Source: Williamsia maris (GTDB taxonomy: Bacteria > Actinomycetota > Actinomycetes > Mycobacteriales > Mycobacteriaceae). Taken from it: DNA of 64,000 nucleotides. The stretch's first letter is position 1; each line of letters opens with the position of its first letter. The notes under the pieces were generated by a model, which saw only the letters and a list, made by a program, of their open reading frames with translations, did not search any database and had not been told where the DNA came from. Below are positions 1 to 64,000 of this stretch, piece after piece. The stretch spans positions 744,001 through 808,000 of the forward strand of contig NZ_JAMTCJ010000001.1 in assembly GCF_024171815.1 (NCBI RefSeq), read 5' to 3'. A program made the translations under genes and the position numbers.

Positions 1-674
1 CCGAGCAGCGACGCACGGATGAAGTAGGTGCGGATGTCGGCGGGCACCGACAACGGCATCGGACGCAGCGGTTCGTCGCGATGTCGGGACCGGGTCTCGG
101 GAACCACCACCACGATGAGCGCCGCGACCACCATCAGGCCCAGGTGCACCCAGTAGCTCGTTCGGGTGGGTGCCGGGGCCACGGTGACGACGACGGCCGC
201 GAGGATCGGTCCCAGGCCGAGACCGCCGATGTTCGACATCGACGCGAACAGCGGGGCGCGCGCCGACAACCGGCCGCGCGCCATCTCGATGATGGCCACC
301 GACGCGGTCCCGACGAAGATGCCCGCCGACATCCCGGAGATCAGACGTCCCACCAGGAGCAGGGCGGTGTTGTCAGCCAGCAGGAACACCACGTCGCTCA
401 GTGCGGCGAACCCGATACCGGCGAACAACAGCGGACGCCGACCCAGCGCGTCGGACCACTTGCCGAACGCCAGCAGCGTCGCGAGGACACCGACCGCGTA
501 GGTCGCATAGATCACGGTGACGGTGAGCAGGGAGAAGTGCAGCTCACGCTCATAGGTGGCGTAGATCGAGGTGGGCATCGTCGTACCGACCATCACCAGA
601 GCCAGCACGAGCATGAGCCCGGCGGTCTGCGGAGCCCGCGTGCGGTCGGCTGGGGTCGATGTCGCGTCGGTCAT
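1..674 (-). CDS. MFS transporter, C-terminal part beyond window
   Basis: The product begins MTDATSTPADRT and has at least six hydrophobic segments in the visible ~224 residues. The loop between helices 2 and 3 carries the MFS signature (GKWSDALGRRPLLF), followed by RLISGMSAGIF in helix 4. This fixes the family as a 12-helix major facilitator; substrate unknown. The gene runs off the left edge, so the C-terminal half is missing. The ATG at 674 is the only sensible start, because hydrophobic sequence follows within 20 residues. It is divergent from the Eis-type acetyltransferase with an 82-bp shared promoter region. Confidence 0.8.
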   Translation of the reverse strand, partial: MTDATSTPADRTRAPQTAGLMLVLALVMVGTTMPTSIYATYERELHFSLLTVTVIYATYAVGVLATLLAFGKWSDALGRRPLLFAGIGFAALSDVVFLLADNTALLLVGRLISGMSAGIFVGTASVAIIEMARGRLSARAPLFASMSNIGGLGLGPILAAVVVTVAPAPTRTSYWVHLGLMVVAALIVVVVPETRSRHRDEPLRPMPLSVPADIRTYFIRASLL

Positions 675-756
675 GGTGTCTTCAAGGATGTCGGACCCCG
701 GGATATTTCGCGAGGCGAGCAACCGGCGGCCGACGCGATATGAAAACGTAAAGATC

Positions 757-1980
757 GTGACCGATTCCGATCTGACCATGCGCCGCGCGACCGACGAGGA
801 CTGGCCTGCCATCATCGCCGCAGATGCGCGCGCTTTCGCGTTCATCCATCCGCTCGACGACGAGGCCCAGGCCGACATCCGCAGCAAGCTGCGCGACTCC
901 GACGTGGTGGTGGTCTACGACGAGTCCGGATCAGCCGGTCCGGTGCTCGCCGGTGTGGCGATGTTCTATCGGATGACGCTCACCCTGCCCGGCGGCGTAC
1001 GGACCGAACTCCCCGGACTGTCCTGGGTGTCGGTGGCGGCCACACATCGGCGACGCGGGATCCTGCGCCTGATGATCACCGAGCTCTTCGAGCAGTGGGA
1101 GCGCGAACAGAGCGCGTTCTCCATCCTCACCGCCAGCGAGGCGACCATCTACGAACGCTTCGGTTACGGTCCCGCCTGCTTCGAGGAGCAGGTGAGCATC
1201 GACCTCGCCAAGGCCGAACTGCGCGAACCCACCCCCGCCTACTCCCCGGTGCACTTCGCCGACGAGCAGCAGATCCGCGACATGGTCCCCGACCTGCACG
1301 ACCGCTGGGCGTCGATGAGTCCCGGAGCGATCGTCCGCTCCCGGGTGTGGTGGAACATGATCTTCGCCGACCGCGAGATGCTGCGCGAGGGCCGCAGCGC
1401 GTTGCACTATCTGATCCATCCCGACGGCTACGCCAGCTACCGCATCCACCGCGACGAGCGGTCCGCGGTCGCCGAGGTCTCGGAGTTCATCGCGGTCACC
1501 GATCAGGCGCACACCGACCTGTGGCGCGTCCTGCTCGGACTCGACCTCATCCCCCGCATCACCGCGTCGATGCCCGTCGACGATCCGCTGCCGATGAAGC
1601 TGACCAACCTGCGCGCGCCGACGGTGACCGCGATCTCGGACTCGATGTGGTTGCGCATCCTCGACGTCCCCGCGGCGCTCGAGGCCCGCACGTACTCCGA
1701 GGACGTCGACGCGGTCCTCGAGATCACCGACACGTTCCGCGACAGCGGCGGTCGGTTCGCGTTCACCGTGCGCGACGGCGCGGCGACGGTGTCGGAGACC
1801 GAGGAACCGGCGACGGTCCGGATGGACATCTCGGTGTTGAGCAGCATCTACCTCGGCGGGTACCGCGCCACCGAGTTCGCCGCGGCCGACCGCCTCTGGG
1901 CGTCCGACCACACCACCCTGTGCGAGCTGGACCAGGCCTTCCTCACCGACCGGAAGCCGTTCTCCGGCACGTTCTTCTAG
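757..1980 (+). CDS. eis: Eis-family GNAT N-acetyltransferase
   Basis: The 407-residue product matches Eis of mycobacteria in length and architecture: an N-terminal GNAT domain (MRRATDEDWPAI onward), the acetyl-CoA loop around VAATHRRRGILRLMI (residues ~90-105), a second GNAT-like domain, and a C-terminal SCP2-like region ending in phenylalanine. In Eis the terminal carboxylate takes part in catalysis, and here the chain ends GTFF. Eis enzymes acetylate amines, including aminoglycosides and host or protein lysines; the native substrate here is unknown. I chose GTG 757 because it gives the family's usual length and sits just before the conserved LTMRRA start; ATG 778 is the alternative. The stop codon overlaps that of the convergent MFS gene by two bases. 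Confidence 0.8.
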   Translation: MTDSDLTMRRATDEDWPAIIAADARAFAFIHPLDDEAQADIRSKLRDSDVVVVYDESGSAGPVLAGVAMFYRMTLTLPGGVRTELPGLSWVSVAATHRRRGILRLMITELFEQWEREQSAFSILTASEATIYERFGYGPACFEEQVSIDLAKAELREPTPAYSPVHFADEQQIRDMVPDLHDRWASMSPGAIVRSRVWWNMIFADREMLREGRSALHYLIHPDGYASYRIHRDERSAVAEVSEFIAVTDQAHTDLWRVLLGLDLIPRITASMPVDDPLPMKLTNLRAPTVTAISDSMWLRILDVPAALEARTYSEDVDAVLEITDTFRDSGGRFAFTVRDGAATVSETEEPATVRMDISVLSSIYLGGYRATEFAAADRLWASDHTTLCELDQAFLTDRKPFSGTFF

Positions 1981-3251
1981 ACGCGCACGTCCTGGTGGAC
2001 GCCCACCTTGTGCAGCCCGATCCGACCGTGGTCGATCGTCGGGCGCAGGTGGTGCGCGCGCATCAACAGCGCGACACAGACCACCCCGGCGACCGCGGAC
2101 ACCGCCCCGCCGATCAACAGCGACGAGCGGGGTCCGTAGACGCCGGCCAGCCAGCCGAGCAGTGGGCTGCCCAGCGGGGTGCCGCCGAGGAAGCACAGCA
2201 TGTAGATGCCCATCACCCGTCCGCGCATCGACGAGTCGACCGACAGCTGCACGATGTTCATCGCGGTGGTGCTGAAGGTGATCACCGCCGCGCCGGCCGG
2301 GATGAGCATGACCGCCACCAACCAGAACGTGGGCATCAATCCCACGACCACCTCGAGTACACCGAATGCGGTTGCCGCCGCGAGGAAGTGACGTAGACGG
2401 GCGGGCGACCGGCGCCGCGCCGCGAGCGTCGCACCGGCGAGGGTGCCCACGGCGAGCATCGTCGAGAGCAGGCCGTAGCCGCCCGCCGATCCGGCGAAGG
2501 TGTTGCGGGTGATCAGCGCGAGGGACAGCGGGAAGTTCATCCCGAACGTCGCGACCACGAACACCGTGGAGAGCACCACCACCAGATGCGGATGTCCACG
2601 GACATAGGCGATCCCGCTGCGCACCGACCCACGGCCTGCGGGTTTGTCCGAGCGGATCAGGTCGCCGGGCCGCATCATCAGCAGGCCGATGATGACCGCG
2701 ACGAAGCTGACGACGTTGACCAGGAACACCGGTCCGGTGCCGATCAGGTTGATGAGAACACCGGCGATCGCGGGACCGATGATGCGGGCGAGGTTGAACG
2801 TCATCGAGTTCAGGGCAACGGCGTTCGGCAAATGTTCGGGGCCGACCATCTCGACGGCGAAGGACTGCCGGACCGGTGCGTCGATCGCCGAGATGGCCCC
2901 GAGCGCGAACGACAGGACGTACACCTGGCCCAGGGTGGCCAGGCCGAGGGTGTCCGACACCCCCAGGACGAGTGCACACACCGCCATGCCCACCTGGGTG
3001 CCCAGCAGGATGGTGCGTTTGTCGTACCGGTCGGCCAGTGCGCCCGCGGGCATCGACAGCACCGCCGTGGGACCGAACTGCAACGCCATGACGATGCCGA
3101 CGGCGAGACCGTTGCCGCCGGAGAGATGCAGCACCAACCAGTCCTGGGCGATCCGCTGCATCCACGTGCCAACAAGTGAGACGACCTGGCCACTGGCCCA
3201 GAGTCGATAGTTGCGCACCCCGAGCGAGGAGAACATCAGGGGCAACGGCAC
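1977..3251 (-). CDS. MFS transporter, EntS-like (MFS_3 family)
   Basis: The 424-residue protein opens with MFSSLGVRNYRLW, typical of the MFS_3/EntS efflux group, and has about 12 hydrophobic segments with the loop 2-3 signature AGALADRYDKRTILLG. The family exports small molecules such as siderophores or drugs; substrate unknown. The frame starts with a GTG at 3251; the ATG at 3236 begins the conserved MFSSL motif and is an alternative. It lies 93 bp downstream of a MarR gene on the same strand, so regulation by that MarR is the simplest reading. A GCAAT half-site like the one in the MarR operator lies just before the start. Confidence 0.85.
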   Translation of the reverse strand: MPLPLMFSSLGVRNYRLWASGQVVSLVGTWMQRIAQDWLVLHLSGGNGLAVGIVMALQFGPTAVLSMPAGALADRYDKRTILLGTQVGMAVCALVLGVSDTLGLATLGQVYVLSFALGAISAIDAPVRQSFAVEMVGPEHLPNAVALNSMTFNLARIIGPAIAGVLINLIGTGPVFLVNVVSFVAVIIGLLMMRPGDLIRSDKPAGRGSVRSGIAYVRGHPHLVVVLSTVFVVATFGMNFPLSLALITRNTFAGSAGGYGLLSTMLAVGTLAGATLAARRRSPARLRHFLAAATAFGVLEVVVGLMPTFWLVAVMLIPAGAAVITFSTTAMNIVQLSVDSSMRGRVMGIYMLCFLGGTPLGSPLLGWLAGVYGPRSSLLIGGAVSAVAGVVCVALLMRAHHLRPTIDHGRIGLHKVGVHQDVRV

Positions 3252-3344
3252 ACAGCAATGTTACCGCTGCTAAAAAGCGGATATTCCGGACGAGAGCCCC
3301 ACGAGCCGGATCAGACGCCGGTCACCGCGGGGTGCGGGAGTCGG

Positions 3345-3776
3345 TCAGTCGCTGCTGGAGACGAGCGTGGACATGATCTCCACGGCCTTGCGCAGCGTGG
3401 TCAGATCGGCGCCGTCGAGCTTGCCGAGTTCGCCGCGCAGCCATTCCTCACGGGCATTGGCCTCGTCGGTGATGACCTCGTTGCCCAGATCCGACAGCGT
3501 GACGATGACCTGACGACCGTCGGTCGGGTGCGGATCTCGCTTGACCATCCCCAGGTCGGCCAGCGACGCGATGACACGGGTCATCGACGGCGGTTGGACG
3601 CGCTCCTGGGCCGCCATGGCACCCGGCGTCATCGGTCCCTCGCGCTGCAGCGTCGAGAGTGCGGACAGCTGGGTCAGCGACACCGTCGACGATGCGCGTC
3701 GGCCACGGAGGTGCCGGGCCAGCCGTACCACGGCCAAAGCCAGGTCACTGGCCAGTTTGTCGTCTTTGGCGTTCAC
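3345..3776 (-). CDS. MarR-family transcriptional regulator (Rv0880-like)
   Basis: A 143-residue winged-helix regulator. The recognition helix and wing read PPSMTRVIASLADLGMV and KRDPHPTDGRQVIVTLS, the classic MarR pattern, and a C-terminal helix supports dimerisation. Length and neighbourhood match M. tuberculosis Rv0880. It starts at GTG 3776 with a TATTGT -10-like box 7 nt upstream and no Shine-Dalgarno sequence, so a leaderless mRNA is likely. A GCAAT-4-ATTGC palindrome lies 20 bp upstream. It precedes an MFS exporter on the same strand and probably controls both; the ligand is unknown. Confidence 0.85.
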   Translation of the reverse strand: MNAKDDKLASDLALAVVRLARHLRGRRASSTVSLTQLSALSTLQREGPMTPGAMAAQERVQPPSMTRVIASLADLGMVKRDPHPTDGRQVIVTLSDLGNEVITDEANAREEWLRGELGKLDGADLTTLRKAVEIMSTLVSSSD

Positions 3777-3795
3777 GTCGTCAACAATAGGTCAC

Positions 3796-3809
3796 GCAAT
3801 GTGTATTGC
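3796..3809. promoter_or_regulatory. Palindrome upstream of MarR gene, candidate operator
   Basis: Perfect inverted repeat GCAAT-GTGT-ATTGC. It is just upstream of the predicted -10 box (3784-3789) of the MarR gene. MarR proteins usually bind such short palindromes at their own promoter. A single GCAAT half-site recurs at about 3254-3258 before the MFS gene. Confidence 0.4.
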
Positions 3810-3860
3810 ACGCCGAACTAGCGATGTGGCGCGCTCACCGTCATGGTCACTCGCACTTGA

Positions 3861-5339
3861 TCAACCGTCCAGTAGCGACTCGATCGGCCCCTTCGCGAAA
3901 TACAGGACGAACAGGACGGCGACCACCCACAACAGCGGGTGGACCGATCGGATCCGGCCGCGCGCGGTCGCCAGGACCACCCAGGTGATGAAGCCGACGC
4001 CGATCCCGTTGGCGATCGAGTAGGTGAACGGCATGACGACGATGGTGAGGAAACACGGCAGCGCCACCTCGAAACGCGTCAGATCGATCGACCGGATCTG
4101 CGCGATCATCATGGCGCCCACCACGACCAGCGCCGGTGCGGCCGCCTCGAGGGGCACGACCGAGTACAGCGGCGTGAAGAACATCGCGACCAGGAACAGC
4201 AGGCCGGTGACGACGTTGGCGAGTCCGGTCCGGGCGCCCTCGGCGATACCCGAGGCCGATTCGACGAAGACGGTGTTCGACGACGAGGACGCGGCACCGC
4301 CGACGATCGCTCCCGCGCCCTCGACCACCAGCGCACGACCGACGTTGGGGAGATTGTCGTCCGGGTCGGTGAGACCGGCCTCCTTGCCGAGTCCGGTCAT
4401 CGTGCCCATGGCGTCGAAGAAGTTCGACAGCACCAGCGCGAACACCAGTACCGACGCCGACAGGACGCCGATGCGGACGAACGCGCCGAAGATGCTGACG
4501 TCGCCGACCAGGCTGAGGTCGGGCAGACCGCCGACGCTGCCCGGCCACTGCGGGATGTTGAGGCTCCAGCCGGAACGGTCGGTGGTCGACGGTCCGAGGT
4601 CGGCGAACGACTGCACGATCATCGCGATCGCGGTGGTGACGACGATGCCGATCAGCAGCCCGCCACGGACCTTGCGCACGACCAGGATTCCCATCAGCAG
4701 CACACCGATGACGAAGATCAGGGCGGGCAGGGTGGTGATCGAGTTGCCGACGCCGAGGCCCACCGGGACGGTCGTGTCGGCGGCGTCCGGGACCCGGGTG
4801 ACGAAACCGGAGTCGACCAGGCCGATGAACGCGATGAAGCAGCCGATGCCCGCGGCGATGGCCGCCTTGAGTTCCGGGGGAATGGCCGTGAAGACCCGTG
4901 TACGTAGGCCGGTGACAGCGAGCAGCACGATGATGATGCCGTCGATCACGACCAGACCCATCGCCTCCGGCCAGGTGACGTCGGGGACGATCGTCACCGC
5001 CAGCAGGCTGTTGATGCCCAGGCCGGTCGCGATCGCGAACGGGTAGTTGGCCACCACACCGAACAGGATCGACATCACTCCGGCCACCAGCGCCGTCACC
5101 GCGGCCACGGCGGCGATCGGCAGGATGTTGCCCAGCACGTCGGCGTTGCGATTGCTGCCCGCGACGCCGCCGATGATGATCGGGTTGAGCACCACGATGT
5201 AGGCCATCGTGAAGAACGTGACCAGTCCGCCGCGCATCTCGCGGCCGAACGTCGACTCCCGTTCGGTGATCTTGAAATATCGGTCGATGCGTCCCGTCAC
5301 GGCGGTGGGGACGGCGACGGTGCGATCACTCAGCGACAC
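3861..5339 (-). CDS. NCS2-family permease, adenine/guanine/hypoxanthine (AzgA/GhxP-like)
   Basis: A 492-residue polytopic membrane protein. The N-terminus (RIDRYFKITERESTFGREM, then GGLVTFFTMAYIVVLNP) is diagnostic of the AzgA-like branch of NCS2 nucleobase:cation symporters, and the SNTVFVESASGIAEGARTGL stretch matches the substrate-site region of helix 10. The expected role is proton-coupled purine base uptake at the inner membrane. It starts at GTG 5339, with GAGAGAGG upstream as a distant ribosome site. It is a single gene divergent from DUF2530. Exact base specificity cannot be read from the sequence. Confidence 0.88.
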   Translation of the reverse strand: MSLSDRTVAVPTAVTGRIDRYFKITERESTFGREMRGGLVTFFTMAYIVVLNPIIIGGVAGSNRNADVLGNILPIAAVAAVTALVAGVMSILFGVVANYPFAIATGLGINSLLAVTIVPDVTWPEAMGLVVIDGIIIVLLAVTGLRTRVFTAIPPELKAAIAAGIGCFIAFIGLVDSGFVTRVPDAADTTVPVGLGVGNSITTLPALIFVIGVLLMGILVVRKVRGGLLIGIVVTTAIAMIVQSFADLGPSTTDRSGWSLNIPQWPGSVGGLPDLSLVGDVSIFGAFVRIGVLSASVLVFALVLSNFFDAMGTMTGLGKEAGLTDPDDNLPNVGRALVVEGAGAIVGGAASSSSNTVFVESASGIAEGARTGLANVVTGLLFLVAMFFTPLYSVVPLEAAAPALVVVGAMMIAQIRSIDLTRFEVALPCFLTIVVMPFTYSIANGIGVGFITWVVLATARGRIRSVHPLLWVVAVLFVLYFAKGPIESLLDG

Positions 5340-5406
5340 GGGCGCAAACCTCTCTCGATGGGCTCGATCATTGTCCGGTGTGCGCCGGTGACCTTACCCT
5401 GGGCGC

Positions 5407-5685
5407 ATGACCACTCCCCCGGATCCGGCCTCCAGTGGGCCTGCGCCCGCGGCCCTGCCCGCGTTACCGGCGTGGCTCGGTTCACCTCAGGTGGTGATCT
5501 ACATCGGGATGCCGCTCTGGCTGGTCGCCACGATCGTCGTCGGGATCACCGGCGTCGGCACCACCACCACGTTCGTAAGCTGCCTGATCGGGCTCGGTGT
5601 CGGACTGTTCGGCACGTCGATCTTTCTCGTCCAGCGACGCGCCAGTCGACGCGGCGACCGGTCGGCGCAGCAGGGCCTGGGCTGA
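5407..5685 (+). CDS. DUF2530 membrane protein (Rv0882-like)
   Basis: A 92-residue protein: a proline/alanine-rich N-terminus, two hydrophobic helices (about residues 30-48 and 55-73) and a basic C-terminal tail RRASRRGDRSAQQGLG. This is the actinobacterial DUF2530 pattern; function unknown. The ATG at 5407 has a TACCCT box 6 nt upstream (5395-5400), so a leaderless transcript is likely. The last 204 bp are antisense to the 3' end of the PAP2 gene on the other strand. Both frames look real, although only the DUF2530 frame is conserved in composition here. Confidence 0.75.
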   Translation: MTTPPDPASSGPAPAALPALPAWLGSPQVVIYIGMPLWLVATIVVGITGVGTTTTFVSCLIGLGVGLFGTSIFLVQRRASRRGDRSAQQGLG

Positions 5686-6219
5686 GCGCCTCTGCACCAT
5701 GACCGCGACCCCGATCCAGACGAGGGCGAACAACCAGCCACCGACGACGTCGGACGCCCAGTGCACTCCCAGGTACACACGCGACGCCCCGATGAGCAGT
5801 GACGCCGCGGGCGCGATCCACAGGATCGCGCGATGGCGGCGGACCCATGGTGCGCTCTGCCAGAGGGACACCACGATCAGGCCCAGCACGATGCCCGACA
5901 TCATCGCGTGGCCGGACGGGAACGCGTAGGTGTCGATGTCGACGAGGCGGTCGGCCTGCGGCGGCCGGTCCCGGGCGAACAGGTGCTTCAGGCCGACCAT
6001 GACGAGATAGCCGGTCGCGGAGCCGATCACGATGAGCCACGCCTGCGAGCGTCGATGCGCTCGGGCGAACAGCAGGCCCGCGACGATCGCGATGATCGTC
6101 ATGGCGAGGGTGTTTCCGACCGTGGTGATGACGTGGAACGGGGTGTCGAGCCAGTCGAGGCGGTGGTCGACCACCCAGTCGGTGATGTCGTGGTCGATCT
6201 CCAGTGCGGGGAACTGCAT
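5482..6219 (-). CDS. PAP2-family phosphatase, membrane
   Basis: A 245-residue protein with the three PAP2 signatures in order: KHLFARDRP (motif 1), PSGH (motif 2) and SRVYLGVHWASDV (motif 3, catalytic His and Asp). Five to six helices surround the active site, which faces outside. Family members remove phosphate from lipid phosphates or polyprenyl diphosphates. ATG 6219 (MQFPALEID) is chosen as it directly precedes the domain; it lies 11 bp after the stop of the Hsp90-like gene, suggesting one operon. The last ~65 residues are acidic and basic low-complexity sequence read antisense to DUF2530 and may just be a read-through tail. Confidence 0.8.
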   Translation of the reverse strand: MQFPALEIDHDITDWVVDHRLDWLDTPFHVITTVGNTLAMTIIAIVAGLLFARAHRRSQAWLIVIGSATGYLVMVGLKHLFARDRPPQADRLVDIDTYAFPSGHAMMSGIVLGLIVVSLWQSAPWVRRHRAILWIAPAASLLIGASRVYLGVHWASDVVGGWLFALVWIGVAVMVQRRSAQALLRRPVAASTGASLDEKDRRAEQSDTEPDQAAYERGGGADAGDPDDDRGDQPERHPDVDHHLR

Positions 6220-6230
6220 TCTGCTGGTGC

Positions 6231-8999
6231 CTAGGCCTTCGGTGTCGTCGGGGCGGGGGCGGGTGCGACGAGATGGTGGATCCCGGTGTCGTCGACCCAC
6301 CAGTCGACGTCCACGACGTCACGTCGCTCACCGCGGCGCACCTCGATCCGCAGCCGGTCGTGGATCATCACCGCGCCCGAGGCGGCGGGCACACCCCGGG
6401 TGATCGCGTCGGCGAGCGCGGTGGGCGAATCGCGCCACGTGCTCGATCGCGCGTCGTGGTCGACGATCTCGGTGTGCAGTTCCTCGCTCGCGGTGGGGAT
6501 GTCGAGGACCGTCGCCAGGCCGGCGGCGATGTCGGAGTCGATCGGCGGGGCGCAGATGACGGTCTCGGCCGGGTCGAGCACCTGCATCAGCCACGGGCGG
6601 TCGAGGACGAGCGCGGTGTCGGAGGTCGTGCCGGCCAGGGTGCGGACCGCGGTCGGTGCGTCGAGCCGGTCGAGGTCGATGATCCGCCGTCGGTGCGCGA
6701 GCACCAGCGCCGAATGCGCCTGGGCGGCAATGCCGGGCGCGATGACACGATCGGGGTCACCGAGGTGGCGCAACACGATCGCGGCGTGGTCGTCGGACTC
6801 GATCGTCGGTCCGGCCAGTGCGCCGGCGAATTTGTCGGCGTCGGGATGGTCGATCGGGTCGAGCAACCCGGACAGGTCGACATCGTCGGGAGCCCGGAGA
6901 TGTCCGAGTGGTCGGCCGTCGATCTCGGCGAACGTCCGCAGCCACCAGGCGGTGTAGCCGGTGCGATCGGCCAGCGTGGCGGCGATCGCCGGGTCGTCGA
7001 CCAGCAGACTCAGCGCGCGACGCCAGCGGTCCGGGTCGACGAGGTCGAGGTCACGGACGGCGGCCATCTGCTGCGGCTCGGTGTCGAGTGAGTCCCACCA
7101 CCGGCTCTCGTCGGGCAGGTCGTGGTCGGGGCCGGCCGGGAGCTCGTCGGTGATCAGCGTGAAACCCCATCCGATCCCGATGCGGCGCAACACCTCCGGT
7201 CCGTGACGGTGGACCGTGGCCGCGTCGACGATGCCGAACGGCGAGTCGGTCGCGAGTACCGACGCGACCGGACTGTCCGGGAGCAGCAGCTCGTCCGCGG
7301 GCCGCAGCTCGTCGTCGGTGTCGGGGACGAGGAGCCCGCCGAGCCAGTCCGGTACCGGTGCGTGCGGGTCGGTCGCGAGCAGCGCCAGCACCTCCTCGGT
7401 CACCGCATCGTCGTCGGCGGTGTCGATGGCGGCGCGCAGAGCCGGGTCGTCGACGATCTCGCCGACGGTCATCCGCCGGGCGCCGAGCCGTTCCAGCAAC
7501 GGATGCGCGGCGTCGGGGTGCACGGTCGGCAGCCACGAGATCGCCACGCCCGGTACGTCGTCCGAGGTCCACTCGTGGCGGTCGGCGATCACCAGACCGC
7601 GGGCGCCGATGGACACCCGCCCGTCCGAGCGGGGGACCGGGATCGCGCCGATCTCCCCGGCGGTTCGGTCGTCGACGATGAGCGGGGTGAGCGCGTCGTA
7701 GAGCGAACTCCACCACGACGGTTCGCGCGTCATCCCGGTGAGGCGCTCGACGACATCGGCCAGGGTGATCTGCTCCACGTGCAGCGATCGCAGTGCCGGC
7801 AATGATGCGTTGTCGGACAACGCCGGGTGCACCAATCCGTCGAGTACGTCGGCGAGCAACGTGCCCAGGCCCTCGGTGAGACCGGCCAGGACCACGGCCC
7901 GGTCGGGTTGTGCCAGAGCATCATCCGCGGTGGGCAACCACCGGGACCCGATGAGGTCGTCCAGCACGGCAGTGCGCAACGCGTCGTCGACCCGGCCCGC
8001 TGCGAAACCCGGTGTCGGCACGACGGCAAGACGCTCGACGGGGTCCAGGGCCAGGGCCAGATGATGGTATCCCGTTGCGACACGGCCGATGTCGGCCTCG
8101 GGGTGCAGACCGCGTCGGTCGGGGGTGAGCGCTACGTCGGCGATGCACAGTGCCGGCAGGGTCAGCTCGACGTCGGTGCGGGTAGGGGCGTGCAGCACCT
8201 CGCCGCGCACCGGGCGGGGGCGGTTCGGGCTTCCGGGCATCAGCCATCGCGCGTGGGGTGCGGAGACCTGGACCCACGACCGGTCTCCGACGGAGACGGT
8301 GTCGACACCGTCTGTGGTGGTGATCGTCCGCTCGAGGCGTCGGCCACCGCAGGTGATCGTCCGCAGCGCGGTCAGTTCGAGCAGCAGGGTCTCGATCTGT
8401 GCGTCCATGTCGGCGACGAGGTCGGCCGCGTCGAGACCGGGCCGGAGTCCGATGACGACCTCGGTGTCGAAACCTGCTGCGGGAGGGATCGGATCGGGCC
8501 AGGGAAGGCGGAGCATCGGTACGCGGTCGTCGGCCGGGATGCCGGTGTCGGCGAGCGCCTCGGCGGTCCGTCGCGTCCCGAACACCACCCCGCCGTAGGC
8601 GGAGCGGATGGCGACCTCGACACCGACCGCGGCGACCGCGCTGAACCCGACCCCGAATCGACCCACCGACGCGTGCGCAGACGGGTCCGGGCCGGGCGTT
8701 TTCGCCGACACCCGCAGCGCGGCGAGCGCAGAAACGCCCGACGCATTCAGCGGCGCACCGGTGTTCGCGATGTGCAGGAGGTTGTCGGGCGTGGCCCAGA
8801 TGGAGAGCTCGCCGTCATCGTCGACGGCCGCGTCGGCGGCGTTGGCCGCGAGCTCGGTGAGGAGTCGGTCGCGGTAACCGATCTCGACGAGATCGGACTC
8901 GGAGGCCGCGTCCTCGGCGAGACGGGTGGCCGAGAGGCGCCAGGACTCGAGAACCCCGTATCGGATCGTGGCGGTGTCGAACGGATCGAGCTCGGCCAC
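6231..8999 (-). CDS. Large Hsp90/sacsin-type GHKL ATPase
   Basis: A 922-residue protein. The N-terminal ~200 residues form a Bergerat-fold ATPase: N-box ELAANAADAA (catalytic Glu/Asn), HIANTGAPL in place of the usual DNGxG box, and the lid glycine motif GRFGVGFSAV. The rest has no domain I recognise and is rich in Asp and Ala. Family members are annotated as Hsp90-like or sacsin-like; no client is known. The Asp of the DxGxG motif is not at its usual place (Ala-Asn-Thr-Gly), so ATP binding may be altered. It starts at GTG 8999, 11 bp after the DUF3027 stop, and is followed 11 bp later by the PAP2 gene. Confidence 0.75.
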   Translation of the reverse strand: MAELDPFDTATIRYGVLESWRLSATRLAEDAASESDLVEIGYRDRLLTELAANAADAAVDDDGELSIWATPDNLLHIANTGAPLNASGVSALAALRVSAKTPGPDPSAHASVGRFGVGFSAVAAVGVEVAIRSAYGGVVFGTRRTAEALADTGIPADDRVPMLRLPWPDPIPPAAGFDTEVVIGLRPGLDAADLVADMDAQIETLLLELTALRTITCGGRRLERTITTTDGVDTVSVGDRSWVQVSAPHARWLMPGSPNRPRPVRGEVLHAPTRTDVELTLPALCIADVALTPDRRGLHPEADIGRVATGYHHLALALDPVERLAVVPTPGFAAGRVDDALRTAVLDDLIGSRWLPTADDALAQPDRAVVLAGLTEGLGTLLADVLDGLVHPALSDNASLPALRSLHVEQITLADVVERLTGMTREPSWWSSLYDALTPLIVDDRTAGEIGAIPVPRSDGRVSIGARGLVIADRHEWTSDDVPGVAISWLPTVHPDAAHPLLERLGARRMTVGEIVDDPALRAAIDTADDDAVTEEVLALLATDPHAPVPDWLGGLLVPDTDDELRPADELLLPDSPVASVLATDSPFGIVDAATVHRHGPEVLRRIGIGWGFTLITDELPAGPDHDLPDESRWWDSLDTEPQQMAAVRDLDLVDPDRWRRALSLLVDDPAIAATLADRTGYTAWWLRTFAEIDGRPLGHLRAPDDVDLSGLLDPIDHPDADKFAGALAGPTIESDDHAAIVLRHLGDPDRVIAPGIAAQAHSALVLAHRRRIIDLDRLDAPTAVRTLAGTTSDTALVLDRPWLMQVLDPAETVICAPPIDSDIAAGLATVLDIPTASEELHTEIVDHDARSSTWRDSPTALADAITRGVPAASGAVMIHDRLRIEVRRGERRDVVDVDWWVDDTGIHHLVAPAPAPTTPKA

Positions 9000-9010
9000 G
9001 TCGGAGGTGG

Positions 9011-9817
9011 TCAGTCGCTCGCGGCGACGATCTCGATGGCGCCGTCGTCGTAGGCATCGTACGCGGGTGAGCCCTCACCGGACGGCGCCTCGGCGTCGGA
9101 GTGTGCCCCGCAACCGAATTCGGCCGACACGACCTGGCCGTCGGAGGCGTACTCGTTGGCGCAGACACCGAAGGCGACGCGCAGCGACCCGGCCACCGGC
9201 ATGTAGAAACCGCAGGTGCCGCAGTGCAGTCGGCTGGCCGTCGCCATGTCGGAGTCGGGTCCGTGCGGGCCGTCGTACCAGCGCTGAGCGGCCTCGTCGC
9301 GACCCTCCCGGCTGAGCACGCGGTTGCGTCCGAGTCCGAGTTCGAGGGCCACGTCGGACACCTCGTCGAGGTCGCCGGTCGCGGTCAGCTCGGCGGTGTC
9401 GATGTGGTTGGGCACCAGACGCACATCGTCGGCAGGCGCGGCGAGCACGTCGCCTGGGCCGAGATCGCCCGGCGCGATGCGCTCGATCCAGGGGACCCAG
9501 GAAGGAGCGGTCAGTGCGTCGCCGCCGGGCAGGAGCGCGATCTCGCTGACCGTGATCTCGCCGGGGCCGGACTCGGTGTCGGGGTAGGACGCCAGCACGG
9601 CGCACCACACCCATCCGCGGTACCCGGTGATGTCGGCCTCGAAGTAGTGCGTGACGGTGCAGTCGCCCTCGGTCACCGCGCGGATGTGCGCGCCGACCGC
9701 GCCCTCGTCGGATGCCTCCACCGCCGACCGGGCCACATCGACGGCAGCGGTCAACCGGGCCTCGAGGTCAGCAGGCATGTCGCTGCCCGCCGAATCGATG
9801 GCAGCCGGGCTTGTCAC
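9011..9817 (-). CDS. DUF3027 protein (Rv0877-like)
   Basis: A 268-residue cytoplasmic protein matching the DUF3027 family: ITGYRGWVWCAVLA, PSWVPWIERIAPGDLGPGD, then RWYDGPHGPDSDMA. A cysteine set near the C-terminus (CGTCGFYM, CANEY, FGCGAHSD) looks like a metal site. Function unknown. GTG 9817 is preferred because AGGGGAG lies 8 nt upstream; GTG 9826 is the alternative but would abut that site. It is first in a run with the Hsp90-like and PAP2 genes and is divergent from the MFS gene at 9906, so the two share a promoter region of under 90 bp. Confidence 0.8.
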   Translation of the reverse strand: MTSPAAIDSAGSDMPADLEARLTAAVDVARSAVEASDEGAVGAHIRAVTEGDCTVTHYFEADITGYRGWVWCAVLASYPDTESGPGEITVSEIALLPGGDALTAPSWVPWIERIAPGDLGPGDVLAAPADDVRLVPNHIDTAELTATGDLDEVSDVALELGLGRNRVLSREGRDEAAQRWYDGPHGPDSDMATASRLHCGTCGFYMPVAGSLRVAFGVCANEYASDGQVVSAEFGCGAHSDAEAPSGEGSPAYDAYDDGAIEIVAASD

Positions 9818-9905
9818 AGTATCCACTCCCCTATTCTGCCGTATACCGGCCGACACAGGGTGTTGCGGGTTGGTGGCTGTCTGGGGATAGGGAACAATCG
9901 ACACG

Positions 9906-11732
9906 GTGAACCGACCCCACCAGCGTCGCGTACCGCGACCCACGCCCCGCAGCGGCCGTGCTCCCGGTGGAACACCGACGGGTCGGCCCGCCGAAACACA
10001 TCGGATGCCGACGGGCGAACACCCCGGAGCGGCCAACTATCCCGCCGACTCCCCTCACCGCGCGTCGGCCTACCGTCCGCCGCCGACCCACAACCCGCAT
10101 CTCGATCCACTGGATCCCGCCGACGGCCATCCCGGGGCGGGCGACCGCCGTCCCCCGGTCGGCACCGGTCCCGGCGATGCCCCCGCACCCGATGCGTCGC
10201 GGGCGATGCCCCGCAAGCTGACCGTCACACGGGTCGCGGCGTTCCGCGGGCGTGAGCTGACGTCGAAGGGCATCGGCAGGATCCACCGCGCCGCCACCGC
10301 CGACGGCGCCGACCGCTCGGGTCTGACCGCACTGACCTATCCGACGATCGTGAACTTCGCCGTCGACGCCGCGATGACCGTGGCGCTGGCCAACACCCTG
10401 TTCTTCGCCGCCGCCAGCGCGGAGTCGAAGGGCAAGGTCGCGTTGTATCTGATGTTGACGATCGCGCCGTTCGCACTGATCGCACCGCTGATCGGTCCGG
10501 CCCTCGACCGCTTCCAGAAGGGACGACGCATCGCGATGGCGTCGACCTTCGGTGTCCGTGTGGTGTTGGCGCTGCTGATCATGGCCAACTGCGGGTGGGA
10601 CTCCGCATCCAACCAACTCGTCTACGACCCCTGGGTGCTCTATCCCTGCGCGCTCGGACTCCTGGTGCTGTCCAAGTCGTTCGGCGTACTGAAGTCCGCG
10701 GTCACCCCGCGGGTGCTGCCACCGACGATCGACCTCGTCCGGGTCAACTCACGACTGACGACGTTCGGTCTCGTCGGCGGGACGATCGTGGGCGGCGGGC
10801 TCGCCGCACTGTTCGAGACCCTGCTGGGCCGGTTCCTGCCCCTGCACCTGCCGGGAGCGATGGTGTTCCTCGCGATCATCGCCACCGCCGGAGCGGTGCT
10901 GTGCATGCGCATCCCGTCCTGGGTGGAGGTCACCGAGGGCGAGATCCCGGCGACGTTCACCTATCACGGCGAGCCCGAGGCGCAGCCGGGCAAGCAGAAG
11001 ACCTTCACGCCGGCCGCACTGGCCGCCAAGATGCGACAGCCGTTGGGCCGCAACGTCCTCACCGGACTATGGGGCAACGCGACCATCCGCATCCTCACGG
11101 GATTTTTGGTGCTGTACATCGCGTTCTACGCGAAATCGAACCAGGGCACCCATTCCGGGTGGATGCAGTTCGCGCTCCTCGGCGCGGTCGGTGCCGCCGC
11201 GGGCGTCGGCAACTTCGTCGGCAATGCCACCGGCACCCGACTCGAACTCAAGAACCCGCAACGGATCGTCGTGCTGGTGACCGCCGCGAGTCTCGTGGTG
11301 GCCGTACTCGCCGCCGTCTTCGGGTCGATCCTCTTCGCCGCGCTCGCCGCGTTGGTCGCCTCGGGGACCAGCGCGATCGGCAAGGTGTGCCTGGACTCGT
11401 CGATCCAGGACGACCTGCCCGAGGAGTCCCGCGCCTCGGCGTTCGGGCGGTCGGAGTCGGTGCTCCAGCTGTCGTGGGTGCTCGGTGCCGCGCTCGGGGT
11501 GTTGCTGCCGCCGACACTGTGGATCGGGTTCACCGTCGTCTCGGTGCTGCTCGCCCTCGGGTTCGCACAGACCGCCATCACCAACCGCGGTTCGACGCTC
11601 GTCCCCGGCTTCGGCGGCAAACGACCCGACCAGGCGATGCCGACCGGCAGCATTCGCGTGGACCCGCACATGACCCGACCCCGACCGTCGCACCCCGACA
11701 CCCGGGTCGACACCCACGAGAACGGATTCTGA
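9906..11732 (+). CDS. MFS-type membrane protein with long disordered head (Rv0876c-like)
   Basis: A 608-residue protein. Residues 1-100 are proline- and arginine-rich with no predicted fold. About 12 hydrophobic helices follow, starting near LTYPTIVNFAVDAAMTVALA. The order relative to DUF3027, DUF2771 and cspB matches Rv0876c of M. tuberculosis. Helices 7-12 contain SIQDDLPEESRASAFGRSES, a conserved-looking MFS_1 loop. Substrate unknown. It starts at GTG 9906. The DUF2771 gene begins 7 bp after its stop, so the two form an operon. Confidence 0.8.
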   Translation: MNRPHQRRVPRPTPRSGRAPGGTPTGRPAETHRMPTGEHPGAANYPADSPHRASAYRPPPTHNPHLDPLDPADGHPGAGDRRPPVGTGPGDAPAPDASRAMPRKLTVTRVAAFRGRELTSKGIGRIHRAATADGADRSGLTALTYPTIVNFAVDAAMTVALANTLFFAAASAESKGKVALYLMLTIAPFALIAPLIGPALDRFQKGRRIAMASTFGVRVVLALLIMANCGWDSASNQLVYDPWVLYPCALGLLVLSKSFGVLKSAVTPRVLPPTIDLVRVNSRLTTFGLVGGTIVGGGLAALFETLLGRFLPLHLPGAMVFLAIIATAGAVLCMRIPSWVEVTEGEIPATFTYHGEPEAQPGKQKTFTPAALAAKMRQPLGRNVLTGLWGNATIRILTGFLVLYIAFYAKSNQGTHSGWMQFALLGAVGAAAGVGNFVGNATGTRLELKNPQRIVVLVTAASLVVAVLAAVFGSILFAALAALVASGTSAIGKVCLDSSIQDDLPEESRASAFGRSESVLQLSWVLGAALGVLLPPTLWIGFTVVSVLLALGFAQTAITNRGSTLVPGFGGKRPDQAMPTGSIRVDPHMTRPRPSHPDTRVDTHENGF

Positions 11733-11739
11733 CCGCACC

Positions 11740-12279
11740 GTGTTCACCCTCAAGGCAGGCGAGAAGAAGTTCCTCGCCATCGCCACCATCGTCGCCCTCG
11801 TCTTCGTCGCCGTGGTCGGCTCCGCGGTCGCCCTGCTCGTCATCAACAACGACCATGACGAGGTGCCCTACCTGCAGGCGACGACCGGCACGACCCTCGT
11901 GCACGTCGAACCGACCATCCTGTGCGAGATCGATCTGTCGAACTGCAAGAAGGGCGCCGAGGACACGTTCGCGCCGCGCGTCCCGGTACCCGCCGGCGAG
12001 TCGATCATCGTGTCGTTGTCCAGCGGCATCTTCGACGCACCGTGGGCCCTGACGCTGGAGTTCTTGACGCCCAAGGGTTTCGAGCAGCAGCCCCCGGAGT
12101 TCTTCGCGCCGGACGAGAAGTACTCGTTCACGGTGCGCTCGACCAAAGAACGCCTGCTCACCAACATCGAGGTCCGTCTACCGTCGGGACGTACCGACAC
12201 CGCAGGGGCTCCGATCACCAGAGGCTTCTGGTCGATCAACACCCTGCCCGAGGGCACGCAGGTCCCGGCACAGAGCTAG
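11740..12279 (+). CDS. DUF2771 membrane-anchored protein (Rv0875c-like)
   Basis: A 179-residue protein: a short cytoplasmic start, one helix (about residues 11-34, IATIVALVFVAVVGSAVALLV) and an outside domain with a cysteine pair (LCEIDLSNC) and an aromatic FWSINTLPEGTQVP end. This fits DUF2771, an extracytoplasmic family of unknown role. It starts at GTG 11740, 7 bp after the MFS stop, and is probably co-expressed with it. The gene ends where the large repeat region begins. Confidence 0.75.
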   Translation: MFTLKAGEKKFLAIATIVALVFVAVVGSAVALLVINNDHDEVPYLQATTGTTLVHVEPTILCEIDLSNCKKGAEDTFAPRVPVPAGESIIVSLSSGIFDAPWALTLEFLTPKGFEQQPPEFFAPDEKYSFTVRSTKERLLTNIEVRLPSGRTDTAGAPITRGFWSINTLPEGTQVPAQS

Positions 12280-12305
12280 TCGCCTGAGCCGACTGTGGGG
12301 AAACC

Positions 12306-12504
12306 GTCAGCAGAGCCGATGCCCAGGCGCCGTCATCGACTACACGGAAACTCGCCACACGCGCTGACTGTGTGGAAACGGTCGTCGAGTGTGCTCGCAG
12401 CGGCAGGTGACATCACCTCAAGACAGCGCACACTCGACGATCGGCTTCCGCACCGTCGGCGGCTCTCGGCCGACCACCATACGAGTGTCAGACGCTGGCG
12501 GTGC
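12306..12504 (+). repeat. 199-bp direct repeat, copy A
   Basis: Copy A of a 199-bp unit that recurs 281 bp downstream with about 17 mismatches by eye (roughly 91% identity). Both copies carry an internal hairpin built from TCGAGTGTGC and its reverse complement. The gap between the DUF2771 gene (ends 12279) and cspB (ends 12833) has no credible gene; short frames here follow the repeats and start nowhere sensible. Confidence 0.9.
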
Positions 12505-12592
12505 GGAAGCCCCGCATCGAGTGTGCGCAGTTCACGAGACGGACTCACCCCACGCCGACAGCACACTCGATGCGCGTTTCCACACAGTCAGC
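12363..12592. repeat. 230-bp unit with 18-bp perfect terminal inverted repeats
   Basis: GCTGACTGTGTGGAAACG at 12363-12380 is repeated in perfect inverse at 12575-12592. Between them lie TCGAGTGTGC motifs at 12385(+), 12428(-), 12517(+) and 12561(-) and a CGGCTTCCGCACCG / GGTGCGGAAGC inverted pair. The outline is that of a miniature transposable element, but I see no clear target-site duplication. Confidence 0.7.
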
Positions 12593-12785
12593 AAAGCCAA
12601 TGCCCAGGCGCCGTCAACGACTAACCGGAAACTTTCCACACGCGCTGACTGTGTGGAAACGGTCGTCGAGTGTGCTCACAGCGGCACCTGACATGACCTC
12701 GAGACAGCGCACACTCGACGACCGGCTTCCGCACCGTCGGCGGCTCTCCGCCGACCACCACACGAGTTTCAGACGCTGACGGTGC
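12587..12785 (+). repeat. 199-bp direct repeat, copy B
   Basis: Second copy of the unit at 12306-12504. It contains GACTGTGTGGAAACG at 12647 and a TCGAGTGTGC pair at 12666(+) and 12709(-). It lacks a matching right-hand terminal repeat; only a partial CACAGTCAGC is found near 12819. It overlaps the right end of the 230-bp inverted-repeat unit. Confidence 0.9.
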
Positions 12786-12832
12786 ACATCGACGCAACAG
12801 CTCCGTGACCGATCGCTACACAGTCAGCCGAT

Positions 12833-13255
12833 TCAGTGCTCGAGCTCCTTGGCAACCGCTCGGACGACCTCGGAGATGCGTTGCGCGGTCTTGCGGTCCG
12901 GGTACTTGCCGTGGCGCAGATCGGGCTGGATCTTGTTCTCGAGCAGGGTGATCAGATCGGCGACCATGCCGTGCAGCTCGTCGGGTGAGTGCCGCTTGAC
13001 CGGCTCGCGGGCCGCCGCGGCCGCCTCGCGCGCGTTCTTCGCGACGCTGGGCGCGGGCTCGAGCACCGTCACCGACAAAGCCTGCGGACCACGCCGGCCC
13101 GCGGCCATGCCGAACTCGACACGCTGTCCGGGCTTGAGCGCCTCGACACCGCCCGCGAGAGCGCTCGAACGCACGTAGACGTCCTCGCCGTCCTCCTGCG
13201 ACAGGAAGCCGAAGCCCTTCTCCGCGTCGTACCACTTCACCTTGCCGGTTGGCAC
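12833..13255 (-). CDS. cspB: Cold-shock protein with helical extension (CspB, Rv0871-like)
   Basis: A 140-residue protein. Residues 1-66 are a cold-shock domain with RNP1 KGFGFLSQ and RNP2-like DVYVRSSAL, which bind single-stranded nucleic acid. Residues ~75-140 are a helical, charged extension ([14 protein letters not shown] through AVAKELEH), as in the long mycobacterial CspB rather than the 67-residue CspA. It starts at GTG 13255 ([13 protein letters not shown]), the conserved beginning of the fold. A stem-loop followed by a T-rich stretch lies about 74 nt upstream in the leader. Confidence 0.88.
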
Positions 13256-13328
13256 CGAACTCACCCTCAACTTTTGTCTGTGTCGGATCGTGCCGGGATG
13301 CGTCGACGACGAACCACGGCACGAATAA

Positions 13329-13370
13329 AGCGCCCGACGTGGCGACCTGGGTCCCACACGTCGGAGCGCT
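13329..13370 (-). promoter_or_regulatory. Stem-loop followed by TTTATT in cspB leader
   Basis: Arms AGCGCCCGACGTG (13329-13341) and CACGTCGGAGCGCT (13357-13370) pair over 13 bp with one bulged A and a 15-nt loop. Read on the minus strand, the hairpin is followed at once by TTTATT. A TAGAAT box at 13384-13379 would start transcription just before it. It may be an attenuator, or a 5'-end stabilising hairpin. Confidence 0.5.
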
Positions 13371-13484
13371 ACGCCACCATTCTACGCAAGGAATGTCCAG
13401 GTTTTTACGCGACCGAGCTCCCAGGTGCCCGCCGCGCGGAGTTCGGTTGGCAGGTGGTGCGTGCCCTGCTCTACCGTCATCGGT

Positions 13485-13694
13485 ATGCCTGGACAACCTG
13501 GGGATCGTCTGCTGTACGCAGCTCTGGTCCTGTTCGCGGTCGGCGTCGTGGCCATCATCACGATGTTCGCCTACCCGGCCCTCGCCGACGGCGACCGTGC
13601 CCCCATCGGGGTCTATCTCCTCACGCTGGGAACACCGATTGGCTTCGTGCTGGCCATCGTGTTCGCCCTGCGATCGGGTCGGAGGCAGCGATGA
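13485..13694 (+). CDS. Small membrane protein (Rv0870c-like)
   Basis: A 69-residue protein with two helices (about residues 8-28 and 38-60), a short loop containing ADGDRAPI, and a basic end RSGRRQR. It occupies the place of the membrane protein Rv0870c in M. tuberculosis; function unknown. ATG 13485 has a TACCGT box 7 nt upstream (13472-13477), a leaderless arrangement. Its stop overlaps the flavin reductase start (ATGA), so the two are translationally coupled. Confidence 0.7.
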   Translation: MPGQPGDRLLYAALVLFAVGVVAIITMFAYPALADGDRAPIGVYLLTLGTPIGFVLAIVFALRSGRRQR

Positions 13695-14200
13695 GCGTCG
13701 AACCGATCGATCTGGCCCCCGCCACGGACGGCGATGCCCTGCGCGCCGCCTACAGCTGTTTCCCGTCCGGGGTGGTCGCGGTCTGTGCGCAGATCGACTC
13801 GACGCCGGTGGGCATGGCCGCGAGCTCGTTCGCGACCGTCTCCCTCGACCCGCCGTTGGTGTCGTTGTGCGTCCAGCACACCTCGAGCACCTGGCCGAAG
13901 CTGCGAGATGCGCCGCGGATCGGGGTCAGCGTCTTCGCGGCCAGCCAGGATCTGCTGTGTCGGCAACTCGCCGGTTCCGCCGACCGCAGGTTCGACGGCA
14001 TCGACCCGCAGGTCAGCGACAACGGCGCACTGTTCATCCCGGGAGCGGCCGCGGTGCTGTCGTGCAGCCTCTACAACGAGTTCCCCGCGGGCGACCACAA
14101 CCTGGTGCTGCTCGAGATCGAGGCCCTGAGCGCCGACCCGACGATCGAACCGCTGGTGTTCCACGCAAGCACCTTCCGAGCCCTCGAGGCGCGCGCCTGA
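13691..14200 (+). CDS. Flavin reductase-like FMN-binding protein
   Basis: A 169-residue split-barrel flavin reductase: LRAAYSCFPSGVVAVCA, VGMAASSFATVSLDPPLVSL and a late HNLVLLEIEAL strand are the family landmarks. Such proteins reduce FMN or FAD with NAD(P)H, often for a partner monooxygenase; no partner is adjacent. The start overlaps the preceding small membrane protein (ATGA). moaA follows after 26 bp but has its own promoter-like box, so membership of the same operon is uncertain. Confidence 0.85.
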   Translation: MSVEPIDLAPATDGDALRAAYSCFPSGVVAVCAQIDSTPVGMAASSFATVSLDPPLVSLCVQHTSSTWPKLRDAPRIGVSVFAASQDLLCRQLAGSADRRFDGIDPQVSDNGALFIPGAAAVLSCSLYNEFPAGDHNLVLLEIEALSADPTIEPLVFHASTFRALEARA

Positions 14201-14226
14201 TCGGCACCCGTCAGTAGGCTGGGAAC

Positions 14227-15342
14227 ATGACAGCCATCGCCCTGGGTATGCCCTCGGGCATACGACGTGGGACCGACGCGGACGACACCGACGTGCCGGG
14301 CACGTCCGGTATGCCGACGTCGGGACCGATGCTGGACACGTTCGGTCGCACGACCCGCGATCTGCGGGTCTCGCTCACCGATCGCTGCAATCTGCGTTGC
14401 ACCTACTGCATGCCCGCCGAGGGCCTCGACTGGCTGCCGCGCTCGGAGGTGCTCGACACCGCCGAGCTGGTCCGTCTGATCGGCATCGCCGTGGGCGACC
14501 TGGGTGTGACCGCGATCCGTTTCACCGGCGGCGAACCCCTGCTTCGCAAGGACCTCCCCGAGATCATCGAGGCCGTCGCGCGTCTCGACCCCCGCCCCGA
14601 GATGGCGGTCACGACGAACGGACTCGGACTGCGCCGCCACGCGTCCCGGCTGGCCGCCGCCGGACTCGACCGGGTCAACGTCTCGCTCGACACCCTCGAC
14701 CGCGACCGCTTCGCCGCCATCACCCGCCGCGACCGTCTCGACGATGTCCTCGACGGGTTGGCGGCCGCACGTGAGGCCGGACTGTCCCCGGTGAAGATCA
14801 ACGCCGTCCTGAGCCCGGACGGCGGACTCGACGACGCCCCCGAACTGCTGCGGATGTGCCTGGACAACGGCTACGCCCTGCGCATCATCGAGCAGATGCC
14901 CCTCGACGCCGGACACACGTGGTCACGGTCGGAGATGATCACCGCCGACATGGTCTACGACCGGCTCGCCGACGAGTTCGACCTCGTCGCCGACCCGCGG
15001 CCCCGTGGCTCGGCACCCGCGGAGACCTGGGTCGTACGCGGCCACCAGATGCCCGGACGCGACGGCGGGATGGTCGACGCCCGGGTGGGCATCATCGCAT
15101 CGGTGACCCGACCGTTCTGCGGCGACTGCGACCGGACCCGACTCACCGCGGACGGCGCGCTGCGCACGTGCTTGTTCTCGACCACCGAGACCGATCTACG
15201 CGGCCTGCTGCGCGGAGGTGCCGACGACGCCGAGATCGCGTTGGCCTGGCGCCGCGCCACGTGGGGCAAGCTGCCCGGCCACGCGATCAACGACCCGTCG
15301 TTCCTGCAGCCGACGCGGCCGATGTCGGCCATCGGCGGCTGA
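14227..15342 (+). CDS. moaA: GTP 3',8-cyclase MoaA
   Basis: A 371-residue radical SAM enzyme that makes the first molybdopterin precursor from GTP. The N-terminal cluster motif is CNLRCTYC (after SLTDR), with TGGEPLLR for SAM binding. The C-terminal cluster is supplied by CGDCDRTR plus a later cysteine in LRTCLF. The chain ends in the catalytic Gly-Gly tail (MSAIGG). The first ~40 residues are a non-conserved extension. ATG 14227 has TAGGCT 6 nt upstream, suggesting a leaderless message; a start further in, near MLDTFGRTT, is less likely. moaD follows after 1 bp. Confidence 0.95.
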   Translation: MTAIALGMPSGIRRGTDADDTDVPGTSGMPTSGPMLDTFGRTTRDLRVSLTDRCNLRCTYCMPAEGLDWLPRSEVLDTAELVRLIGIAVGDLGVTAIRFTGGEPLLRKDLPEIIEAVARLDPRPEMAVTTNGLGLRRHASRLAAAGLDRVNVSLDTLDRDRFAAITRRDRLDDVLDGLAAAREAGLSPVKINAVLSPDGGLDDAPELLRMCLDNGYALRIIEQMPLDAGHTWSRSEMITADMVYDRLADEFDLVADPRPRGSAPAETWVVRGHQMPGRDGGMVDARVGIIASVTRPFCGDCDRTRLTADGALRTCLFSTTETDLRGLLRGGADDAEIALAWRRATWGKLPGHAINDPSFLQPTRPMSAIGG

Positions 15343-15343
15343 G

Positions 15344-15622
15344 GTGACCATCGATGCCACCGACAGTCCGGTGCAGCGCATCGAGGTCCGGTTCTTCGCC
15401 GCCGCCAAGGCTGCGGCCGGTCGCGCGCACGACGTCGTCGAACTCCCTCACGACGCCACCGTCGGTGATCTGGAGGCCGCGCTCGGGACGGGCAATGCCG
15501 ACCTCGCGCGCGTTCTGCTCCGCTGCTCGTATCTGCGCGACTCGGTCGCCGTCCGTGACCGCGGCAGGGCCCTTGCGCCGTGCTCGGTGATCGAGGTTCT
15601 GCCGCCGTTCGCCGGTGGCTGA
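15344..15622 (+). CDS. moaD: Molybdopterin synthase small subunit MoaD
   Basis: A 92-residue ubiquitin-like protein: VRFFAAAKAAAGRAHDVVELP, CSYLRDSVAV, and a terminal PPFAGG whose last glycine is thiocarboxylated to deliver sulfur to precursor Z. It acts with MoaE, encoded about 1.2 kb away on the other strand. GTG 15344 starts 1 bp after the moaA stop, so the genes are coupled; GTG 15371 is an alternative start nearer to the fold. Confidence 0.9.
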   Translation: MTIDATDSPVQRIEVRFFAAAKAAAGRAHDVVELPHDATVGDLEAALGTGNADLARVLLRCSYLRDSVAVRDRGRALAPCSVIEVLPPFAGG

Positions 15623-15910
15623 ACCGTCGTCCCCGCGGACCGAGTTGCGCTCTGCGAAACTCGTATTCCCGCTCCCGGACATCATCCGATCGGATGACGT
15701 GTGGCGTTGGTCACATCACAGAACGGTCACAGGTAGGACACGAACCAGCTGTCAGCCCCGTGGCCTGCAGGGACTCCGGGGTACTCGGCGAGACCAGACC
15801 GCGACACTTCGAATCCTTTGCGCGACGAACGTATGACACCTGCGCACGGACCACGTAGCGTCTGCGACGGCTGCACCTGCTGCCACACCCGAAACACAAA
15901 CTCCCCGTCC

Positions 15911-16104
15911 TCCGCGCCAAACCTCGTTCCGTGGACAGGGTCACCGATCACGAATTCAGGAACGAGGGCGGGGGACCCACATCTCCTCCAGAGAACCGGG
16001 ATCCCGGCGAGTCATCGCCGAGATTCCTTGGGGTGAAGCTCCACTTGTGGAGCCGGGCAACCTCTCAGCCCGAACCCGACAGCTCACTTCGTCGGCGCGT
16101 GGAG
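15911..16104 (+). promoter_or_regulatory. c-di-AMP riboswitch (ydaO/yuaA type) before rpf
   Basis: The leader has the conserved ydaO-type elements in order: GCGGGGGACCCA (15968 on), TTGGGGTGAAGCTCC (about 16027-16041), GAGCCGGGCAACCTC, and CCGAACCCGACAGCTCACTTC (about 16070-16090). A closing helix can form between CGCGCC (15913-15918) and GGCGCG (16094-16099), and CCTCGTTCC/GGAACGAGG (15922/15959) pair inside. In actinobacteria this class controls cell-wall hydrolase and rpf genes, usually switching them off when c-di-AMP is bound. Edges are approximate. The upstream part, 15623-15910, shows no gene and should hold the promoter. Confidence 0.85.
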
Positions 16105-16119
16105 AGAGGAATACCTTTT

Positions 16120-16731
16120 ATGTCCGGACGTCATCGCAAACCGACCTCCACCACCCGTACCGTTGCTCGCGTAGCGGTCACCTCCGCTGTTCTCGGCGGC
16201 GGCGCCAGCATGCTTCTGGGGGTCGGCAACGCAGCTGCAGCCACCGATTCCGAGTGGAGCCAGGTCGCACAGTGTGAGTCGGGCGGCAACTGGGGGATCA
16301 ACACCGGCAACGGTTACCAGGGCGGGCTGCAGTTCAGCCCCAGCACCTGGGCCGGCCACGGTGGTACCCAGTTCGCGCCCTCGGCCAACCAGGCCACCAA
16401 GGAACAGCAGATCGCAGTCGCCGAGAAGGTCCTCGCGGGCCAGGGCAAGGGCGCATGGCCGGTGTGTGGCACCGGTCTCGGCGCGCCGACCCCCCGCAGC
16501 ACCACCCCGGTCGACCTGCCGAAGCTGCCGAGCGTGAAGGCGCCGGAGCTCAAGACCCCGGAGGCACCGGCCGCTCAGTCCGAGGCCAACAAGAAGGTCG
16601 ACGAGGCACTCGCCGAGCAGAAGGTCGACCCCGCGGTCACCGCGCTCTGGGAGCAGGCCAAGAAGAGCGGCGTTCAGCTCGACGACGGCCAGCTCGCGCT
16701 GTTCAACCAGTTCAAGGGACTGCTGCCCTGA
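16120..16731 (+). CDS. rpfA: Resuscitation-promoting factor (transglycosylase-like)
   Basis: A 203-residue secreted muralytic protein. Residues 1-41 are a Sec signal peptide ending AAAA; the Rpf domain follows (residues ~42-115) with catalytic glutamate in QCESGGNWGI, a LQFSPSTW motif, and a cysteine pair (QCESGG and WPVCGTG). A proline-rich linker and a helical tail (KKVDEALAEQ to FKGLLP) complete it. Rpf domains cleave peptidoglycan glycan strands and wake dormant cells. It sits at the rpfA locus but is about half the length of M. tuberculosis RpfA. ATG 16120 has GGAGAGAGGA upstream, just 3' of a c-di-AMP riboswitch. Confidence 0.92.
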   Translation: MSGRHRKPTSTTRTVARVAVTSAVLGGGASMLLGVGNAAAATDSEWSQVAQCESGGNWGINTGNGYQGGLQFSPSTWAGHGGTQFAPSANQATKEQQIAVAEKVLAGQGKGAWPVCGTGLGAPTPRSTTPVDLPKLPSVKAPELKTPEAPAAQSEANKKVDEALAEQKVDPAVTALWEQAKKSGVQLDDGQLALFNQFKGLLP

Positions 16732-16762
16732 TCTGACGCACCGCGTCGATCACACAGACGAA

Positions 16763-16803
16763 GGGCCCCGCACGAGGACATCGATCCCGTGCGGGGTCCT
16801 TTT
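16763..16803 (+). terminator. Intrinsic terminator after rpf
   Basis: GGGCCCCGCACG (16763-16774) pairs with CGTGCGGGGTCC (16788-16799) over 12 bp with one G-U wobble and a 13-nt loop. CTTTT follows directly. It lies 32 bp after the rpf stop and may also serve the convergent moaE gene. Confidence 0.85.
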
Positions 16804-16867
16804 CCAATTCTCCGGCCGCCGACCGCACGCTCGGCGGGTGGTTACGGCACGCTCGGCGGGGCGGGCG

Positions 16868-17305
16868 TCAGGCCGAGCCGACCCATTCGTCGCTGCCGTC
16901 GGCGAAGATCTGGTGTTTCCAGACAGGTAGCGCGTCCTTGACCTCGTCGACCATCCGCGCACACGTCGCGAACGCCGCACCGCGGTGATCGGCCGCGACC
17001 GCGACCACCAGGGCCGCGTCACCGATCTCCAGGTCGCCGACCCGATGCGACACCGCGACGGCTCGCACGCCCTCCGCAGACGCGGCGACCTCGGCGACGA
17101 CCCGGGCGATGACCTCGTCCGCGCTCGGATGCGCGGTGTAGTGCAGCGCGCCCACGTCGCGACCACCGTCGTGGTTGCGTACGGCGCCCACGAAGTCGAC
17201 GACGGCTCCCGCGGCGCCCTCGGATGCCGTCTCCACCGCGACCCGGTGCTCATCGACATCGAGCGGCGCCTCGGTGACCACGGCGCGCACCACGACCGCA
17301 GCCAT
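16868..17305 (-). CDS. moaE: Molybdopterin synthase large subunit MoaE
   Basis: A 145-residue protein with MoaE landmarks: [13 protein letters not shown], a central [14 protein letters not shown] strand, and the catalytic lysine region [15 protein letters not shown] near the end. It combines with thiocarboxylated MoaD to convert precursor Z to molybdopterin. Its ATG overlaps the stop of the mog gene by one base (TGATG), so it is the last gene of a coupled moaC-mog-moaE set. moaD lies in the opposite-facing set on the other side of rpf. Confidence 0.95.
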
Positions 17306-17784
17306 CAGTGGTCGCCGCCGGCGATCTGGTCGAGCGCGTGGGCGAGCACGGGTTCGAGTACGGCGAGTCCGTCGCGGACACCACCGGTCGACCCGGGCAG
17401 GTTCACGATCAGGGTTCGCCCCGCGACTCCGGCGACACCGCGCGACAGGATGGCCGTGGGCACCGCATCGGAGCCGGCGGCCCGGACCGCGTCGGCGAGT
17501 CCGGGGATCTCCATCTCGATGACAGCGCGGGTCTGTTCCGGCGTCACGTCGGTGGGACTGAGCCCCGTGCCGCCCGTGGTGATGATGAGCGACACCCGCG
17601 CGGCGACACCTTCGCGCAGCAGATGACCGACATCGTCGCCGTCCGGGACCACCGACACCGCGTCCACCGCGATGTCGTGCGCGGTCAGCCAGTCGGCGAT
17701 CACAGGACCGGTCCGGTCGGGATAGGTGCCCGCCGCGGCGCGCGTCGAGGCCACGACAACCCGGGCGGTACGACGATCAGCCAC
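17305..17784 (-). CDS. mog: Molybdopterin adenylyltransferase Mog/MoaB-type
   Basis: A 159-residue MoCF-domain protein with the molybdopterin-binding loop [20 protein letters not shown] and [13 protein letters not shown], typical of MogA/MoaB. It adenylylates molybdopterin ahead of metal insertion. I chose GTG 17784 ([13 protein letters not shown]) because it matches the family's start and overlaps the moaC stop by 8 bp; frames further upstream would run inside moaC. moaE follows with a 1-bp overlap. Confidence 0.9.
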
Positions 17785-18286
17785 GGGTCCAGTGTCCGTG
17801 CTTGCCGCCGAGCTTCTCGACCAGGCGCACGTCGTCCATGCGGGCACGCGGATCGAGGGCCTTGACCATGTCGTGCAGGGTGAGCCCGGCGACGGCGACG
17901 GCGGTGAGCGCTTCCATCTCGACCCCGGTGCGGTCGGTGGTCTGCGCGGTGGCCTGTACGTCGATGCTGTCGGCGGCGATGTCGAACTCGACGGTGACCG
18001 ACGAGAGAGCCACCTGGTGGCACAGCGGGATCAGGTCGGGTGTGTGTTTGGCGCCCATGATCGCGGCGACGCGGGCGGTGGCCAGCGCATCGCCCTTGGC
18101 GAGGGTGCCGTCGGAGAGGTGGCCGATGACCTCGGCGGTCGTGCGGAACGTTCCCGCGGCGACGGCGGTCCGGTGGGTCACCGACTTGCCGCCGACATCG
18201 ACCATCCGGGCCGCGCCCGAGGAATCGATGTGCGTCAGACCGCCCGTCGAGTCGCCCTCAGGACTCGTCGACTCGGAGTCGGGCAC
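17777..18286 (-). CDS. moaC: Cyclic pyranopterin monophosphate synthase MoaC
   Basis: A 169-residue protein carrying the MoaC motifs LTHIDSSGAARMVDVGGK, GAKHTPDLIPLCHQVAL and GVEMEALTAVAVAGLTLHDM with the lysine of DMVKALD. It turns the MoaA product into cyclic pyranopterin monophosphate. The first ~15 residues are non-conserved acidic sequence. It begins 3 bp after the stop of a small upstream gene and overlaps mog by 8 bp, so all four are probably one transcript. Confidence 0.95.
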   Translation of the reverse strand: MPDSESTSPEGDSTGGLTHIDSSGAARMVDVGGKSVTHRTAVAAGTFRTTAEVIGHLSDGTLAKGDALATARVAAIMGAKHTPDLIPLCHQVALSSVTVEFDIAADSIDVQATAQTTDRTGVEMEALTAVAVAGLTLHDMVKALDPRARMDDVRLVEKLGGKHGHWTRG

Positions 18287-18289
18287 CGA

Positions 18290-18484
18290 TCAGCGATTGA
18301 CGTGGGTCTCGGGGTGCACGTACGAGAGGTGCTCGACGGGCAGGGGGAACTCGACGTCACCGAACGGGGAGAGCGCACCGGAGATGCTGGCCGCGAACTC
18401 CGACACCGCGTGCTCGTGATCACCGTCATCCGACTGGGGCCAGCCGTTGTCGACATACCGCTTCTTTTCAGCCACGTCGGTCAT
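18290..18484 (-). CDS. Small conserved hypothetical (position of Rv0863)
   Basis: A 64-residue acidic protein ([17 protein letters not shown]..., ending HPETHVNR) with no membrane helix or motif that I know. Its place between the helicase-associated gene and moaC matches Rv0863, which is somewhat longer. It is separated from moaC by 3 bp and probably co-transcribed with the Mo-cofactor genes. Function unknown. Confidence 0.65.
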
Positions 18485-18535
18485 TCTGCCATGACCCCCA
18501 TCTGGTCGGTGTCACAGCCAGATAAGATCACCCCG

Positions 18536-20893
18536 ATGAGTTCTGACGATCGTCCCGGCACGGGCGCCGGCCCCGAGCGTCACGTGGGTCTGGCCCAGGA
18601 CCTGGCCGGTCGCACGGACGAGCAACTCGTCGAACTGCTCCTCGCCCGCCCCGACCTCGCCACTCCCCCGCCGACGAGCACCGCGGTGCTCGCGCAGCGG
18701 GCGCTGGCCGGTCCGTCGATCAGTCTGGCCGCCGAGGACCTCGACCTGCTCGCCGCCGCGGTCATCGAGCAGGCGATCACCGCGACCACCGACGCCGCAC
18801 ACCGCACCATCCTCGCCCCGACGTCGGCGAAGGCCATCGTCTCCGCGCTCGACGGTCGGGCCGACAAGGACGAGATCCGTGAACGCATCGCACTGCTCCG
18901 CGGTCGCGCCCTGCTGTGGGGCCCCGATTCGGCCCTCGAGACCGGCTCGCACACACCGAGCGCGCTGTCGACGAGGGCGATGCACCTGGGCGGCCCGCTG
19001 TCGACGATGACCCTGTCCGAGATCGCCGACATCCTGGCCGGACTCAGCGAGCGCGAACGGGAACTGATCGAGACGCTGGCCACCGGTTCCGCATTGGGGC
19101 GCACCCGCGACGCCGCACCGGACGCCGACCCGGCCCGCCCTGTCCCGCACCTGATCTCACTCGGTTTGCTCGCCCGGGTGGACGACCAGACCGTCGAACT
19201 GCCACCGGTCCTCGGCCAGTTGCTGCGCGGCGAGAAGCCTGCCGAACCCCGCGACCTCCGTGCGCCGGCCCTCGTCCCGGCCGACACGACCCGCAAGTTC
19301 AAGGCCGCCGACGTCGAGGCCGCGGCCGGTGGTGAAGCGCTCGAACTACTGCGTCATCTCACCGACACCGTCGAGGTCCTCGGACGGTCCCCCGCGCTCG
19401 TGCTGCGCGCCGGCGGGCTCGGTGTCCGCGAGATGCGCCGACTGGCCAAGGCCACCGGGATCGACATCGTCCGACAGGGTTTCGTCATCGAACTGCTCGC
19501 GGGAGCCCGTCTGATCGACAACGGGTTCCCCGACCCGCCGATCGACAGCGGCGAGACCGCCTGGACACCGACCGTCACCGCCGACCAATGGCTGCACCAG
19601 CCACCCGAGCGCCGGTGGTACGCCATCGCCGACGCGTGGATGACGTTGCCGCGCAGGCCGTGGCAGATCGGTGAGGACAGCGCCGAGGGGTCGGCGATCC
19701 CGTCGTTGGCGGGCGACCTCTACGACGTCCAGGCCCCGGTCGAGCGCCGGATGCTGCTGAACGCGTTGGCCACCGGCACCCCCGGCGTGTCGGTCGACGT
19801 CGACTCCCTGGCCCGTCTGATCGGGTGGCGACACCCGCGGTGGCAGCGGCGGATGTCGCGTCGTCTCATCGACGCCACCCTCGACGAGGCACAGTCATTG
19901 GGACTCGTCGCGCACGGCGCCCTCACCGCGGCGGGACGGGCCATACTGGCCGACCCGGCCACGCAGAACGGCGATCCCGAGAAGGCGGTGTCGACGATCA
20001 TGGGGCGCGCGCTGCCCGACCCGATCGACTTCTTCCTCACCCAGGCCGACCTCACCGTGACCGCACCCGGGCCGTTGACCCCCGAGCTGTCCGCCGAGCT
20101 GGCCCTGGTCGCCGACCTGGAATCCGGTGGCGCGGCGTCGGTCTACCGGGTCACCGACTCCACGGTGCGTCGCGCACTGGACACCGGCCGCACCGGCACC
20201 GAACTCACCGGGTTCTTCACCGCGCACTCGAAAACCCCGGTGCCCCAGTCACTCGAGTACCTCATCGACGACGTCGCCCGCAGGCACGGGCAGCTCCGCG
20301 TCGGCGTCGCGTCGGCGTTCATCCGATGCGAGGACCCGACGACGCTCGCCGCCGTGCTCGCCTCGCCGGTCTCGGAGACCCTTGCGCTGCGTGCGCTGGC
20401 CCCCACCGTGGCGATCTCCCAGGCATCGCTGAAGACGGTCCTCGACGAACTCCGCGCGGCCGGGTTCGCGCCGGCCGGCGAGGACAGCTCCGGCGATCTG
20501 GTCGATCTGCGCGAGCGCGGTGCCCGGGTCCCGGCCCTGCGCGCGGTGCGTCGCTCGCCGCGCCGACCGGTCGCGAGCCCCGAGCAGATGACGACCGTCG
20601 TGGCCCGGATGCGTACCCAGGACGCCGCCGTCTCCGCCGTGCCGTCGGGATCGGCGGGCAACTCCGTCCGCGCCGGCGGTGGCGAACCGGCGACCGCGCT
20701 GCTCCAGCTCGCCATGCGCGTGGGCCGCAAGGTCCGCATCGGCTACGTCGACGCACATGGTTCGGCCAGCCGCCACATCGTCGTCCCCCGGCTCGTCGGC
20801 GCAGGTCAGCTCGTCGTGACCGAGGACGACGGCCTCTCCGATCAGCACTACGCCCTGCATCGGATCACGTCGGTGGAGCTGATCGAGGACTAG
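18536..20893 (+). CDS. XPB/Ssl2-like helicase-associated protein with WYL-like C-terminus (Rv0862c-like)
   Basis: A 785-residue protein. The N-terminal two thirds resemble the winged-helix XPB/Ssl2 N-terminal domain, without Walker motifs, so it is not itself a helicase. The C-terminal ~60 residues (VRIGYVDAHGSASRHIVVPR to ITSVELI) look like a WYL-type ligand-binding fold. It precedes the XPB helicase gene by 49 bp on the same strand, as Rv0862c and ercc3 do in M. tuberculosis, and is probably its partner. ATG 18536 has TAAGAT 7 nt upstream, a leaderless pattern. Confidence 0.8.
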   Translation: MSSDDRPGTGAGPERHVGLAQDLAGRTDEQLVELLLARPDLATPPPTSTAVLAQRALAGPSISLAAEDLDLLAAAVIEQAITATTDAAHRTILAPTSAKAIVSALDGRADKDEIRERIALLRGRALLWGPDSALETGSHTPSALSTRAMHLGGPLSTMTLSEIADILAGLSERERELIETLATGSALGRTRDAAPDADPARPVPHLISLGLLARVDDQTVELPPVLGQLLRGEKPAEPRDLRAPALVPADTTRKFKAADVEAAAGGEALELLRHLTDTVEVLGRSPALVLRAGGLGVREMRRLAKATGIDIVRQGFVIELLAGARLIDNGFPDPPIDSGETAWTPTVTADQWLHQPPERRWYAIADAWMTLPRRPWQIGEDSAEGSAIPSLAGDLYDVQAPVERRMLLNALATGTPGVSVDVDSLARLIGWRHPRWQRRMSRRLIDATLDEAQSLGLVAHGALTAAGRAILADPATQNGDPEKAVSTIMGRALPDPIDFFLTQADLTVTAPGPLTPELSAELALVADLESGGAASVYRVTDSTVRRALDTGRTGTELTGFFTAHSKTPVPQSLEYLIDDVARRHGQLRVGVASAFIRCEDPTTLAAVLASPVSETLALRALAPTVAISQASLKTVLDELRAAGFAPAGEDSSGDLVDLRERGARVPALRAVRRSPRRPVASPEQMTTVVARMRTQDAAVSAVPSGSAGNSVRAGGGEPATALLQLAMRVGRKVRIGYVDAHGSASRHIVVPRLVGAGQLVVTEDDGLSDQHYALHRITSVELIED

Positions 20894-20942
20894 CCCGCGG
20901 GCGCTCGCGACACCTTCTGCGAAAACCGTGGACAATGGATCG

Positions 20943-22595
20943 GTGACCGAAGGCCCATTGATCGTCCAGTCCGACAAGACCCTGCTCCTCGAGGTCGACC
21001 ACCCGCGCGCCGCCGAGGCGCGTGCGGCCATCGCCCCGTTCGCCGAACTCGAACGCGCCCCCGAACACGTGCACACCTACCGGGTGACGCCACTCGCGCT
21101 GTGGAACGCCCGCGCCGCAGGACACGACGCCGAGCAGGTCGTGGACGCGCTGGTCAGCTTCTCCCGGTACGCGGTGCCTCAGCCCCTGCTCATGGACATC
21201 GTCGACACCATGGGCCGGTTCGGTCGACTCCAGCTGGTGAAGAGCCCGGTCCACGGACTCATCCTGGTCAGTTACGACCGGGCGGTGCTCGAGGAGGTGA
21301 TGCGCCACAAGAAGATCGCTCCGATGCTCGGCGCCCGCATCGATGACGACACGATCATCGTCCACTCCTCCGAGCGTGGTCACATCAAGCAGATCCTGCT
21401 CAAGATCGGCTGGCCCGCCGAAGACCTCGCGGGCTACGTCGACGGTGAGGCCCACCCGATCGAGTTGGCCGAGACCGACTGGGAGCTGCGCGATTACCAG
21501 CAGATGGCTGCCGACTCGTTCTGGGCCGGCGGCTCGGGTGTCGTCGTACTCCCCTGCGGTGCGGGCAAGACGATGGTCGGCGCCGCGGCGATGGCCAAAG
21601 CCGGTGCCACCACCCTGATCCTGGTCACCAACACCGTCGCAGGCCGGCAGTGGAAACGCGAGTTGGTCGCGCGCACCTCGCTGACCGAGGAGGAGATCGG
21701 CGAGTACTCCGGTGAGCGCAAGGAGATCCGTCCGGTCACCATCGCCACCTATCAGGTGATGACGCGCCGGTCCAAGGGCGAGTACCGCAACCTCGAGCTG
21801 TTCGACTCCCGCGACTGGGGGCTGATCATCTACGACGAGGTCCACCTGCTGCCCGCTCCCGTGTTCCGGATGACCGCCGACCTGCAGTCGCGTCGCCGCC
21901 TCGGCCTCACCGCCACGCTCGTGCGCGAGGACGGGCGCGAGGGCGACGTGTTCAGCCTCATCGGGCCGAAACGCTATGACGCACCGTGGAAGGACATCGA
22001 GGCGCAGGGCTGGATCGCGCCCGCCGACTGCATCGAGGTGCGGGTGACCCTGACCGACGAGGAGCGGCTGCAGTACGCCGTCGCCGAGCCGGAGGAGAAG
22101 TACAAGCTCTGCTCGACCGCACACACCAAGGTCAACGTGGTGAAGTCCATCCTCGCGCGCCACGAGGGGTCCCCGACGCTGGTGATCGGCGCCTACATCG
22201 ACCAGCTCGAGGAACTCGGGGAGGCGTTGGGCGCCCCGGTGATCCAGGGGTCGACGAAGAACAAGGACCGCGAGATCCTCTTCGAGCAGTTCCGACGCGG
22301 CGAGGTCTCGACGCTGGTGGTCTCGAAGGTGGCGAACTTCTCCATCGACCTCCCCGAGGCGTCGGTCGCCGTGCAGGTGTCTGGAACGTTCGGCTCACGC
22401 CAGGAGGAGGCCCAGCGACTGGGTCGTCTGCTGCGCCCGAAGAAGGACGGCGGACAGGCACACTTCTACTCGGTGGTCTCCCGCGACACCCTCGACGCCG
22501 ACTACGCCGCGCACCGACAGCGCTTCCTCGCCGAGCAGGGCTACGCCTACCGGATCACCGACGCCGACGACCTGCTCGGACCGGCGATCGGCTGA
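20943..22595 (+). CDS. ercc3: XPB-type 3'-5' DNA helicase (Ercc3)
   Basis: A 550-residue superfamily 2 helicase almost collinear with M. tuberculosis Ercc3: N-terminal damage-recognition region from GPLIVQSDKTLLLEV, Walker A PCGAGKT (about residue 205), DEVH box (YDEVHLLPAP), GLTAT motif III, and motif VI QEEAQRLGRLLRPK. It unwinds DNA 3' to 5' in repair. GTG 20943 is chosen since the conserved N-terminus begins VTEGPLIVQ; an in-frame ATG at 20928 has no support. It is convergent with the first of three paralogous membrane proteins, 10 bp away. Confidence 0.95.
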   Translation: MTEGPLIVQSDKTLLLEVDHPRAAEARAAIAPFAELERAPEHVHTYRVTPLALWNARAAGHDAEQVVDALVSFSRYAVPQPLLMDIVDTMGRFGRLQLVKSPVHGLILVSYDRAVLEEVMRHKKIAPMLGARIDDDTIIVHSSERGHIKQILLKIGWPAEDLAGYVDGEAHPIELAETDWELRDYQQMAADSFWAGGSGVVVLPCGAGKTMVGAAAMAKAGATTLILVTNTVAGRQWKRELVARTSLTEEEIGEYSGERKEIRPVTIATYQVMTRRSKGEYRNLELFDSRDWGLIIYDEVHLLPAPVFRMTADLQSRRRLGLTATLVREDGREGDVFSLIGPKRYDAPWKDIEAQGWIAPADCIEVRVTLTDEERLQYAVAEPEEKYKLCSTAHTKVNVVKSILARHEGSPTLVIGAYIDQLEELGEALGAPVIQGSTKNKDREILFEQFRRGEVSTLVVSKVANFSIDLPEASVAVQVSGTFGSRQEEAQRLGRLLRPKKDGGQAHFYSVVSRDTLDADYAAHRQRFLAEQGYAYRITDADDLLGPAIG

Positions 22596-22605
22596 TCCGC
22601 CAGGG

Positions 22606-23436
22606 TCACTGCGCGGCTGCCTGCAGGCAGTAGTCGACCCGGTCGGGTGTGTCGAACTCGAAGATCTTCCCGGTCGGGCAATCAGCGGGTGCCAGTGACG
22701 GCGCCTTCGTGACGACCTTGATGATCACCGACGTCGAGGTCGACGTCGGTGGCGTGGCCGTCGCACAGTCGGCATCCTTGACCGACGACACCGGCGCGTC
22801 ATTCCCGGCCGGGAACACATAGCACTGGCCGACACGGAGATTCGGTGCGATGCACAGTTTCCCGAAGTCCTCCGAGGTCACCTCGGCGGAGTTGGCCACG
22901 GTGCACGGCAGTGACTCGATCGCGAGCTTCTGGGCCACGACGAACGTGAACGACTTGTCACTGCAGCTCGCCTTTTTCGGGGTCAGGTCGGCGTTGTCAC
23001 CCGAGACCGTGATGCAGTCGCCCACCGACACGTCCCTGCCGCTGGTGACCACGTCGCCCTTGAGCACCTCGCGGGCTCCGGCGAGGAGCACCGCGAGAAC
23101 GATGACCGCACCGACGATGATCCAGACGATCCGCTTGCTCGACCGCCGCGGCGCAGGCGGCGGCGGCCCACCGAAGGCCGGGTAGGGATTCGGTCCGAAA
23201 CCACCCGGGCCGGGTGCCGGATAGCCCGCAGGTGGCGGACCGTAACCAGGAGGCGGCGGTCCGTACCCGGGCGGCGGGCCATATCCCGGAGGTGGTCCAT
23301 ACCCCGGTGGCGGCGGGCCATATCCGGGAGGCGGTCCATACCCCGGTGGTGGCGGGCCATATCCGGGAGGCGGTCCGTATCCCGGCGGCGGGTACTGCGG
23401 CCCGTTCTGATCTGGACGGTTCTCGGGCCCCACCAT
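22606..23436 (-). CDS. Proline-rich-head membrane protein with Cys-rich outer domain, paralog 1 (LppU-like)
   Basis: A 276-residue protein: residues 1-95 are low-complexity repeats of PPGYGPP type, one membrane helix follows (RIVWIIVGAVIVLAVLLAG), then an outside domain with eight cysteines (VGDCI, KASCSDKSFTF, LPCTVAN, GKLCIAPNLRVGQCYVFP, DADCA, ADCPTG, DYCLQ). The outer part is reminiscent of the LppU/SCO3897 family, an assignment I hold loosely. It starts at ATG 23436 with GGAG 7 nt upstream. It is the most 3' of three tandem paralogs; function unknown. Confidence 0.75.
   Translation of the reverse strand: MVGPENRPDQNGPQYPPPGYGPPPGYGPPPPGYGPPPGYGPPPPGYGPPPGYGPPPGYGPPPPGYGPPPAGYPAPGPGGFGPNPYPAFGGPPPPAPRRSSKRIVWIIVGAVIVLAVLLAGAREVLKGDVVTSGRDVSVGDCITVSGDNADLTPKKASCSDKSFTFVVAQKLAIESLPCTVANSAEVTSEDFGKLCIAPNLRVGQCYVFPAGNDAPVSSVKDADCATATPPTSTSTSVIIKVVTKAPSLAPADCPTGKIFEFDTPDRVDYCLQAAAQ
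23226..23395 (-). repeat. In-frame tandem repeat coding PPGYGPP
   Basis: Short tandem units related to GGCGGTCCGTATCCCGG encode the PPGYG/PPPGYG head of paralog 1. Tracts like this gain and lose units by slippage, so length may vary among strains. It is coding sequence, not CRISPR. Confidence 0.7.
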
Positions 23437-23495
23437 GGTCGCACTCCGCTCTCGTCGGCCGTTCGGCGTCGGATCACGGTAGCGGACACCGTCGG

Positions 23496-24341
23496 TCACT
23501 GCGTGGGGACCACCTCGGCGCAGTAGCTCAGCGGCTTCGGCAGGTCGAACGCCAATGTCTGCCCGGAGCACGATGACACATCGGTCGAGTCGGTGCGGTC
23601 GGTCACCCGCACCACCTCGGCACCGGCGGACGGATCGGGCGATGAACAGTCGACGATCTTGAAGTCGGAGAACGAGCCGTTTGACGACGGGAACTGATAG
23701 CACTTGCCGACCGTGAGATTCGGTACGAGGCAGAGCTTTCCCTTGTCTGTCTGTGTCAACGACGAGTACTTCCGGTCCTGGCACGAATCGGTGGTGTTCT
23801 CGAGTTTCTGGGCGACGATGAAGGTGAAGGCACTCGAGTCACACGGCGTCGACTTCGGTTGCGCATCCCCCCTTTCCTCGGTGACAGAGATGCAGTCCCC
23901 GACGGACGCGTCGTCGATGTCGTTGATGTTGTCCTTGGTGGCGATGACCGCGACGACGACGATCGCGATGATCAGGACGACGATCACCCCGAGCGCGATG
24001 AACAGCAGCTTCTTGCGGGAGCGTTTCGGCGGCGCACCATAGGCGCCCGGAACCCCGGTGGCGTAGGCAGGTATCCCGCCGGGTCCACCCGGCGGCGGGA
24101 ACTGTTGTCCACCCGGCGGCGGGTAAGACGGCTGACCACCCTGCGGGGGATACGACGGAGGTTGTCCGCCGGGCGGCGGGTACGCGGGCTGTCCACCGGG
24201 CGGTGGGTACTGCGGAGGTTGTCCACCGGGCGGCGGATACGACGGAGGTTGTCCACCCGGCGGTGGGTACTGCGGAGGCTGGCCACCCGGCGGCGGATAC
24301 TGCGGGCCATCCTGCTGTGCGGGATCGTCGGGGGATGTCAT
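23496..24341 (-). CDS. Proline-rich-head membrane protein, paralog 2 (LppU-like)
   Basis: A 281-residue protein built like its neighbours: repeats of PPGGQPPQYPP (residues ~15-85), one helix (LLFIALGVIVVLIIAIVVVA), then an outside domain with cysteines at matching places (VGDCISVTEERG, STPCDSSAFTFIVAQKLEN, DSCQDRKY, GKLCLVPNLTVGKCYQFP, VDCSS, SSCSGQ, SYCAEV). Paralog 1 is recognisably similar across the outer domain (FTFVVAQKL, LCIAPNLRVGQCY). ATG 24341 has GGAGAA 5 nt upstream. Function unknown; a cell-envelope role is inferred from topology. Confidence 0.75.
   Translation of the reverse strand: MTSPDDPAQQDGPQYPPPGGQPPQYPPPGGQPPSYPPPGGQPPQYPPPGGQPAYPPPGGQPPSYPPQGGQPSYPPPGGQQFPPPGGPGGIPAYATGVPGAYGAPPKRSRKKLLFIALGVIVVLIIAIVVVAVIATKDNINDIDDASVGDCISVTEERGDAQPKSTPCDSSAFTFIVAQKLENTTDSCQDRKYSSLTQTDKGKLCLVPNLTVGKCYQFPSSNGSFSDFKIVDCSSPDPSAGAEVVRVTDRTDSTDVSSCSGQTLAFDLPKPLSYCAEVVPTQ
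24086..24305 (-). repeat. In-frame tandem repeat coding PPGGQPP
   Basis: Tandem units built on GGTTGTCCACCCGGCGG encode the PPGGQPP(Q/S)Y head of paralog 2. The unit differs from that in paralog 1, so the two heads expanded separately. Confidence 0.7.
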
Positions 24342-24441
24342 CGGTGTTCTCCGCTCGATAGGAACCGATACAACGCGCGAAGATTACCGCGCAAATCGCC
24401 CGGCGGCGACAGTTATCGCAGGTTGAGGGCGCGCAAGTTTC

Positions 24442-25050
24442 TCAGGCGGGGATGTCGGAGGCGGGTGCGTAGCAGTAGCCGACGGGCCGGGGTAGCGCGA
24501 ACGACACCGAGGCCTCGGACGCGGCGCACTCCGGATCCGCGGTGCCGTCGAGCCGTTTGGTGATCTCCAGGATCGGGTGGTCGCTGTCCGAAGACGGCGT
24601 GGCACAGCCTCGTTCACGGTAGGTGGCGTCCGGGTCCGACGCCCGTGGCACCTCGTAACAGTGGCCCGCACGCCAATTCGGAGCGAGGCAGAGGACGCCG
24701 CCGCCCTCGAACGAGATGCGCGAGTAGTCGTTGGTCGCGCAGCGGACTCCGGACTGAGACGACCTCGACGCGACGTAGAACGTGAACTCGTCGGAGTCGC
24801 AGTCGGCCGTCCTCGCCTTCACGGTCGCCTCGCCTGTCGTGGTGACGCGAACGCAGTCACCGGCCGAGACGTCGGTCGCGTCGGTCACGATGGTGCGTGC
24901 GGTGAACGCGAAGACGACGGCGATGGCCACGGCCAGCGCAACGATGACGGCCAGCGCGACGAGCGGAGCGCGGAACGGGTGGCTCCGCCGTGCGGGCAGA
25001 GAACCGCCCGGCGGCGGTCCGGGCGGGTACGGATTCGGCGGATAGGTCAT
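24442..25050 (-). CDS. Membrane protein with Cys-rich outer domain, paralog 3, short head (LppU-like)
   Basis: A 202-residue member of the same tandem set. The head is only ~25 residues (YPPNPYPPGPPPGG), followed by a helix (LVALAVIVALAVAIAVVFAF) and an outer domain with the shared cysteine order (AGDCVRVTT, ADCDSDEFTFYVAS, VRCATND, VLCLAPNWRAGHCYEVP, GCATP, PECAAS, GYCYAP). It is the 5'-most of the three and starts at ATG 25050; a TACTGT box lies 8 nt upstream. Function unknown. Confidence 0.72.
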   Translation of the reverse strand: MTYPPNPYPPGPPPGGSLPARRSHPFRAPLVALAVIVALAVAIAVVFAFTARTIVTDATDVSAGDCVRVTTTGEATVKARTADCDSDEFTFYVASRSSQSGVRCATNDYSRISFEGGGVLCLAPNWRAGHCYEVPRASDPDATYRERGCATPSSDSDHPILEITKRLDGTADPECAASEASVSFALPRPVGYCYAPASDIPA

Positions 25051-25121
25051 CGGTTTCGACAGTATCGAAAGAGCCGAGGTGACGCCCCGGGTGGTCCCGC
25101 CGGTGTGACAGCCTGGAACCC

Positions 25122-26282
25122 ATGCGCACCGTCACGCGACTGGCTCCGTTCGCCACCACGATCTTCGCCGAGATGTCCCAGCTGGCCGCCACGCACGACG
25201 CCATCAACCTCGGTCAGGGGTTCCCCGACACCGACGGGCCGCAGGCGATGCTCGACGCGGCACGTGCCGCCATCGCCGAGGGCAACAACCAGTACCCACC
25301 CGGACCCGGCATCCCCGCGCTACGGCAGGCCGTCGCCGATCACCAACTCCGTTGCTATGGAATCGAATACGATCCCGCCTCCGAGATCCTCATCACCGTC
25401 GGCGCGACCGAGGCGATCGCCGGGTCACTCGTGGGACTCGTCGAGACCGGCGACGAGGTGGTGATGATCGAGCCGTACTACGACGCCTACGCCGCCGCGA
25501 CCGCGATGGCCGGCGGTGTCCGACGCACCGTCCCGCTCGTCGCCGACGGCGACGGGTTCTCCCTCGACCGTGACGCGCTGGCGAGCACGATCACCGACGC
25601 CACGCGCGTCCTCATCGTCAACAGCCCACACAACCCGACCGGCACGGTGCTCGGCGACGAGGACCTGCGTGCCATCGCCCAGACCTGCATCGAGCACGAC
25701 GTCATCGTGATCAGCGACGAGGTCTATGAGCACCTCGTCTTCGACGGTCGCACCCACACCACGATCGCCGCACTCCCAGGGATGCGTGAGCGCACCCTGC
25801 GGATCTCCAGTGCAGCAAAGACGTTCAACGTGACCGGCTGGAAGGTCGGGTGGGTCAGCGGGCCCGCCGACCTCGTCGCGGCCGCCCGCACCGCCAAACA
25901 GTTCATGTCCTACGTCGGCAGTGGGCCGTTCCAGCCTGCCATCGCCGTTGCCCTGAACACCGAGATGGACTGGGTGCGCGACTCCTGCGCCGCGCTGTCG
26001 GCCAAGCGAGACCTGATCTCCGGGGCCCTGCGCGACGTGGGCTTCGGGGTACACCGCACCGAGGGCACGTTCTTCGTCTGCGCTGACCCGCGGCCGCTCG
26101 GGTACACCGACGGCGAGGAGTTCTGCCGCGACCTGCCCGCGCGGGTCGGTGTGGCCGCGGTCCCGGTCAGCGCCTTCGTCGATCACCCCGAGCCGTGGGC
26201 ACATCTCGTCCGGTTCGCCTTCGCCAAGCGCGACGAGGTCCTGCTCGAGGGGGCCGAACGACTGCGACGCCTGCAGGCCTGA
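25122..26282 (+). CDS. dapC: N-succinyldiaminopimelate aminotransferase DapC-like
   Basis: A 386-residue fold-type I PLP aminotransferase. Landmarks are INLGQGFPDTDGP, VTVGATEAI, SPHNPTGTVLG (cofactor contact), ISDEVYEHLVF (Asp and Tyr), and the Schiff-base lysine in SSAAKTFNVTGWK. It is close to M. tuberculosis Rv0858c, which acts in the succinylase route to meso-diaminopimelate and lysine. Related enzymes (methionine or kynurenine aminotransferases) share these motifs, so the substrate is inferred from the locus. It stands alone, divergent from the LppU-like trio. Confidence 0.82.
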   Translation: MRTVTRLAPFATTIFAEMSQLAATHDAINLGQGFPDTDGPQAMLDAARAAIAEGNNQYPPGPGIPALRQAVADHQLRCYGIEYDPASEILITVGATEAIAGSLVGLVETGDEVVMIEPYYDAYAAATAMAGGVRRTVPLVADGDGFSLDRDALASTITDATRVLIVNSPHNPTGTVLGDEDLRAIAQTCIEHDVIVISDEVYEHLVFDGRTHTTIAALPGMRERTLRISSAAKTFNVTGWKVGWVSGPADLVAAARTAKQFMSYVGSGPFQPAIAVALNTEMDWVRDSCAALSAKRDLISGALRDVGFGVHRTEGTFFVCADPRPLGYTDGEEFCRDLPARVGVAAVPVSAFVDHPEPWAHLVRFAFAKRDEVLLEGAERLRRLQA

Positions 26283-26340
26283 CCCGACGACGGCCCAACC
26301 GGGAGACACGACGGCGCAACTGCGGGTGACGCACAACTGC

Positions 26341-26356
26341 TCGCACAGGTGTTCGA
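26341..26356. promoter_or_regulatory. Near-consensus LexA (SOS) box before alkB-like gene
   Basis: TCGCACAGGTGTTCGA differs by one base from the mycobacterial SOS consensus TCGAAC-N4-GTTCGA. It lies between the expected -35 position and the TACAGT -10 box (26364-26369) of the downstream gene, where a repressor would block RNA polymerase. Confidence 0.6.
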
Positions 26357-26375
26357 TCGCCGCTACAGTGAAGTG

Positions 26376-27008
26376 ATGAACGCGGTCGGCCTGCAGGGAT
26401 CTCTGTTCGACGAGGGTGTCGAGGCACCCGACCTCGGCGAGCTGGGTCCACGGGTCCGGCGCCGCGTCCTGACCATGGGCGCCTGGGTCGACGTCCGGCC
26501 CGGCTGGATCGCCGGCACCGACCCACTGTTCTCCCACCTGCGCGACGAGGTGCCCTGGCGCTCGGAACGCCGACAGATGTACGACCGCGTGGTCGACGTC
26601 CCCCGCCTGGTCCGCAACTATCAAGCCGACGCGGCGTTCCCCCACCCGATCCTGACCGAGGCCCGCGACGCTCTCAGCGACCACTATCGCCCCGAGCTGC
26701 CGGAGGGTTTCGCCACGGCAGGCCTGTGCTTCTACCGGGACGGTTCCGACAGCGTCGCGTGGCACGGCGACAACATCGGCCGTGGCAGCACCGAGGACAC
26801 CATGGTGGCCATAATCTCGCTCGGCGCGCCACGTGCGTTGATGCTGCGTCCACGTGGCGGCGGAGCATCACTCAAGTTCGTGCTCGCGCAGGGCGACCTG
26901 CTCGTCATGGGCGGGAGTTGCCAGCGCACGTGGGAACACGCGGTGCCGAAAGCCGCCGGCGTCGGACCGCGGATGAGCGTGCAGTTCCGACCCCACGGGG
27001 TCTGGTGA
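26376..27008 (+). CDS. AlkB-type 2-oxoglutarate/Fe(II) DNA dealkylase
   Basis: A 210-residue AlkB-family dioxygenase. Iron ligands are in SVAWHGDNIGR (HxD) and TWEHAVPK (distal His); the 2-oxoglutarate arginine is in RMSVQFRPHG. The N-terminal part has the RVLTMGAWVDVRPGWI start of the actinobacterial group. It should reverse alkyl damage on DNA bases by oxidative demethylation. ATG 26376 lies 6 nt after a TACAGT box, so the mRNA is probably leaderless; frames further upstream would remove this promoter. A near-perfect SOS box overlaps the promoter. Confidence 0.88.
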   Translation: MNAVGLQGSLFDEGVEAPDLGELGPRVRRRVLTMGAWVDVRPGWIAGTDPLFSHLRDEVPWRSERRQMYDRVVDVPRLVRNYQADAAFPHPILTEARDALSDHYRPELPEGFATAGLCFYRDGSDSVAWHGDNIGRGSTEDTMVAIISLGAPRALMLRPRGGGASLKFVLAQGDLLVMGGSCQRTWEHAVPKAAGVGPRMSVQFRPHGVW

Positions 27009-27018
27009 CGACACCTGC

Positions 27019-28023
27019 TCAGGTGCCCGAGAACGCGGGCGCGAAGATCTCCTCGATCGTCCACCGGCGCGACGAGAGCCCCTGTTCGTGGTGGTACCTC
27101 AGGTAGGTGTCGATGGCGTGCCGGTTGTCGGCGATGCCGTACGGCCACCAGTCGTCGTCGAAGCAGGACAGGTTGCGCTCGATGAGGGCGTTCATCCACG
27201 GGACCATGGTCGTGACCTCATACAGCAGTCGATCGTGCCGATACTGTTGCATCCGAGCGTCTTTGGCCTCGACGAACGCACGGTAGACAGAGCGCACAGC
27301 TTCGGGGTGGGCGTCGAGAAAATCCCGCTCCACCACCACCGCGTGCATGATCGGGAAGATCCCGGTGCGTCGGTGGTAGTCGCGCTCGGCGGTCTCGTGG
27401 TCGACGAACAGCCGCCGGACGTTCGGCGATCCGTCGAGAACACACCTCGGGACGTTGGCGGTGAACAGTGCATCGATCTCTCCGGACTCGATCATCTGGT
27501 TCAACGTGGTGCCGTCCGGCGCCGGCGTCACGCGGACGCCGGACGGATGCGGGTGTGGGATGAAGTCGAACGGTGCCATCGGATGGTCGAGACCGCCGAT
27601 GACCCATTCGTTGCGCTCCGGCGCGAACCCGTGGTCGTCGGACAGGATGCCCTTGGCCCACACCCCGGAATCCTGTCCGTAGGTTCCGAATTCGCCGATT
27701 CGCCTGCCGACGAGATCCTCCGGTCGCTCGATGCCGCTGTGCACGTTGACGAACACGCATGAGTGCCGGAAGACGCGGTTCGGGAAGACGGGCAGTGCGA
27801 TGAACGGGCAGTCACCGGTGTCGAGCATGCGCAGGTAGAACGTCAGTCCGAGCTCGGCGACGGTGAACTCGCGGCGGCGCATCATCCGCTCGAAGATCTC
27901 GGGAAGAGTCGCGCCGGTGTGCATCGTCGCATCCACGCCGTCGACTGCGACGGATCCGTCGAACAGGGCGCGGGTGGTGTCGTAGCGGTAGCCGGCGATG
28001 TCGATCGCGGGTTCGGTCATCAT
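27019..28023 (-). CDS. 4,5-dihydroxyphthalate decarboxylase-like / substrate-binding-fold protein
   Basis: A 334-residue protein without signal peptide, resembling the 4,5-dihydroxyphthalate decarboxylase (Pht5) group built on a periplasmic-binding fold: LGLTFYLRML, IALPVFPNRVFRHSCVFVN, GRRIGEFGTYGQDSG, and a late WWPYGIADNRHAIDTYLRYH. The family's members act on aromatic acids or are unassigned. It is divergent from a LysR gene with an operator-like palindrome between them, which fits an inducible aromatic-acid enzyme. Start ATG 28023 (a second ATG follows at 28020). Confidence 0.75.
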   Translation of the reverse strand: MMTEPAIDIAGYRYDTTRALFDGSVAVDGVDATMHTGATLPEIFERMMRRREFTVAELGLTFYLRMLDTGDCPFIALPVFPNRVFRHSCVFVNVHSGIERPEDLVGRRIGEFGTYGQDSGVWAKGILSDDHGFAPERNEWVIGGLDHPMAPFDFIPHPHPSGVRVTPAPDGTTLNQMIESGEIDALFTANVPRCVLDGSPNVRRLFVDHETAERDYHRRTGIFPIMHAVVVERDFLDAHPEAVRSVYRAFVEAKDARMQQYRHDRLLYEVTTMVPWMNALIERNLSCFDDDWWPYGIADNRHAIDTYLRYHHEQGLSSRRWTIEEIFAPAFSGT

Positions 28024-28107
28024 GTCTCCTTCGTTGCTGCGGTGGACCTTTCACCCACCGATGGTTCCGTCATCCACACCTTGGGTCCACGACCTGATCG
28101 GCACTCG

Positions 28108-28126
28108 CGATACCGGATCGGTATCG
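28108..28126. promoter_or_regulatory. LysR-type box between divergent genes
   Basis: Perfect palindrome CGATACCG-GAT-CGGTATCG, containing ATAC-N7-GTAT, the T-N11-A pattern of LysR sites. It overlaps the TATCGT -10 box (28122-28127) of the LysR gene, so bound regulator should repress its own synthesis. Confidence 0.6.
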
Positions 28127-28133
28127 TCGCTGC

Positions 28134-28982
28134 ATGGAGCTGCGACTGCTGAGCTACTTCGTCGCGGTCGCCGACGAGGGGAACGTCGGACGGGCCGCAG
28201 CGCGACTGAACATGACGCAGCCACCACTGAGCCGGGCGATCCGTGCGTTGGAGACCGAACTCGGTGTCGTTCTGCTCGAGCGCACCAGCATCGGTGTCTC
28301 GCTCACCGCGGCCGGCGTGGCCCTGCGGGACGAGGCCCGAGCGCTGCTGGAGCAGTCGGAGCGACTCCGCGTCCGGGTGGCGGCCGCCGGCGGGGCCGCG
28401 GTGATCACCGTCGGCACGTTGGCCGACACCGCCGACCAGATCGGGAACCGGCTGGTGGGCACGTTTCGCGACCGACAACCGCACGTCGACGTCGTCGTCC
28501 ACGAGACCGACCTGTCCGATCCGACGGCGGGACTACGCACCGGATCGGTCGATGTCGCCTTGACCCGGACCCCCTTCGATCGATCAGGGATCCGGGTACA
28601 CGTCCTGCGGAGCGATCCCATCGGGGTCGTCATGCGGACCGACGACCACCTGGCACGTCGGGACTCCGTATCGCTGCCCGAGCTCGCCGACCGACGGTGG
28701 GTCCGCCTACCCGATGGGACGGACCCACTCTGGAGCGCGTATTGGTCGGGCATCGACACCCCCGACGGACCCGAGCTGCGGACGATCTCCGAGTGCGTCC
28801 AGTCGGTTCTGTGGAACGCGACGTCGGCGCTCGCCCCGATCCGACAGCGATTACCGCCCGGCTTACGGGTGGTACCGCTCACCGACCGCGAACCCAGCCA
28901 TCTCGTCGTGGCGTGGCGTGCGACAGATCCGAACCCGCTGGTGCGAGCGTTCGTCCGGGTCGCCGCCGACAGCGACCGATGA
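28134..28982 (+). CDS. LysR-family transcriptional regulator
   Basis: A 282-residue LysR protein: N-terminal helix-turn-helix MELRLLSYFVAVADEGNVG, AAARLNMTQPPLSRAIRALE, then a two-lobed effector domain. Effector likely an aromatic acid, inferred from the divergent decarboxylase-like gene. ATG 28134 sits 6 nt after TATCGT with no Shine-Dalgarno sequence (leaderless). It ends 5 bp before the convergent SDR stop. Confidence 0.88.
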   Translation: MELRLLSYFVAVADEGNVGRAAARLNMTQPPLSRAIRALETELGVVLLERTSIGVSLTAAGVALRDEARALLEQSERLRVRVAAAGGAAVITVGTLADTADQIGNRLVGTFRDRQPHVDVVVHETDLSDPTAGLRTGSVDVALTRTPFDRSGIRVHVLRSDPIGVVMRTDDHLARRDSVSLPELADRRWVRLPDGTDPLWSAYWSGIDTPDGPELRTISECVQSVLWNATSALAPIRQRLPPGLRVVPLTDREPSHLVVAWRATDPNPLVRAFVRVAADSDR

Positions 28983-28987
28983 CGACC

Positions 28988-29860
28988 CTAGATGCCGTAG
29001 GTGACGCCGGTGAGTTTCTCCGAGGCGATCCAGAGCGCCTGCGCGACCCCCTCGTCGCGGGCCTTCGGCATCGCCTTGGTGAGAGTGGGGGCTCCGCGCA
29101 TGCCGCCGAATCCGCTCGGACCGTAGAACGCACCCGACGCCGCGTCCGGCGAGGCGGCCGCGTACAGCTCCGGCAGCGCGCCGTCGGCCGCCGACTGCCC
29201 GACGAGGTTGGTGACCTTCATGATCCGGTCGTAGATCGACTGGGTGTGGGACTGCAGCCCGGTGGTCGCGTATCCGGGGTGGGCGACCATGGACGAGACA
29301 GCCGAGCCGGACCGCCCCAGCTTGCGGGCCAGCTCGAACCCGAACAGCAGGTTCGCGAGCTTGGACTGACCGTAGGCCGACCAGCGTTCGTATCGACGGT
29401 GGTCGTAGTTGAGGTCGTCGAGATCGATTTTGCCCAGGATGTGGGCGAACGACGACACGGTGACCACCCGGTCGGTGATCTTCGGCAGCAGCAGACCCGT
29501 GAGCGCGAAGTGTCCCAGGTGATTCGTCCCGAACTGCATCTCGAAACCGTCGGCGGTCCGCTTCTTCGGCACCGCCATCACGCCCGCGTTGTTGATGAGG
29601 ACGTCGACGGTGTCGATGCCGTCGGCGAACCGGCGCACCGACGCGAGGTCGGCCAGGTCCAGTTCGGCGACCGAGGCGTTGGGGCCAATCGCGGAGGCCA
29701 CCGGCTTCGCCTTGTCGACGGTGCGGCACGCGAGGATCACCGTCGCGCCCGCGGCCCCGAGGGCCTTCGCCGCCTGCTCACCGAGACCGCTGTTGGCGCC
29801 GGTGATGACCACCGTGCGGCCCTGCTGATCCGGGATGTCTTTACTCGACCAATTCGTCAC
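28988..29860 (-). CDS. Short-chain dehydrogenase (retinol dehydrogenase-like)
   Basis: A 290-residue SDR of the WWOX/RDH-like type: cofactor loop TGANSGLGEQAAKAL, ILACRTVDKAKPV (NADP preference), NNAGVM, and catalytic SSFAH...YGQSKLANLLF. These enzymes oxidise or reduce hydrophobic alcohols and aldehydes; substrate unknown. GTG 29860 is the start, with TAGCAT 7 nt upstream (29873-29868) and no ribosome site. It is divergent from the dehydratase gene. Confidence 0.85.
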   Translation of the reverse strand: MTNWSSKDIPDQQGRTVVITGANSGLGEQAAKALGAAGATVILACRTVDKAKPVASAIGPNASVAELDLADLASVRRFADGIDTVDVLINNAGVMAVPKKRTADGFEMQFGTNHLGHFALTGLLLPKITDRVVTVSSFAHILGKIDLDDLNYDHRRYERWSAYGQSKLANLLFGFELARKLGRSGSAVSSMVAHPGYATTGLQSHTQSIYDRIMKVTNLVGQSAADGALPELYAAASPDAASGAFYGPSGFGGMRGAPTLTKAMPKARDEGVAQALWIASEKLTGVTYGI

Positions 29861-29908
29861 CGCAACGATGCTACGCGGGGCACGTGAAGGCCCAGGTACC
29901 GTTTGCCC

Positions 29909-30868
29909 ATGCCCGCCAGCCCGACGTTCGACGATGTCGCCGCGGCCGCCGACACCCTCGACGGTGTCGCCCACCGCACCCCGATCCACACCTCGCGGAT
30001 CGTCGACGAGCAGGCCGGCATGTCGCTGTTCTTCAAGTGCGAGAACTTCCAACGCGTGGGCGCGTTCAAGTTTCGCGGCGCGTACAACGCGGTGAGCAGG
30101 CTGACCGCGGAGCAACGCCGGGCCGGCGTGGTGACCTTCTCGTCCGGCAACCACGCACAGGCACTGTCGTTGGCGGCTCGCCTGCACGACACCACGGCGA
30201 CCATCGTCATGCCGCACGACGCTCCGGTTCCCAAGGTCGAGGCAACCCTGGGATACGGCGCGACGGTGGTCCGCTACGACCGCTACACCGAGGACCGCGA
30301 GGCCATCGCCACCGACATCGCGACCTCGCAGGGCCGTTCGGTGATCCCGCCCTACGACCATCCCCACGTGCTGGCCGGGCAGGGCACCGCGGCGGCCGAG
30401 TTGTTCACCGACGTGGCCGGTCTCGACGCACTGCTGGTCCCGCTCGGCGGTGGCGGGCTGCTCAGCGGTTCACTGCTCGCCGGCGTCGGACTCTCCCCCG
30501 ACACCCAGGTCTTCGGTGTGGAACCCGCCACCGGCGACGACGGGGCGCAGTCGCTGCGGGCGGGCCAGATCATCCACATCGATCCGCCACGGACCATTGC
30601 CGACGGCGCCCAGACCACTCATCTGGGACGGCACACGTTCCCGATCATCGCCGAGCACGTCGCCGACATCCTCACCGCCACCGACGAGCAGCTGATCGCG
30701 GCGATGCACCTGGTGGCCACGCGCATGAAGCTCTTGATCGAACCGACGGCGGCCCTCGGGCTCGCCGCGGTGCTGGCGAACCGGGATCGCTTCGCCGGTC
30801 AGCGGGTCGGGCTGCTCATCTCGGGCGGCAACGTCGACCTCACGCGGTTCGTCTCTCCGACGCCGTAG
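29909..30868 (+). CDS. PLP-dependent serine/threonine dehydratase
   Basis: A 319-residue fold-type II PLP enzyme: FFKCENFQRVGAFKFRGAYN has the Schiff-base lysine, FSSGNHAQALSLAA binds the substrate carboxylate, and GGGGLLSG cradles the phosphate. There is no C-terminal ACT domain, so it is not the allosteric biosynthetic IlvA; catabolic threonine dehydratase, serine racemase or threo-3-hydroxyaspartate ammonia-lyase all fit. ATG 29909 has TACCGT 6 nt upstream (leaderless); an in-frame TTG lies at 29903. Confidence 0.82.
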   Translation: MPASPTFDDVAAAADTLDGVAHRTPIHTSRIVDEQAGMSLFFKCENFQRVGAFKFRGAYNAVSRLTAEQRRAGVVTFSSGNHAQALSLAARLHDTTATIVMPHDAPVPKVEATLGYGATVVRYDRYTEDREAIATDIATSQGRSVIPPYDHPHVLAGQGTAAAELFTDVAGLDALLVPLGGGGLLSGSLLAGVGLSPDTQVFGVEPATGDDGAQSLRAGQIIHIDPPRTIADGAQTTHLGRHTFPIIAEHVADILTATDEQLIAAMHLVATRMKLLIEPTAALGLAAVLANRDRFAGQRVGLLISGGNVDLTRFVSPTP

Positions 30869-30913
30869 ATAATTCGCTTGACAAACGAAATAGAGGCTCG
30901 CTAGACAAAGGCC

Positions 30914-32230
30914 GTGATGAACAGCGATCACTCGTCGGTGTCGAGTGACGAACAGCAGGTCCCCGCGCGGTGGCCCTTGCCCGTGCGCATCGCGTTCCGG
31001 TTCTGCGTGCTGTACCTTGGCGCCTTCTGCCTCGTCATATCGCAGATCCTGCTCGCCTACACCGGCGTTCTCGCGCAGGTGATACCGGCGAACTGGCTGC
31101 AGTGGCAACTGATGGCGATCCAACCGCTGACCCGATGGTTCGGCCGCACCGTGTTCGACGTCGACGCCCGCTTCAACGCGATGTCCGGCAGCGGCGACCA
31201 GGCGGCGTTCTGGGTGCTGATCGGCTTCCTGCTGATCGCTGCCGTGGTGGGGACCGTCGTGTGGTCGGTCCTGGATCGCCGACGACCGGCATACCCTCGC
31301 GTGGCGGTGTGGTTCTCACTGTTCCTTCGACTCTGCCTGGGCGGGCAGATGCTCACCTACGGCTTCGCCAAACTCATTCCGACGCAGATGCCGTCGCCGT
31401 CGCTGGACTCCCTGGTGAGCCCCTTCGGCACCCTCACCCCCATGGCTGTGCTCTGGCTGCAGACGGGATCCTCGCATCCCTACGAGATGATCCTGGGCTC
31501 CGTGGAAGTCCTTGCCGGCGTTCTTCTCTTCATTCCGAGGACCGCCACCGCCGGCGCACTGCTCAGTCTGTTCAGCATGACGCAGGTCTTCCTGCTCAAC
31601 ATGACGTTCGACGTGCCGGTGAAGATTCTCTCGGCACACCTGCTGATGATCAGTGCATTTCTGCTCGCACCGCAGGCTCGTCGACTCGTCGGTGTCCTCC
31701 TGCTGGGACGGGCAAGCGCCCGGGAGTCCCGGCCCGGCCTGTTCGCCTCACGTCGCGCCGAACGCATCGCGCACGGGCTGCAGCTCGCACTGGGCGTCTG
31801 GGTCGTCATCGGCTGTGTCGTGATCGGTCTGGACACGTGGAACACCTACGGCGACGGCCGGGAGAAGCCACCGCACTACGGGATCTGGAACGTGGCGGAG
31901 TTCTCGATCGACGGCACGGCGCGTCCGCCCCTGACCACCGATCCCGTCCGCTGGCAACGGCTCATCGTCGATCATCCTGGTGTCGTGACCATCCAACGGA
32001 TGGACGGCTCGCTGGTGGGCGCACCGGCCGACGTGCAACCCGATCACGTTGTGCTCGAGCAACCGACGACGAACTTCACCGTCGAGCCGCAGGGGCCCGA
32101 CGCCATCCGACTGGACGGGACGTCGAACGGACGACGCATCACCATGACGCTGCGCCGTCAGGATCTCGACGCTCTCCCGTTACGCAGCACCGGGTTCCAC
32201 TGGGTACAGGAGTCCCCCAACTTCGGTTGA
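30914..32230 (+). CDS. Polytopic DoxX-like membrane protein with C-terminal outer domain
   Basis: A 438-residue protein. About eight hydrophobic segments occupy residues 20-320; the middle block (LRLCLGGQMLTYGFAKLIP, then EVLAGVLLFIPRTATAGALL) resembles the DoxX fold. The last ~120 residues are soluble and strand-rich (GIWNVAEFSIDGTA to WVQESPNFG). Function unknown; DoxX relatives deal with redox stress. TTGACA at 30878-30883 and TAGACA at 30902 precede GTG 30914 by promoter-like distances, so the mRNA may start at or very near the start codon; ATG 30917 is equally possible. Confidence 0.65.
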   Translation: MMNSDHSSVSSDEQQVPARWPLPVRIAFRFCVLYLGAFCLVISQILLAYTGVLAQVIPANWLQWQLMAIQPLTRWFGRTVFDVDARFNAMSGSGDQAAFWVLIGFLLIAAVVGTVVWSVLDRRRPAYPRVAVWFSLFLRLCLGGQMLTYGFAKLIPTQMPSPSLDSLVSPFGTLTPMAVLWLQTGSSHPYEMILGSVEVLAGVLLFIPRTATAGALLSLFSMTQVFLLNMTFDVPVKILSAHLLMISAFLLAPQARRLVGVLLLGRASARESRPGLFASRRAERIAHGLQLALGVWVVIGCVVIGLDTWNTYGDGREKPPHYGIWNVAEFSIDGTARPPLTTDPVRWQRLIVDHPGVVTIQRMDGSLVGAPADVQPDHVVLEQPTTNFTVEPQGPDAIRLDGTSNGRRITMTLRRQDLDALPLRSTGFHWVQESPNFG

Positions 32231-32243
32231 CGCGCCGACGCGA

Positions 32244-34076
32244 TCAGCTCCGACGGCCCTTGAGCATGGCCAGCGGTAGGCGGATCAACCCGTCGACGAT
32301 GTCGGACAGACTCGACGCGTCGACCTTCTCGTCGTCCTCGACCGGTGCGAACAGCTCGGTCTGTGCCGCGCGGCCCCGCAGGGCGACGGTGCCCAGCGAC
32401 ACCCAGTTCCACACCTCGGCGGTGTCGTCGGGCAGGCCCTCGAGGTCGGTGTCGTCGCCGTCGAGGTCGGTGTCGTGGCCCCACGCCGACTGCTCGTAGC
32501 TGTCGGATTCGTCGTCGCCCGTCGTGCTGGCCGCGATGGCGGCTCCGCTGGCGAGGACGTTCGAACGTGCGGTCTTGGCGATCTCGGCCAGGCGTGCGCA
32601 CTCGTTCACCGGGTCGCCGATGACCGTGTACTCGTATCGGGTCTCGGCACCGATGTTGCCCGCGAAGACCGGTCCGGCCGAGGTGCCGATGCCGCAGCGC
32701 AGCGGGTGCAGCGCCTCGAGCTCGGGCCCCAGTTCGCGGGCGGCCCGCAGTGCCGCGCCCGCGGGGTCGGCGAGCGGGGTGGGGGCGCCGAACACGGCCA
32801 GCGCGGCGTCGCCCTCGAACTTGTTGATGAAGCCGCCGTGGCGCGCCACGACCTCGGCGACGATCGTGAAGAAGCGGTTGAGCATCTTCGCGACGGTCTC
32901 GGGATCGGTCGACTCGGCGAACCGGGTGGAGCCCTCGATGTCGACGAAGAGGACACCGACGTCGGTGTTCACGCCGTGCATCCCGGACTCGCGACGCATC
33001 GCCTGATCGGCGACCTCGCTGCCGACGTGCCGGGCGAAGAGGTCCCGCATCCGCTCACGCTCGCCGAGACCGTCGACCATCTCGTTGAAGCCGTGTTGCA
33101 GGATGCCGAGCTCCGAGGAGTCGTAGACGTCGACCTTGGCGCCGTACTCACCGACACTGAGCTTCTCGACCGCGCGACGCATCCCGCGCAGCGGGTCGGT
33201 GATGGACTTGGAGATCAGCGCAATGGCGCGGGCGCCGCTGAGCAGGCAGACCGATGCGAGCACGACCGTCGGGACGTCCAGGGCGGTGCTGCTGGTGGGC
33301 AGCCAGCCGACGGCGCGGCCGATGTTCATCATCAGCATGCCGATCAGGGGCACGCCGCTGCAGACGATCCAGAGGACGATCATCCGCTCGCGGACACCGA
33401 GCATCGGCCGTCGCGGCGGGGCGTCGCGCATCGCGGCGGCGACCACGGGGCGCCCGGCCCGCTCGAGGACCATGTAGGTGACGCAGCCCGACGAGGCACC
33501 CGCAAGGGTGAAGGCGCTGGCGACGACGATCAGCTTGATCAGGCCGACGTCGTAACCGATCGCGATGTAGACGAGAACGCCCGCGGCCCAGCCGAAGGCG
33601 GTGGCGAGGACACCGAGCATCGGCAGCTTCTGCACGGATCGTCGGCGGTCGGCGTCGGCGGGCTTCCCGCTGACGAACCAGCGGATCTGCGGCATGAGGA
33701 GGAAGAGGCCGGCGATCAGATCGACGACCACCCCGACGAGCAGCGCGGCGATGATCGCCGCGATGTTCTGGCCGCCGGTGCCGGGCTGGGCGGTGAGGTC
33801 GCCACCGGTGGTCACCAGCGCGACGAGGAAGACGGTCTCGATGCCGACGATCACGTTGGTCACGATGATGCCGACGGTGGCCACCGTGATCAGACGTCGC
33901 GCGGCGGATCGACGCTCGGTCACGTCGATGGTCGACCAGTCACGGCCGGCGTACTGATAGTCACCCGCGACCGACTGGAGAAGGTCGAAGCCGGGCAGGC
34001 GGGAGGGGCGGAGCAGGCGCTCACGCGGGGTCCGGCCCCCGAACTTCCGCACGTTTGCGGTTGCCCGTCGATTCAT
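32244..34076 (-). CDS. Membrane adenylate cyclase with HAMP domain (Rv1318c/Rv3645-like)
   Basis: A 610-residue class III cyclase: about six transmembrane helices (residues 45-290), a HAMP linker (SKSITDPLRGMRRAVEKLSVG), then a catalytic domain with metal aspartates in LFVDIEGSTRF and FEGDAALAVFG, the adenine lysine in FINKFEGDA, Asp in YTVIGDPVN, and a NECARL motif. It makes cAMP from ATP at the membrane. An acidic insert (DDESDSYEQ...LDGDDTDLEG) lies before the C-terminus. ATG 34076 is chosen; GTG 34085 is in frame. It is divergent from a TetR gene, with two operator-like palindromes in the 140-bp gap. Confidence 0.9.
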   Translation of the reverse strand: MNRRATANVRKFGGRTPRERLLRPSRLPGFDLLQSVAGDYQYAGRDWSTIDVTERRSAARRLITVATVGIIVTNVIVGIETVFLVALVTTGGDLTAQPGTGGQNIAAIIAALLVGVVVDLIAGLFLLMPQIRWFVSGKPADADRRRSVQKLPMLGVLATAFGWAAGVLVYIAIGYDVGLIKLIVVASAFTLAGASSGCVTYMVLERAGRPVVAAAMRDAPPRRPMLGVRERMIVLWIVCSGVPLIGMLMMNIGRAVGWLPTSSTALDVPTVVLASVCLLSGARAIALISKSITDPLRGMRRAVEKLSVGEYGAKVDVYDSSELGILQHGFNEMVDGLGERERMRDLFARHVGSEVADQAMRRESGMHGVNTDVGVLFVDIEGSTRFAESTDPETVAKMLNRFFTIVAEVVARHGGFINKFEGDAALAVFGAPTPLADPAGAALRAARELGPELEALHPLRCGIGTSAGPVFAGNIGAETRYEYTVIGDPVNECARLAEIAKTARSNVLASGAAIAASTTGDDESDSYEQSAWGHDTDLDGDDTDLEGLPDDTAEVWNWVSLGTVALRGRAAQTELFAPVEDDEKVDASSLSDIVDGLIRLPLAMLKGRRS

Positions 34077-34153
34077 CTCGGTCACCCACAATCCCCTGCT
34101 CGACGGCGTCGCGTTCGCCCTGATGGCGCTTTCGATGACACCCCGTGGGCTGC

Positions 34154-34175
34154 TAACGCAATACCTGTTGCGCAA
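34154..34175. promoter_or_regulatory. Operator-like palindrome 1 (imperfect)
   Basis: TAACGCAA-TACCTG-TTGCGCAA, one mismatch from symmetry. Its centre is 30 bp from that of the second palindrome (three helical turns), on the cyclase side of the intergenic region. Confidence 0.6.
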
Positions 34176-34183
34176 ATCCTACA

Positions 34184-34205
34184 TAACGCAACACCACTTG
34201 CGTTA
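34184..34205. promoter_or_regulatory. Operator-like palindrome 2 (perfect)
   Basis: TAACGCAA-CACCAC-TTGCGTTA, perfect 8-bp arms with a 6-bp spacer, ending 11 bp before the TetR start codon. With palindrome 1 it forms a tandem TetR-type site that could govern both divergent genes. Confidence 0.7.
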
Positions 34206-34216
34206 GGCTCAGCCGC

Positions 34217-34795
34217 GTGTCCACCCCCTCCGCATCCCACAAACGCGGGAAGGCAGTTCGTGACGGGGTTCTCGCCGCAGCGGTGAATGAGCTGCTCAAC
34301 ACTGGTTTCGACGGTGTGACGATCGCCTCGGTGGCCGAGGCCGCCGGAGTGCATGTGACATCCGTCTACCGACGGTGGCGGACCAAGGAACAGCTCATCA
34401 CCGACGCCCTGCTGAACCACATCGACCCCGCGATCGAGATCCCGGACACCGGAGACCTGCGACGCGACCTCGTCGAGCTGACGAGCAACCTGCACGAGTC
34501 GCTGTCGTCTCCGCAGAGCAAGGCGATGCTGCGGCTGGCGAGCATGCCGCTGGAGATCGACCGCCTCGAGGAGGCCCGCAGACGGGTTCTCGACGCCCGC
34601 ATGGACGCGATGGGCGTCGTTCTCGACCGGGCCGTGGAGCGTGGCGAGATAGACGCCGCGGTCGACCGACGTCTGGCCCTGGAATTCCTGCACGCGCCGA
34701 TCTACACGCGCGTGCTGTTGACGCGCGATCAGGTCGACGAGGCCTATATCGGTGGCCTCGTCGACCTGTTGCTCGACGGTGTACGCGCGCACTGA
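34217..34795 (+). CDS. TetR-family transcriptional regulator
   Basis: A 192-residue TetR protein: helix-turn-helix VTIASVAEAAGVHVTSVYRR followed by RWRTKEQLITDAL and a helical ligand domain. GTG 34217 lies 11 bp after a perfect palindrome, so autoregulation is likely. The divergent adenylate cyclase is the obvious other target. Ligand unknown. Confidence 0.88.
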   Translation: MSTPSASHKRGKAVRDGVLAAAVNELLNTGFDGVTIASVAEAAGVHVTSVYRRWRTKEQLITDALLNHIDPAIEIPDTGDLRRDLVELTSNLHESLSSPQSKAMLRLASMPLEIDRLEEARRRVLDARMDAMGVVLDRAVERGEIDAAVDRRLALEFLHAPIYTRVLLTRDQVDEAYIGGLVDLLLDGVRAH

Positions 34796-34804
34796 CCCAT
34801 CAGA

Positions 34805-34996
34805 TCAGCGTCGCGCCCAGAACTGCGCGAGCGCAAGGCGATACGCCTCTTCCTGCACGCATCGGCGGTTCTCGCGACGGAGCCGTACCTGCTCTCGCCG
34901 GGCCGCCTGCGACTCGACCGGAGTGTCGCGCCTCCGTCGCAACCGCGTCAGCGAGGCTCCCGCACCCAGGGTCCAGGCGATGGTCGAGGTGGTCAT
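34805..34996 (-). CDS. Small basic hypothetical protein
   Basis: A 63-residue protein, MTTSTIAWTLGAGASLTRLR followed by arginine-rich helical sequence (REQVRLRRENRRCVQEE) and ending FWARR. No family recognised. Support comes from a strong ribosome site, GGAGGAAAG, 2 nt before ATG 34996, and a TAGGTT box further upstream. It is convergent with the TetR gene (9-bp gap). Confidence 0.5.
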   Translation of the reverse strand: MTTSTIAWTLGAGASLTRLRRRRDTPVESQAARREQVRLRRENRRCVQEEAYRLALAQFWARR

Positions 34997-35084
34997 GGCT
35001 TTCCTCCAATCAGTGAGTGTGCGAACTGCTTTCACCGATGAAGGTAGAGAACCTACCCCTGCCCTGTCGCCTGATTTATTGCCC

Positions 35085-35134
35085 TGGAAAACAATTGGCG
35101 CGGCCACCCTCGCGAGTGCGAGGATGGCCGCGCC
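35085..35134 (-). terminator. Intrinsic terminator after yceI
   Basis: On the minus strand, GGCGCGGCCATCCTCGC and its near-perfect complement form a ~17-bp stem (35097-35134) closed by a few bases, followed by AATTGTTTT. It lies 23 bp after the YceI stop. Confidence 0.8.
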
Positions 35135-35156
35135 AGAGTGCGCCTGCGGGTGCGGA

Positions 35157-35705
35157 TCAGGCCTTGTTCGCCTCGATCTCGAGGACGATCTTGATCTTGT
35201 CGCCGACGACGGTTCCGCCGGTCTCCAGCGGCATGTCGATGTCGATGCCGAAGTCCTTGCGGTTCAGCTCGATCGAGGCCTCGAAGCCGGCGACCTCGCC
35301 CTGGCCCATGCCCGGGTTGACGCCGTTGAACTCGAGGTCCAGATCAACGGTCTTGGTGACGCCCTTGAGGGTGAAGTCACCGGTGAGGATGTAGTCGCCG
35401 CCCTTCTTCGCGACCGACTTCGAGGTGAAGGTGGCGGTGGGGTGCTTCTCGGCGTCGAAGAAGTCGCCCGACTTGATGTGGCCGTCACGCTGCTCGTTGT
35501 TGGTGTTGATCGACGTGACGTCGATCTCGGCGGTCACCGAGGGGGTGCCGTCCTCGGCGATGGTGATCGCGCCGGAGAAGGTGTCGAAGGTGCCGCGGAC
35601 CTTGCTCACCATGAGGTGGCGGACCGAGAACGAGATCGCGGAGTGCACCGGATCGATGGTCCAGGTGCCTGCGGACAGTTCGGTGGTGGTGATGGTGTCG
35701 GCCAT
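35157..35705 (-). CDS. YceI-family lipid-binding-fold protein
   Basis: A 182-residue YceI protein: GTWTIDPVHSAISFSVRHLM start, GTFDTFSG, RDGHIKSGDFFDAEKHPTA, and a late GDFTLKGVTKTVDLDLEF. The fold is a lipocalin-like barrel that binds polyprenoids such as ubiquinone precursors. There is no signal peptide, so this one is cytoplasmic. It has its own promoter-like TACAAT box (35791-35786) with palindromes around it and a strong terminator, so it is a single-gene unit. Confidence 0.9.
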   Translation of the reverse strand: MADTITTTELSAGTWTIDPVHSAISFSVRHLMVSKVRGTFDTFSGAITIAEDGTPSVTAEIDVTSINTNNEQRDGHIKSGDFFDAEKHPTATFTSKSVAKKGGDYILTGDFTLKGVTKTVDLDLEFNGVNPGMGQGEVAGFEASIELNRKDFGIDIDMPLETGGTVVGDKIKIVLEIEANKA

Positions 35706-35771
35706 GGGGGTTCTCCTACGGGTTTGGCGGGCGAACCGGGACGGTTCGTGGTGCTTCCACCCACATCTAAC

Positions 35772-35785
35772 CGGACCGCGGTCCG
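35772..35785. promoter_or_regulatory. Palindrome at yceI transcription start
   Basis: CGGACCGCGGTCCG, a perfect 14-bp palindrome directly after the TACAAT -10 box of yceI (minus strand). At that place a bound repressor would block initiation. Regulator unknown. Confidence 0.5.
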
Positions 35786-35805
35786 ATTGTATTCCGGGCC
35801 CCGGG

Positions 35806-35822
35806 AAATTCTTCGAGAATTT
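35806..35822. promoter_or_regulatory. AT-rich palindrome upstream of yceI promoter
   Basis: AAATTCT-TCG-AGAATTT, perfect 7-bp arms, at about the -35 region of the yceI promoter and 14 bp after the NUDIX stop. It stands out in GC-rich surroundings. It could be an operator or part of a NUDIX terminator, though no T-run follows on the minus strand. Confidence 0.4.
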
Positions 35823-35835
35823 TTTACGACGCAGG

Positions 35836-36456
35836 TCAACGCCACGCGAAGACGGGCTGCTCGAGCTCGTCGACCCGCGTGTGCCGGTCCCGGAGAACCA
35901 CCTCGGCGAACTGGTAGATGACCGCCGCGGTCGGTGCGTGCACGAGGGAATCGACGATCGGGAGCTGAATCACCGGACGCGGGGACTCGGGGATGGAGAT
36001 GAACCGCGGCGTGACCGCGACCTCCTGCATCGGGACGAAGAACAGGTGCTCGACCTCGTCGCGACTGGGTGTGGTCTCACGATCGGCGCCGGCCCAGCAG
36101 ACGATCGGGGTGATCACGTACCCCGATCGGGTCGGGTAGTCGTCGAGGCGGCCGAGAACCTCCGAGCGGTCGACCGCGACCCCGATCTCCTCGTGCAGTT
36201 CGCGCAGGGCGGCGGTCTGGACGTCCTCGCCCGGGTCGAGCCGTCCACCGGGCAGCGCGAACTGGCCGGGGTGCTCGCGCATCTTCGACGGGCGCTTGGT
36301 GAGCCAGATGCCGTGGGTCCCCTCGACCGACGTCACCGCGACCGCGACCGCTGCCCGCCGGGAGTCGCCCAGAGCGGCGTCGGTGGGCGTGAACGCGTCG
36401 AGTCGTGCGGTGATCTGTGCGCGGATGCCGGCGTCGTCGGCGGTCAGATCGATCAT
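35836..36456 (-). CDS. NUDIX hydrolase, CoA pyrophosphatase-like
   Basis: A 206-residue protein with a full Nudix box, [20 protein letters not shown] followed by EIGV (catalytic Glu residues present), and the upstream [18 protein letters not shown] region seen in CoA pyrophosphatases. It would hydrolyse CoA or related diphosphates. ATG 36456 gives a family-like length; the frame stays open 67 codons further upstream, so a longer product is possible. It is divergent from an acyl-CoA dehydrogenase, which fits a CoA substrate. Confidence 0.8.
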
Positions 36457-36634
36457 CGCTCCACTGTGCAACGCAGGTCGGTGGTCGCGCTCGGCAGGGT
36501 GCGTCGCCACAACGGTCGACGGCCCGGTCGGGAAATCGTCCCACCATCGGGCGAGACGTTCCCGAGCGATCTGGAACACGTTATTGTCGGATGACCGCGT
36601 GCCGCGCGGATCCCGCCCGCGTGAAAGAGGTCCG

Positions 36635-37846
36635 ATGACGTTCTCCCTTGCCCTCACCGACGATCAGATCCAGTTGCGAGACTGGGCACACGAGTTCGCC
36701 GAGAAGGTCATCCGACCGGCCGCCCCGGAGTACGACGAGAGCGAGTCGACGCCGTGGCCGGTGCTGCAGGAGGCCGCGAAGGCTGGCCTGTACAGCTACG
36801 AGATCATGGCGTCGCTGCGTGAGGACGAGACCGGACAGAGCTTCCCGATCCTGGTCGAGGAGCTGTTCTGGGGTGACGGCGGCATCGGGCTGTCGATCAT
36901 GGGCACCGGCCTCGCCGCGGCCGGCATCGCCGCCGCGGGAACCCTCGAGCAGGTCATCGAGTGGGTCCCGCGCTGCTACGGCACCGAGTCCGAGGTGAAG
37001 GTGGCCGGGTTCTGCTCGTCGGAGCCCGAGGCCGGCTCCGACGTCGCGAACATGCGCACCACCGCCAAGTACGACGAGGCCGCCGACGAGTGGGTCATCT
37101 CCGGCCAGAAGGCCTGGGTCACCAACGGCGGCATCGCCGAGGTCCTCGTCGTGCAGGCCGTCGTCGAGCCCGGGCTGGGCTCACGCGGACAGGCGGCCTT
37201 CGTCCTCACCTCCGACACCGCCGGCATCGCGGCACCGTCCAAGCTGCGCAAGCACGGGCTGCGCGCGTCGAACACCGCCGACATCTTCTTCGACGACGTC
37301 CGCGTCCCCGGCAGCGCGCTGCTGGGCGGCAAGGAGAAGCTGGACGAGAAGATCGCGCGCGCCAAGGAGGGCAAGAAGACCGGCGGCCAGGCCGCCATGG
37401 CGACCTTCGAGCGCACCCGGCCCACCGTGGGCGCGATGGCCGTCGGTATCGCGCGGGCCGCATACGAGTTCGCGTTGGACTACGCCAAGGACCGGGTCGT
37501 GTTCGGCAAGCCGATCATCGAGAACCAGGCCATCTCCTTCATGCTGGCCGACATCGCCACGGAGATCGACGCCGCGCGCCTGTTGGTGCGACGCGCGGCG
37601 TGGATGGGCGCCTCGGGCCAGCCCTTCGCCGCGGCCGAGGGGTCGATGAGCAAGTTGAAGGCGGGTCGGGTCGCGGTCTGGTCCACCGAGCGTGCGATCC
37701 AGATCCTCGGCGGCGTGGGCTACACCCGTGAGTACCCGGTCGAGCGGATGCACCGCGACGCGAAGATCTTCGACATCTTCGAGGGCACCGAGCAGATCCA
37801 GCAGCTCGTCATCGCGCGGTCGATCTCGGGTGTGCGCCTGTCGTAG
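36635..37846 (+). CDS. Acyl-CoA dehydrogenase
   Basis: A 403-residue FAD enzyme of the acyl-CoA dehydrogenase family: [17 protein letters not shown] and [14 protein letters not shown] are the flavin-binding motifs, [15 protein letters not shown] lies mid-chain, and the C-terminal [20 protein letters not shown] with IFEGTEQIQ contains the usual catalytic base region. It introduces the alpha-beta double bond in an acyl-CoA; chain length unknown. ATG 36635 has AGAGG 5 nt upstream. SDR, pterin dehydratase and enoyl-CoA hydratase genes follow on the same strand. Confidence 0.9.
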
Positions 37847-37916
37847 CCGAGTTGTGGCCCGTCGCAGTTCGCCGACATCCCTGCGACCGGAGACGAGGCC
37901 GGTGCACGATGGCCGG

Positions 37917-38717
37917 ATGACCGCCGCGCACAGCACGACAGACACACACACGCCCACCCGACGAGCGGTGGTGATCGGTGGGGCGTCGGGTCTGGGACGG
38001 GCCATCGCGATCGCCCTCGCGGCCGACGGATGTCGGATCACGGTGGCCGACCGGGATCTCGAGGCCGCGACAGCAGTTGCCGATGCCCTCGGCGACGACG
38101 GGCACGATGCGCAGCCGGTGGACGTGACCGACGAGGCGTCGGTGGCGGCACTGTTCGACGATCACGAGGCACCCGACGTCGTCGTCAACAGCGCAGGCAT
38201 CAGCACCTTCGGACTCATCACCGAGCTCGACGCGGAGCAGTTCCGATCCGTGGTCGACGTCAACCTGACCGGCGGGTTCCTGGTGGTGAAACACGCGGGT
38301 CGACGACTCGCCGACGGCGGCGCGCTGGTGTCGATCACGTCGCTCAACGCACGCCAACCCGCCGTCGGGATGAGCGCGTACTGCTCGGCCAAGGCCGGGT
38401 TGGTGATGCTGACGCAGGTCGGGGCGATGGAACTGGGCGCCCGCGGTATCCGGGTCAACGCGGTGTCCCCCGGTTTCGTACCGACCCCGCTGACCGACCC
38501 GGCCACCGCGGTCCCCGGGGTCGTCGACGACTACCTGGCGAACACGCCACTGGGACGCGTCGGCACACCCGAGGACGTGGCGAACGCGGTGGTCTTCCTC
38601 TGCTCGGCGAACGCGTCGTGGATGACCGGCGAGGTCATCGACCTCAATGGCGGAGCGCATCTGATGCGCTACCCAGACCTCCACGGGCACATCATGGCGT
38701 TGATGGAGCCGCAGTAG
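37917..38717 (+). CDS. SDR-family oxidoreductase
   Basis: A 266-residue classical short-chain dehydrogenase: cofactor loop GGASGLGRAIAIAL, NSAGIS, catalytic SITSLN...YCSAKAGLV, and C-terminal PLGRVGTPEDVANAVVFLCS with GEVIDLNGGAHL. ADRDLE after strand 2 indicates NAD(H) preference. Substrate unknown; position after an acyl-CoA dehydrogenase suggests a 3-hydroxyacyl or related alcohol. The 70-bp gap to the upstream gene leaves room for a separate promoter. Confidence 0.87.
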   Translation: MTAAHSTTDTHTPTRRAVVIGGASGLGRAIAIALAADGCRITVADRDLEAATAVADALGDDGHDAQPVDVTDEASVAALFDDHEAPDVVVNSAGISTFGLITELDAEQFRSVVDVNLTGGFLVVKHAGRRLADGGALVSITSLNARQPAVGMSAYCSAKAGLVMLTQVGAMELGARGIRVNAVSPGFVPTPLTDPATAVPGVVDDYLANTPLGRVGTPEDVANAVVFLCSANASWMTGEVIDLNGGAHLMRYPDLHGHIMALMEPQ

Positions 38718-38747
38718 GAAAGACGGTGCGGCGATAGGTTGGTCCCC

Positions 38748-39413
38748 ATGACCGACCCCCACCTCGTACTGTCCTACCCCGAGGTCCGCGACTCCGACCT
38801 CGACGACTGGCGCTGGCTGGTCGGTGTCCTCCACGCCCGGTTCCGTACCGGCGATCTTGCGACCGGGCTCGAGTTCGCGAGCCTGATCGGCGAGGCCGCC
38901 GAGAAGGCCGATCACCATCCCGATCTCGACCTGTCCTACCCGACGGTGCAGGTGCGGTTGGTCAGCCACGACGTCGGCGGGGTCACCAGCCGTGACGTCG
39001 ACCTCGCCCGCGAGATCAGCGCGATCGCCTCCCGACTCGGGATCGCTGCGGCACCGTCGGAGATCGTCGTGCTCGAGATGGCGCTCGACGTACCGAAAGC
39101 CGCCGACGTCCGCGACTTCTGGGCGGCGCTCCTCGATTACCCGGCACCAGACGACGATGACCAGATCGACGATCCGGAGGGTCGACGCACGGCGCTGTGG
39201 TTCCAGGACTCGCCGGCCGCGTCCGGCGACGTGCAGCAGCGTTTCCACTACGACGTCATCGTGCCGCCCGAGTCTGCTGCCGACCGGATCGGTGCGGCTC
39301 TGGCCGCGGGCGGCACCCTGGTCACCGACCAGTACGCCCCCGCGTTCTGGGTCCTGGCCGACCGCCACGGCAACAAGGCCTGCGTCTGCACATCGGAAGG
39401 GCGCGACGAATGA
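38748..39413 (+). CDS. 4a-hydroxytetrahydrobiopterin dehydratase fused to VOC-like domain
   Basis: A 221-residue fusion. Residues ~10-95 form a pterin-4a-carbinolamine dehydratase: EKADHHPDLDLSYPTVQVRL and SHDVGGVTSRDVDLA carry the active-site histidines. Residues ~105-218 look like a glyoxalase/VOC half (VLEMALDVPKAADVRDFWAA, HYDVIVPPESAADRI, FWVLADRHGNKACV). The dehydratase recycles oxidised tetrahydropterin; the role of the second domain is unknown. ATG 38748 follows TAGGTT by 7 nt (leaderless). Its stop overlaps the enoyl-CoA hydratase start (ATGA). Confidence 0.8.
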   Translation: MTDPHLVLSYPEVRDSDLDDWRWLVGVLHARFRTGDLATGLEFASLIGEAAEKADHHPDLDLSYPTVQVRLVSHDVGGVTSRDVDLAREISAIASRLGIAAAPSEIVVLEMALDVPKAADVRDFWAALLDYPAPDDDDQIDDPEGRRTALWFQDSPAASGDVQQRFHYDVIVPPESAADRIGAALAAGGTLVTDQYAPAFWVLADRHGNKACVCTSEGRDE

Positions 39414-40171
39414 CCGTGCACAGCACCACCGCCGACCGCGTGACCACGATCAGCATCGACCGTCCGGAGGTGCGCAACGCCGTCGACCGGTCGACCGCGC
39501 AGGCGCTCGCCGAGGCGTTCCGAGCCTTCGACGCCGACCCCGGTGCCGACGTCGCCGTCCTGCACGGTGAGGGTGGGACTTTTTGTGCCGGAGCAGATCT
39601 CAAGGCGGTCGGCGCCGGGGACGGTAACCGGGTGGCCGTCGACGGTGACGGTCCGATGGGGATCTCGCGGTTGCGGCAGTCGAAGCCGGTCATCGCCGCG
39701 ATCACCGGCCACGCCGTGGCCGGCGGTCTCGAACTGGCGCTGTGGGCCGACCTCCGCGTGGCCGAGGAGGGCGCGGTGCTCGGCGTGTTCTGCCGACGCT
39801 GGGGCGTCCCCCTGATCGACGGCGGGACCGTCCGCCTGCCGCGGTTGATCGGCGAGAGCCGCGCCATGGACCTGATCCTCACGGGCCGCCCGGTGCAGGC
39901 GCAGGAGGCCTTCGACATCGGACTGGTCAACCGTCTCGCCCCTGCGGGAGAAGCGATCTCGGCTGCGCAGCAACTCGCGAGGGAGCTCACCGCGTTCCCG
40001 CAGCTGTGCATGCGCGGTGACCGCATGTCGATGCTCGAGCAGCACGGTCTCACCGAGGAGCAGGCCATGCTCAACGAGCTTCGCCACGGCGCGACATCGC
40101 TGACCCACGAGACCATCGAAGGGGCAACGCGTTTCGCCGACGGTGCCGGGCGGCACGGTCGGTTCGCCTGA
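39410..40171 (+). CDS. Enoyl-CoA hydratase/isomerase (crotonase family)
   Basis: A 253-residue crotonase: GGTFCAGADLKAVG and GHAVAGGLELALWADLRVA form the CoA and oxyanion-hole regions, and GVPLIDGGTVRLPRLIG follows. The usual first catalytic Glu position reads as part of GLELAL; the second is not the canonical Glu of mitochondrial hydratase, so the exact reaction is open. It overlaps the upstream pterin dehydratase gene by ATGA, hence translational coupling. Confidence 0.85.
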   Translation: MTVHSTTADRVTTISIDRPEVRNAVDRSTAQALAEAFRAFDADPGADVAVLHGEGGTFCAGADLKAVGAGDGNRVAVDGDGPMGISRLRQSKPVIAAITGHAVAGGLELALWADLRVAEEGAVLGVFCRRWGVPLIDGGTVRLPRLIGESRAMDLILTGRPVQAQEAFDIGLVNRLAPAGEAISAAQQLARELTAFPQLCMRGDRMSMLEQHGLTEEQAMLNELRHGATSLTHETIEGATRFADGAGRHGRFA

Positions 40172-40191
40172 TCGAGAAGCGCAACGACGAA

Positions 40192-40220
40192 CGCCGGGAG
40201 TGCGGCAAGCACTCCCGGCG
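40192..40220. terminator. Hairpin between convergent genes
   Basis: CGCCGGGAGTGC (40192-40203) pairs perfectly with GCACTCCCGGCG (40209-40220) around a 5-nt loop. It lies between the enoyl-CoA hydratase and lipase stops. No long T-run follows, so efficiency is uncertain; it could serve both directions. Confidence 0.6.
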
Positions 40221-40243
40221 TCCGTGTCATACTGCGGGGCGGA

Positions 40244-41380
40244 TCAGCCGATGATGAACCCGTTGGGTCGGCAGACCAGCGGCGTCTTGCCACCGTCGAG
40301 GGCGCGCTTGATCAGCGACACCGCACGCGGTGAGTAGGACATCGACACGTGATCGGACTGGTCGAGCGGGCACAGGTCCTGCAGCGTGATGTTCTTGACC
40401 GTCGCGCCCGGGCCGGCCGTCAGGAAGGTCGACTGGGACGGGGTGGTCACCTCGTCACGCAGGGTGCGGATGACCGTGTAGTCGACCCCGGGCACCGTGT
40501 CGCCACCGGCGTTGACCGCGTTGATGACGTCGGATCCGACGACCTGCTGGATGCCGGACACACCGACGGGCAGCTGCGCGAGGCTGAGGACGTCGATCCC
40601 CAGGTTGTTGATCGCACGCCCCAGGTTGCCGATGCCGTCAAGGGTGGTGCCGTGGTGCGTGGCGCCGAGCGTGATCAGCTTCTGGACCTTGGTGGCCCCA
40701 CCGTTGAACTTCATGTACTGCCGGGCCAACAGGCCGCCCTGCGAGTGTCCGACGATGTCGACCTTCGAGGCCCCGGTCTTCGACAGGACGCTGTCGATGA
40801 AGGCCTGCAGCTGGCCACCCGAGCGGGGGATGTCACCGGTGCCGTTGGCGCCGGGGATCAGCGAGATGATGCCGCCACCGCTCTGGATGTTGGTGATGCC
40901 GTAGTTGAACGTGTACGTGCAGTATCCGGCGTTGGTCAGCTCGGGCGAGATCATCGCGAAGTTGTCGTAGGCACTCTCCCAGGTGCCGTGGACCATCACG
41001 ATGGGGCGATCGCCCTGACGCACCTTGCAGTTGTAGTTGTTGGCGCCGGGAGGGGCGACGTCGGGATGCGTGGCCGAGTACGCGAACGCCGGGATGAACC
41101 GGGTCTGCGCCGGTCCGACTCCGGAGGTCTCCCTCGACGTGCTGTTGGTTCCAGCGGGCAGCGAGACCGGGCCGGATGCGGCGGCCGCGTTGGGCGTGAC
41201 CGAACGCTGGTTCGCGGTCGCGCCGGCGGCGGGCGCCTTGACACCGGCCTTGATGTTGGCGGTGAGCTGATCAACCGACGGCGCAGCGGTGGCGGGTCCG
41301 GCGAGAGCGAGTGCCAGCCCGGCCGCGGCCAGGACCGACGCGCAACTCACCGACGCGCGGCGAAGCGAAGACGACTTCAT
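40244..41380 (-). CDS. Secreted alpha/beta-hydrolase lipase
   Basis: A 378-residue exported lipase. The signal peptide (MKSSSLRRASVSCAS, hydrophobic core, cleavage near ATAA|PS) is followed by a ~60-residue low-complexity stretch and a lipase class 2-type domain: oxyanion loop MVHGTWES, nucleophile elbow GHSQGG (Ser), and a candidate catalytic His in DHVSMSYSPRAV. It probably hydrolyses extracellular lipid esters. ATG 41380 is preferred, with AAAGG 8 nt upstream; GTG 41395 is in frame but lies on that ribosome site. Confidence 0.88.
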   Translation of the reverse strand: MKSSSLRRASVSCASVLAAAGLALALAGPATAAPSVDQLTANIKAGVKAPAAGATANQRSVTPNAAAASGPVSLPAGTNSTSRETSGVGPAQTRFIPAFAYSATHPDVAPPGANNYNCKVRQGDRPIVMVHGTWESAYDNFAMISPELTNAGYCTYTFNYGITNIQSGGGIISLIPGANGTGDIPRSGGQLQAFIDSVLSKTGASKVDIVGHSQGGLLARQYMKFNGGATKVQKLITLGATHHGTTLDGIGNLGRAINNLGIDVLSLAQLPVGVSGIQQVVGSDVINAVNAGGDTVPGVDYTVIRTLRDEVTTPSQSTFLTAGPGATVKNITLQDLCPLDQSDHVSMSYSPRAVSLIKRALDGGKTPLVCRPNGFIIG

Positions 41381-41557
41381 GGGTATGCCTTTCACAGGTC
41401 ATGTGTTCAACGGCGTCACGCAGCCATTCCGCGGTCCGCTGCCCGCAAACTAACTTCGCCTCGCTCATGACCGGTAGACCTTCGGCCACATTCGTGTGAT
41501 CTCACCCACAAAAACCGGCAAACTTGTCGCGCAGCACAGTCGTTCCGGCGGAAATCC

Positions 41558-42079
41558 TCAACGCCTGTTGTCAACGCGGAGCAACTGGTTCACCCGATAA
41601 TCGAGCAGTTCTCGCATGACCAACGAGGTGCTGGTGCGCTTGACCCCTTTGATGTCGAGGATCCGGCCGGCGATCCGATACAGGTCGTCGCCGTCCCGGG
41701 CGACCACCTGGATCAACAGATCCGCGCCGCCGCTGAGCCCGACGACCTCGGTGACCTCGTCGATGTCGGCGAGCGCCGCGGCCACGGCACCCAGACGACG
41801 CTGCTTGACGTTGGTCATGACGAACGCCCGCAGCGGATAACCCAACGCCCCCGGGTCGATCCGTCGCTCGAAGGGCAGCACCGCACCCGAGCGGTCCAGC
41901 TTGTTGAGGTGCGCCTGGGCGGTGTTGCGCGAGACCCCGACCTTCTCGGCGAGGGCGATGGTCGTGCCCCGCGGGTCCTCGGACAACGCGAGCAGCAGCC
42001 GCACGTCGACCCCGTCGACGGACGATCCGACGGGCACAGTGCGCACTTCTGCTGCATCATCCGGGCCAGAAGTTGTCAT
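41558..42079 (-). CDS. Lrp/AsnC-family transcriptional regulator
   Basis: A 173-residue Lrp-type regulator: helix-turn-helix TTIALAEKVGVSRNTAQAHL, then an RAM domain (VTEVVGLSGGADLLIQVVARD). It is divergent from the E1-like gene, so that gene is its likely target, with an amino acid or keto acid as effector. ATG 42079 is used. AGTTG-N10-CAACT (42071-42090) overlaps the start region and could be a weak half-site pair. The frame upstream runs on for hundreds of codons antisense to the E1-like gene, which is not coding. Confidence 0.85.
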   Translation of the reverse strand: MTTSGPDDAAEVRTVPVGSSVDGVDVRLLLALSEDPRGTTIALAEKVGVSRNTAQAHLNKLDRSGAVLPFERRIDPGALGYPLRAFVMTNVKQRRLGAVAAALADIDEVTEVVGLSGGADLLIQVVARDGDDLYRIAGRILDIKGVKRTSTSLVMRELLDYRVNQLLRVDNRR

Positions 42080-42202
42080 ACTGCGCAACTCTACGTCGGT
42101 TGATTGCGCACACTTGTCGAGCGTGCTGCACTCGATGGGACAGTGTGCCCAACGAATCGGCCGACAGCGCGACATGTCCGGGCCGCAGGCAGGAGTCGTG
42201 AC

Positions 42203-44533
42203 ATGAGCACCACCGCGTCCGAATCCGTGGCCGCCCCCCTCGGCGACGACGGCGACCCGCTCGACGAGATCGCCCGGCACGTGCTGTGGCTCTCGACCGC
42301 GATCATCCACCACGCGAACGTGATCCGGCCGAATCCGACCGGTCTGAAGGTGGGCGGTCACCAGGCGTCCTGCGCGTCGATGGTCACGATCATGACCTCG
42401 CTGTGGTTCGAGCAGCTGACGAACGGTGACCGGGTGTCGGTGAAGCCGCACGCGTCGCCGGTGCTGCACGCCATCAACTACCTGCTCGGCAGTCTCGACG
42501 AGAAGCACCTGACCACCCTGCGCGAGTTCGGAGGTCTGCAGAGCTATCCCAGCCGCGCCAAGGACCCCGATCCGGTCGACTACTCGACGGGGTCGGTGGG
42601 CATCGGTGCCACCGCACCGATCTGGGGTGCCTTCGCCCGCCGCTACGTCGACACCGCCCTGGGCACCACCGGACGCGGCCGGCAGTACTCGCTGGTCGGC
42701 GACGCCGAGTTGGACGAGGGCGCGGTGTGGGAGGCCATTCTGGACACGTCGGTGTCCGAACTCGGCGAGATCGTCTGGATCGTCGATCTCAACCGACAGT
42801 CGCTCGACCGGGTCGTGCCGAACATCGCACCCGGACGTCTGTCGGCGATGTTCTCCGCCGCCGGTTGGCAGGTCATCACCGTCACTTTCGGCAAGCACCT
42901 CGAGGCGCTGTTCGAACGTCCCGGCGGACCGGCGCTGCGGACGCGAATCCTCGACATGCCGAACGCCGAATATCAACGGCTGCTGCGCTGTTCGCCCGAC
43001 GAGATCCGACTGCGTCTGCCCGGCGACGGTCCCGGGGCGTCCGACGTGGCGCGTGTGATCGCCGACCTGGACGACGCCGAACTCGTCCGCGCCATCTCCA
43101 ACCTCGGCGGCCACGACCTCGACGCCCTCCGGGCCGCCTACGCGCAGATCGACGACACCCGCCCGACGGTGATCATCGCCTACACGATCAAGGGCCGGGG
43201 ACTGCCGACCCAGGGACATCCGCAGAACCACTCGTCGCTGCTGACCGTCGAGCAGTTCGACCAGCTGGCCACCGACCTCGGCATGGACGCGACGTCGCCC
43301 TGGCACCGGTTCGACGACGAGACACCGTCGGGACAGCTGTGTGCGGCGACGGCCCGGCGACTGCACCGCGAGCCGATCGATCACGTCGCCCCACCGACCG
43401 TTCCCACCGACATCGGCCGCAAACCGCCTGCGACCTCGACGACGCAGGCGGCCCTCGGACGAACCCTGCTCGACCTCACCCGCGACGCACCGGAGGTCGC
43501 CGCGCGCGTCGTCACCTGCAGCCCGGACGTCAGTTCGACGACCAACCTCGCCGGATGGCTCAACAAGGTCGGGGTGTGGTCCACCGGCGAGCGTCGCAAC
43601 TGGTTCGACGACGACGGCGAGACGATCATGCACTGGCGGGAGCGGCCGTCGGGACAGCACATGGAACTCGGCATCGCCGAGACCAACCTGGTCGGGTTGA
43701 TCGGTGAGCTCGGCGCCACCTGGAGTCGATGGGGTCAGCCCCTGTTCCCGATCGGCGTCCTCTACGACCCGTTCGTCGAGCGGGCCTTGGAGCCGTGGTC
43801 CTACGGCATCTACGCGGGCGGACAGTCGATCCTCGTCGGCACCCCCGCCGGCGTCACCCTGGCCGCCGAGGGCGGTGCACACCAGTCGATCAAGACCCCG
43901 TCGATCGGGCTCGAGCAGCCCGGATGCACCAGCTACGAGCCCGCTTTCGCCGTCGAGGTGGAGTGGACGCTGCTGGCGTCGATGGCCCGCCTCGGGCGGC
44001 CCGACGGCCGCTCGGCCTATCTGCGACTGTCGACGCGCCCGGTGCAGCAGTCGCTTGCCGACGTGCCCACCGATCCCGCCGCGCGTGAACGCCGTCGCCG
44101 TCAGGTGGTCGCGGGTGCGTACACCCTGCGATCGTGCGCCGAACCCGACGTCACGATCGTCGCGATGGGTGCGATGGTCACCGAGGCGCTCGAGGCTGCT
44201 GACCGGCTCACCGATCTCGACATCGCCGCCGAGGTCGTCTGCGTCACCAGCGCGGGGCTGCTGTTCGAGGCGCTGCAGGCGCGCAGCGGTCACGGTGACG
44301 CCGAGTCGTGGATCCTCGACCAGGTCTTCCCGGCCCACCGGGCTGCCCCGATGGTCACCGTCCTCGACGGTCACCCACACACGTTGACGTTCCTCTCGAC
44401 GATCAACCGGGTGCACACCGCGGCCCTGGGCGTCAGCACCTTCGGACAGGTCGGCGCCCTGCCCGACGTGTACCGGCTGCACGGGATCGACACCGATTCC
44501 ATCGTCCGTTCCGCGCTCGACCTGACCAGCTGA
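42203..44533 (+). CDS. Transketolase-like pyruvate dehydrogenase E1-type enzyme
   Basis: A 776-residue thiamine diphosphate enzyme resembling the homodimeric E1 (AceE) group: HANVIRPNPTGLKVGGHQAS, substrate loop VKPHASPVLHAINYLLG, TPP/Mg motif VGDAELDEGAVWEA to VDLNRQSLD, and a pyrimidine domain with GQHMELGIAETNLVGLIG. It is shorter than AceE (~900 residues), and no E2 or E3 gene is near, so it may act on a different 2-oxo acid or without a complex. A divergent Lrp regulator points to amino-acid-derived keto acids. ATG 42203 fits the family start; GAGT lies upstream as a weak ribosome site. Confidence 0.8.
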   Translation: MSTTASESVAAPLGDDGDPLDEIARHVLWLSTAIIHHANVIRPNPTGLKVGGHQASCASMVTIMTSLWFEQLTNGDRVSVKPHASPVLHAINYLLGSLDEKHLTTLREFGGLQSYPSRAKDPDPVDYSTGSVGIGATAPIWGAFARRYVDTALGTTGRGRQYSLVGDAELDEGAVWEAILDTSVSELGEIVWIVDLNRQSLDRVVPNIAPGRLSAMFSAAGWQVITVTFGKHLEALFERPGGPALRTRILDMPNAEYQRLLRCSPDEIRLRLPGDGPGASDVARVIADLDDAELVRAISNLGGHDLDALRAAYAQIDDTRPTVIIAYTIKGRGLPTQGHPQNHSSLLTVEQFDQLATDLGMDATSPWHRFDDETPSGQLCAATARRLHREPIDHVAPPTVPTDIGRKPPATSTTQAALGRTLLDLTRDAPEVAARVVTCSPDVSSTTNLAGWLNKVGVWSTGERRNWFDDDGETIMHWRERPSGQHMELGIAETNLVGLIGELGATWSRWGQPLFPIGVLYDPFVERALEPWSYGIYAGGQSILVGTPAGVTLAAEGGAHQSIKTPSIGLEQPGCTSYEPAFAVEVEWTLLASMARLGRPDGRSAYLRLSTRPVQQSLADVPTDPAARERRRRQVVAGAYTLRSCAEPDVTIVAMGAMVTEALEAADRLTDLDIAAEVVCVTSAGLLFEALQARSGHGDAESWILDQVFPAHRAAPMVTVLDGHPHTLTFLSTINRVHTAALGVSTFGQVGALPDVYRLHGIDTDSIVRSALDLTS

Positions 44534-44543
44534 CGCCGAGGGG

Positions 44544-44906
44544 TCACCAGCGTCGGTTCGACCGCTTGGACGCGCACGAGATACAGAGGCGGGCCGCGGG
44601 CAGTGCTTCGAGACGCGCCTCGGCGATGTCGCCACCGCAGTTCTCGCACCGCCCGTAGGTCTGCGCGTCGACGCGTAGCAGGGCGGCGTCGACCTCGGCG
44701 ATCCGGACCCTCGACCGCTCGATCTGAGCGACCAACTGTCCGCGCTCGAAGGCCAGGGTGGAGCCTTCCGGGTCGTGTTCGTCGTCCGAACTGGCGTCGG
44801 CGCCGGCATCGACAACGCTGCTCAGACGGGCCGTCATCGTGGTCAGCAGCGCCTGCGTCTCCGCGCGTTCGTCGGCGAGGGCGGCACGTGCCCGGTCGCG
44901 GTCCAT
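44544..44906 (-). CDS. TraR/DksA-type zinc-finger protein
   Basis: A 120-residue protein: a charged coiled coil (residues ~1-80, LADERAETQALL... to EVDAALLRVD) then the DksA zinc finger GRCENCGGDI...CISCAS with four cysteines. Such proteins enter the RNA polymerase secondary channel. ATG 44906 has TAGCAT 6 nt upstream (44918-44913) and no ribosome site (leaderless). It is convergent with the E1-like gene. Confidence 0.88.
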   Translation of the reverse strand: MDRDRARAALADERAETQALLTTMTARLSSVVDAGADASSDDEHDPEGSTLAFERGQLVAQIERSRVRIAEVDAALLRVDAQTYGRCENCGGDIAEARLEALPAARLCISCASKRSNRRW

Positions 44907-45025
44907 CCGACGATGCTACGCAAACATGCTGGTCACAGGTCATGCCCAGCGGGCTCTTGAGGTTTTCTCAAGATTCGACGGCATCATGTGGGTGTACCGA
45001 ACGAACGTCCAGGACAGCGAGGCCC

Positions 45026-45229
45026 ATGCACACCATCATCGTGATCTGCGCCGTCGTGATCGCCGTCTGGTGCGTCGCAGCCTGCGTCGTCGCCGTGGTG
45101 GTCGCGCGGTCCATCCGGATCGCCGATCAACGGATGCTCGACGAGTCCCACCACTCCGAGGAGATCAGCGAGCACACCGGCGAGATCAGGCGACGTGGAA
45201 CGACCTCTTCGACAACCCGCCGAAGATGA
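45026..45229 (+). CDS. Small single-pass membrane protein
   Basis: A 67-residue frame: one long helix (IIVICAVVIAVWCVAACVVA, residues 4-28) and a charged tail with DQRMLDESHHSEE. No family recognised. GCGAGG lies before ATG 45026. Its last 44 bp overlap the 3' end of the convergent dioxygenase gene, which lowers confidence in the tail. Confidence 0.4.
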   Translation: MHTIIVICAVVIAVWCVAACVVAVVVARSIRIADQRMLDESHHSEEISEHTGEIRRRGTTSSTTRRR

Positions 45230-46079
45230 ACCCGTCGATCGCCGTGGTGACCGGCGTGGTCGGGTCGGTGGCCGCTCCGAGCGTGACGAACAGCGGTGTG
45301 AAGTGTTCGACGGTGGGATGGGCGAAGCGCAGTCCCGGGGCTCGGGTGGAGAACCGGGCGAGTTCGTCGACGTCGCCGCGGTCGAGTGCATCGGCGGCCC
45401 AGGTGTCGAAATCCGATGACCATGCCGGGACGACGTCGGGACGCCGCCAATCGATGTACGGCAGCCCGTGGGTCATGAAGCCGGACCCCATCACCAGCAC
45501 GCCCTGCTCGCGCAGCCCACGCAGACGGGCGCCCAGCGCCAGCAGTCGCGTCGGGTCCGACGTCGGCAGGCTGAGTTGCAGCACGGGGATGTCGGCGTCG
45601 GGGTACATGACCTTCAGTGGCAGCCAGGCGCCGTGGTCGAGACCGCGGTCGCGGTGCTCGTGGACGTGCACGGTGTCGGGCAGCGCGTCGAGCACCAACT
45701 GCGCCAGCGGTCCGGAATCCGGTGTGTCGTAGCGCATCCGGTAGTACATGGGATCGAAACCGCCGAAGTCGTAGACCAATTCGGTGGGGACCGTGCTGGT
45801 GATCCCGATGCTGTCGGACTCCCAGTGGGCGCTGACGATCAGGATGGCCCGTGGCGTCGGCATCGTGGAGGCCCAGTCGTGCATCTGACGCATCCACGCG
45901 GCATCGGTGAAGGTCGGCGGGGCACCGTGGCTGATGTAGAGGGCGGGCAGGACGCCGTCGTCGGTGGTCCACGTCCGCCGCGGTGAACGCGCCTGTGAAC
46001 GCGCGTGGTGCTCGAGGTGCCGGGCGAACGGGTGGGACGCCGAGACGAGTGCGTCGGCGGCCGCGGTCGAGGTGGTCAT
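45186..46079 (-). CDS. Class III extradiol ring-cleavage dioxygenase (DODA/YgiD-like)
   Basis: A 297-residue LigB-type dioxygenase: LPALYISHGAPP (metal His), ILIVSAHWES (metal His), RDRGLDHGAWLPLKVMYP (catalytic His), and PTVEHFTPLFVTLGAA. Relatives open catechol rings such as DOPA. ATG 46079 is chosen; an in-frame start lies at 46106. It is divergent from a MarR gene; a 16-bp sequence in the gap overlaps its TAACTT -10 box and recurs before a DoxX gene, suggesting one quinone/catechol-responsive regulon. Confidence 0.87.
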   Translation of the reverse strand: MTTSTAAADALVSASHPFARHLEHHARSQARSPRRTWTTDDGVLPALYISHGAPPTFTDAAWMRQMHDWASTMPTPRAILIVSAHWESDSIGITSTVPTELVYDFGGFDPMYYRMRYDTPDSGPLAQLVLDALPDTVHVHEHRDRGLDHGAWLPLKVMYPDADIPVLQLSLPTSDPTRLLALGARLRGLREQGVLVMGSGFMTHGLPYIDWRRPDVVPAWSSDFDTWAADALDRGDVDELARFSTRAPGLRFAHPTVEHFTPLFVTLGAATDPTTPVTTAIDGFIFGGLSKRSFHVA

Positions 46080-46092
46080 GGTCGTTCCAATC

Positions 46093-46108
46093 ACTTCACG
46101 ATGCAAGT
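46093..46108. promoter_or_regulatory. Shared operator-like site, copy 1
   Basis: ACTTCACGATGCAAGT, with ACTTC/CAAGT imperfect arms. It overlaps the TAACTT -10-like box of the dioxygenase and lies upstream of the MarR promoter. Copy 2 (one mismatch) is at 47236. Confidence 0.6.
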
Positions 46109-46150
46109 TATTCCGGCGGGTGCCGGGTAGCCCTGACGTAGGCTGCCGAC

Positions 46151-46666
46151 ATGGCCGCTTCCCGCCCCAGCCGCTCCTCGGACCGCTCCGAGCCCCTCGC
46201 CGACGACACCCGTTGGCTCGACGAGGACGAGTTGGCGACGTGGATGGCGGTCACCGGGATGATGGTCCGACTCCCCGCGCTGCTCGATCGACAACTGCAA
46301 CGCGATTCCGGGTTGACGCACTTCGAGTACCAGGTGTTGGCCGGGTTGTCCCAGGCGCCCGACCGGACGATGCGCATGAGCACACTCGCGGAGTTCACCG
46401 AGGGCCAGCTTCCCCGGTTGTCTCAGGTGGCGGCTCGAATGGAGAAGCGCGAGTGGCTCACTCGTCGCCCGGACCCGACCGACGGCCGGTACACCCTCGC
46501 CGAGTTGACGGCCACCGGTATGGAGGTGTTGGTCGACAGCGCGCCCGGACACGTCGCCATCGTCCGCCGGCTCATCTTCGACTCGCTGACGCAGGCGCAG
46601 ATCCGCCAACTCCGCGAGATCGGTCACCGCATCGGGGCCGCGATGAGCACCGACCCCGATGCGTGA
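46151..46666 (+). CDS. MarR-family transcriptional regulator
   Basis: A 171-residue MarR protein: SGLTHFEYQVLAGLSQAPD, helix-turn-helix with GQLPRLSQVAARMEKREWLT, and wing RRPDPTDGRYTLAEL. The first ~25 residues are disordered. ATG 46151 has TAGGCT 6 nt upstream (leaderless). It is divergent from an extradiol dioxygenase and convergent with a DoxX gene, both of which carry the same 16-bp site in their promoters; it is the natural candidate to bind it. Confidence 0.88.
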   Translation: MAASRPSRSSDRSEPLADDTRWLDEDELATWMAVTGMMVRLPALLDRQLQRDSGLTHFEYQVLAGLSQAPDRTMRMSTLAEFTEGQLPRLSQVAARMEKREWLTRRPDPTDGRYTLAELTATGMEVLVDSAPGHVAIVRRLIFDSLTQAQIRQLREIGHRIGAAMSTDPDA

Positions 46667-46676
46667 GTCGTAGCGG

Positions 46677-47138
46677 TCAGGACACCGACACAGGCGATGT
46701 CGCCGCGTTGCGGTCGGAGGCGACCCACGGAAGGCGCGAGCCCAGGACACCGTCGACGCTGAACTTCCCGGCCCCGACGGCTGCGATCAGCAGCGATCCC
46801 GCACCGAGTGCGAGCACGAACTCGTATCCGCCGTCGGCGACCCAGATGCCGTTGCCGGCGTGGGCGATGAAGTACGCACCGACCATGTCCAAGAACAGGA
46901 GGAGCCCCACGATCGGGGTGAGAACGCCTGCGATGAGGGCGATTCCGCCGAGGATCTCGATCCAGGTCGCGAGGAACGCCGAGACACCGGGCACCGGGGC
47001 CCCCATGCCGTCGAAGGCGGCCTTCGTCCCCGAGTAGCCCCACACGTTCAGCTTCTGCAGACCGTGTGCGAGGAACACGACGCCGAGGCCGACGCGTGCG
47101 AGCAGGGAGGCGATGTCGCGGGGAAGGGTGGAGTTCAT
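46677..47138 (-). CDS. DoxX-family membrane protein
   Basis: A 153-residue DoxX protein: four helices, with VGLGVVFLAHGLQKLNVWG at the start, FLATWIEILGGIALIAGVLTP and a GNGIWVADGGYEFVLAL loop. DoxX proteins are linked to oxidative and quinone stress. ATG 47138 has AAAGG upstream. A 16-bp operator-like site lies ~100 bp upstream, next to a TAGGTT box (47226-47221). Confidence 0.88.
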   Translation of the reverse strand: MNSTLPRDIASLLARVGLGVVFLAHGLQKLNVWGYSGTKAAFDGMGAPVPGVSAFLATWIEILGGIALIAGVLTPIVGLLLFLDMVGAYFIAHAGNGIWVADGGYEFVLALGAGSLLIAAVGAGKFSVDGVLGSRLPWVASDRNAATSPVSVS

Positions 47139-47235
47139 CGTGGAGCCTTTCGTCAGGACACGCGAGGCCGGCGCGGCACGATGCCACGAGTCGCCGGGTA
47201 TTGCTTCAAGCGTGAACTGAAACCTACAGTCGATG

Positions 47236-47251
47236 ACTTCACGACGCAAGT
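47236..47251. promoter_or_regulatory. Shared operator-like site, copy 2
   Basis: ACTTCACGACGCAAGT, identical to the site at 46093 except for one base. It lies 9 bp upstream of the TAGGTT -10-like box of DoxX, inside the promoter spacer, a repressing position. Confidence 0.6.
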
Positions 47252-47266
47252 GATGCGCGGGCTGAG

Positions 47267-47512
47267 CTACTGCCCCATCCAGATCCGACGCCGACACACC
47301 TCGATCATCGACGCGACCACGGGGGCGGGCAGATCCCCGGGCGGGTGGGTGCTGAGAAGCTGTAGGAGTTCGGTGAAGAACCGGTCGGAGGTCCATCCGA
47401 ACTCGACCATGATGTCCTCGGCGGGTCCTCCGCCGTAGGCCGACCATCGCCGACCGAACGCGAGCACCGCTGCTGCGGACACCACCGGGGCGGACGTGTC
47501 CGACGTCGCCAT
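47267..47512 (-). CDS. DUF3263-like small protein
   Basis: An 81-residue protein whose body (VLAFGRRWSAYGGGPAEDIM, VEFGWTSDRFFTELLQLL, then MIEVCRRRIW) follows the pattern of DUF3263, a helical actinobacterial family with a helix-turn-helix look and no known role. ATG 47512 is chosen; in-frame starts at 47539 and 47557 are possible. It is upstream of DoxX on the same strand, but a separate promoter lies between. Confidence 0.6.
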   Translation of the reverse strand: MATSDTSAPVVSAAAVLAFGRRWSAYGGGPAEDIMVEFGWTSDRFFTELLQLLSTHPPGDLPAPVVASMIEVCRRRIWMGQ

Positions 47513-47629
47513 CACTGCACTCGATCTGCCACGGCTCATGGAAGAAGTACACGCCATCCGCGTCTACAGCTGATGTCTCGCAGGTGAACACTGTGTCGCA
47601 CGCCGTGGCCGGCGATTACCCTCGGGCAC

Positions 47630-48106
47630 ATGGACCGCGACCGCGACACCGACGGTCGACCGCGGAACGCACGTCCCCGCGACGGGCTGGGTCGGCCACT
47701 CCCCTACGGCGACGAGGGCGAACCGAGACAACCCGAGGGTGTGGTCCGCACTCCGGACGAGACGATCACCCAGGCGCAGGACCTGTTGGATCGCGGCCGG
47801 CCGTTCCACGCCCACGAGGTGTTCGAGGACGCGTGGAAGTCGGCGCGTGATCGGGGTGAGCCCGACGAAGAGCTGTGGAAGAGCCTGGCGCAGTTGGCTG
47901 TCGGGTGTACCCACCGACTGCGCGGACGGCCCGTCGGGGCCGACCGACTGCTGGCACGAGCCGTGCTGGGACTCACCCCGTACGCCGCGACCGCCCCACA
48001 CGGCATCGACATCGACGCTCTGCTCCGGTGGGCGGACACCCCGGACGACGGCCCGATGCCCCCGCTGCGGCGGGAGACACAGAAAAGCTCGCCGCCACCG
48101 AGGTGA
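47630..48106 (+). CDS. DUF309 protein
   Basis: A 158-residue protein with a central DUF309 helical domain: LLDRGRPFHAHEVFEDAWKS, LWKSLAQLAVGCTHRLRG, and ARAVLGL. The HxxE/W pattern is conserved in this family of unknown function. The N-terminal 35 residues are disordered and charged. ATG 47630 has TACCCT 7 nt upstream (leaderless). Confidence 0.82.
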   Translation: MDRDRDTDGRPRNARPRDGLGRPLPYGDEGEPRQPEGVVRTPDETITQAQDLLDRGRPFHAHEVFEDAWKSARDRGEPDEELWKSLAQLAVGCTHRLRGRPVGADRLLARAVLGLTPYAATAPHGIDIDALLRWADTPDDGPMPPLRRETQKSSPPPR

Positions 48107-48136
48107 CGACGAGCTGTCCTGCGACGGTGTGTCGGG

Positions 48137-49150
48137 TCAGTTGACCCCGACGATGTCCTTGGCGATGGACGCGAGCTGCGTCTGCGCTGCGGAGACGATC
48201 CCGGTGCGGTTCTTGTGCGCCTCTTCGTAGCTCACGACGAGACGGATGTCGGAAGGCTGGTCGAGCTCCTTGACGGCCGCGACCGCACTTGACACGTTGA
48301 GCGCGTCATAGTCGGCAATCGGCAGATCCTCGGACGCAACCGTTCCGGTGGACTCACGGATCTCGTGCAGCGAGTCGGCCAGTCCGGGGGCACCACTGTC
48401 GCGAGCGGCGGTCTCGGCGGCCTCGAGGGCCGCGTCACGACCGGCAACCAGGGTCTTGGCAGCGGTGTCACCCGCGTCCTCGGCCTGCTTGCGCCATTCG
48501 GTGAGGGTCTGGGCCGCGGTGTCGCCGGCGTCCTCAGCCTGCTTGCGCCATCCGGTGAGGAGACTCGGCACCTGGCGGGCGGTGTCGATGACCCGATCGG
48601 CTCCGTGGGCGACGACGACGGTCGGCGCTGTGGCCGCACGTGCCGCAACGCCGCTGATCCACTGCACCGGCGTGCGACGCAGCGCGACGGGGCCACCGAG
48701 TCCCTCCTCGGCCAAGACGATGGTCAGCCACTCGACCGTCGCGGTGTGCGCGGTGATGAGACGGTCCGCCAGCGCGACGACACCGTTCTCGTTGACGGCG
48801 GTGGCCAATGCCTTGATGTAGCGCGACCGGTCGAGCAGCTGGTGCTCGAGGGCGAGGTCGCCGAGCAGCGCCTCGTCGAGCGGTTGCGCCTGCTCGAAGA
48901 AGGTCTTCCCGAGGGCAGCGGTACGGCCGACCAGCGGGCTGATGAGGGCGGGCAATCCGCCCAGGCCGCGCAGTGTCTCGTCGATCGCGACGGCACGGAT
49001 ACGCCCGTTCTCGGCGTTCTTGGTGAGTTCTTCGCGGACGGCCTCGGTACGGGCCTGTGCGACGCGGGTCTGTGCGACCTGGATCTCGGTGTTGGTCAGC
49101 GTGAGCACGGTGCGCAGTTGCTGACGGAGTCCTGAGGTTGATGCAGTCAT
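48137..49150 (-). CDS. Ferritin-like helical protein with internal duplication
   Basis: A 337-residue helical protein. Residues ~1-190 look like a ferritin-type four-helix bundle (TLTNTEIQVAQTRVAQARTE, LALEHQLLDRSRYIKALA, ITAHTATVEWLTIVLAEEG). Residues ~205-245 hold two near-identical 18-residue units (WRKQAEDAGDTAAQTLTE and WRKQAEDAGDTAAKTLVA), probably an amphipathic helix. Some actinobacterial relatives are annotated as ferritin-like; metal ligands are not obvious, so storage is doubtful. ATG 49150 has AAAGG 7 nt upstream. Confidence 0.65.
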   Translation of the reverse strand: MTASTSGLRQQLRTVLTLTNTEIQVAQTRVAQARTEAVREELTKNAENGRIRAVAIDETLRGLGGLPALISPLVGRTAALGKTFFEQAQPLDEALLGDLALEHQLLDRSRYIKALATAVNENGVVALADRLITAHTATVEWLTIVLAEEGLGGPVALRRTPVQWISGVAARAATAPTVVVAHGADRVIDTARQVPSLLTGWRKQAEDAGDTAAQTLTEWRKQAEDAGDTAAKTLVAGRDAALEAAETAARDSGAPGLADSLHEIRESTGTVASEDLPIADYDALNVSSAVAAVKELDQPSDIRLVVSYEEAHKNRTGIVSAAQTQLASIAKDIVGVN

Positions 49151-49368
49151 GTGAAACCTTTCGGTCGATGTTCTCTCGGCGATGGCTTCGCTTTCTCTTC
49201 CATCGTGACGACCGGAGTTCGATCTGGGAACCACCTAGCGGTATTACCAGCAGTTCTGATCGAAAAGGCGCTCTCCACCAGCGCTTTACATGCGCGGTGC
49301 GATACATCACTAGCCAGGCGAATCAGGCTGCGGCGGAATAGTGCGGACCCGTCAGACGTCGTAGGGGT

Positions 49369-50248
49369 ATGACCTCGAGCACAGACGCGAACACATCCAC
49401 AGACTCCGCACGGACCTTCCTCCTCGGTGGTGACCTGGAGATCAACCGTCTCGGTTTCGGGACGATGCAACTGCCCGGCGAGGGCGTCTGGGGTGACCCC
49501 GACGACCGTCCGGCCGCACTGAAGGTGATCAGCCGCGCCGCCGAACTGGGCGTCAACTTCTTCGACACGGCCGACAGCTACGGCCCCGACGTGGCCGAGA
49601 ACCTGCTGTTCGAGGCCCTGCACCCGTACGCAGACGACATCGTCATCGCGACCAAAGCCGGCCTCACCCGTCAGGGCCCCGGCGAGTGGACACCGGTCGG
49701 ACGGCCCGCCTACCTGCGTCAGCAGGCCGAACTGAGCCTGCGAAAGCTCGGAGTGGACCGCATCGACCTGTTCCAGCTGCACCGCATCGATCCCGATGTC
49801 GCTCTCGAGGACCAGGTCGGTGAGCTGAAGAAGCTGCAGGGACGAGGGCAAGATCCGGCACATCGGACTGAGCCAGGTATCGGTCGACGAGGCTAAGGCC
49901 GCACAGAAGGTCGCGACGATCGCCTCGGTACAGAACCTCTACAACCTCACCGATCGGTCGTCGGAGGACCTGCTCGACTGGGCCACCGAGAACAATGTCG
50001 GGTTCATCCCGTGGTTCCCGCTGGCCACTGGCAAGCTGACCGGCGACGGCAGCCCACTGACGGAACTGGCGAAGCAGCACAAGGTGTCACCGTCGCAGCT
50101 CGCGCTGGCGTGGCTGCTCAAGCGGTCGCCGGTGGTGCTGCCGATCCCCGGTACGTCGAGCGTGGAGCACCTCGAGGACAACCTCGCCGGCGCCACCGTC
50201 GAGCTCAGTGACGACGAGTTCGACGAGCTGTCGAAGGTCGGCGCCTGA
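49369..50248 (+). pseudogene. Aldo/keto reductase interrupted by a +1 frameshift
   Basis: Residues 1-156 read as a normal aldo/keto reductase ([54 protein letters not shown]). At CTGCAGGGACGAG (49834-49846) one extra G shifts the frame, giving a stop at 49896. One base later (from GAC 49841) the alternative frame continues the family without a stop: [58 protein letters not shown], to TGA 50248. Restored, the protein would be 292 residues, the normal length. Either a recent mutation or a sequencing error in the GGG run. Confidence 0.85.
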
Positions 50249-50269
50249 GTTCTGGCCCACCCACATCGC

Positions 50270-50298
50270 AACGCCCCGTCCGATCCGGACGGGGCGTT
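50270..50298. terminator. Intrinsic terminator hairpin
   Basis: AACGCCCCGTCC (50270-50281) pairs perfectly with GGACGGGGCGTT (50287-50298) around a short loop; TGTGTGT follows. Placed between the aldo/keto reductase and the convergent transporter, it may serve both. Confidence 0.8.
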
Positions 50299-50318
50299 GT
50301 GTGTCTGGGGCTCAGGCG

Positions 50319-50972
50319 TTACGAGACAAGCGGTTTGCCGAGTGGAAGTGGCCGTCCGCCGGTTTCCTCCCACAACGCCGCGGCGTAGTAGTAGACGACG
50401 AATGCGACGAACCCGAAGACGAAGACTCCGCCGGCCTGCGTCGCGAGCCGACTGTCGGCCACCGTGCCGATCAGCAGCAGCGCCAACGCGACGTCGACGA
50501 CCGCCAGGAGCGCGGGATAGGTCCACGGCAGACGCACCAGCAGCACGGTCAGCAACGTGATGGTCACCAGCCAACTGCCCAGCCACAGCGCCGTCGTCTC
50601 CTGCGCACCGGAGGACGGGATGCCAAACCAGTTGTGTGTCTGACCGATCGAGAGCACCGCATAGCTGCCGTAGAAACCGAAGAACACCGCGTAGACGGTG
50701 GCGTTGACGTTCTGTCGTAGCGCCGCCGCCCAGATCGTCGCCAGCAGCAGGCCGACCGCCGTGGCGGACAACAGGATCGGTACCGCGGCAGCACCGCTGT
50801 CGACGATCCCGGTGTTGGTGAAACCGAGTCCGAGTGCGCCCGCGATGATCAGCGGTAGCGCGATGAGACCTGGATTGCCCTCCGGGGTCGCCGCTGCGGC
50901 GACCGGGGTCGCGTCGGTCGCGGCCAGAGGGGTCGCCGACACATCGGTGTGTCGGTCAGAGATGGCGGTCAT
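50319..50972 (-). CDS. GPR1/FUN34/YaaH-family acetate transporter
   Basis: A 217-residue protein with six helices. The family signature is near the first helix: GNPGLIALPLIIAGALGLGF with NTGIV. Members carry acetate or succinate across the membrane. The N-terminal 33 residues are disordered. ATG 50972 has AAAGG 6 nt upstream; GTG 50978 is in frame. It is divergent from an OhrR-type regulator 139 bp away. Confidence 0.85.
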   Translation of the reverse strand: MTAISDRHTDVSATPLAATDATPVAAAATPEGNPGLIALPLIIAGALGLGFTNTGIVDSGAAAVPILLSATAVGLLLATIWAAALRQNVNATVYAVFFGFYGSYAVLSIGQTHNWFGIPSSGAQETTALWLGSWLVTITLLTVLLVRLPWTYPALLAVVDVALALLLIGTVADSRLATQAGGVFVFGFVAFVVYYYAAALWEETGGRPLPLGKPLVS

Positions 50973-51080
50973 GGGCACCTTTCGAGGGACGTCTGGCCAT
51001 CATGTCGACCCACGGGCCGCTCACCCAGGTTTGCGATCACTCAGGTGCGAATGATCGATCAACGACCTGGAAAATAGATC

Positions 51081-51101
51081 GTGCACGATTCAATCGTGTA
51101 C
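51081..51101. promoter_or_regulatory. Inverted repeat before OhrR-type gene, candidate operator
   Basis: Arms GTGCACGATT and AATCGTGTAC flank a single C; one mismatch from perfect symmetry. It ends 10 bp before the regulator's GTG start, so it covers the promoter or transcription start and suggests autoregulation. Confidence 0.65.
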
Positions 51102-51111
51102 TATTGATTTC

Positions 51112-51597
51112 GTGTCCTCCCCACCTCTCGTCTCCGCGTCCGACGACCTGCTGCAACTCGATCGGCAGGTCTGTTTCGCGCTGGCAGTGACCAACCGGAC
51201 CGTGCTGACGATCTATCGGCCGCTGCTCGAGCCGCTGGGTCTCACCCATCCGCAATACCTGGTGATGCTGGCGCTGTGGGAACAGTCCCCGCGATCGGTG
51301 CGGTCCATCGGCGATGTCCTGATGCTCGATTCGGCGACGCTGTCGCCGCTGCTGAAACGACTGGAGAAGGCCGATCTGGTCACCCGCGAGCGGTCGGCCA
51401 CCGACGAGCGACAGCTCGACATCGAACTGACGTCGGCCGGACGGGCCATGCGGGAGCGCGCACTCGACATCCCGCCGTCGGTCGTGTCGGCCCTCGGGGT
51501 GTCGCTCGCGGACCTCGAGGAACTGCGCGCCGTGCTGTGGCGCATCAACGCCGCGGCGCGCGACTCGGCCATCGCATCGACGAAGGACAGCGAATGA
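51112..51597 (+). CDS. OhrR-type MarR regulator (organic peroxide sensor)
   Basis: A 161-residue MarR protein with the OhrR hallmark: a cysteine in LDRQVCFALAV near the N-terminus, followed by TIYRPLLEPLGLTHPQYLVM. In OhrR this cysteine is oxidised by organic hydroperoxides, releasing DNA. Helix-turn-helix: DSATLSPLLKRLEKADLV; wing RERSATDERQLDIELT. GTG 51112 is preceded by a strong inverted repeat. Unlike most OhrR loci, no ohr gene is adjacent; instead it is coupled (ATGA) to a DUF5313 gene. Confidence 0.85.
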   Translation: MSSPPLVSASDDLLQLDRQVCFALAVTNRTVLTIYRPLLEPLGLTHPQYLVMLALWEQSPRSVRSIGDVLMLDSATLSPLLKRLEKADLVTRERSATDERQLDIELTSAGRAMRERALDIPPSVVSALGVSLADLEELRAVLWRINAAARDSAIASTKDSE

Positions 51598-52028
51598 CCA
51601 AGCGCCCGAACGTCGGCCAGTGGATCGCCTACGCCTTCGGCCGACGCCTGCCCGACGACCTGCGCGAGTGGGTTCGCAACGACCTCACCGGGCGACACGC
51701 GTTCAGTCGACACCTCGTGCGGGGAATGGTGCCTTTTGTGCCGATCTTCGTGGTGTTCATGCTTTTTCCCGGACCGTGGTGGCTGCGCGCCCAGATGGTT
51801 GCGCTCGGCCTGAGTCTCGCGCTGATCTACTCGGCGGCGTACATGGGACAGAACCGGCGACATCGCCTGGAGAAACACGGTCTGGACCCCGAACTCCGGC
51901 CGGTGCGTCAGCAGCAGGAGAAGGACGACGACCAGAAGCGCTACGAGGCGATCTATGGAACCGTCCGTCGCACCTCCCCCGGACAGCTGCCCTCCCGTGG
52001 CCGGGTCGAGCGCAGACTCGACCGCTGA
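51594..52028 (+). CDS. DUF5313 membrane protein
   Basis: A 144-residue protein that matches the actinobacterial DUF5313 pattern: IAYAFGRRLPDDLREWVRND, RHLVRGMVPFVPIFVVFMLF, two helices (about 45-85), YMGQNRRHRLEKHGLDP and a charged tail. Function unknown. The start overlaps the OhrR-type stop (ATGA), so the two are translated together, suggesting a place in the peroxide response. Confidence 0.72.
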   Translation: MTKRPNVGQWIAYAFGRRLPDDLREWVRNDLTGRHAFSRHLVRGMVPFVPIFVVFMLFPGPWWLRAQMVALGLSLALIYSAAYMGQNRRHRLEKHGLDPELRPVRQQQEKDDDQKRYEAIYGTVRRTSPGQLPSRGRVERRLDR

Positions 52029-52037
52029 GATCTCGTC

Positions 52038-53414
52038 TCACAGCCCCACCGATATTGCTCCGGTGACGACGGCGAAGACCACGTAGAGCAGCGACGCCCC
52101 GAGAACCCAGCCGAACGCGAACCGCTGGAACTCCCCGAGATTCGCTTTCACCAGACCGAGGAGGACCCACAGCGGCGCGGACGCCGGTCCGATCGAGTGA
52201 GCCATCTGCCCTATCACCGCGGCCCGCGCCATCTCCTCCGGCGGGATGCCGTAGTGCGCGGCCGACTCGGCCAGCACCGGGACGATGCCGAAGAAGTACG
52301 CGTCGTTGGCCATGAAGAAACTCATCGGGATCCCGATCACCGCACCGACCACCGGGATCAGCCCGTTCGCACCATCGGGGACCAACGACAGCAGAGCAGT
52401 GGCCATGGACTTGGTCATCCCCGATTCCGTGAGGATCCCGGTGAAGACACCGGCGCCCAGGACCAGGATGACCACCGGCACCGCGTTCGCGGCGTGCTTG
52501 CGAATGACCTCGCCCTGCTCGGCGGGACGGGGATGGTTGACGACCAACGCGACGACGAAGCCGAGCAGGAACAGCACCGCGAGATCGGCGACGCCGAGGA
52601 CCAACAACACCAGCAGCGACACGGTGGTGACAGCGTTCATCCACAGCCGCCAATCCCGACCGAGCCGCAGCGCGGTCCGACGCGCTCTCGACACGGTGGC
52701 CGTCGCCGCGCCGGGTCCGGGTCTCCCCGTCAGCACGGGTGCACCGGGGCCACGACGGTCGGCGATGATCTCCGCGGCCACCTCCGCGATCCGTGCCGCA
52801 TCGACACCGCGCCTCGCGATACGGCCGAGAACGTAGGCCAAGACGACGATCGCGCCCGACATCAACAGCATCGCGGGCAGCATGTGCACGAAATAGTCGG
52901 TCGCGTCGACACCCAGGACCGATACCGCGCGCGTCGCCGCACCACCCCAGGGGGTCGAGCCGGAGATCGTCCCGAGGGCCATGGTCGAGATCGTCGCGAT
53001 GACAAGGGGATTGATGCCCAACCTGCGGTAGATGGGGAGGAAGGCCGAGCAGATGATCATGTAGGACGTGGTGCCGTCACCGTCGAGGGCGACCAGCAGC
53101 GCCAGTACCGCCGTGCCGACGCAGATCTTGACCGGGTCGCCACCCGAGAGACGGATGATCGCCCTCGACACCGGATCGAACAGACGCGCATCCATCATGA
53201 TCCCGAAGTACAAGACGGCGAACAGCAGCAGGATTGCGGTCGGGGCCACCGTCGTGATGCCGCTCTCGACCATGGTTGCGAGCTGCGCGCCCTGACCGCT
53301 GATCAGCAGCGCGACGATCGGGATGACGATGACGGCGACCAGCGCGGTCGCCCACCCACGGATGACCACGAGCATGAAAGCAGCCAGCGACGCGAACCCC
53401 AACACCGCGAGCAT
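52038..53414 (-). CDS. CitMHS-family citrate/divalent metal transporter
   Basis: A 458-residue transporter with about 12 helices. LLFAVLYFGIMMDARLFDP, ALDGDGTTSYMIICSAFLPI, and MSFFMANDAYFFGIVPVLAE are typical of the CitMHS group, which imports citrate complexed with Mg or Ca. A proline-rich loop (RGPGAPVLTGRPGPG) lies in the middle. It starts 3 bp after the stop of the dehydrogenase gene, so the two are one operon; the true substrate may be the acid that enzyme oxidises. Confidence 0.87.
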   Translation of the reverse strand: MLAVLGFASLAAFMLVVIRGWATALVAVIVIPIVALLISGQGAQLATMVESGITTVAPTAILLLFAVLYFGIMMDARLFDPVSRAIIRLSGGDPVKICVGTAVLALLVALDGDGTTSYMIICSAFLPIYRRLGINPLVIATISTMALGTISGSTPWGGAATRAVSVLGVDATDYFVHMLPAMLLMSGAIVVLAYVLGRIARRGVDAARIAEVAAEIIADRRGPGAPVLTGRPGPGAATATVSRARRTALRLGRDWRLWMNAVTTVSLLVLLVLGVADLAVLFLLGFVVALVVNHPRPAEQGEVIRKHAANAVPVVILVLGAGVFTGILTESGMTKSMATALLSLVPDGANGLIPVVGAVIGIPMSFFMANDAYFFGIVPVLAESAAHYGIPPEEMARAAVIGQMAHSIGPASAPLWVLLGLVKANLGEFQRFAFGWVLGASLLYVVFAVVTGAISVGL

Positions 53415-53417
53415 GAC

Positions 53418-54569
53418 TCAGACCCGTTCGTCGGCGACGACGTGTGCGACGACAGCGTCGGTGAAGCCGGCGGTGGTCGCGTCTCCGCCGAGGTCGCGAG
53501 TGCGAGTGTCCGCACACGCCACCGCGGCATCGACGGCCCCGCGTATCCGGCCCCCCGCGTCGACGAGTCGGGCATCGTCGCGCCTGCCACCCAGCCACTC
53601 CAGGAGCATTGCCGCCGAACCGATCAGCGAAGCAGGGTTGGCGATTCCCATTCCGGCGATGTCGGGGGCGGATCCGTGTTGAGCCTGCGCAACGGCGTGA
53701 TCGTGACCGACGTTGAGCGACGCGGCCAGACCGATGCTGCCGGACAGTTCGGTCGCCTCGTCGGAGAGGATGTCGCCGAACATGTTGGTGGTGACCACGA
53801 CATCGAACTGCTCGGGACGTCGGATCAGCAGCGCGGCGACGGCATCGACGAGCAGCTCCTCGTACTCGACGTCCGGGAAGTCCGCTCGCACCGCTCGCGC
53901 CGCCTCCAAGAAGAGTCCGTCGCTGAGCCGCAGGACGTTCGCCTTGTGCACCGCCGTGACCTTGGACCGTCGGGTACGCGCGAGTTCGAAAGCCCGCCGG
54001 ACGATGCGCTCGGACCCCTGTCGCGTGACCTTCCGAACGGCCAACGCCAGGTCCTCGGTGGGCATGAACTCGCCGGATCCGGCGAACATGGTGCGATCGG
54101 CGTAGAAGCCCTCGGTGTTCTCGCGGACGATGACCAGGTCGAACTCTTTGCCGATGGGCGAGTGCAGAGCCGCGACGGTTCGAGCCGGTCGGATGTTGGC
54201 GTAGAGATCCAACGACTTCCGAAGCAGGCCCGACGGATTCACGCCACCCTGTGCCGTCGGCGGGTAGTCGAGATGCGACACCGGTCCGAGCAGTACTCCG
54301 TCCGTGCGACGCGCGGCGTCCATGACATCGGCGGGCATGGTGGATCCGGAGGCGTTCAGTGCTTCGAACCCGATGGTGTGTGTCACCGGGTGCCACGCCA
54401 CCCCGACAGCGCTCAGCGCTGCGTCGACGACCTCGGTCGTGGCCGCGGTGATCTCGGGACCGATCCCGTCGCCCGCGAGAACGACCAGTTCCAGGGCATC
54501 CACCCGCGTCGTGTCCGATGTCGGGACGCTGCCGGGCGCCACGGAACGAGGAACTGATTCGAGATGCAT
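53418..54569 (-). CDS. Isocitrate/isopropylmalate-type dehydrogenase
   Basis: A 383-residue beta-decarboxylating dehydrogenase: LVVLAGDGIGPEITAATTEV, LRKSLDLYANIRPART, VIVRENTEGFYADR, TAVHKANVLRLSDGLF (catalytic Lys), VTTNMFGDILSDEAT (metal Asp) and HGSAPDIAGMGIANP. The REN(T/S)EG form occurs in tartrate/homoisocitrate/isocitrate types rather than LeuB. With a CitMHS transporter and a LysR regulator it suggests uptake and oxidation of a hydroxy-di- or tricarboxylate. ATG 54569 has GGGAG 5 nt upstream; GTG 54575 is in frame. Confidence 0.85.
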   Translation of the reverse strand: MHLESVPRSVAPGSVPTSDTTRVDALELVVLAGDGIGPEITAATTEVVDAALSAVGVAWHPVTHTIGFEALNASGSTMPADVMDAARRTDGVLLGPVSHLDYPPTAQGGVNPSGLLRKSLDLYANIRPARTVAALHSPIGKEFDLVIVRENTEGFYADRTMFAGSGEFMPTEDLALAVRKVTRQGSERIVRRAFELARTRRSKVTAVHKANVLRLSDGLFLEAARAVRADFPDVEYEELLVDAVAALLIRRPEQFDVVVTTNMFGDILSDEATELSGSIGLAASLNVGHDHAVAQAQHGSAPDIAGMGIANPASLIGSAAMLLEWLGGRRDDARLVDAGGRIRGAVDAAVACADTRTRDLGGDATTAGFTDAVVAHVVADERV

Positions 54570-54695
54570 TGCCACTCCCTGAACTCACGCTGGACATCGA
54601 CTGCCGTTGCGATCGATGTGACTCACGACATACACAGTGCCGATCGTCGAGCGTTCAGACCAGAGTTGATCTCTTACATCAGGGTGAAGCAGCAT

Positions 54696-55601
54696 TCACA
54701 GGTCTCGTCGATTCGACCATGGGAGCGTCTGCAGCGTCGCCCGCATCGCTTCGCCCGCCGGCGACACTCTCCCGGCCACCGCCCCCAGCAGCACACGGCG
54801 ATCGGGGAGTTGCCCATTCGTGTCGATTGCATCGACGTCGTCGCGAAGGAACCAGGTGGTCATGACCGGGGCGACGGACAGGCCGAGGCCGGCGGCCACC
54901 ATGGCCTGCGATTCCATGTAGTCGTTCGCCTCGATCAACACCTGTGGATCAAAACCTGCTGTGCGGCAGGCAGACCGGAAGACCTCGGTGATCGGGTGCC
55001 CGTCCGCGCGAACGATCCAGGACTCGTCGGCGAGGTCGGCGAGGTCAACCTGCGCGTCTCCGAACCTGCCCGCCGGCGCCAGCACGACCGTCGGGTCTCG
55101 GCCCAGTTCAGCGAACTCGAGACCGTCCTCGACGAGCGCCGCCTCCGGGTAGTCCCACGCCAACGCCAGGTCCACGTCACGCGCGTGCAGCATCTGCCGT
55201 AGTCGACGGAGCCTCGACGACCGGATGTGCAGCTCGACGCCCGGATGGTCGGAGCGGAACGTCTCGATGACGCGCGGCAGGAACGACGCCGCGAATGTCG
55301 GGAACACCCCGAGGGTGAGCTGTCCCGAGCGCGCTCCGGCCAGGTCGTCGAGTTCCGAACTCAGCGCGCGCAGATTGGTCTCGATGGCGCTCGCGCGAGC
55401 GAGGACGATCCGCCCTGCGTCGGTCAACCGGACGCCGCGTGCGTGGCGCTCGAACAGCGTCGTTCCCACCGCGCTCTCGAGTCGCCGAACCTGTTGCGAC
55501 ACCGCCGACGGGGTGTACTGCAGACTCCGAGCGGCGCCGGTCATCGACCCCGTCCTGTCGATCTCGACCAGCAATCGGAGAAGCGCGAGTTCGACGTCCA
55601 C
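54696..55601 (-). CDS. LysR-family transcriptional regulator
   Basis: A 301-residue LysR protein: helix-turn-helix GSMTGAARSLQYTPSAVSQQ, effector domain from LTLGVFPTFAASFLPRVI. It lies 126 bp upstream of the dehydrogenase-CitMHS operon on the same strand and probably activates it. GTG 55601 is preceded by TAGTGT at 6 nt (55613-55608), a leaderless pattern. Confidence 0.87.
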   Translation of the reverse strand: MDVELALLRLLVEIDRTGSMTGAARSLQYTPSAVSQQVRRLESAVGTTLFERHARGVRLTDAGRIVLARASAIETNLRALSSELDDLAGARSGQLTLGVFPTFAASFLPRVIETFRSDHPGVELHIRSSRLRRLRQMLHARDVDLALAWDYPEAALVEDGLEFAELGRDPTVVLAPAGRFGDAQVDLADLADESWIVRADGHPITEVFRSACRTAGFDPQVLIEANDYMESQAMVAAGLGLSVAPVMTTWFLRDDVDAIDTNGQLPDRRVLLGAVAGRVSPAGEAMRATLQTLPWSNRRDL

Positions 55602-55685
55602 GTCCTCACACTAGGACGCGTCGAGTCCACATCCGCTTCGTTCGCCCCGGTCGTGCCGCGGCGGTGACGCGTCGATCGGGATCGC

Positions 55686-56810
55686 TCAGGCTGCGGCGAG
55701 CCCCCACTCGCGGGCGATGAGCTCGTGCGAGTGCTTCCTGGACTCGAAATCATGTGTGACGCTGGTGATCACCAGCTCATCGGCACCGGTTACCCGGGCC
55801 AACGTCCGCAGACCGTCGACGACCGTGGTGGGCGCGCCCACGAACTGGGTGCGGATCCGATCATCGACCACGGCGCGCTCGGTGTCGCTGAGCGCCGGGG
55901 TGGACGCCGGGTCCGGGTACGGCGGAGCACCTGCACCGGAGCGGATCCCGCACACCCAGTGGCCGTACGTCGACGCCAGTTCCTGCGCGGTCGCGTCGTC
56001 GTCGGCCGCGACCACGTCGGCCGAGACAACGACGTAGGGCTCGGACAGATCACGCGACGGCACGAACGCCTCGCGGTACGCCTCGACGGCCTCGAGCGTG
56101 GTCGCGGGACTGACGTGGTAGTTCGCGACGAACGGCAACCCCCGAGCGCCGGCCACCTGAGCGCTCTGGCCCTTGCTGCTGCCGAACACCCACACCTCGA
56201 CGTCGGCCTTCTCACCCGGGACCGCCGACAGCGCGACCCCGTCGGCCGAGTACGTCCCCTCCAGCAGCGCCAGGATGTCGTCGACGGCCTCGGTGAAGTC
56301 CGGCGGCTCGGCGCCGGTGATCTGCAGTGCGGTCGCGGTCGCCGCGAGCTTGGGCGATCCCAACAGTCCCTCCAACGAGAACGGCTCGGGGATCAACAGT
56401 CCGTCCACCTCGTGCTCCGGACTGGGTTCGGGTCGCGGCGGTTTCGGTCCCGACCCGGTCGCCTCCTTGCGTCGCTGCCCCGACCGCCCCAGTCCCAGGT
56501 CGAGACGACCGGGGTGCAGGGCGTCGATCGTCCCGAAGGCCTCGACGACCGACACCGGCGTGTGGTGTCCGAGCTGGACCGCGGCCGACCCGACCCGGAT
56601 CGACGACGTCGCCGCGGCGACCAGACCGATCAACGTGACGGTCGACGAGCTCGCGACCGCGGCGAAGTGGTGCTCGGCCAGCCAGAAACGCCGGTAGCCG
56701 AGCGACTCACTCAGCTGGGCCAGCTCGACCGAGCGGCGCAGGGCGGTCGGGGCATCCGAGCCGGCGGTCACCGGCGACAGGTCGAGAACGGAGAGCGGGA
56801 TCGAACTCAT
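55686..56810 (-). CDS. LLM-class flavin-dependent oxidoreductase (MsnO8-like)
   Basis: A 374-residue bacterial luciferase-like protein: LSVLDLSPV start, [40 protein letters not shown], and [18 protein letters not shown] are the MsnO8-type landmarks; the N-terminal part of the loop 120-150 is proline-rich. It would use FMNH2 to oxidise an unknown substrate. ATG 56810 overlaps the stop of a small upstream frame (ATGA). Confidence 0.87.
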
Positions 56811-57037
56811 CGACGAAACTCCTCAGACAGTGCACGGCTCGCGTCGGCATCGGCCGGCCGGCCGGTGGGCGACGACGTCGGGGCCGGCCAGACGAACGAC
56901 GCATCCGGGTTGAGCGCGGCCGCCGCCGACATCAGATCGGTGGGTCGCGGCGCGGAGAACCAAAGGGGTGTGTTCACTGTTCCAGTGAGCACCGGAGCGC
57001 TCAGAAAATCGAGAGTTGCGGTCACGCTGATTCTCAC
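56807..57037 (-). CDS. Small protein coupled to the LLM monooxygenase
   Basis: A 76-residue frame starting at GTG 57037 ([19 protein letters not shown], ending ALSEEFRR), with GGGCGGA 4 nt upstream. No family recognised. It is supported by ATGA overlap with the monooxygenase start and by its place at the divergent promoter with the sulfotransferase gene. GTG 57025 is an alternative. Confidence 0.45.
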
Positions 57038-57124
57038 TTGTCCGCCCGGGTGACAACCCATTGGCCCAGCGTGAGCCAAAGGTGCTGGTGCGCACCGCAA
57101 GTACTCCGTCGTTATCATTCCCCC

Positions 57125-57928
57125 ATGACGTCCACCCCGCGTGCCTACCTGGTGCTCGCGACCCAGCGGAGCGGCAGCACCCTGCTCGTGGAGTCGTTGC
57201 GCGCCACCGGGGTCGCCGGCGAACCCCAGGAGTTCTTTCAGTACCTGCCGCACAGCGGCCTCGCCCCGCAGCCGCGGGAGTGGTTCGCCGATGTGACCGA
57301 CGAATCCATCCTCTCCCTGCTCGACCCACTCGATCCGGGTACGCCCCAGACCGCGACCGGCGACGAATGGGCCGAGCGCATCCGACGCGAGGGATCCACC
57401 GCGAACGGCGTGTGGGGCGGCAAGCTGATGTGGAACCAGACACCGCTACTGCTGGCCAACGCGTCCTCGCTGCGCAACCGGTCCAGCGATGACCTGCGCA
57501 GCGCCATCGACGACCTCCTGGGTCCCGACGTCGTCTACGTGCACGTCTACCGCACCGACATCGCCGCGCAGGCGGTCTCGATGTGGCGGGCGGTGCAGAC
57601 GCGGGTGTGGCGCGGCGCCGCGCCTGCGGAGATCGACGAGCGCGCGCAGTATCACGCGGGTGGCATCGCCCATCTGCACGCGATCCTGTCCGAGCAGGAG
57701 CGGAGCTGGCGCGCCTGGTTCGACACCGCCGGTGTCGAACCCATCGAGATCGACTACCGGCACCTCGCCGAGGACACCACCGGCGAGGTCGGACGTGTCC
57801 TGAACGCACTGGGACTCGACCCCGGGTTGGCCCCGCCCCCGGCACTGACCCGGCAGGGCAACGCACGCTCGATCGACTGGATCGACCGATACCGCCGCGA
57901 CGCGGCACGAGAAGGAGTGACGGTATGA
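57125..57928 (+). CDS. stf0: Stf0-family sulfotransferase, probable trehalose 2-sulfotransferase
   Basis: A 267-residue protein, close to M. smegmatis Stf0 as I remember it: PAPS phosphate loop [57 protein letters not shown] and a late [11 protein letters not shown]. Stf0 moves sulfate from PAPS to the 2-hydroxyl of trehalose, the first step to sulfolipid-1 in M. tuberculosis. ATG 57125 has TATCAT 6 nt upstream (leaderless). Its stop overlaps the cysD start (ATGA), so enzyme and PAPS supply are coupled. Confidence 0.9.
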
Positions 57929-58854
57929 CGATCGACAGCGCGGTGGGCGACACCACCCATGTCGACGAACTCCGGGTGCTGGAGGCCGAGTCGGTCCACA
58001 TCATCCGCGAGGTCGTCGCCGAACTGGAGCGGCCGGTCCTGCTGTTCTCCGCGGGCAAGGACTCCATCGTCCTGCTCCGGCTGGCCGAGAAGGCCTTTCG
58101 GCCCTCGCCGCTCCCCTTCCCGGTGCTGCACGTGGACACCGGGCACAATTTTCCGGAGGTCATCGACTTCCGTGATCGTCGCCTCGCCGACGCCGGCCAC
58201 ACCCTGGTGGTCGCGTCGGTGCAGGAGTCCATCGATTCCGGACGGGCACAGGAGATCGGCGGCCCCAACGCTTCTCGCAATCGTCTGCAGACCCGGACGC
58301 TGCTCGACGCCCTCGAGGCCGGTCGGTACGACGCCGCGTTCGGCGGCGCCCGGCGCGACGAGGAACGTGCTCGCGCCAAGGAACGTGTCCTCAGTTTCCG
58401 CGACGAGTTCGGGCAGTGGGATCCGCGCGCCCAGCGCCCCGAACCGTGGTCGCTGTACAACGGCCGCATCCGACGCGGGGAGCAGGTGCGGGTGTTCCCG
58501 TTGAGCAACTGGACCGAGCTCGACATCTGGCGCTACATCGAGCAGGAGGGACTCGAACTACCGCCGATCTACTTCGCGCACGAGCGCGAAGTGTTCGAAC
58601 GGGACGGGATCCTGCTCGCGACATCGGAGTTCACCAGTCCCGCCGAGTCGGAGAGCGCCGCCACCGAGTGGGTGCGGTACCGCACCGTCGGCGATCTGAC
58701 GATCACCGGCGCGGTTCGATCCCATGCCACCGACATCGCCGGGGTGATCGGGGAGATCTCCGCGGCGACGGTGTCCGAACGAGGAGAGACGCGAGCCGAC
58801 GACCGGACCTCGGTGGCCGCGATGGAAGACCGCAAGCGCGAAGGATACTTCTGA
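57925..58854 (+). CDS. cysD: Sulfate adenylyltransferase subunit 2 CysD
   Basis: A 309-residue PP-loop enzyme: [53 protein letters not shown] and [16 protein letters not shown]. With CysN it makes adenosine 5'-phosphosulfate from sulfate and ATP. It begins within the stf0 stop (ATGA) and its own stop overlaps the cysNC start (TGATG), so all three are tightly coupled. Confidence 0.95.
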
Positions 58855-60764
58855 TGAGTACTTCCACCACGGACACCGCGACACCCACCACGACCCCGAC
58901 GCGTCAGCTCCTGCGACTCGCCACCGCCGGCTCGGTGGACGACGGCAAGTCGACGCTGATCGGGCGGCTGATGTACGACACCGACAGCCTGCCGCTCGAC
59001 CACCTCGAGGCCGTCATCAAGGACGGTGTCCCCGACCTCGCGGCGCTGTCCGACGGTCTGCGCGCCGAGCAGGAGCAGGGCATCACCATCGATGTCGCGT
59101 ACCGCTTCTTCTCCACCGAGCACCGCAACTACATCCTCGCCGACACCCCCGGACACGAGCGCTACACCCGCAACATGTTCACCGGGGCGTCCACCGCGCA
59201 CGTGGCGATCCTCCTGGTCGACGCGAGCGCCGGCGTACTGCGGCAGACCCGTCGGCACGCCCGCATCGCGACCCTGCTCAACGTCAAACACCTCGTTGCC
59301 GCGGTCAACAAGATCGATCTGATCGACTTCGACGAGGCGCGGTTCCTCGAACTCGAGACCGAACTGCGCGCGCTCGCCGACCGTCTCGGCGCCGACGAGC
59401 TGACGGTGATCCCGTTGGCGGCCAAGGCCGGGGACAACGTGGTGCATCGCTCCGCGAACACCCCCTGGTACACCGGCCCCACCCTGCTCGAGCACCTCGA
59501 GTCCATCGAGTTGGTCGCACCGAACCCGGTGGCGACCGAGTTGCGGTTGCCGGTGCAGTGGGTGTCGCGGCCGGTGGACGGGGAACGTCGTCGTTACACC
59601 GGGCGTGTCTCGGCGGGTACGTTGCGCGTCGGCGACCCGGTGATCGCCCTGCCGTCGGGTTCACGCAGCACCGTCACCGCACTCGACACCCTCGACGACG
59701 AGCGCGACGTCGCGGTGGCCCCACTGTCGGTGGCGGTCTCGCTGGCCGACGACATCGACGTGGGCCGTGGCGACGTGATCGTCAGCGGCGCCGACGACGC
59801 GCACGCGCCGGTACTGGCCCGCGAACTCGAGGCCACCGTCTGCTGGTTCGGCGACACCCCGTTGCGTGCCGGCGACCGTCTCGCCCTCAAGCACACCGCG
59901 ACCACCGTGCGCGCGACCGTGCAGGCGCTGTCGTCGCGGCTCGATCCGGAGACCCTCGACGAGCAGGACTCACCGGTCGAGTTGTCGCTCAACGACATCG
60001 GCGTGGTCACGCTGCGCACGAGCTCGGTGGTCGTCGCCGACCCGTACGCCGGGAACCGGGACGCGGGCGCGTTCATCCTCATCGACGAGACGTCGAACGA
60101 CACCGTCGGCGCTGGGACCATCACCACCGCGCGCGAGGTCAAGCCGGGCGCCCAGACCCGCAACGACGTGAAATGGCATCCGTCGGCGTTGAATCGGGCG
60201 CATCGCTGGTCCAAGATCGGGCAGTCCGGTGCCACCGTCTGGCTCACCGGACTCCCGGCCTCGGGCAAGTCCACAGTGGCGGTCGCACTGGAGCGCGCCC
60301 TGGTCGAATCGGGCCGTACGGCTTACCTTCTCGACGGCGACAACGTGCGCCACGGGTTGTCCGACGATCTGGGGTTCACCCCGGGTGACCGGGCAGAGAA
60401 CATCCGGCGCGTCGGTCACCTCACCCGTCTGCTCGCCGACGCAGGCGTGGTGGCCATCGCCTCGTTGGTGTCGCCGTTGGAGTCCGACCGCGAGATCGCA
60501 CGGGCGCTGAACGACGCCGCAGGGTTGCCCTTCATCGAGGTGGCGGTGACCACGCCGTTGGCCGAGTGCGAACGGCGCGACCCCAAGGGTCTCTACGCCC
60601 GCGCCCGGGCCGGCGAACTGAAGGGGCTCACCGGGATCGACGCCCCCTACGAGACGCCGCTGAACCCGGACCTGTCGATCGACACGACCGACGCCGACAT
60701 CGACGACCTGGTCCGTCAGGTGCTCGCGGTGCTCGACGCGCACGAGTCCGACGGAGGTCGTTGA
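58854..60764 (+). CDS. cysNC: Bifunctional CysN/CysC: sulfate adenylyltransferase GTPase and APS kinase
   Basis: A 636-residue fusion. Residues 1-~440 are CysN, an EF-Tu-like GTPase: P-loop AGSVDDGKSTL, switch DTPGHERYTRNM, NKIDLIDF. Residues ~455-636 are APS kinase: Walker A WLTGLPASGKST, LDGDNVRHGLSDDLGF, NIRRVGHL, DPKGLYARAR. It drives APS formation with GTP and phosphorylates APS to PAPS. One-base overlap with cysD. The fused form is usual in mycobacteria; PAPS from it would feed Stf0. Confidence 0.95.
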   Translation: MSTSTTDTATPTTTPTRQLLRLATAGSVDDGKSTLIGRLMYDTDSLPLDHLEAVIKDGVPDLAALSDGLRAEQEQGITIDVAYRFFSTEHRNYILADTPGHERYTRNMFTGASTAHVAILLVDASAGVLRQTRRHARIATLLNVKHLVAAVNKIDLIDFDEARFLELETELRALADRLGADELTVIPLAAKAGDNVVHRSANTPWYTGPTLLEHLESIELVAPNPVATELRLPVQWVSRPVDGERRRYTGRVSAGTLRVGDPVIALPSGSRSTVTALDTLDDERDVAVAPLSVAVSLADDIDVGRGDVIVSGADDAHAPVLARELEATVCWFGDTPLRAGDRLALKHTATTVRATVQALSSRLDPETLDEQDSPVELSLNDIGVVTLRTSSVVVADPYAGNRDAGAFILIDETSNDTVGAGTITTAREVKPGAQTRNDVKWHPSALNRAHRWSKIGQSGATVWLTGLPASGKSTVAVALERALVESGRTAYLLDGDNVRHGLSDDLGFTPGDRAENIRRVGHLTRLLADAGVVAIASLVSPLESDREIARALNDAAGLPFIEVAVTTPLAECERRDPKGLYARARAGELKGLTGIDAPYETPLNPDLSIDTTDADIDDLVRQVLAVLDAHESDGGR

Positions 60765-60770
60765 GTCCGT

Positions 60771-61559
60771 TCAGCGGCCGGTGAAATCGGCGTCACGACG
60801 TTCGATGAACGACTGCACCCCCTCGGCGCCGTCCGCGGTGGCGAACAGGCGGGCCACCTCGGGCTGCAGGTGCGCGATCGCCGCGTCGTCACCCTCGCGC
60901 CGCGCGCGGTGGGCACCGGCCAGGACCGCGCCGACGCCGAGCGGCGCGGCCTTGTCGGCGATCGTGTGGGCGATCTGGCGGGCACGGTCGATCGGGTGGT
61001 CGGCGAGCTCCTGGACCAACCCGATCCGGTGGGCTTCGGTCCCGTCGAACTCGTCGCCGGTGAGCATCCACCGCATCGCGTTGCCCCAGCCGGTCTCGCG
61101 CGAGAACCTCAGGGTGGCGCCCCCGAACGGGTAGATCCCGCGCCGTACCTCGAGCTGACTGAAGCGTGCGTCTGGCGTCACCACGCGGATGTCCGCGGCG
61201 AGCAGCAGTTCGATCCCCAGCGTCAGCACGCGCCCCTGGGCCGCGGCGACGATGGGCGTCGTCCAGTCGCCGTCCAGGCGCCACGGATCCCGCCCGTCCG
61301 ACGGGTAGGTGGCAGCGCCGGAGGCGATCGCGGGCCCGACATCGACGAGGTCGAGGCCCGCGGTGAAGTGGTCGCCGTGCGCGAACAGCACGCCGCATCG
61401 CAGGTCGGCGTCGGATTCGAGAAGGGCGTAGGCGCGGGAGAGGTCGGCGAGCATCGCGAGGTCGAACGCATTGCGCTTCTCGGGCCGGTTCAGCCCGATC
61501 AGCAGGACGTGTCCATCGCGCTCGGTCGTGATCGTCTCGGTGGACGAGGTCTCGGTCAT
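60771..61559 (-). CDS. Enoyl-CoA hydratase-family protein
   Basis: A 262-residue crotonase: HVLLIGLNRPEKRNAFD, the oxyanion region GDHFTAGLDLVDVG, AAQGRVLTLGIELLLAADIRV, and RRGIYPFGGATLRFSRETG. The stretch ASGAATYPSDGRDPW is unlike typical hydratases. The exact reaction is uncertain. ATG 61559 has AGGAC 5 nt upstream. It is divergent from the OYE-DDN fusion and convergent with cysNC. Confidence 0.82.
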   Translation of the reverse strand: MTETSSTETITTERDGHVLLIGLNRPEKRNAFDLAMLADLSRAYALLESDADLRCGVLFAHGDHFTAGLDLVDVGPAIASGAATYPSDGRDPWRLDGDWTTPIVAAAQGRVLTLGIELLLAADIRVVTPDARFSQLEVRRGIYPFGGATLRFSRETGWGNAMRWMLTGDEFDGTEAHRIGLVQELADHPIDRARQIAHTIADKAAPLGVGAVLAGAHRARREGDDAAIAHLQPEVARLFATADGAEGVQSFIERRDADFTGR

Positions 61560-61636
61560 TGGTGGTCCTGTCGCGTCGGTATTTATTATGGCATCATGCA
61601 TACAACCACAGCATCCCCCACGACGGACGGCCGACG

Positions 61637-63379
61637 ATGCCCGCAGACACGACCACCGACAGCCGCGCGGACACCGCGGCGACGCTGAACGACCCACTGA
61701 CGCTGCGCTGCGGCCAGGTACTGCCCAACCGGGTGATGAAGGCGGCGCTCAGCGAGGGGTTGGCCACCTCCGAACACGGTCCCGACACCCGTCTCGAGCG
61801 TCTCTACTCCCAGTGGGGTGCGGGCGGTTACGGGCTGGTGATCACCGGCAACGTGATGGTGGATCGGCTGCACCTGGGTGAGCCCGGCAACGTCGTGATC
61901 GAGGACGATCGCCACCTCGACGGTCTGACCCGGTGGGCGAAGACCACGCAGGACGGCGGTTCCCCGATCTGGATGCAGCTCAATCACCCCGGCCGACAGG
62001 CGAACCCGCTGGCGACACGGTCTCGGCCAGTCGCCCCGTCGGCGATCGCGGTGAACATCCCCGGTATCCCCGCGCCGCGCGCGCTCACCGACTCCGAGAT
62101 CCGCGACATCATCGACCGGTTCGCCGAGGCCGCGGCGGTGGCCGAGAACGCCGGCTTCAACGGGGTGCAGATCCACGGCGCCCACGGGTACCTGATCTCG
62201 CAGTTCCTCTCGCCGCTGGCCAATCACCGCACCGACCGGTGGGGCGGCAGCCCGGACGCGCGGATGCGTTTCGTCCTCGAGGTCGTCCGCGCCATCCGGG
62301 GGGCGGTCTCCCCCGGATTCGCGGTGGGGATCAAGCTCAACTCCGCCGATTTCCAGAAGGGCGGGTTCGACGAAACCGAATCGCGTTCGGTCATAGAACA
62401 TCTGGTGGGCGAGAAGATCGACCTCATCGAGATCAGCGGCGGCAGTTACGAGTCACCCGCCATGATGGGGCGCAGCGACGCGGCGACCTCGGAGAGCACC
62501 CGCCGCCGAGAGGCGTACTTCCTCTCCTACGCCCACACCGTCCGCAGCGCCGCGGCGGACGTCCCTCTCGCGGTCACCGGTGGTTTCCGCACCGTCACCG
62601 CGATGAGTGCGGCCGTGAGCTCGGGTGACTGCGACGTCGTCGGCCTGGGCCGACCGACCGCGATCTCCCCGACGGCGGCACGGTCGGTGATCGACGGTCA
62701 CTCCGAGCGGCTCGAAGCACCCGCGATCTCGCTGGGGTTGCCGTCGAAGCTGGCGGCGACCAGCGCGGTGCGGTCGTTGGACGGGGCGCTGGACCTGCAA
62801 TGGCACACCGATCAACTCCACCTGATCGGGTCCGGTGGGACACCCGACCCGGATCGGTCCGCCTGGCGCACCGCGGCGACCATTCTGCGGCGCAACGGCT
62901 TCGACGCATTCCGCAGCCGACGCGGCGGCGGTTCGGCCGTCCCCGACCAGGCGGCGCTGACTCGGAAGTTCCGGCGGGAGCGGGCCATCGGGCGCTACGT
63001 GGCCAACCCTGCGATGCGCGGGCTGACCGCCGCGGGGATCCGGACGTCGTTGATGACCGACATCGAGACCACCGGACGCAGCACCGGTCTGCTGCGGCGT
63101 GTTCCCGTGTCGGCCACTTTCGACGAGGCCGGCGCATGGATCATCTCCCAGCACGGCACCCGCTCCGGCTGGGGCGCCAACATCACCGACAACCCCACGG
63201 TGCGGGTCCGCCAGGGCACGCGGTGGCGTTCGGCCATCGCCACGTTCGTCCCCGAGGACGATGTCATCGCCCGCGCACGCAGTTTCTCCGACAACCCCGT
63301 CCTCGGACGACTGATCGGCTCGACCTTCCGGGCGCTGCAGACCACCCCGGTCTCGGTACGCGTCACCTTCACCGACTGA
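61637..63379 (+). CDS. Old Yellow Enzyme fused to deazaflavin-type (DDN) nitroreductase domain
   Basis: A 580-residue two-domain protein. Residues ~20-410 are an Old Yellow Enzyme barrel: LPNRVMKAALSEG, IWMQLNHPGRQ, NGVQIHGAHGYLISQFLSPL, NHRTDRWGGSPDARMRFV and GDCDVVGLGRPTAI (FMN sites and HxxN/H-type pocket). Residues ~450-580 resemble the DDN/F420-dependent nitroreductase split barrel: DIETTGRSTGLLRRVPVS, GWGANITDNPTVRVRQG, FVPEDDVIARAR. The link region is basic (RRNGFDAFRSRRGG). It may pass electrons between FMN and F420H2 or sit on lipids; reaction unknown. ATG 61637 is chosen; the shared promoter region with the crotonase is ~77 bp. Confidence 0.85.
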   Translation: MPADTTTDSRADTAATLNDPLTLRCGQVLPNRVMKAALSEGLATSEHGPDTRLERLYSQWGAGGYGLVITGNVMVDRLHLGEPGNVVIEDDRHLDGLTRWAKTTQDGGSPIWMQLNHPGRQANPLATRSRPVAPSAIAVNIPGIPAPRALTDSEIRDIIDRFAEAAAVAENAGFNGVQIHGAHGYLISQFLSPLANHRTDRWGGSPDARMRFVLEVVRAIRGAVSPGFAVGIKLNSADFQKGGFDETESRSVIEHLVGEKIDLIEISGGSYESPAMMGRSDAATSESTRRREAYFLSYAHTVRSAAADVPLAVTGGFRTVTAMSAAVSSGDCDVVGLGRPTAISPTAARSVIDGHSERLEAPAISLGLPSKLAATSAVRSLDGALDLQWHTDQLHLIGSGGTPDPDRSAWRTAATILRRNGFDAFRSRRGGGSAVPDQAALTRKFRRERAIGRYVANPAMRGLTAAGIRTSLMTDIETTGRSTGLLRRVPVSATFDEAGAWIISQHGTRSGWGANITDNPTVRVRQGTRWRSAIATFVPEDDVIARARSFSDNPVLGRLIGSTFRALQTTPVSVRVTFTD

Positions 63380-63388
63380 GCCGGTCCC

Positions 63389-64000
63389 TCAGCGCAGTTG
63401 GTCCACCGACTGCCTGGCCTGGGCGGCGTGGAGGTGGGTGGCGGCGCTGATCTCGAGGTGGGTGAGGTCGTTGGCGATGCAGGCGAAGGTGTAGCCCCGG
63501 CTCATGCGGTGCGCCGCGGTGAGACCGTCGGGAGCGTGGATACCGGCGGCGACGCCTGCGGTACGGGCGGCGTCGGCCACCGACCGCAGTGCCTGCTCGT
63601 ACTCGTCGTCGACCGACGGGTCGTAGGGGAACGCGCCGCCGAGCGCGATGGACAGATCCGACGGTCCGACGTACACACCGTCGAGACCGTCGACGGCACA
63701 GATCGATTCGATGTTCCGCACCGCCTCGAGCGTTTCGATCATTGCGATGACGAGGGTGGAATCGTTGGCGTCGGCCGGTCGCGGTCCGATGCGCAGGGCC
63801 GAGCGGGCGGGCCCGTAGGACCGGACTCCCTGGGGCGCATAGCGGGTCGCGGCGACGGCGTGCGCTGCCTGTTCCGGGGTGTTGATCATCGGGACGATGA
63901 CGCCGACAGCGCCCGCGTCGAGGGCGCGCTCGATCAGTCGTTCGGAGTTCTCCCCCACCCGCACCATGCCGACGGCGGAGCGCCCCGCGTCGATGGCGAG
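63389..64000 (-). CDS. HpcH/HpaI-family aldolase, N-terminal part beyond window
   Basis: The visible ~203 residues run to the natural C-terminus: GMVRVGENSERLIERALDAG, GVIVPMINTPEQAAHAVAA, MIETLEAVRNIESICAVDG, LDGVYVGPSDLSIALGG, AAGIHAPDG. These are landmarks of class II HpcH/HpaI aldolases (metal Glu in MIETLEA, phosphate/carboxylate loop GPSDLS). Members cleave 2-keto-4-hydroxy acids. The start lies past the right edge. Confidence 0.87.
   Translation of the reverse strand, partial: LAIDAGRSAVGMVRVGENSERLIERALDAGAVGVIVPMINTPEQAAHAVAATRYAPQGVRSYGPARSALRIGPRPADANDSTLVIAMIETLEAVRNIESICAVDGLDGVYVGPSDLSIALGGAFPYDPSVDDEYEQALRSVADAARTAGVAAGIHAPDGLTAAHRMSRGYTFACIANDLTHLEISAATHLHAAQARQSVDQLR

Follow-up and report, generated by a model that had tools for sequence, protein, structure and literature searches.

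The repeat array analysed here is an old, gene-less member of a family of 101-bp hairpin units, and elsewhere in Williamsia such units lie in constant polarity upstream of genes for DUF222-HNH ("13E12") proteins. The result suggests an unrecognised partnership of a mobile gene and short repeats. There is about an even chance that the family consists of REPIN-like hairpins that are the ends, or relatives, of a DUF222-HNH element, whose protein would recognise, cleave and mobilise them.

Anatomy of the repeat array

The window is the whole stretch of DNA that was analysed, 64 kb of one Williamsia genome (G000). The array lies between two convergent genes, which encode a DUF2771 protein (gene end at 12279) and a cold-shock-domain protein (cspB, gene end at 12833). 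Sequence self-comparison gave a direct repeat of 202 nt with 91% identity at 12303-12504 and 12584-12785, which slightly refines the bounds of the initial annotation (12306-12504 and 12587-12785, about 91%). The 18-bp inverted pair described there (12363-12380/12575-12592) was found again as the outer part of longer inverted arms, 12363-12410 and 12545-12592, of 48 nt and 81% complementarity. Six TCGAGTGTGC motifs were recovered in alternating orientation exactly where they had been reported (12385+, 12428-, 12517+, 12561-, 12666+ and 12709-). They are the only six in the window, against a chance expectation of 0.43, and none of 100 shuffles reached six.

The six motifs form the arms of three hairpin units of 101 bp each. 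The array as a whole is one pair of hairpins, A-28 bp-B, and its tandem duplicate, in which B is damaged. Unit A (12363-12463, + strand) runs from an L-end, GCTGACTGTGTGGAAA, to an R-end, CTTCCGCACCGTCGGCGGC. An inner spacer of 28 bp (12464-12491) separates its R-end from that of unit B (12492-12592, - strand), which is inverted relative to A. Unit A' (12644-12744, + strand) is the tandem duplicate of A; like B, it was located by unit alignment and covariance-model search. The remnant of the second B (B', 12772-12828, - strand) retains the R-end start (12772-12785) and the L-end tail (12818-12828) and has lost its middle; for comparison, the B of G001 is deleted and that of G005 is intact. The direct repeat is a tandem duplication of a spacer, unit A and the start of unit B. 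An isolated L-end, a truncated unit start with two mismatches to GCTGACTGTGTGGAAA (12288-12303, + strand; 756288 in the contig), flanks unit A on its outer side.

RNA folding of 12285-12835 gave z = -10.9, and 0 of 100 shuffles were equally stable. The multi-hairpin structure considered in the initial annotation is real, and its arms covary. The array had no match above the gathering score in an Rfam search of the window. The sole match in the window was a c-di-AMP riboswitch (RF00379, 15932-16113, + strand, 73.7 bits), which overlaps the start of an ORF (15931-16731) that seems to encode a secreted protein of the resuscitation-promoting-factor type.

Structure and constraint of the hairpin unit

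In the alignment of copies, the hairpin is polar and imperfectly palindromic. Its ends are GCTGACTGTGTGGAAA (L) and CTTCCGCACCGTCAGCGGC (R), its inner arms (CGAGTGTGCT / GCACACTCG) are highly conserved, and its loop, some 30 nt long, varies. The RNAalifold consensus has 25 pairs, 6 of them with compensatory changes on both sides. The two strands are not equivalent, and the + strand fold is the more stable one in 88 of 92 units. Among the 84 units with parsable ends, 77 have a T.G wobble at position 11. At position 7, 56 have T.C, 14 have T.T, 3 have C.T and 11 have a pairable combination (T.A, T.G or G.C). The geometry of the pairs is also regular: the R-R gap is 26-30 bp in 21 of the 25 adjacent +/- pairs counted. 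At the 47 loci compared, 44 stray L-ends stand no farther than 300 bp from a unit: 38 on the outer side with the same polarity, 4 on the outer side with opposite polarity and 2 on the inner side with opposite polarity. When at most one mismatch was allowed in the eight genomes, stray L-ends occurred only beside full or partial units, and the reversed L-end pattern had no match.

Divergence was measured by setting each unit against the most similar unit at an orthologous place. In 31 such comparisons the arms differed at 113 of 2220 positions (5.1%) and the loops at 212 of 887 (23.9%). Therefore, the arms are either constrained or homogenised.

Distribution and history of the family

A covariance model built from 73 units was used with a cut-off of 70 bits against eight Williamsia genomes, the window's included. 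It found 92 units at 52 places (clusters) in six of them: 30 in the window's genome (at 13 places), 24 in G001, 19 in W. herbipolensis ARP1 (G004), 14 in G005, 3 in W. serinedens (G002) and 2 in G006. Matches were ranked by score, and any that lie beyond the ranks considered score lower. Only weak unit matches appeared in G003 and G007. With the array as query, 61 matches at E up to 1 were obtained in the window's genome. Fourteen of 251 sampled genomes of the taxonomic family (8 Williamsia and 6 others) matched at E up to 0.001 under stricter filters, and the best unit match in the 243 non-Williamsia genomes was 57.7 bits. As far as sequence matches tell, the hairpin family is Williamsia-specific and scattered. 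Chance or a purely local duplication can be dismissed as an explanation, since homologues are dispersed at 52 places, although part of the array itself is a local tandem duplication.

The gap between the DUF2771 and cold-shock genes is short and has no unit in G002, G004, G006 and G007, and G003, which has no DUF2771 match there, is uninformative. Three close species have a unit there. G005 carries A-B, G001 carries A and a B gutted to its ends, and the window carries A-B-A' and a gutted B'. On the simplest reading, an A-28 bp-B pair would have entered the gap in the ancestor of these three species, before their split, followed by tandem duplication in the window's genome. The initial annotation had considered two overlapping miniature transposable elements, a multi-hairpin RNA or a protein-binding array and had suggested a search for dispersed copies, empty sites and target duplications in the genus. 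The element family holds, with dispersed copies, conserved repeats and unoccupied orthologous sites, but the two overlapping elements are one duplicated pair.

The DUF222-HNH partner genes

Some +/- pairs are spaced 1.7 kb apart, and an insertion sequence was expected between them. In G004 the DNA between them holds a gene whose product, of about 500 aa, has a DUF222 domain. A pair of the same spacing in G002 (L061) was set aside as an element; it holds what reads as an ordinary gene for a flavin-type monooxygenase, and the sites on its two sides are separate. A unit stands upstream, in constant polarity, of 14 DUF222/HNH-like genes in three species (14 of 52 clusters), namely three genes in G000, two in G001 and nine in G004. 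The units of G002, G005 and G006 have no linked gene. This count used the 57 best DUF222 matches, and 74 further matches had no unit within 2 kb. The distance from the unit to the DUF222 domain hit is 233-245 bp in 12 of the 14, 427 bp in one whose hit starts late and 847 bp in one with extra DNA between. Four of the nine linked W. herbipolensis genes also carry an inverted downstream unit, B (4 more clusters), and in these A-gene-B copies the inverted repeat runs about 20 bases inwards past the unit. B is absent in 10 of the 14 linked copies, all those of G000 and G001 and five of nine in G004. The gene-bearing element is 1.6-1.9 kb in size, and the DUF222 gene with its HNH-like C-terminus is its sole gene.

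DUF222 matches number 6 to 28 in each of the eight Williamsia genomes, with 19 in the window's. In a tree of 44 DUF222 proteins (the 14 linked and 30 others, a part of all DUF222 hits), all 14 linked genes fall in one 18-row clade with support 99/96. Rows without a unit are 4 inside this clade and 26 of 26 outside it. The 14 linked genes share a common ancestry, so their linkage could be one inherited event. The median dN/dS among linked copies is 0.14 in G000 (3 copies), 0.12 in G001 (2) and 0.13 in G004 (9); judged by these ratios, the linked genes are under purifying selection.

The DUF222 domain was detected in two linked proteins with E-values of 2.7e-58 and 4.9e-56, and the remaining linked genes also have domain hits. 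Residues C369, C374, H384, H385 and C405 are invariant among 33 aligned DUF222 proteins. The linked proteins scanned gave no Pfam or NCBIfam hit for an HNH domain, and solved structures gave no sequence match. The middle N of the HNH motif is not kept.

Matches to the SOS (LexA) box TCGAACNNNNGTTCGA were scored. The five linked G000 and G001 genes agree with it at every fixed position (12 of 12), 58-65 bp upstream, and the nine linked G004 genes at 9-10 of 12. At least 11 matches occurred in 57 of 3000 random 320-bp windows drawn from the fetched loci, DUF222 loci included. A 12/12 match also precedes two unlinked DUF222 genes, so the SOS box is not specific to the linked ones. The linked DUF222-HNH genes of two species are predicted to be DNA-damage-induced.

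DUF222-HNH genes are repeated widely in Actinobacteria. They are dispersed as near-bare cassettes of about 1.6-2.0 kb in Gordonia spumicola (L250-L259, L265), and such cassettes are also found in Mycolicibacterium frederiksbergense (L282, L287-L289) and Williamsia limnetica (L266-L286 in part). The cassettes run from at or near the promoter to at or near the stop codon, and no long terminal palindromes were seen at them by eye. The unit is present at 9 of 66 DUF222 loci compared, and all nine are of W. herbipolensis. Multi-copy DUF222 genes without the unit in other lineages indicate that the hairpin is not required for their spread. Flanks were also folded at 30 DUF222 loci. The units reached about -53 to -69 kcal/mol and other loci down to -60.8, and folding energy alone did not tell the units from the rest of the GC-rich upstream DNA. 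By eye, these 30 loci showed no further long simple hairpin, and thus the hairpin link is not general.

Mobility of gene-bearing and gene-less copies

Over 1638 bp, two gene-bearing copies of the window's genome match with 96.5% identity, and their flanks are unrelated. Of 19 linked units, 17 have their nearest relative at a different place of their own genome. For gene-less units the nearest relative lies in another genome, at another place, in 65 of 73 cases and elsewhere in the same genome in 8 of 73; ties were counted as the other genome, and three G002 units in one locus could match only elsewhere. The difference indicates that the gene-bearing copies have either moved recently or been held similar by gene conversion, whereas the gene-less pairs, the window's included, are old. 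The gene-less units are mostly vertically inherited, and this counts against the reading that the protein mobilises them at present.

Unoccupied or reduced sites were found in G001 at C3_691, C1_1077 and C1_592 and in G000 at the place of G001_2249. Two reduced G001 sites retain an L-end remnant, which makes deletion and non-insertion indistinguishable there. No target duplication was seen by eye at the four occupied/unoccupied places, some of which have flanks that are not clean enough for the comparison.

Two further features of the intergenic gaps were observed. At the C1:389 place of G000, unit A is separated from its DUF222 gene by some 645 bp of other, ORF-containing DNA (L100, about 665-1310); the orthologous place in G001 is without this stretch, and that in G005 has the unit only. 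A second short palindromic repeat, AACGCTCC ... GGAGCGTT, shares some gaps with the hairpin units, either beside a unit or at a unit-less gap (L166 2042-2086, L192 1475-1519, L177 1996-2213, L185 1423-1486). The longer form of this motif has no match in the window.

Comparison with known systems

REP/BIME and REPIN-RAYT systems are described, in the passages available, as extragenic palindromes in inverted pairs and ordered tandem clusters, with gene-less copies and a nuclease-type gene beside the palindrome (PMC3116915). The Williamsia units share all these features; by a rough ORF-based call, their places fall between ORFs. However, the unit is 101 bp long against 20-40 bp for REP in the part of the source seen (PMC3733652), it occurs in tens of copies (30 in G000) against the often more than 100 per genome given in the available text of another (PMC2817692), and its inner gap is fixed near 28 bp. 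The partner differs as well, being DUF222-HNH and not the Y1 transposase of RAYT. The RAYT-type Y1_Tnp (PF01797) was found in 0 of 8 Williamsia genomes, with a control search positive in 5 of 14 known genomes. We class the family as a variant of the REP-like kind, REPIN-RAYT-like in layout and lacking a RAYT.

Four LexA-regulon genes of M. tuberculosis are described as probable 13E12 members with mobile-element characteristics in the section available (PMC5005354), and REP13E12 regions as being without a defined biological function in an excerpt of another paper (PMC13061034). The Williamsia genes resemble these in protein family, in their dispersal in multiple copies and in the SOS-box match. 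In contrast, the passages of those sources at hand name no palindromic partner or gene-less derivative, whereas one Williamsia clade has the hairpin family. In the open-licence literature, with subscription papers outside the scope of the search, no link of DUF222-HNH genes to palindromic repeats was found. Only one open-licence paper contains "HNH endonuclease" as well as the REP phrase, each in a context of its own, and no assigned function of DUF222-HNH genes was found there.

Proposed mechanism and alternatives

We propose that the unit would be the left end of a DUF222-HNH element, with both ends present in four of nine W. herbipolensis copies. The DUF222-HNH protein, made after DNA damage, might recognise the hairpin as single-stranded DNA, for which the conserved T.G wobble and the usual T.C mismatch could mark the strand. 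The protein would then nick or cut at the hairpin, and repair would copy the flanked DNA, the gene with its flanking hairpins, to new sites. The gene-less pairs may have spread earlier, in trans or by gene loss, and would now be mostly static, being derivatives or pads kept for another reason. In its fullest form, which we put forward tentatively and at somewhat below even odds, DUF222-HNH (13E12) proteins would be the enzymes of a kind of mobile element not described so far, which is induced by DNA damage, recognises hairpins and has neither a Y1 nor a DDE transposase, and the gene-less REPIN-like pairs would be its passengers or landing pads. Three observations argue against a simple cut-and-paste element: L-end remnants persist, 10 of the 14 linked copies have no B, and the DUF222 cassettes of other lineages are bare.

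Hairpins as ends and hairpins as landing pads both fit, and ends are the best version. If they were pads, the hairpin pairs would be older chromosomal sequences that a homing DUF222-HNH gene targets. This is possible, with perhaps one chance in a few. Gene-less units do look older than gene-bearing ones, and some places persist while their content turns over. At C3_691, A and the gene stand in opposite orientations in G000 (L075) and G004 (L214, C26), with both flanks matched, and G001 has the L-end only; this may reflect a recurrent insertion place or an inversion. The unit at C4_510 is solo in G000 and paired in two other genomes (+/- in G004, -/+ in G005), and C2_835 is common to G000, G002, G004, G005 and G006. 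However, the additional inner bases that are inverted repeats in the four G004 A-gene-B copies are like element ends, and A accompanies the gene at two unrelated places of G000. Besides, the approximately 100 bases beside the left flank of C1_1077 are without a unit in five genomes (G002, G003, G005, G006 and G007), whose right flanks differ and are unmatched.

Less probable is a hairpin kept by the host as a bidirectional transcription barrier, an mRNA 3' end between convergent genes or a nucleoid-protein site, with an incidental DUF222 link. The very stable folding and the low divergence of arms relative to loops agree with such a role. Of 47 places, 42 were assignable, and 22 of these have convergent genes on either side, a weak count made with a crude ORF caller that takes the DUF222 gene as neighbour at linked places. 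However, no T-tract terminator was found in 12200-12900, and neither the strand asymmetry nor the stacked L-ends would be necessary for this function. Units are also absent from the DUF2771-cspB gap of four congeners, and an incidental DUF222 link would not be so regular.

It is very improbable that the units are ordinary MITEs, the ends of a DDE-type insertion sequence present in or lost from the genus. The likeness is in small, dispersed, gene-less inverted-repeat pairs of about 230 bp. The unit is common to these pairs and the DUF222-HNH loci, which are putative autonomous elements and have no B in 10 of 14 linked copies. On the other hand, each end is itself a hairpin, the partner is not a known transposase and the target duplications looked for were not seen. 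No transposase family was the main hit in any of 13 genes beside 10 free sites of the window's genome (often one side only), and 72,556 plasmid and 50,697 phage records gave no match to the array family.

Implications

If a DUF222-HNH element has these hairpins as its ends or relatives, the 13E12 family, which is large in Actinobacteria, would gain a substrate and a role. The substrate is directly testable, because a defined DNA partner, a fixed polarity, a strand-marked hairpin and natural empty, gene-less and gene-bearing alleles are available. RAYT would then not be the only partner with which REPIN-like hairpins can arise.
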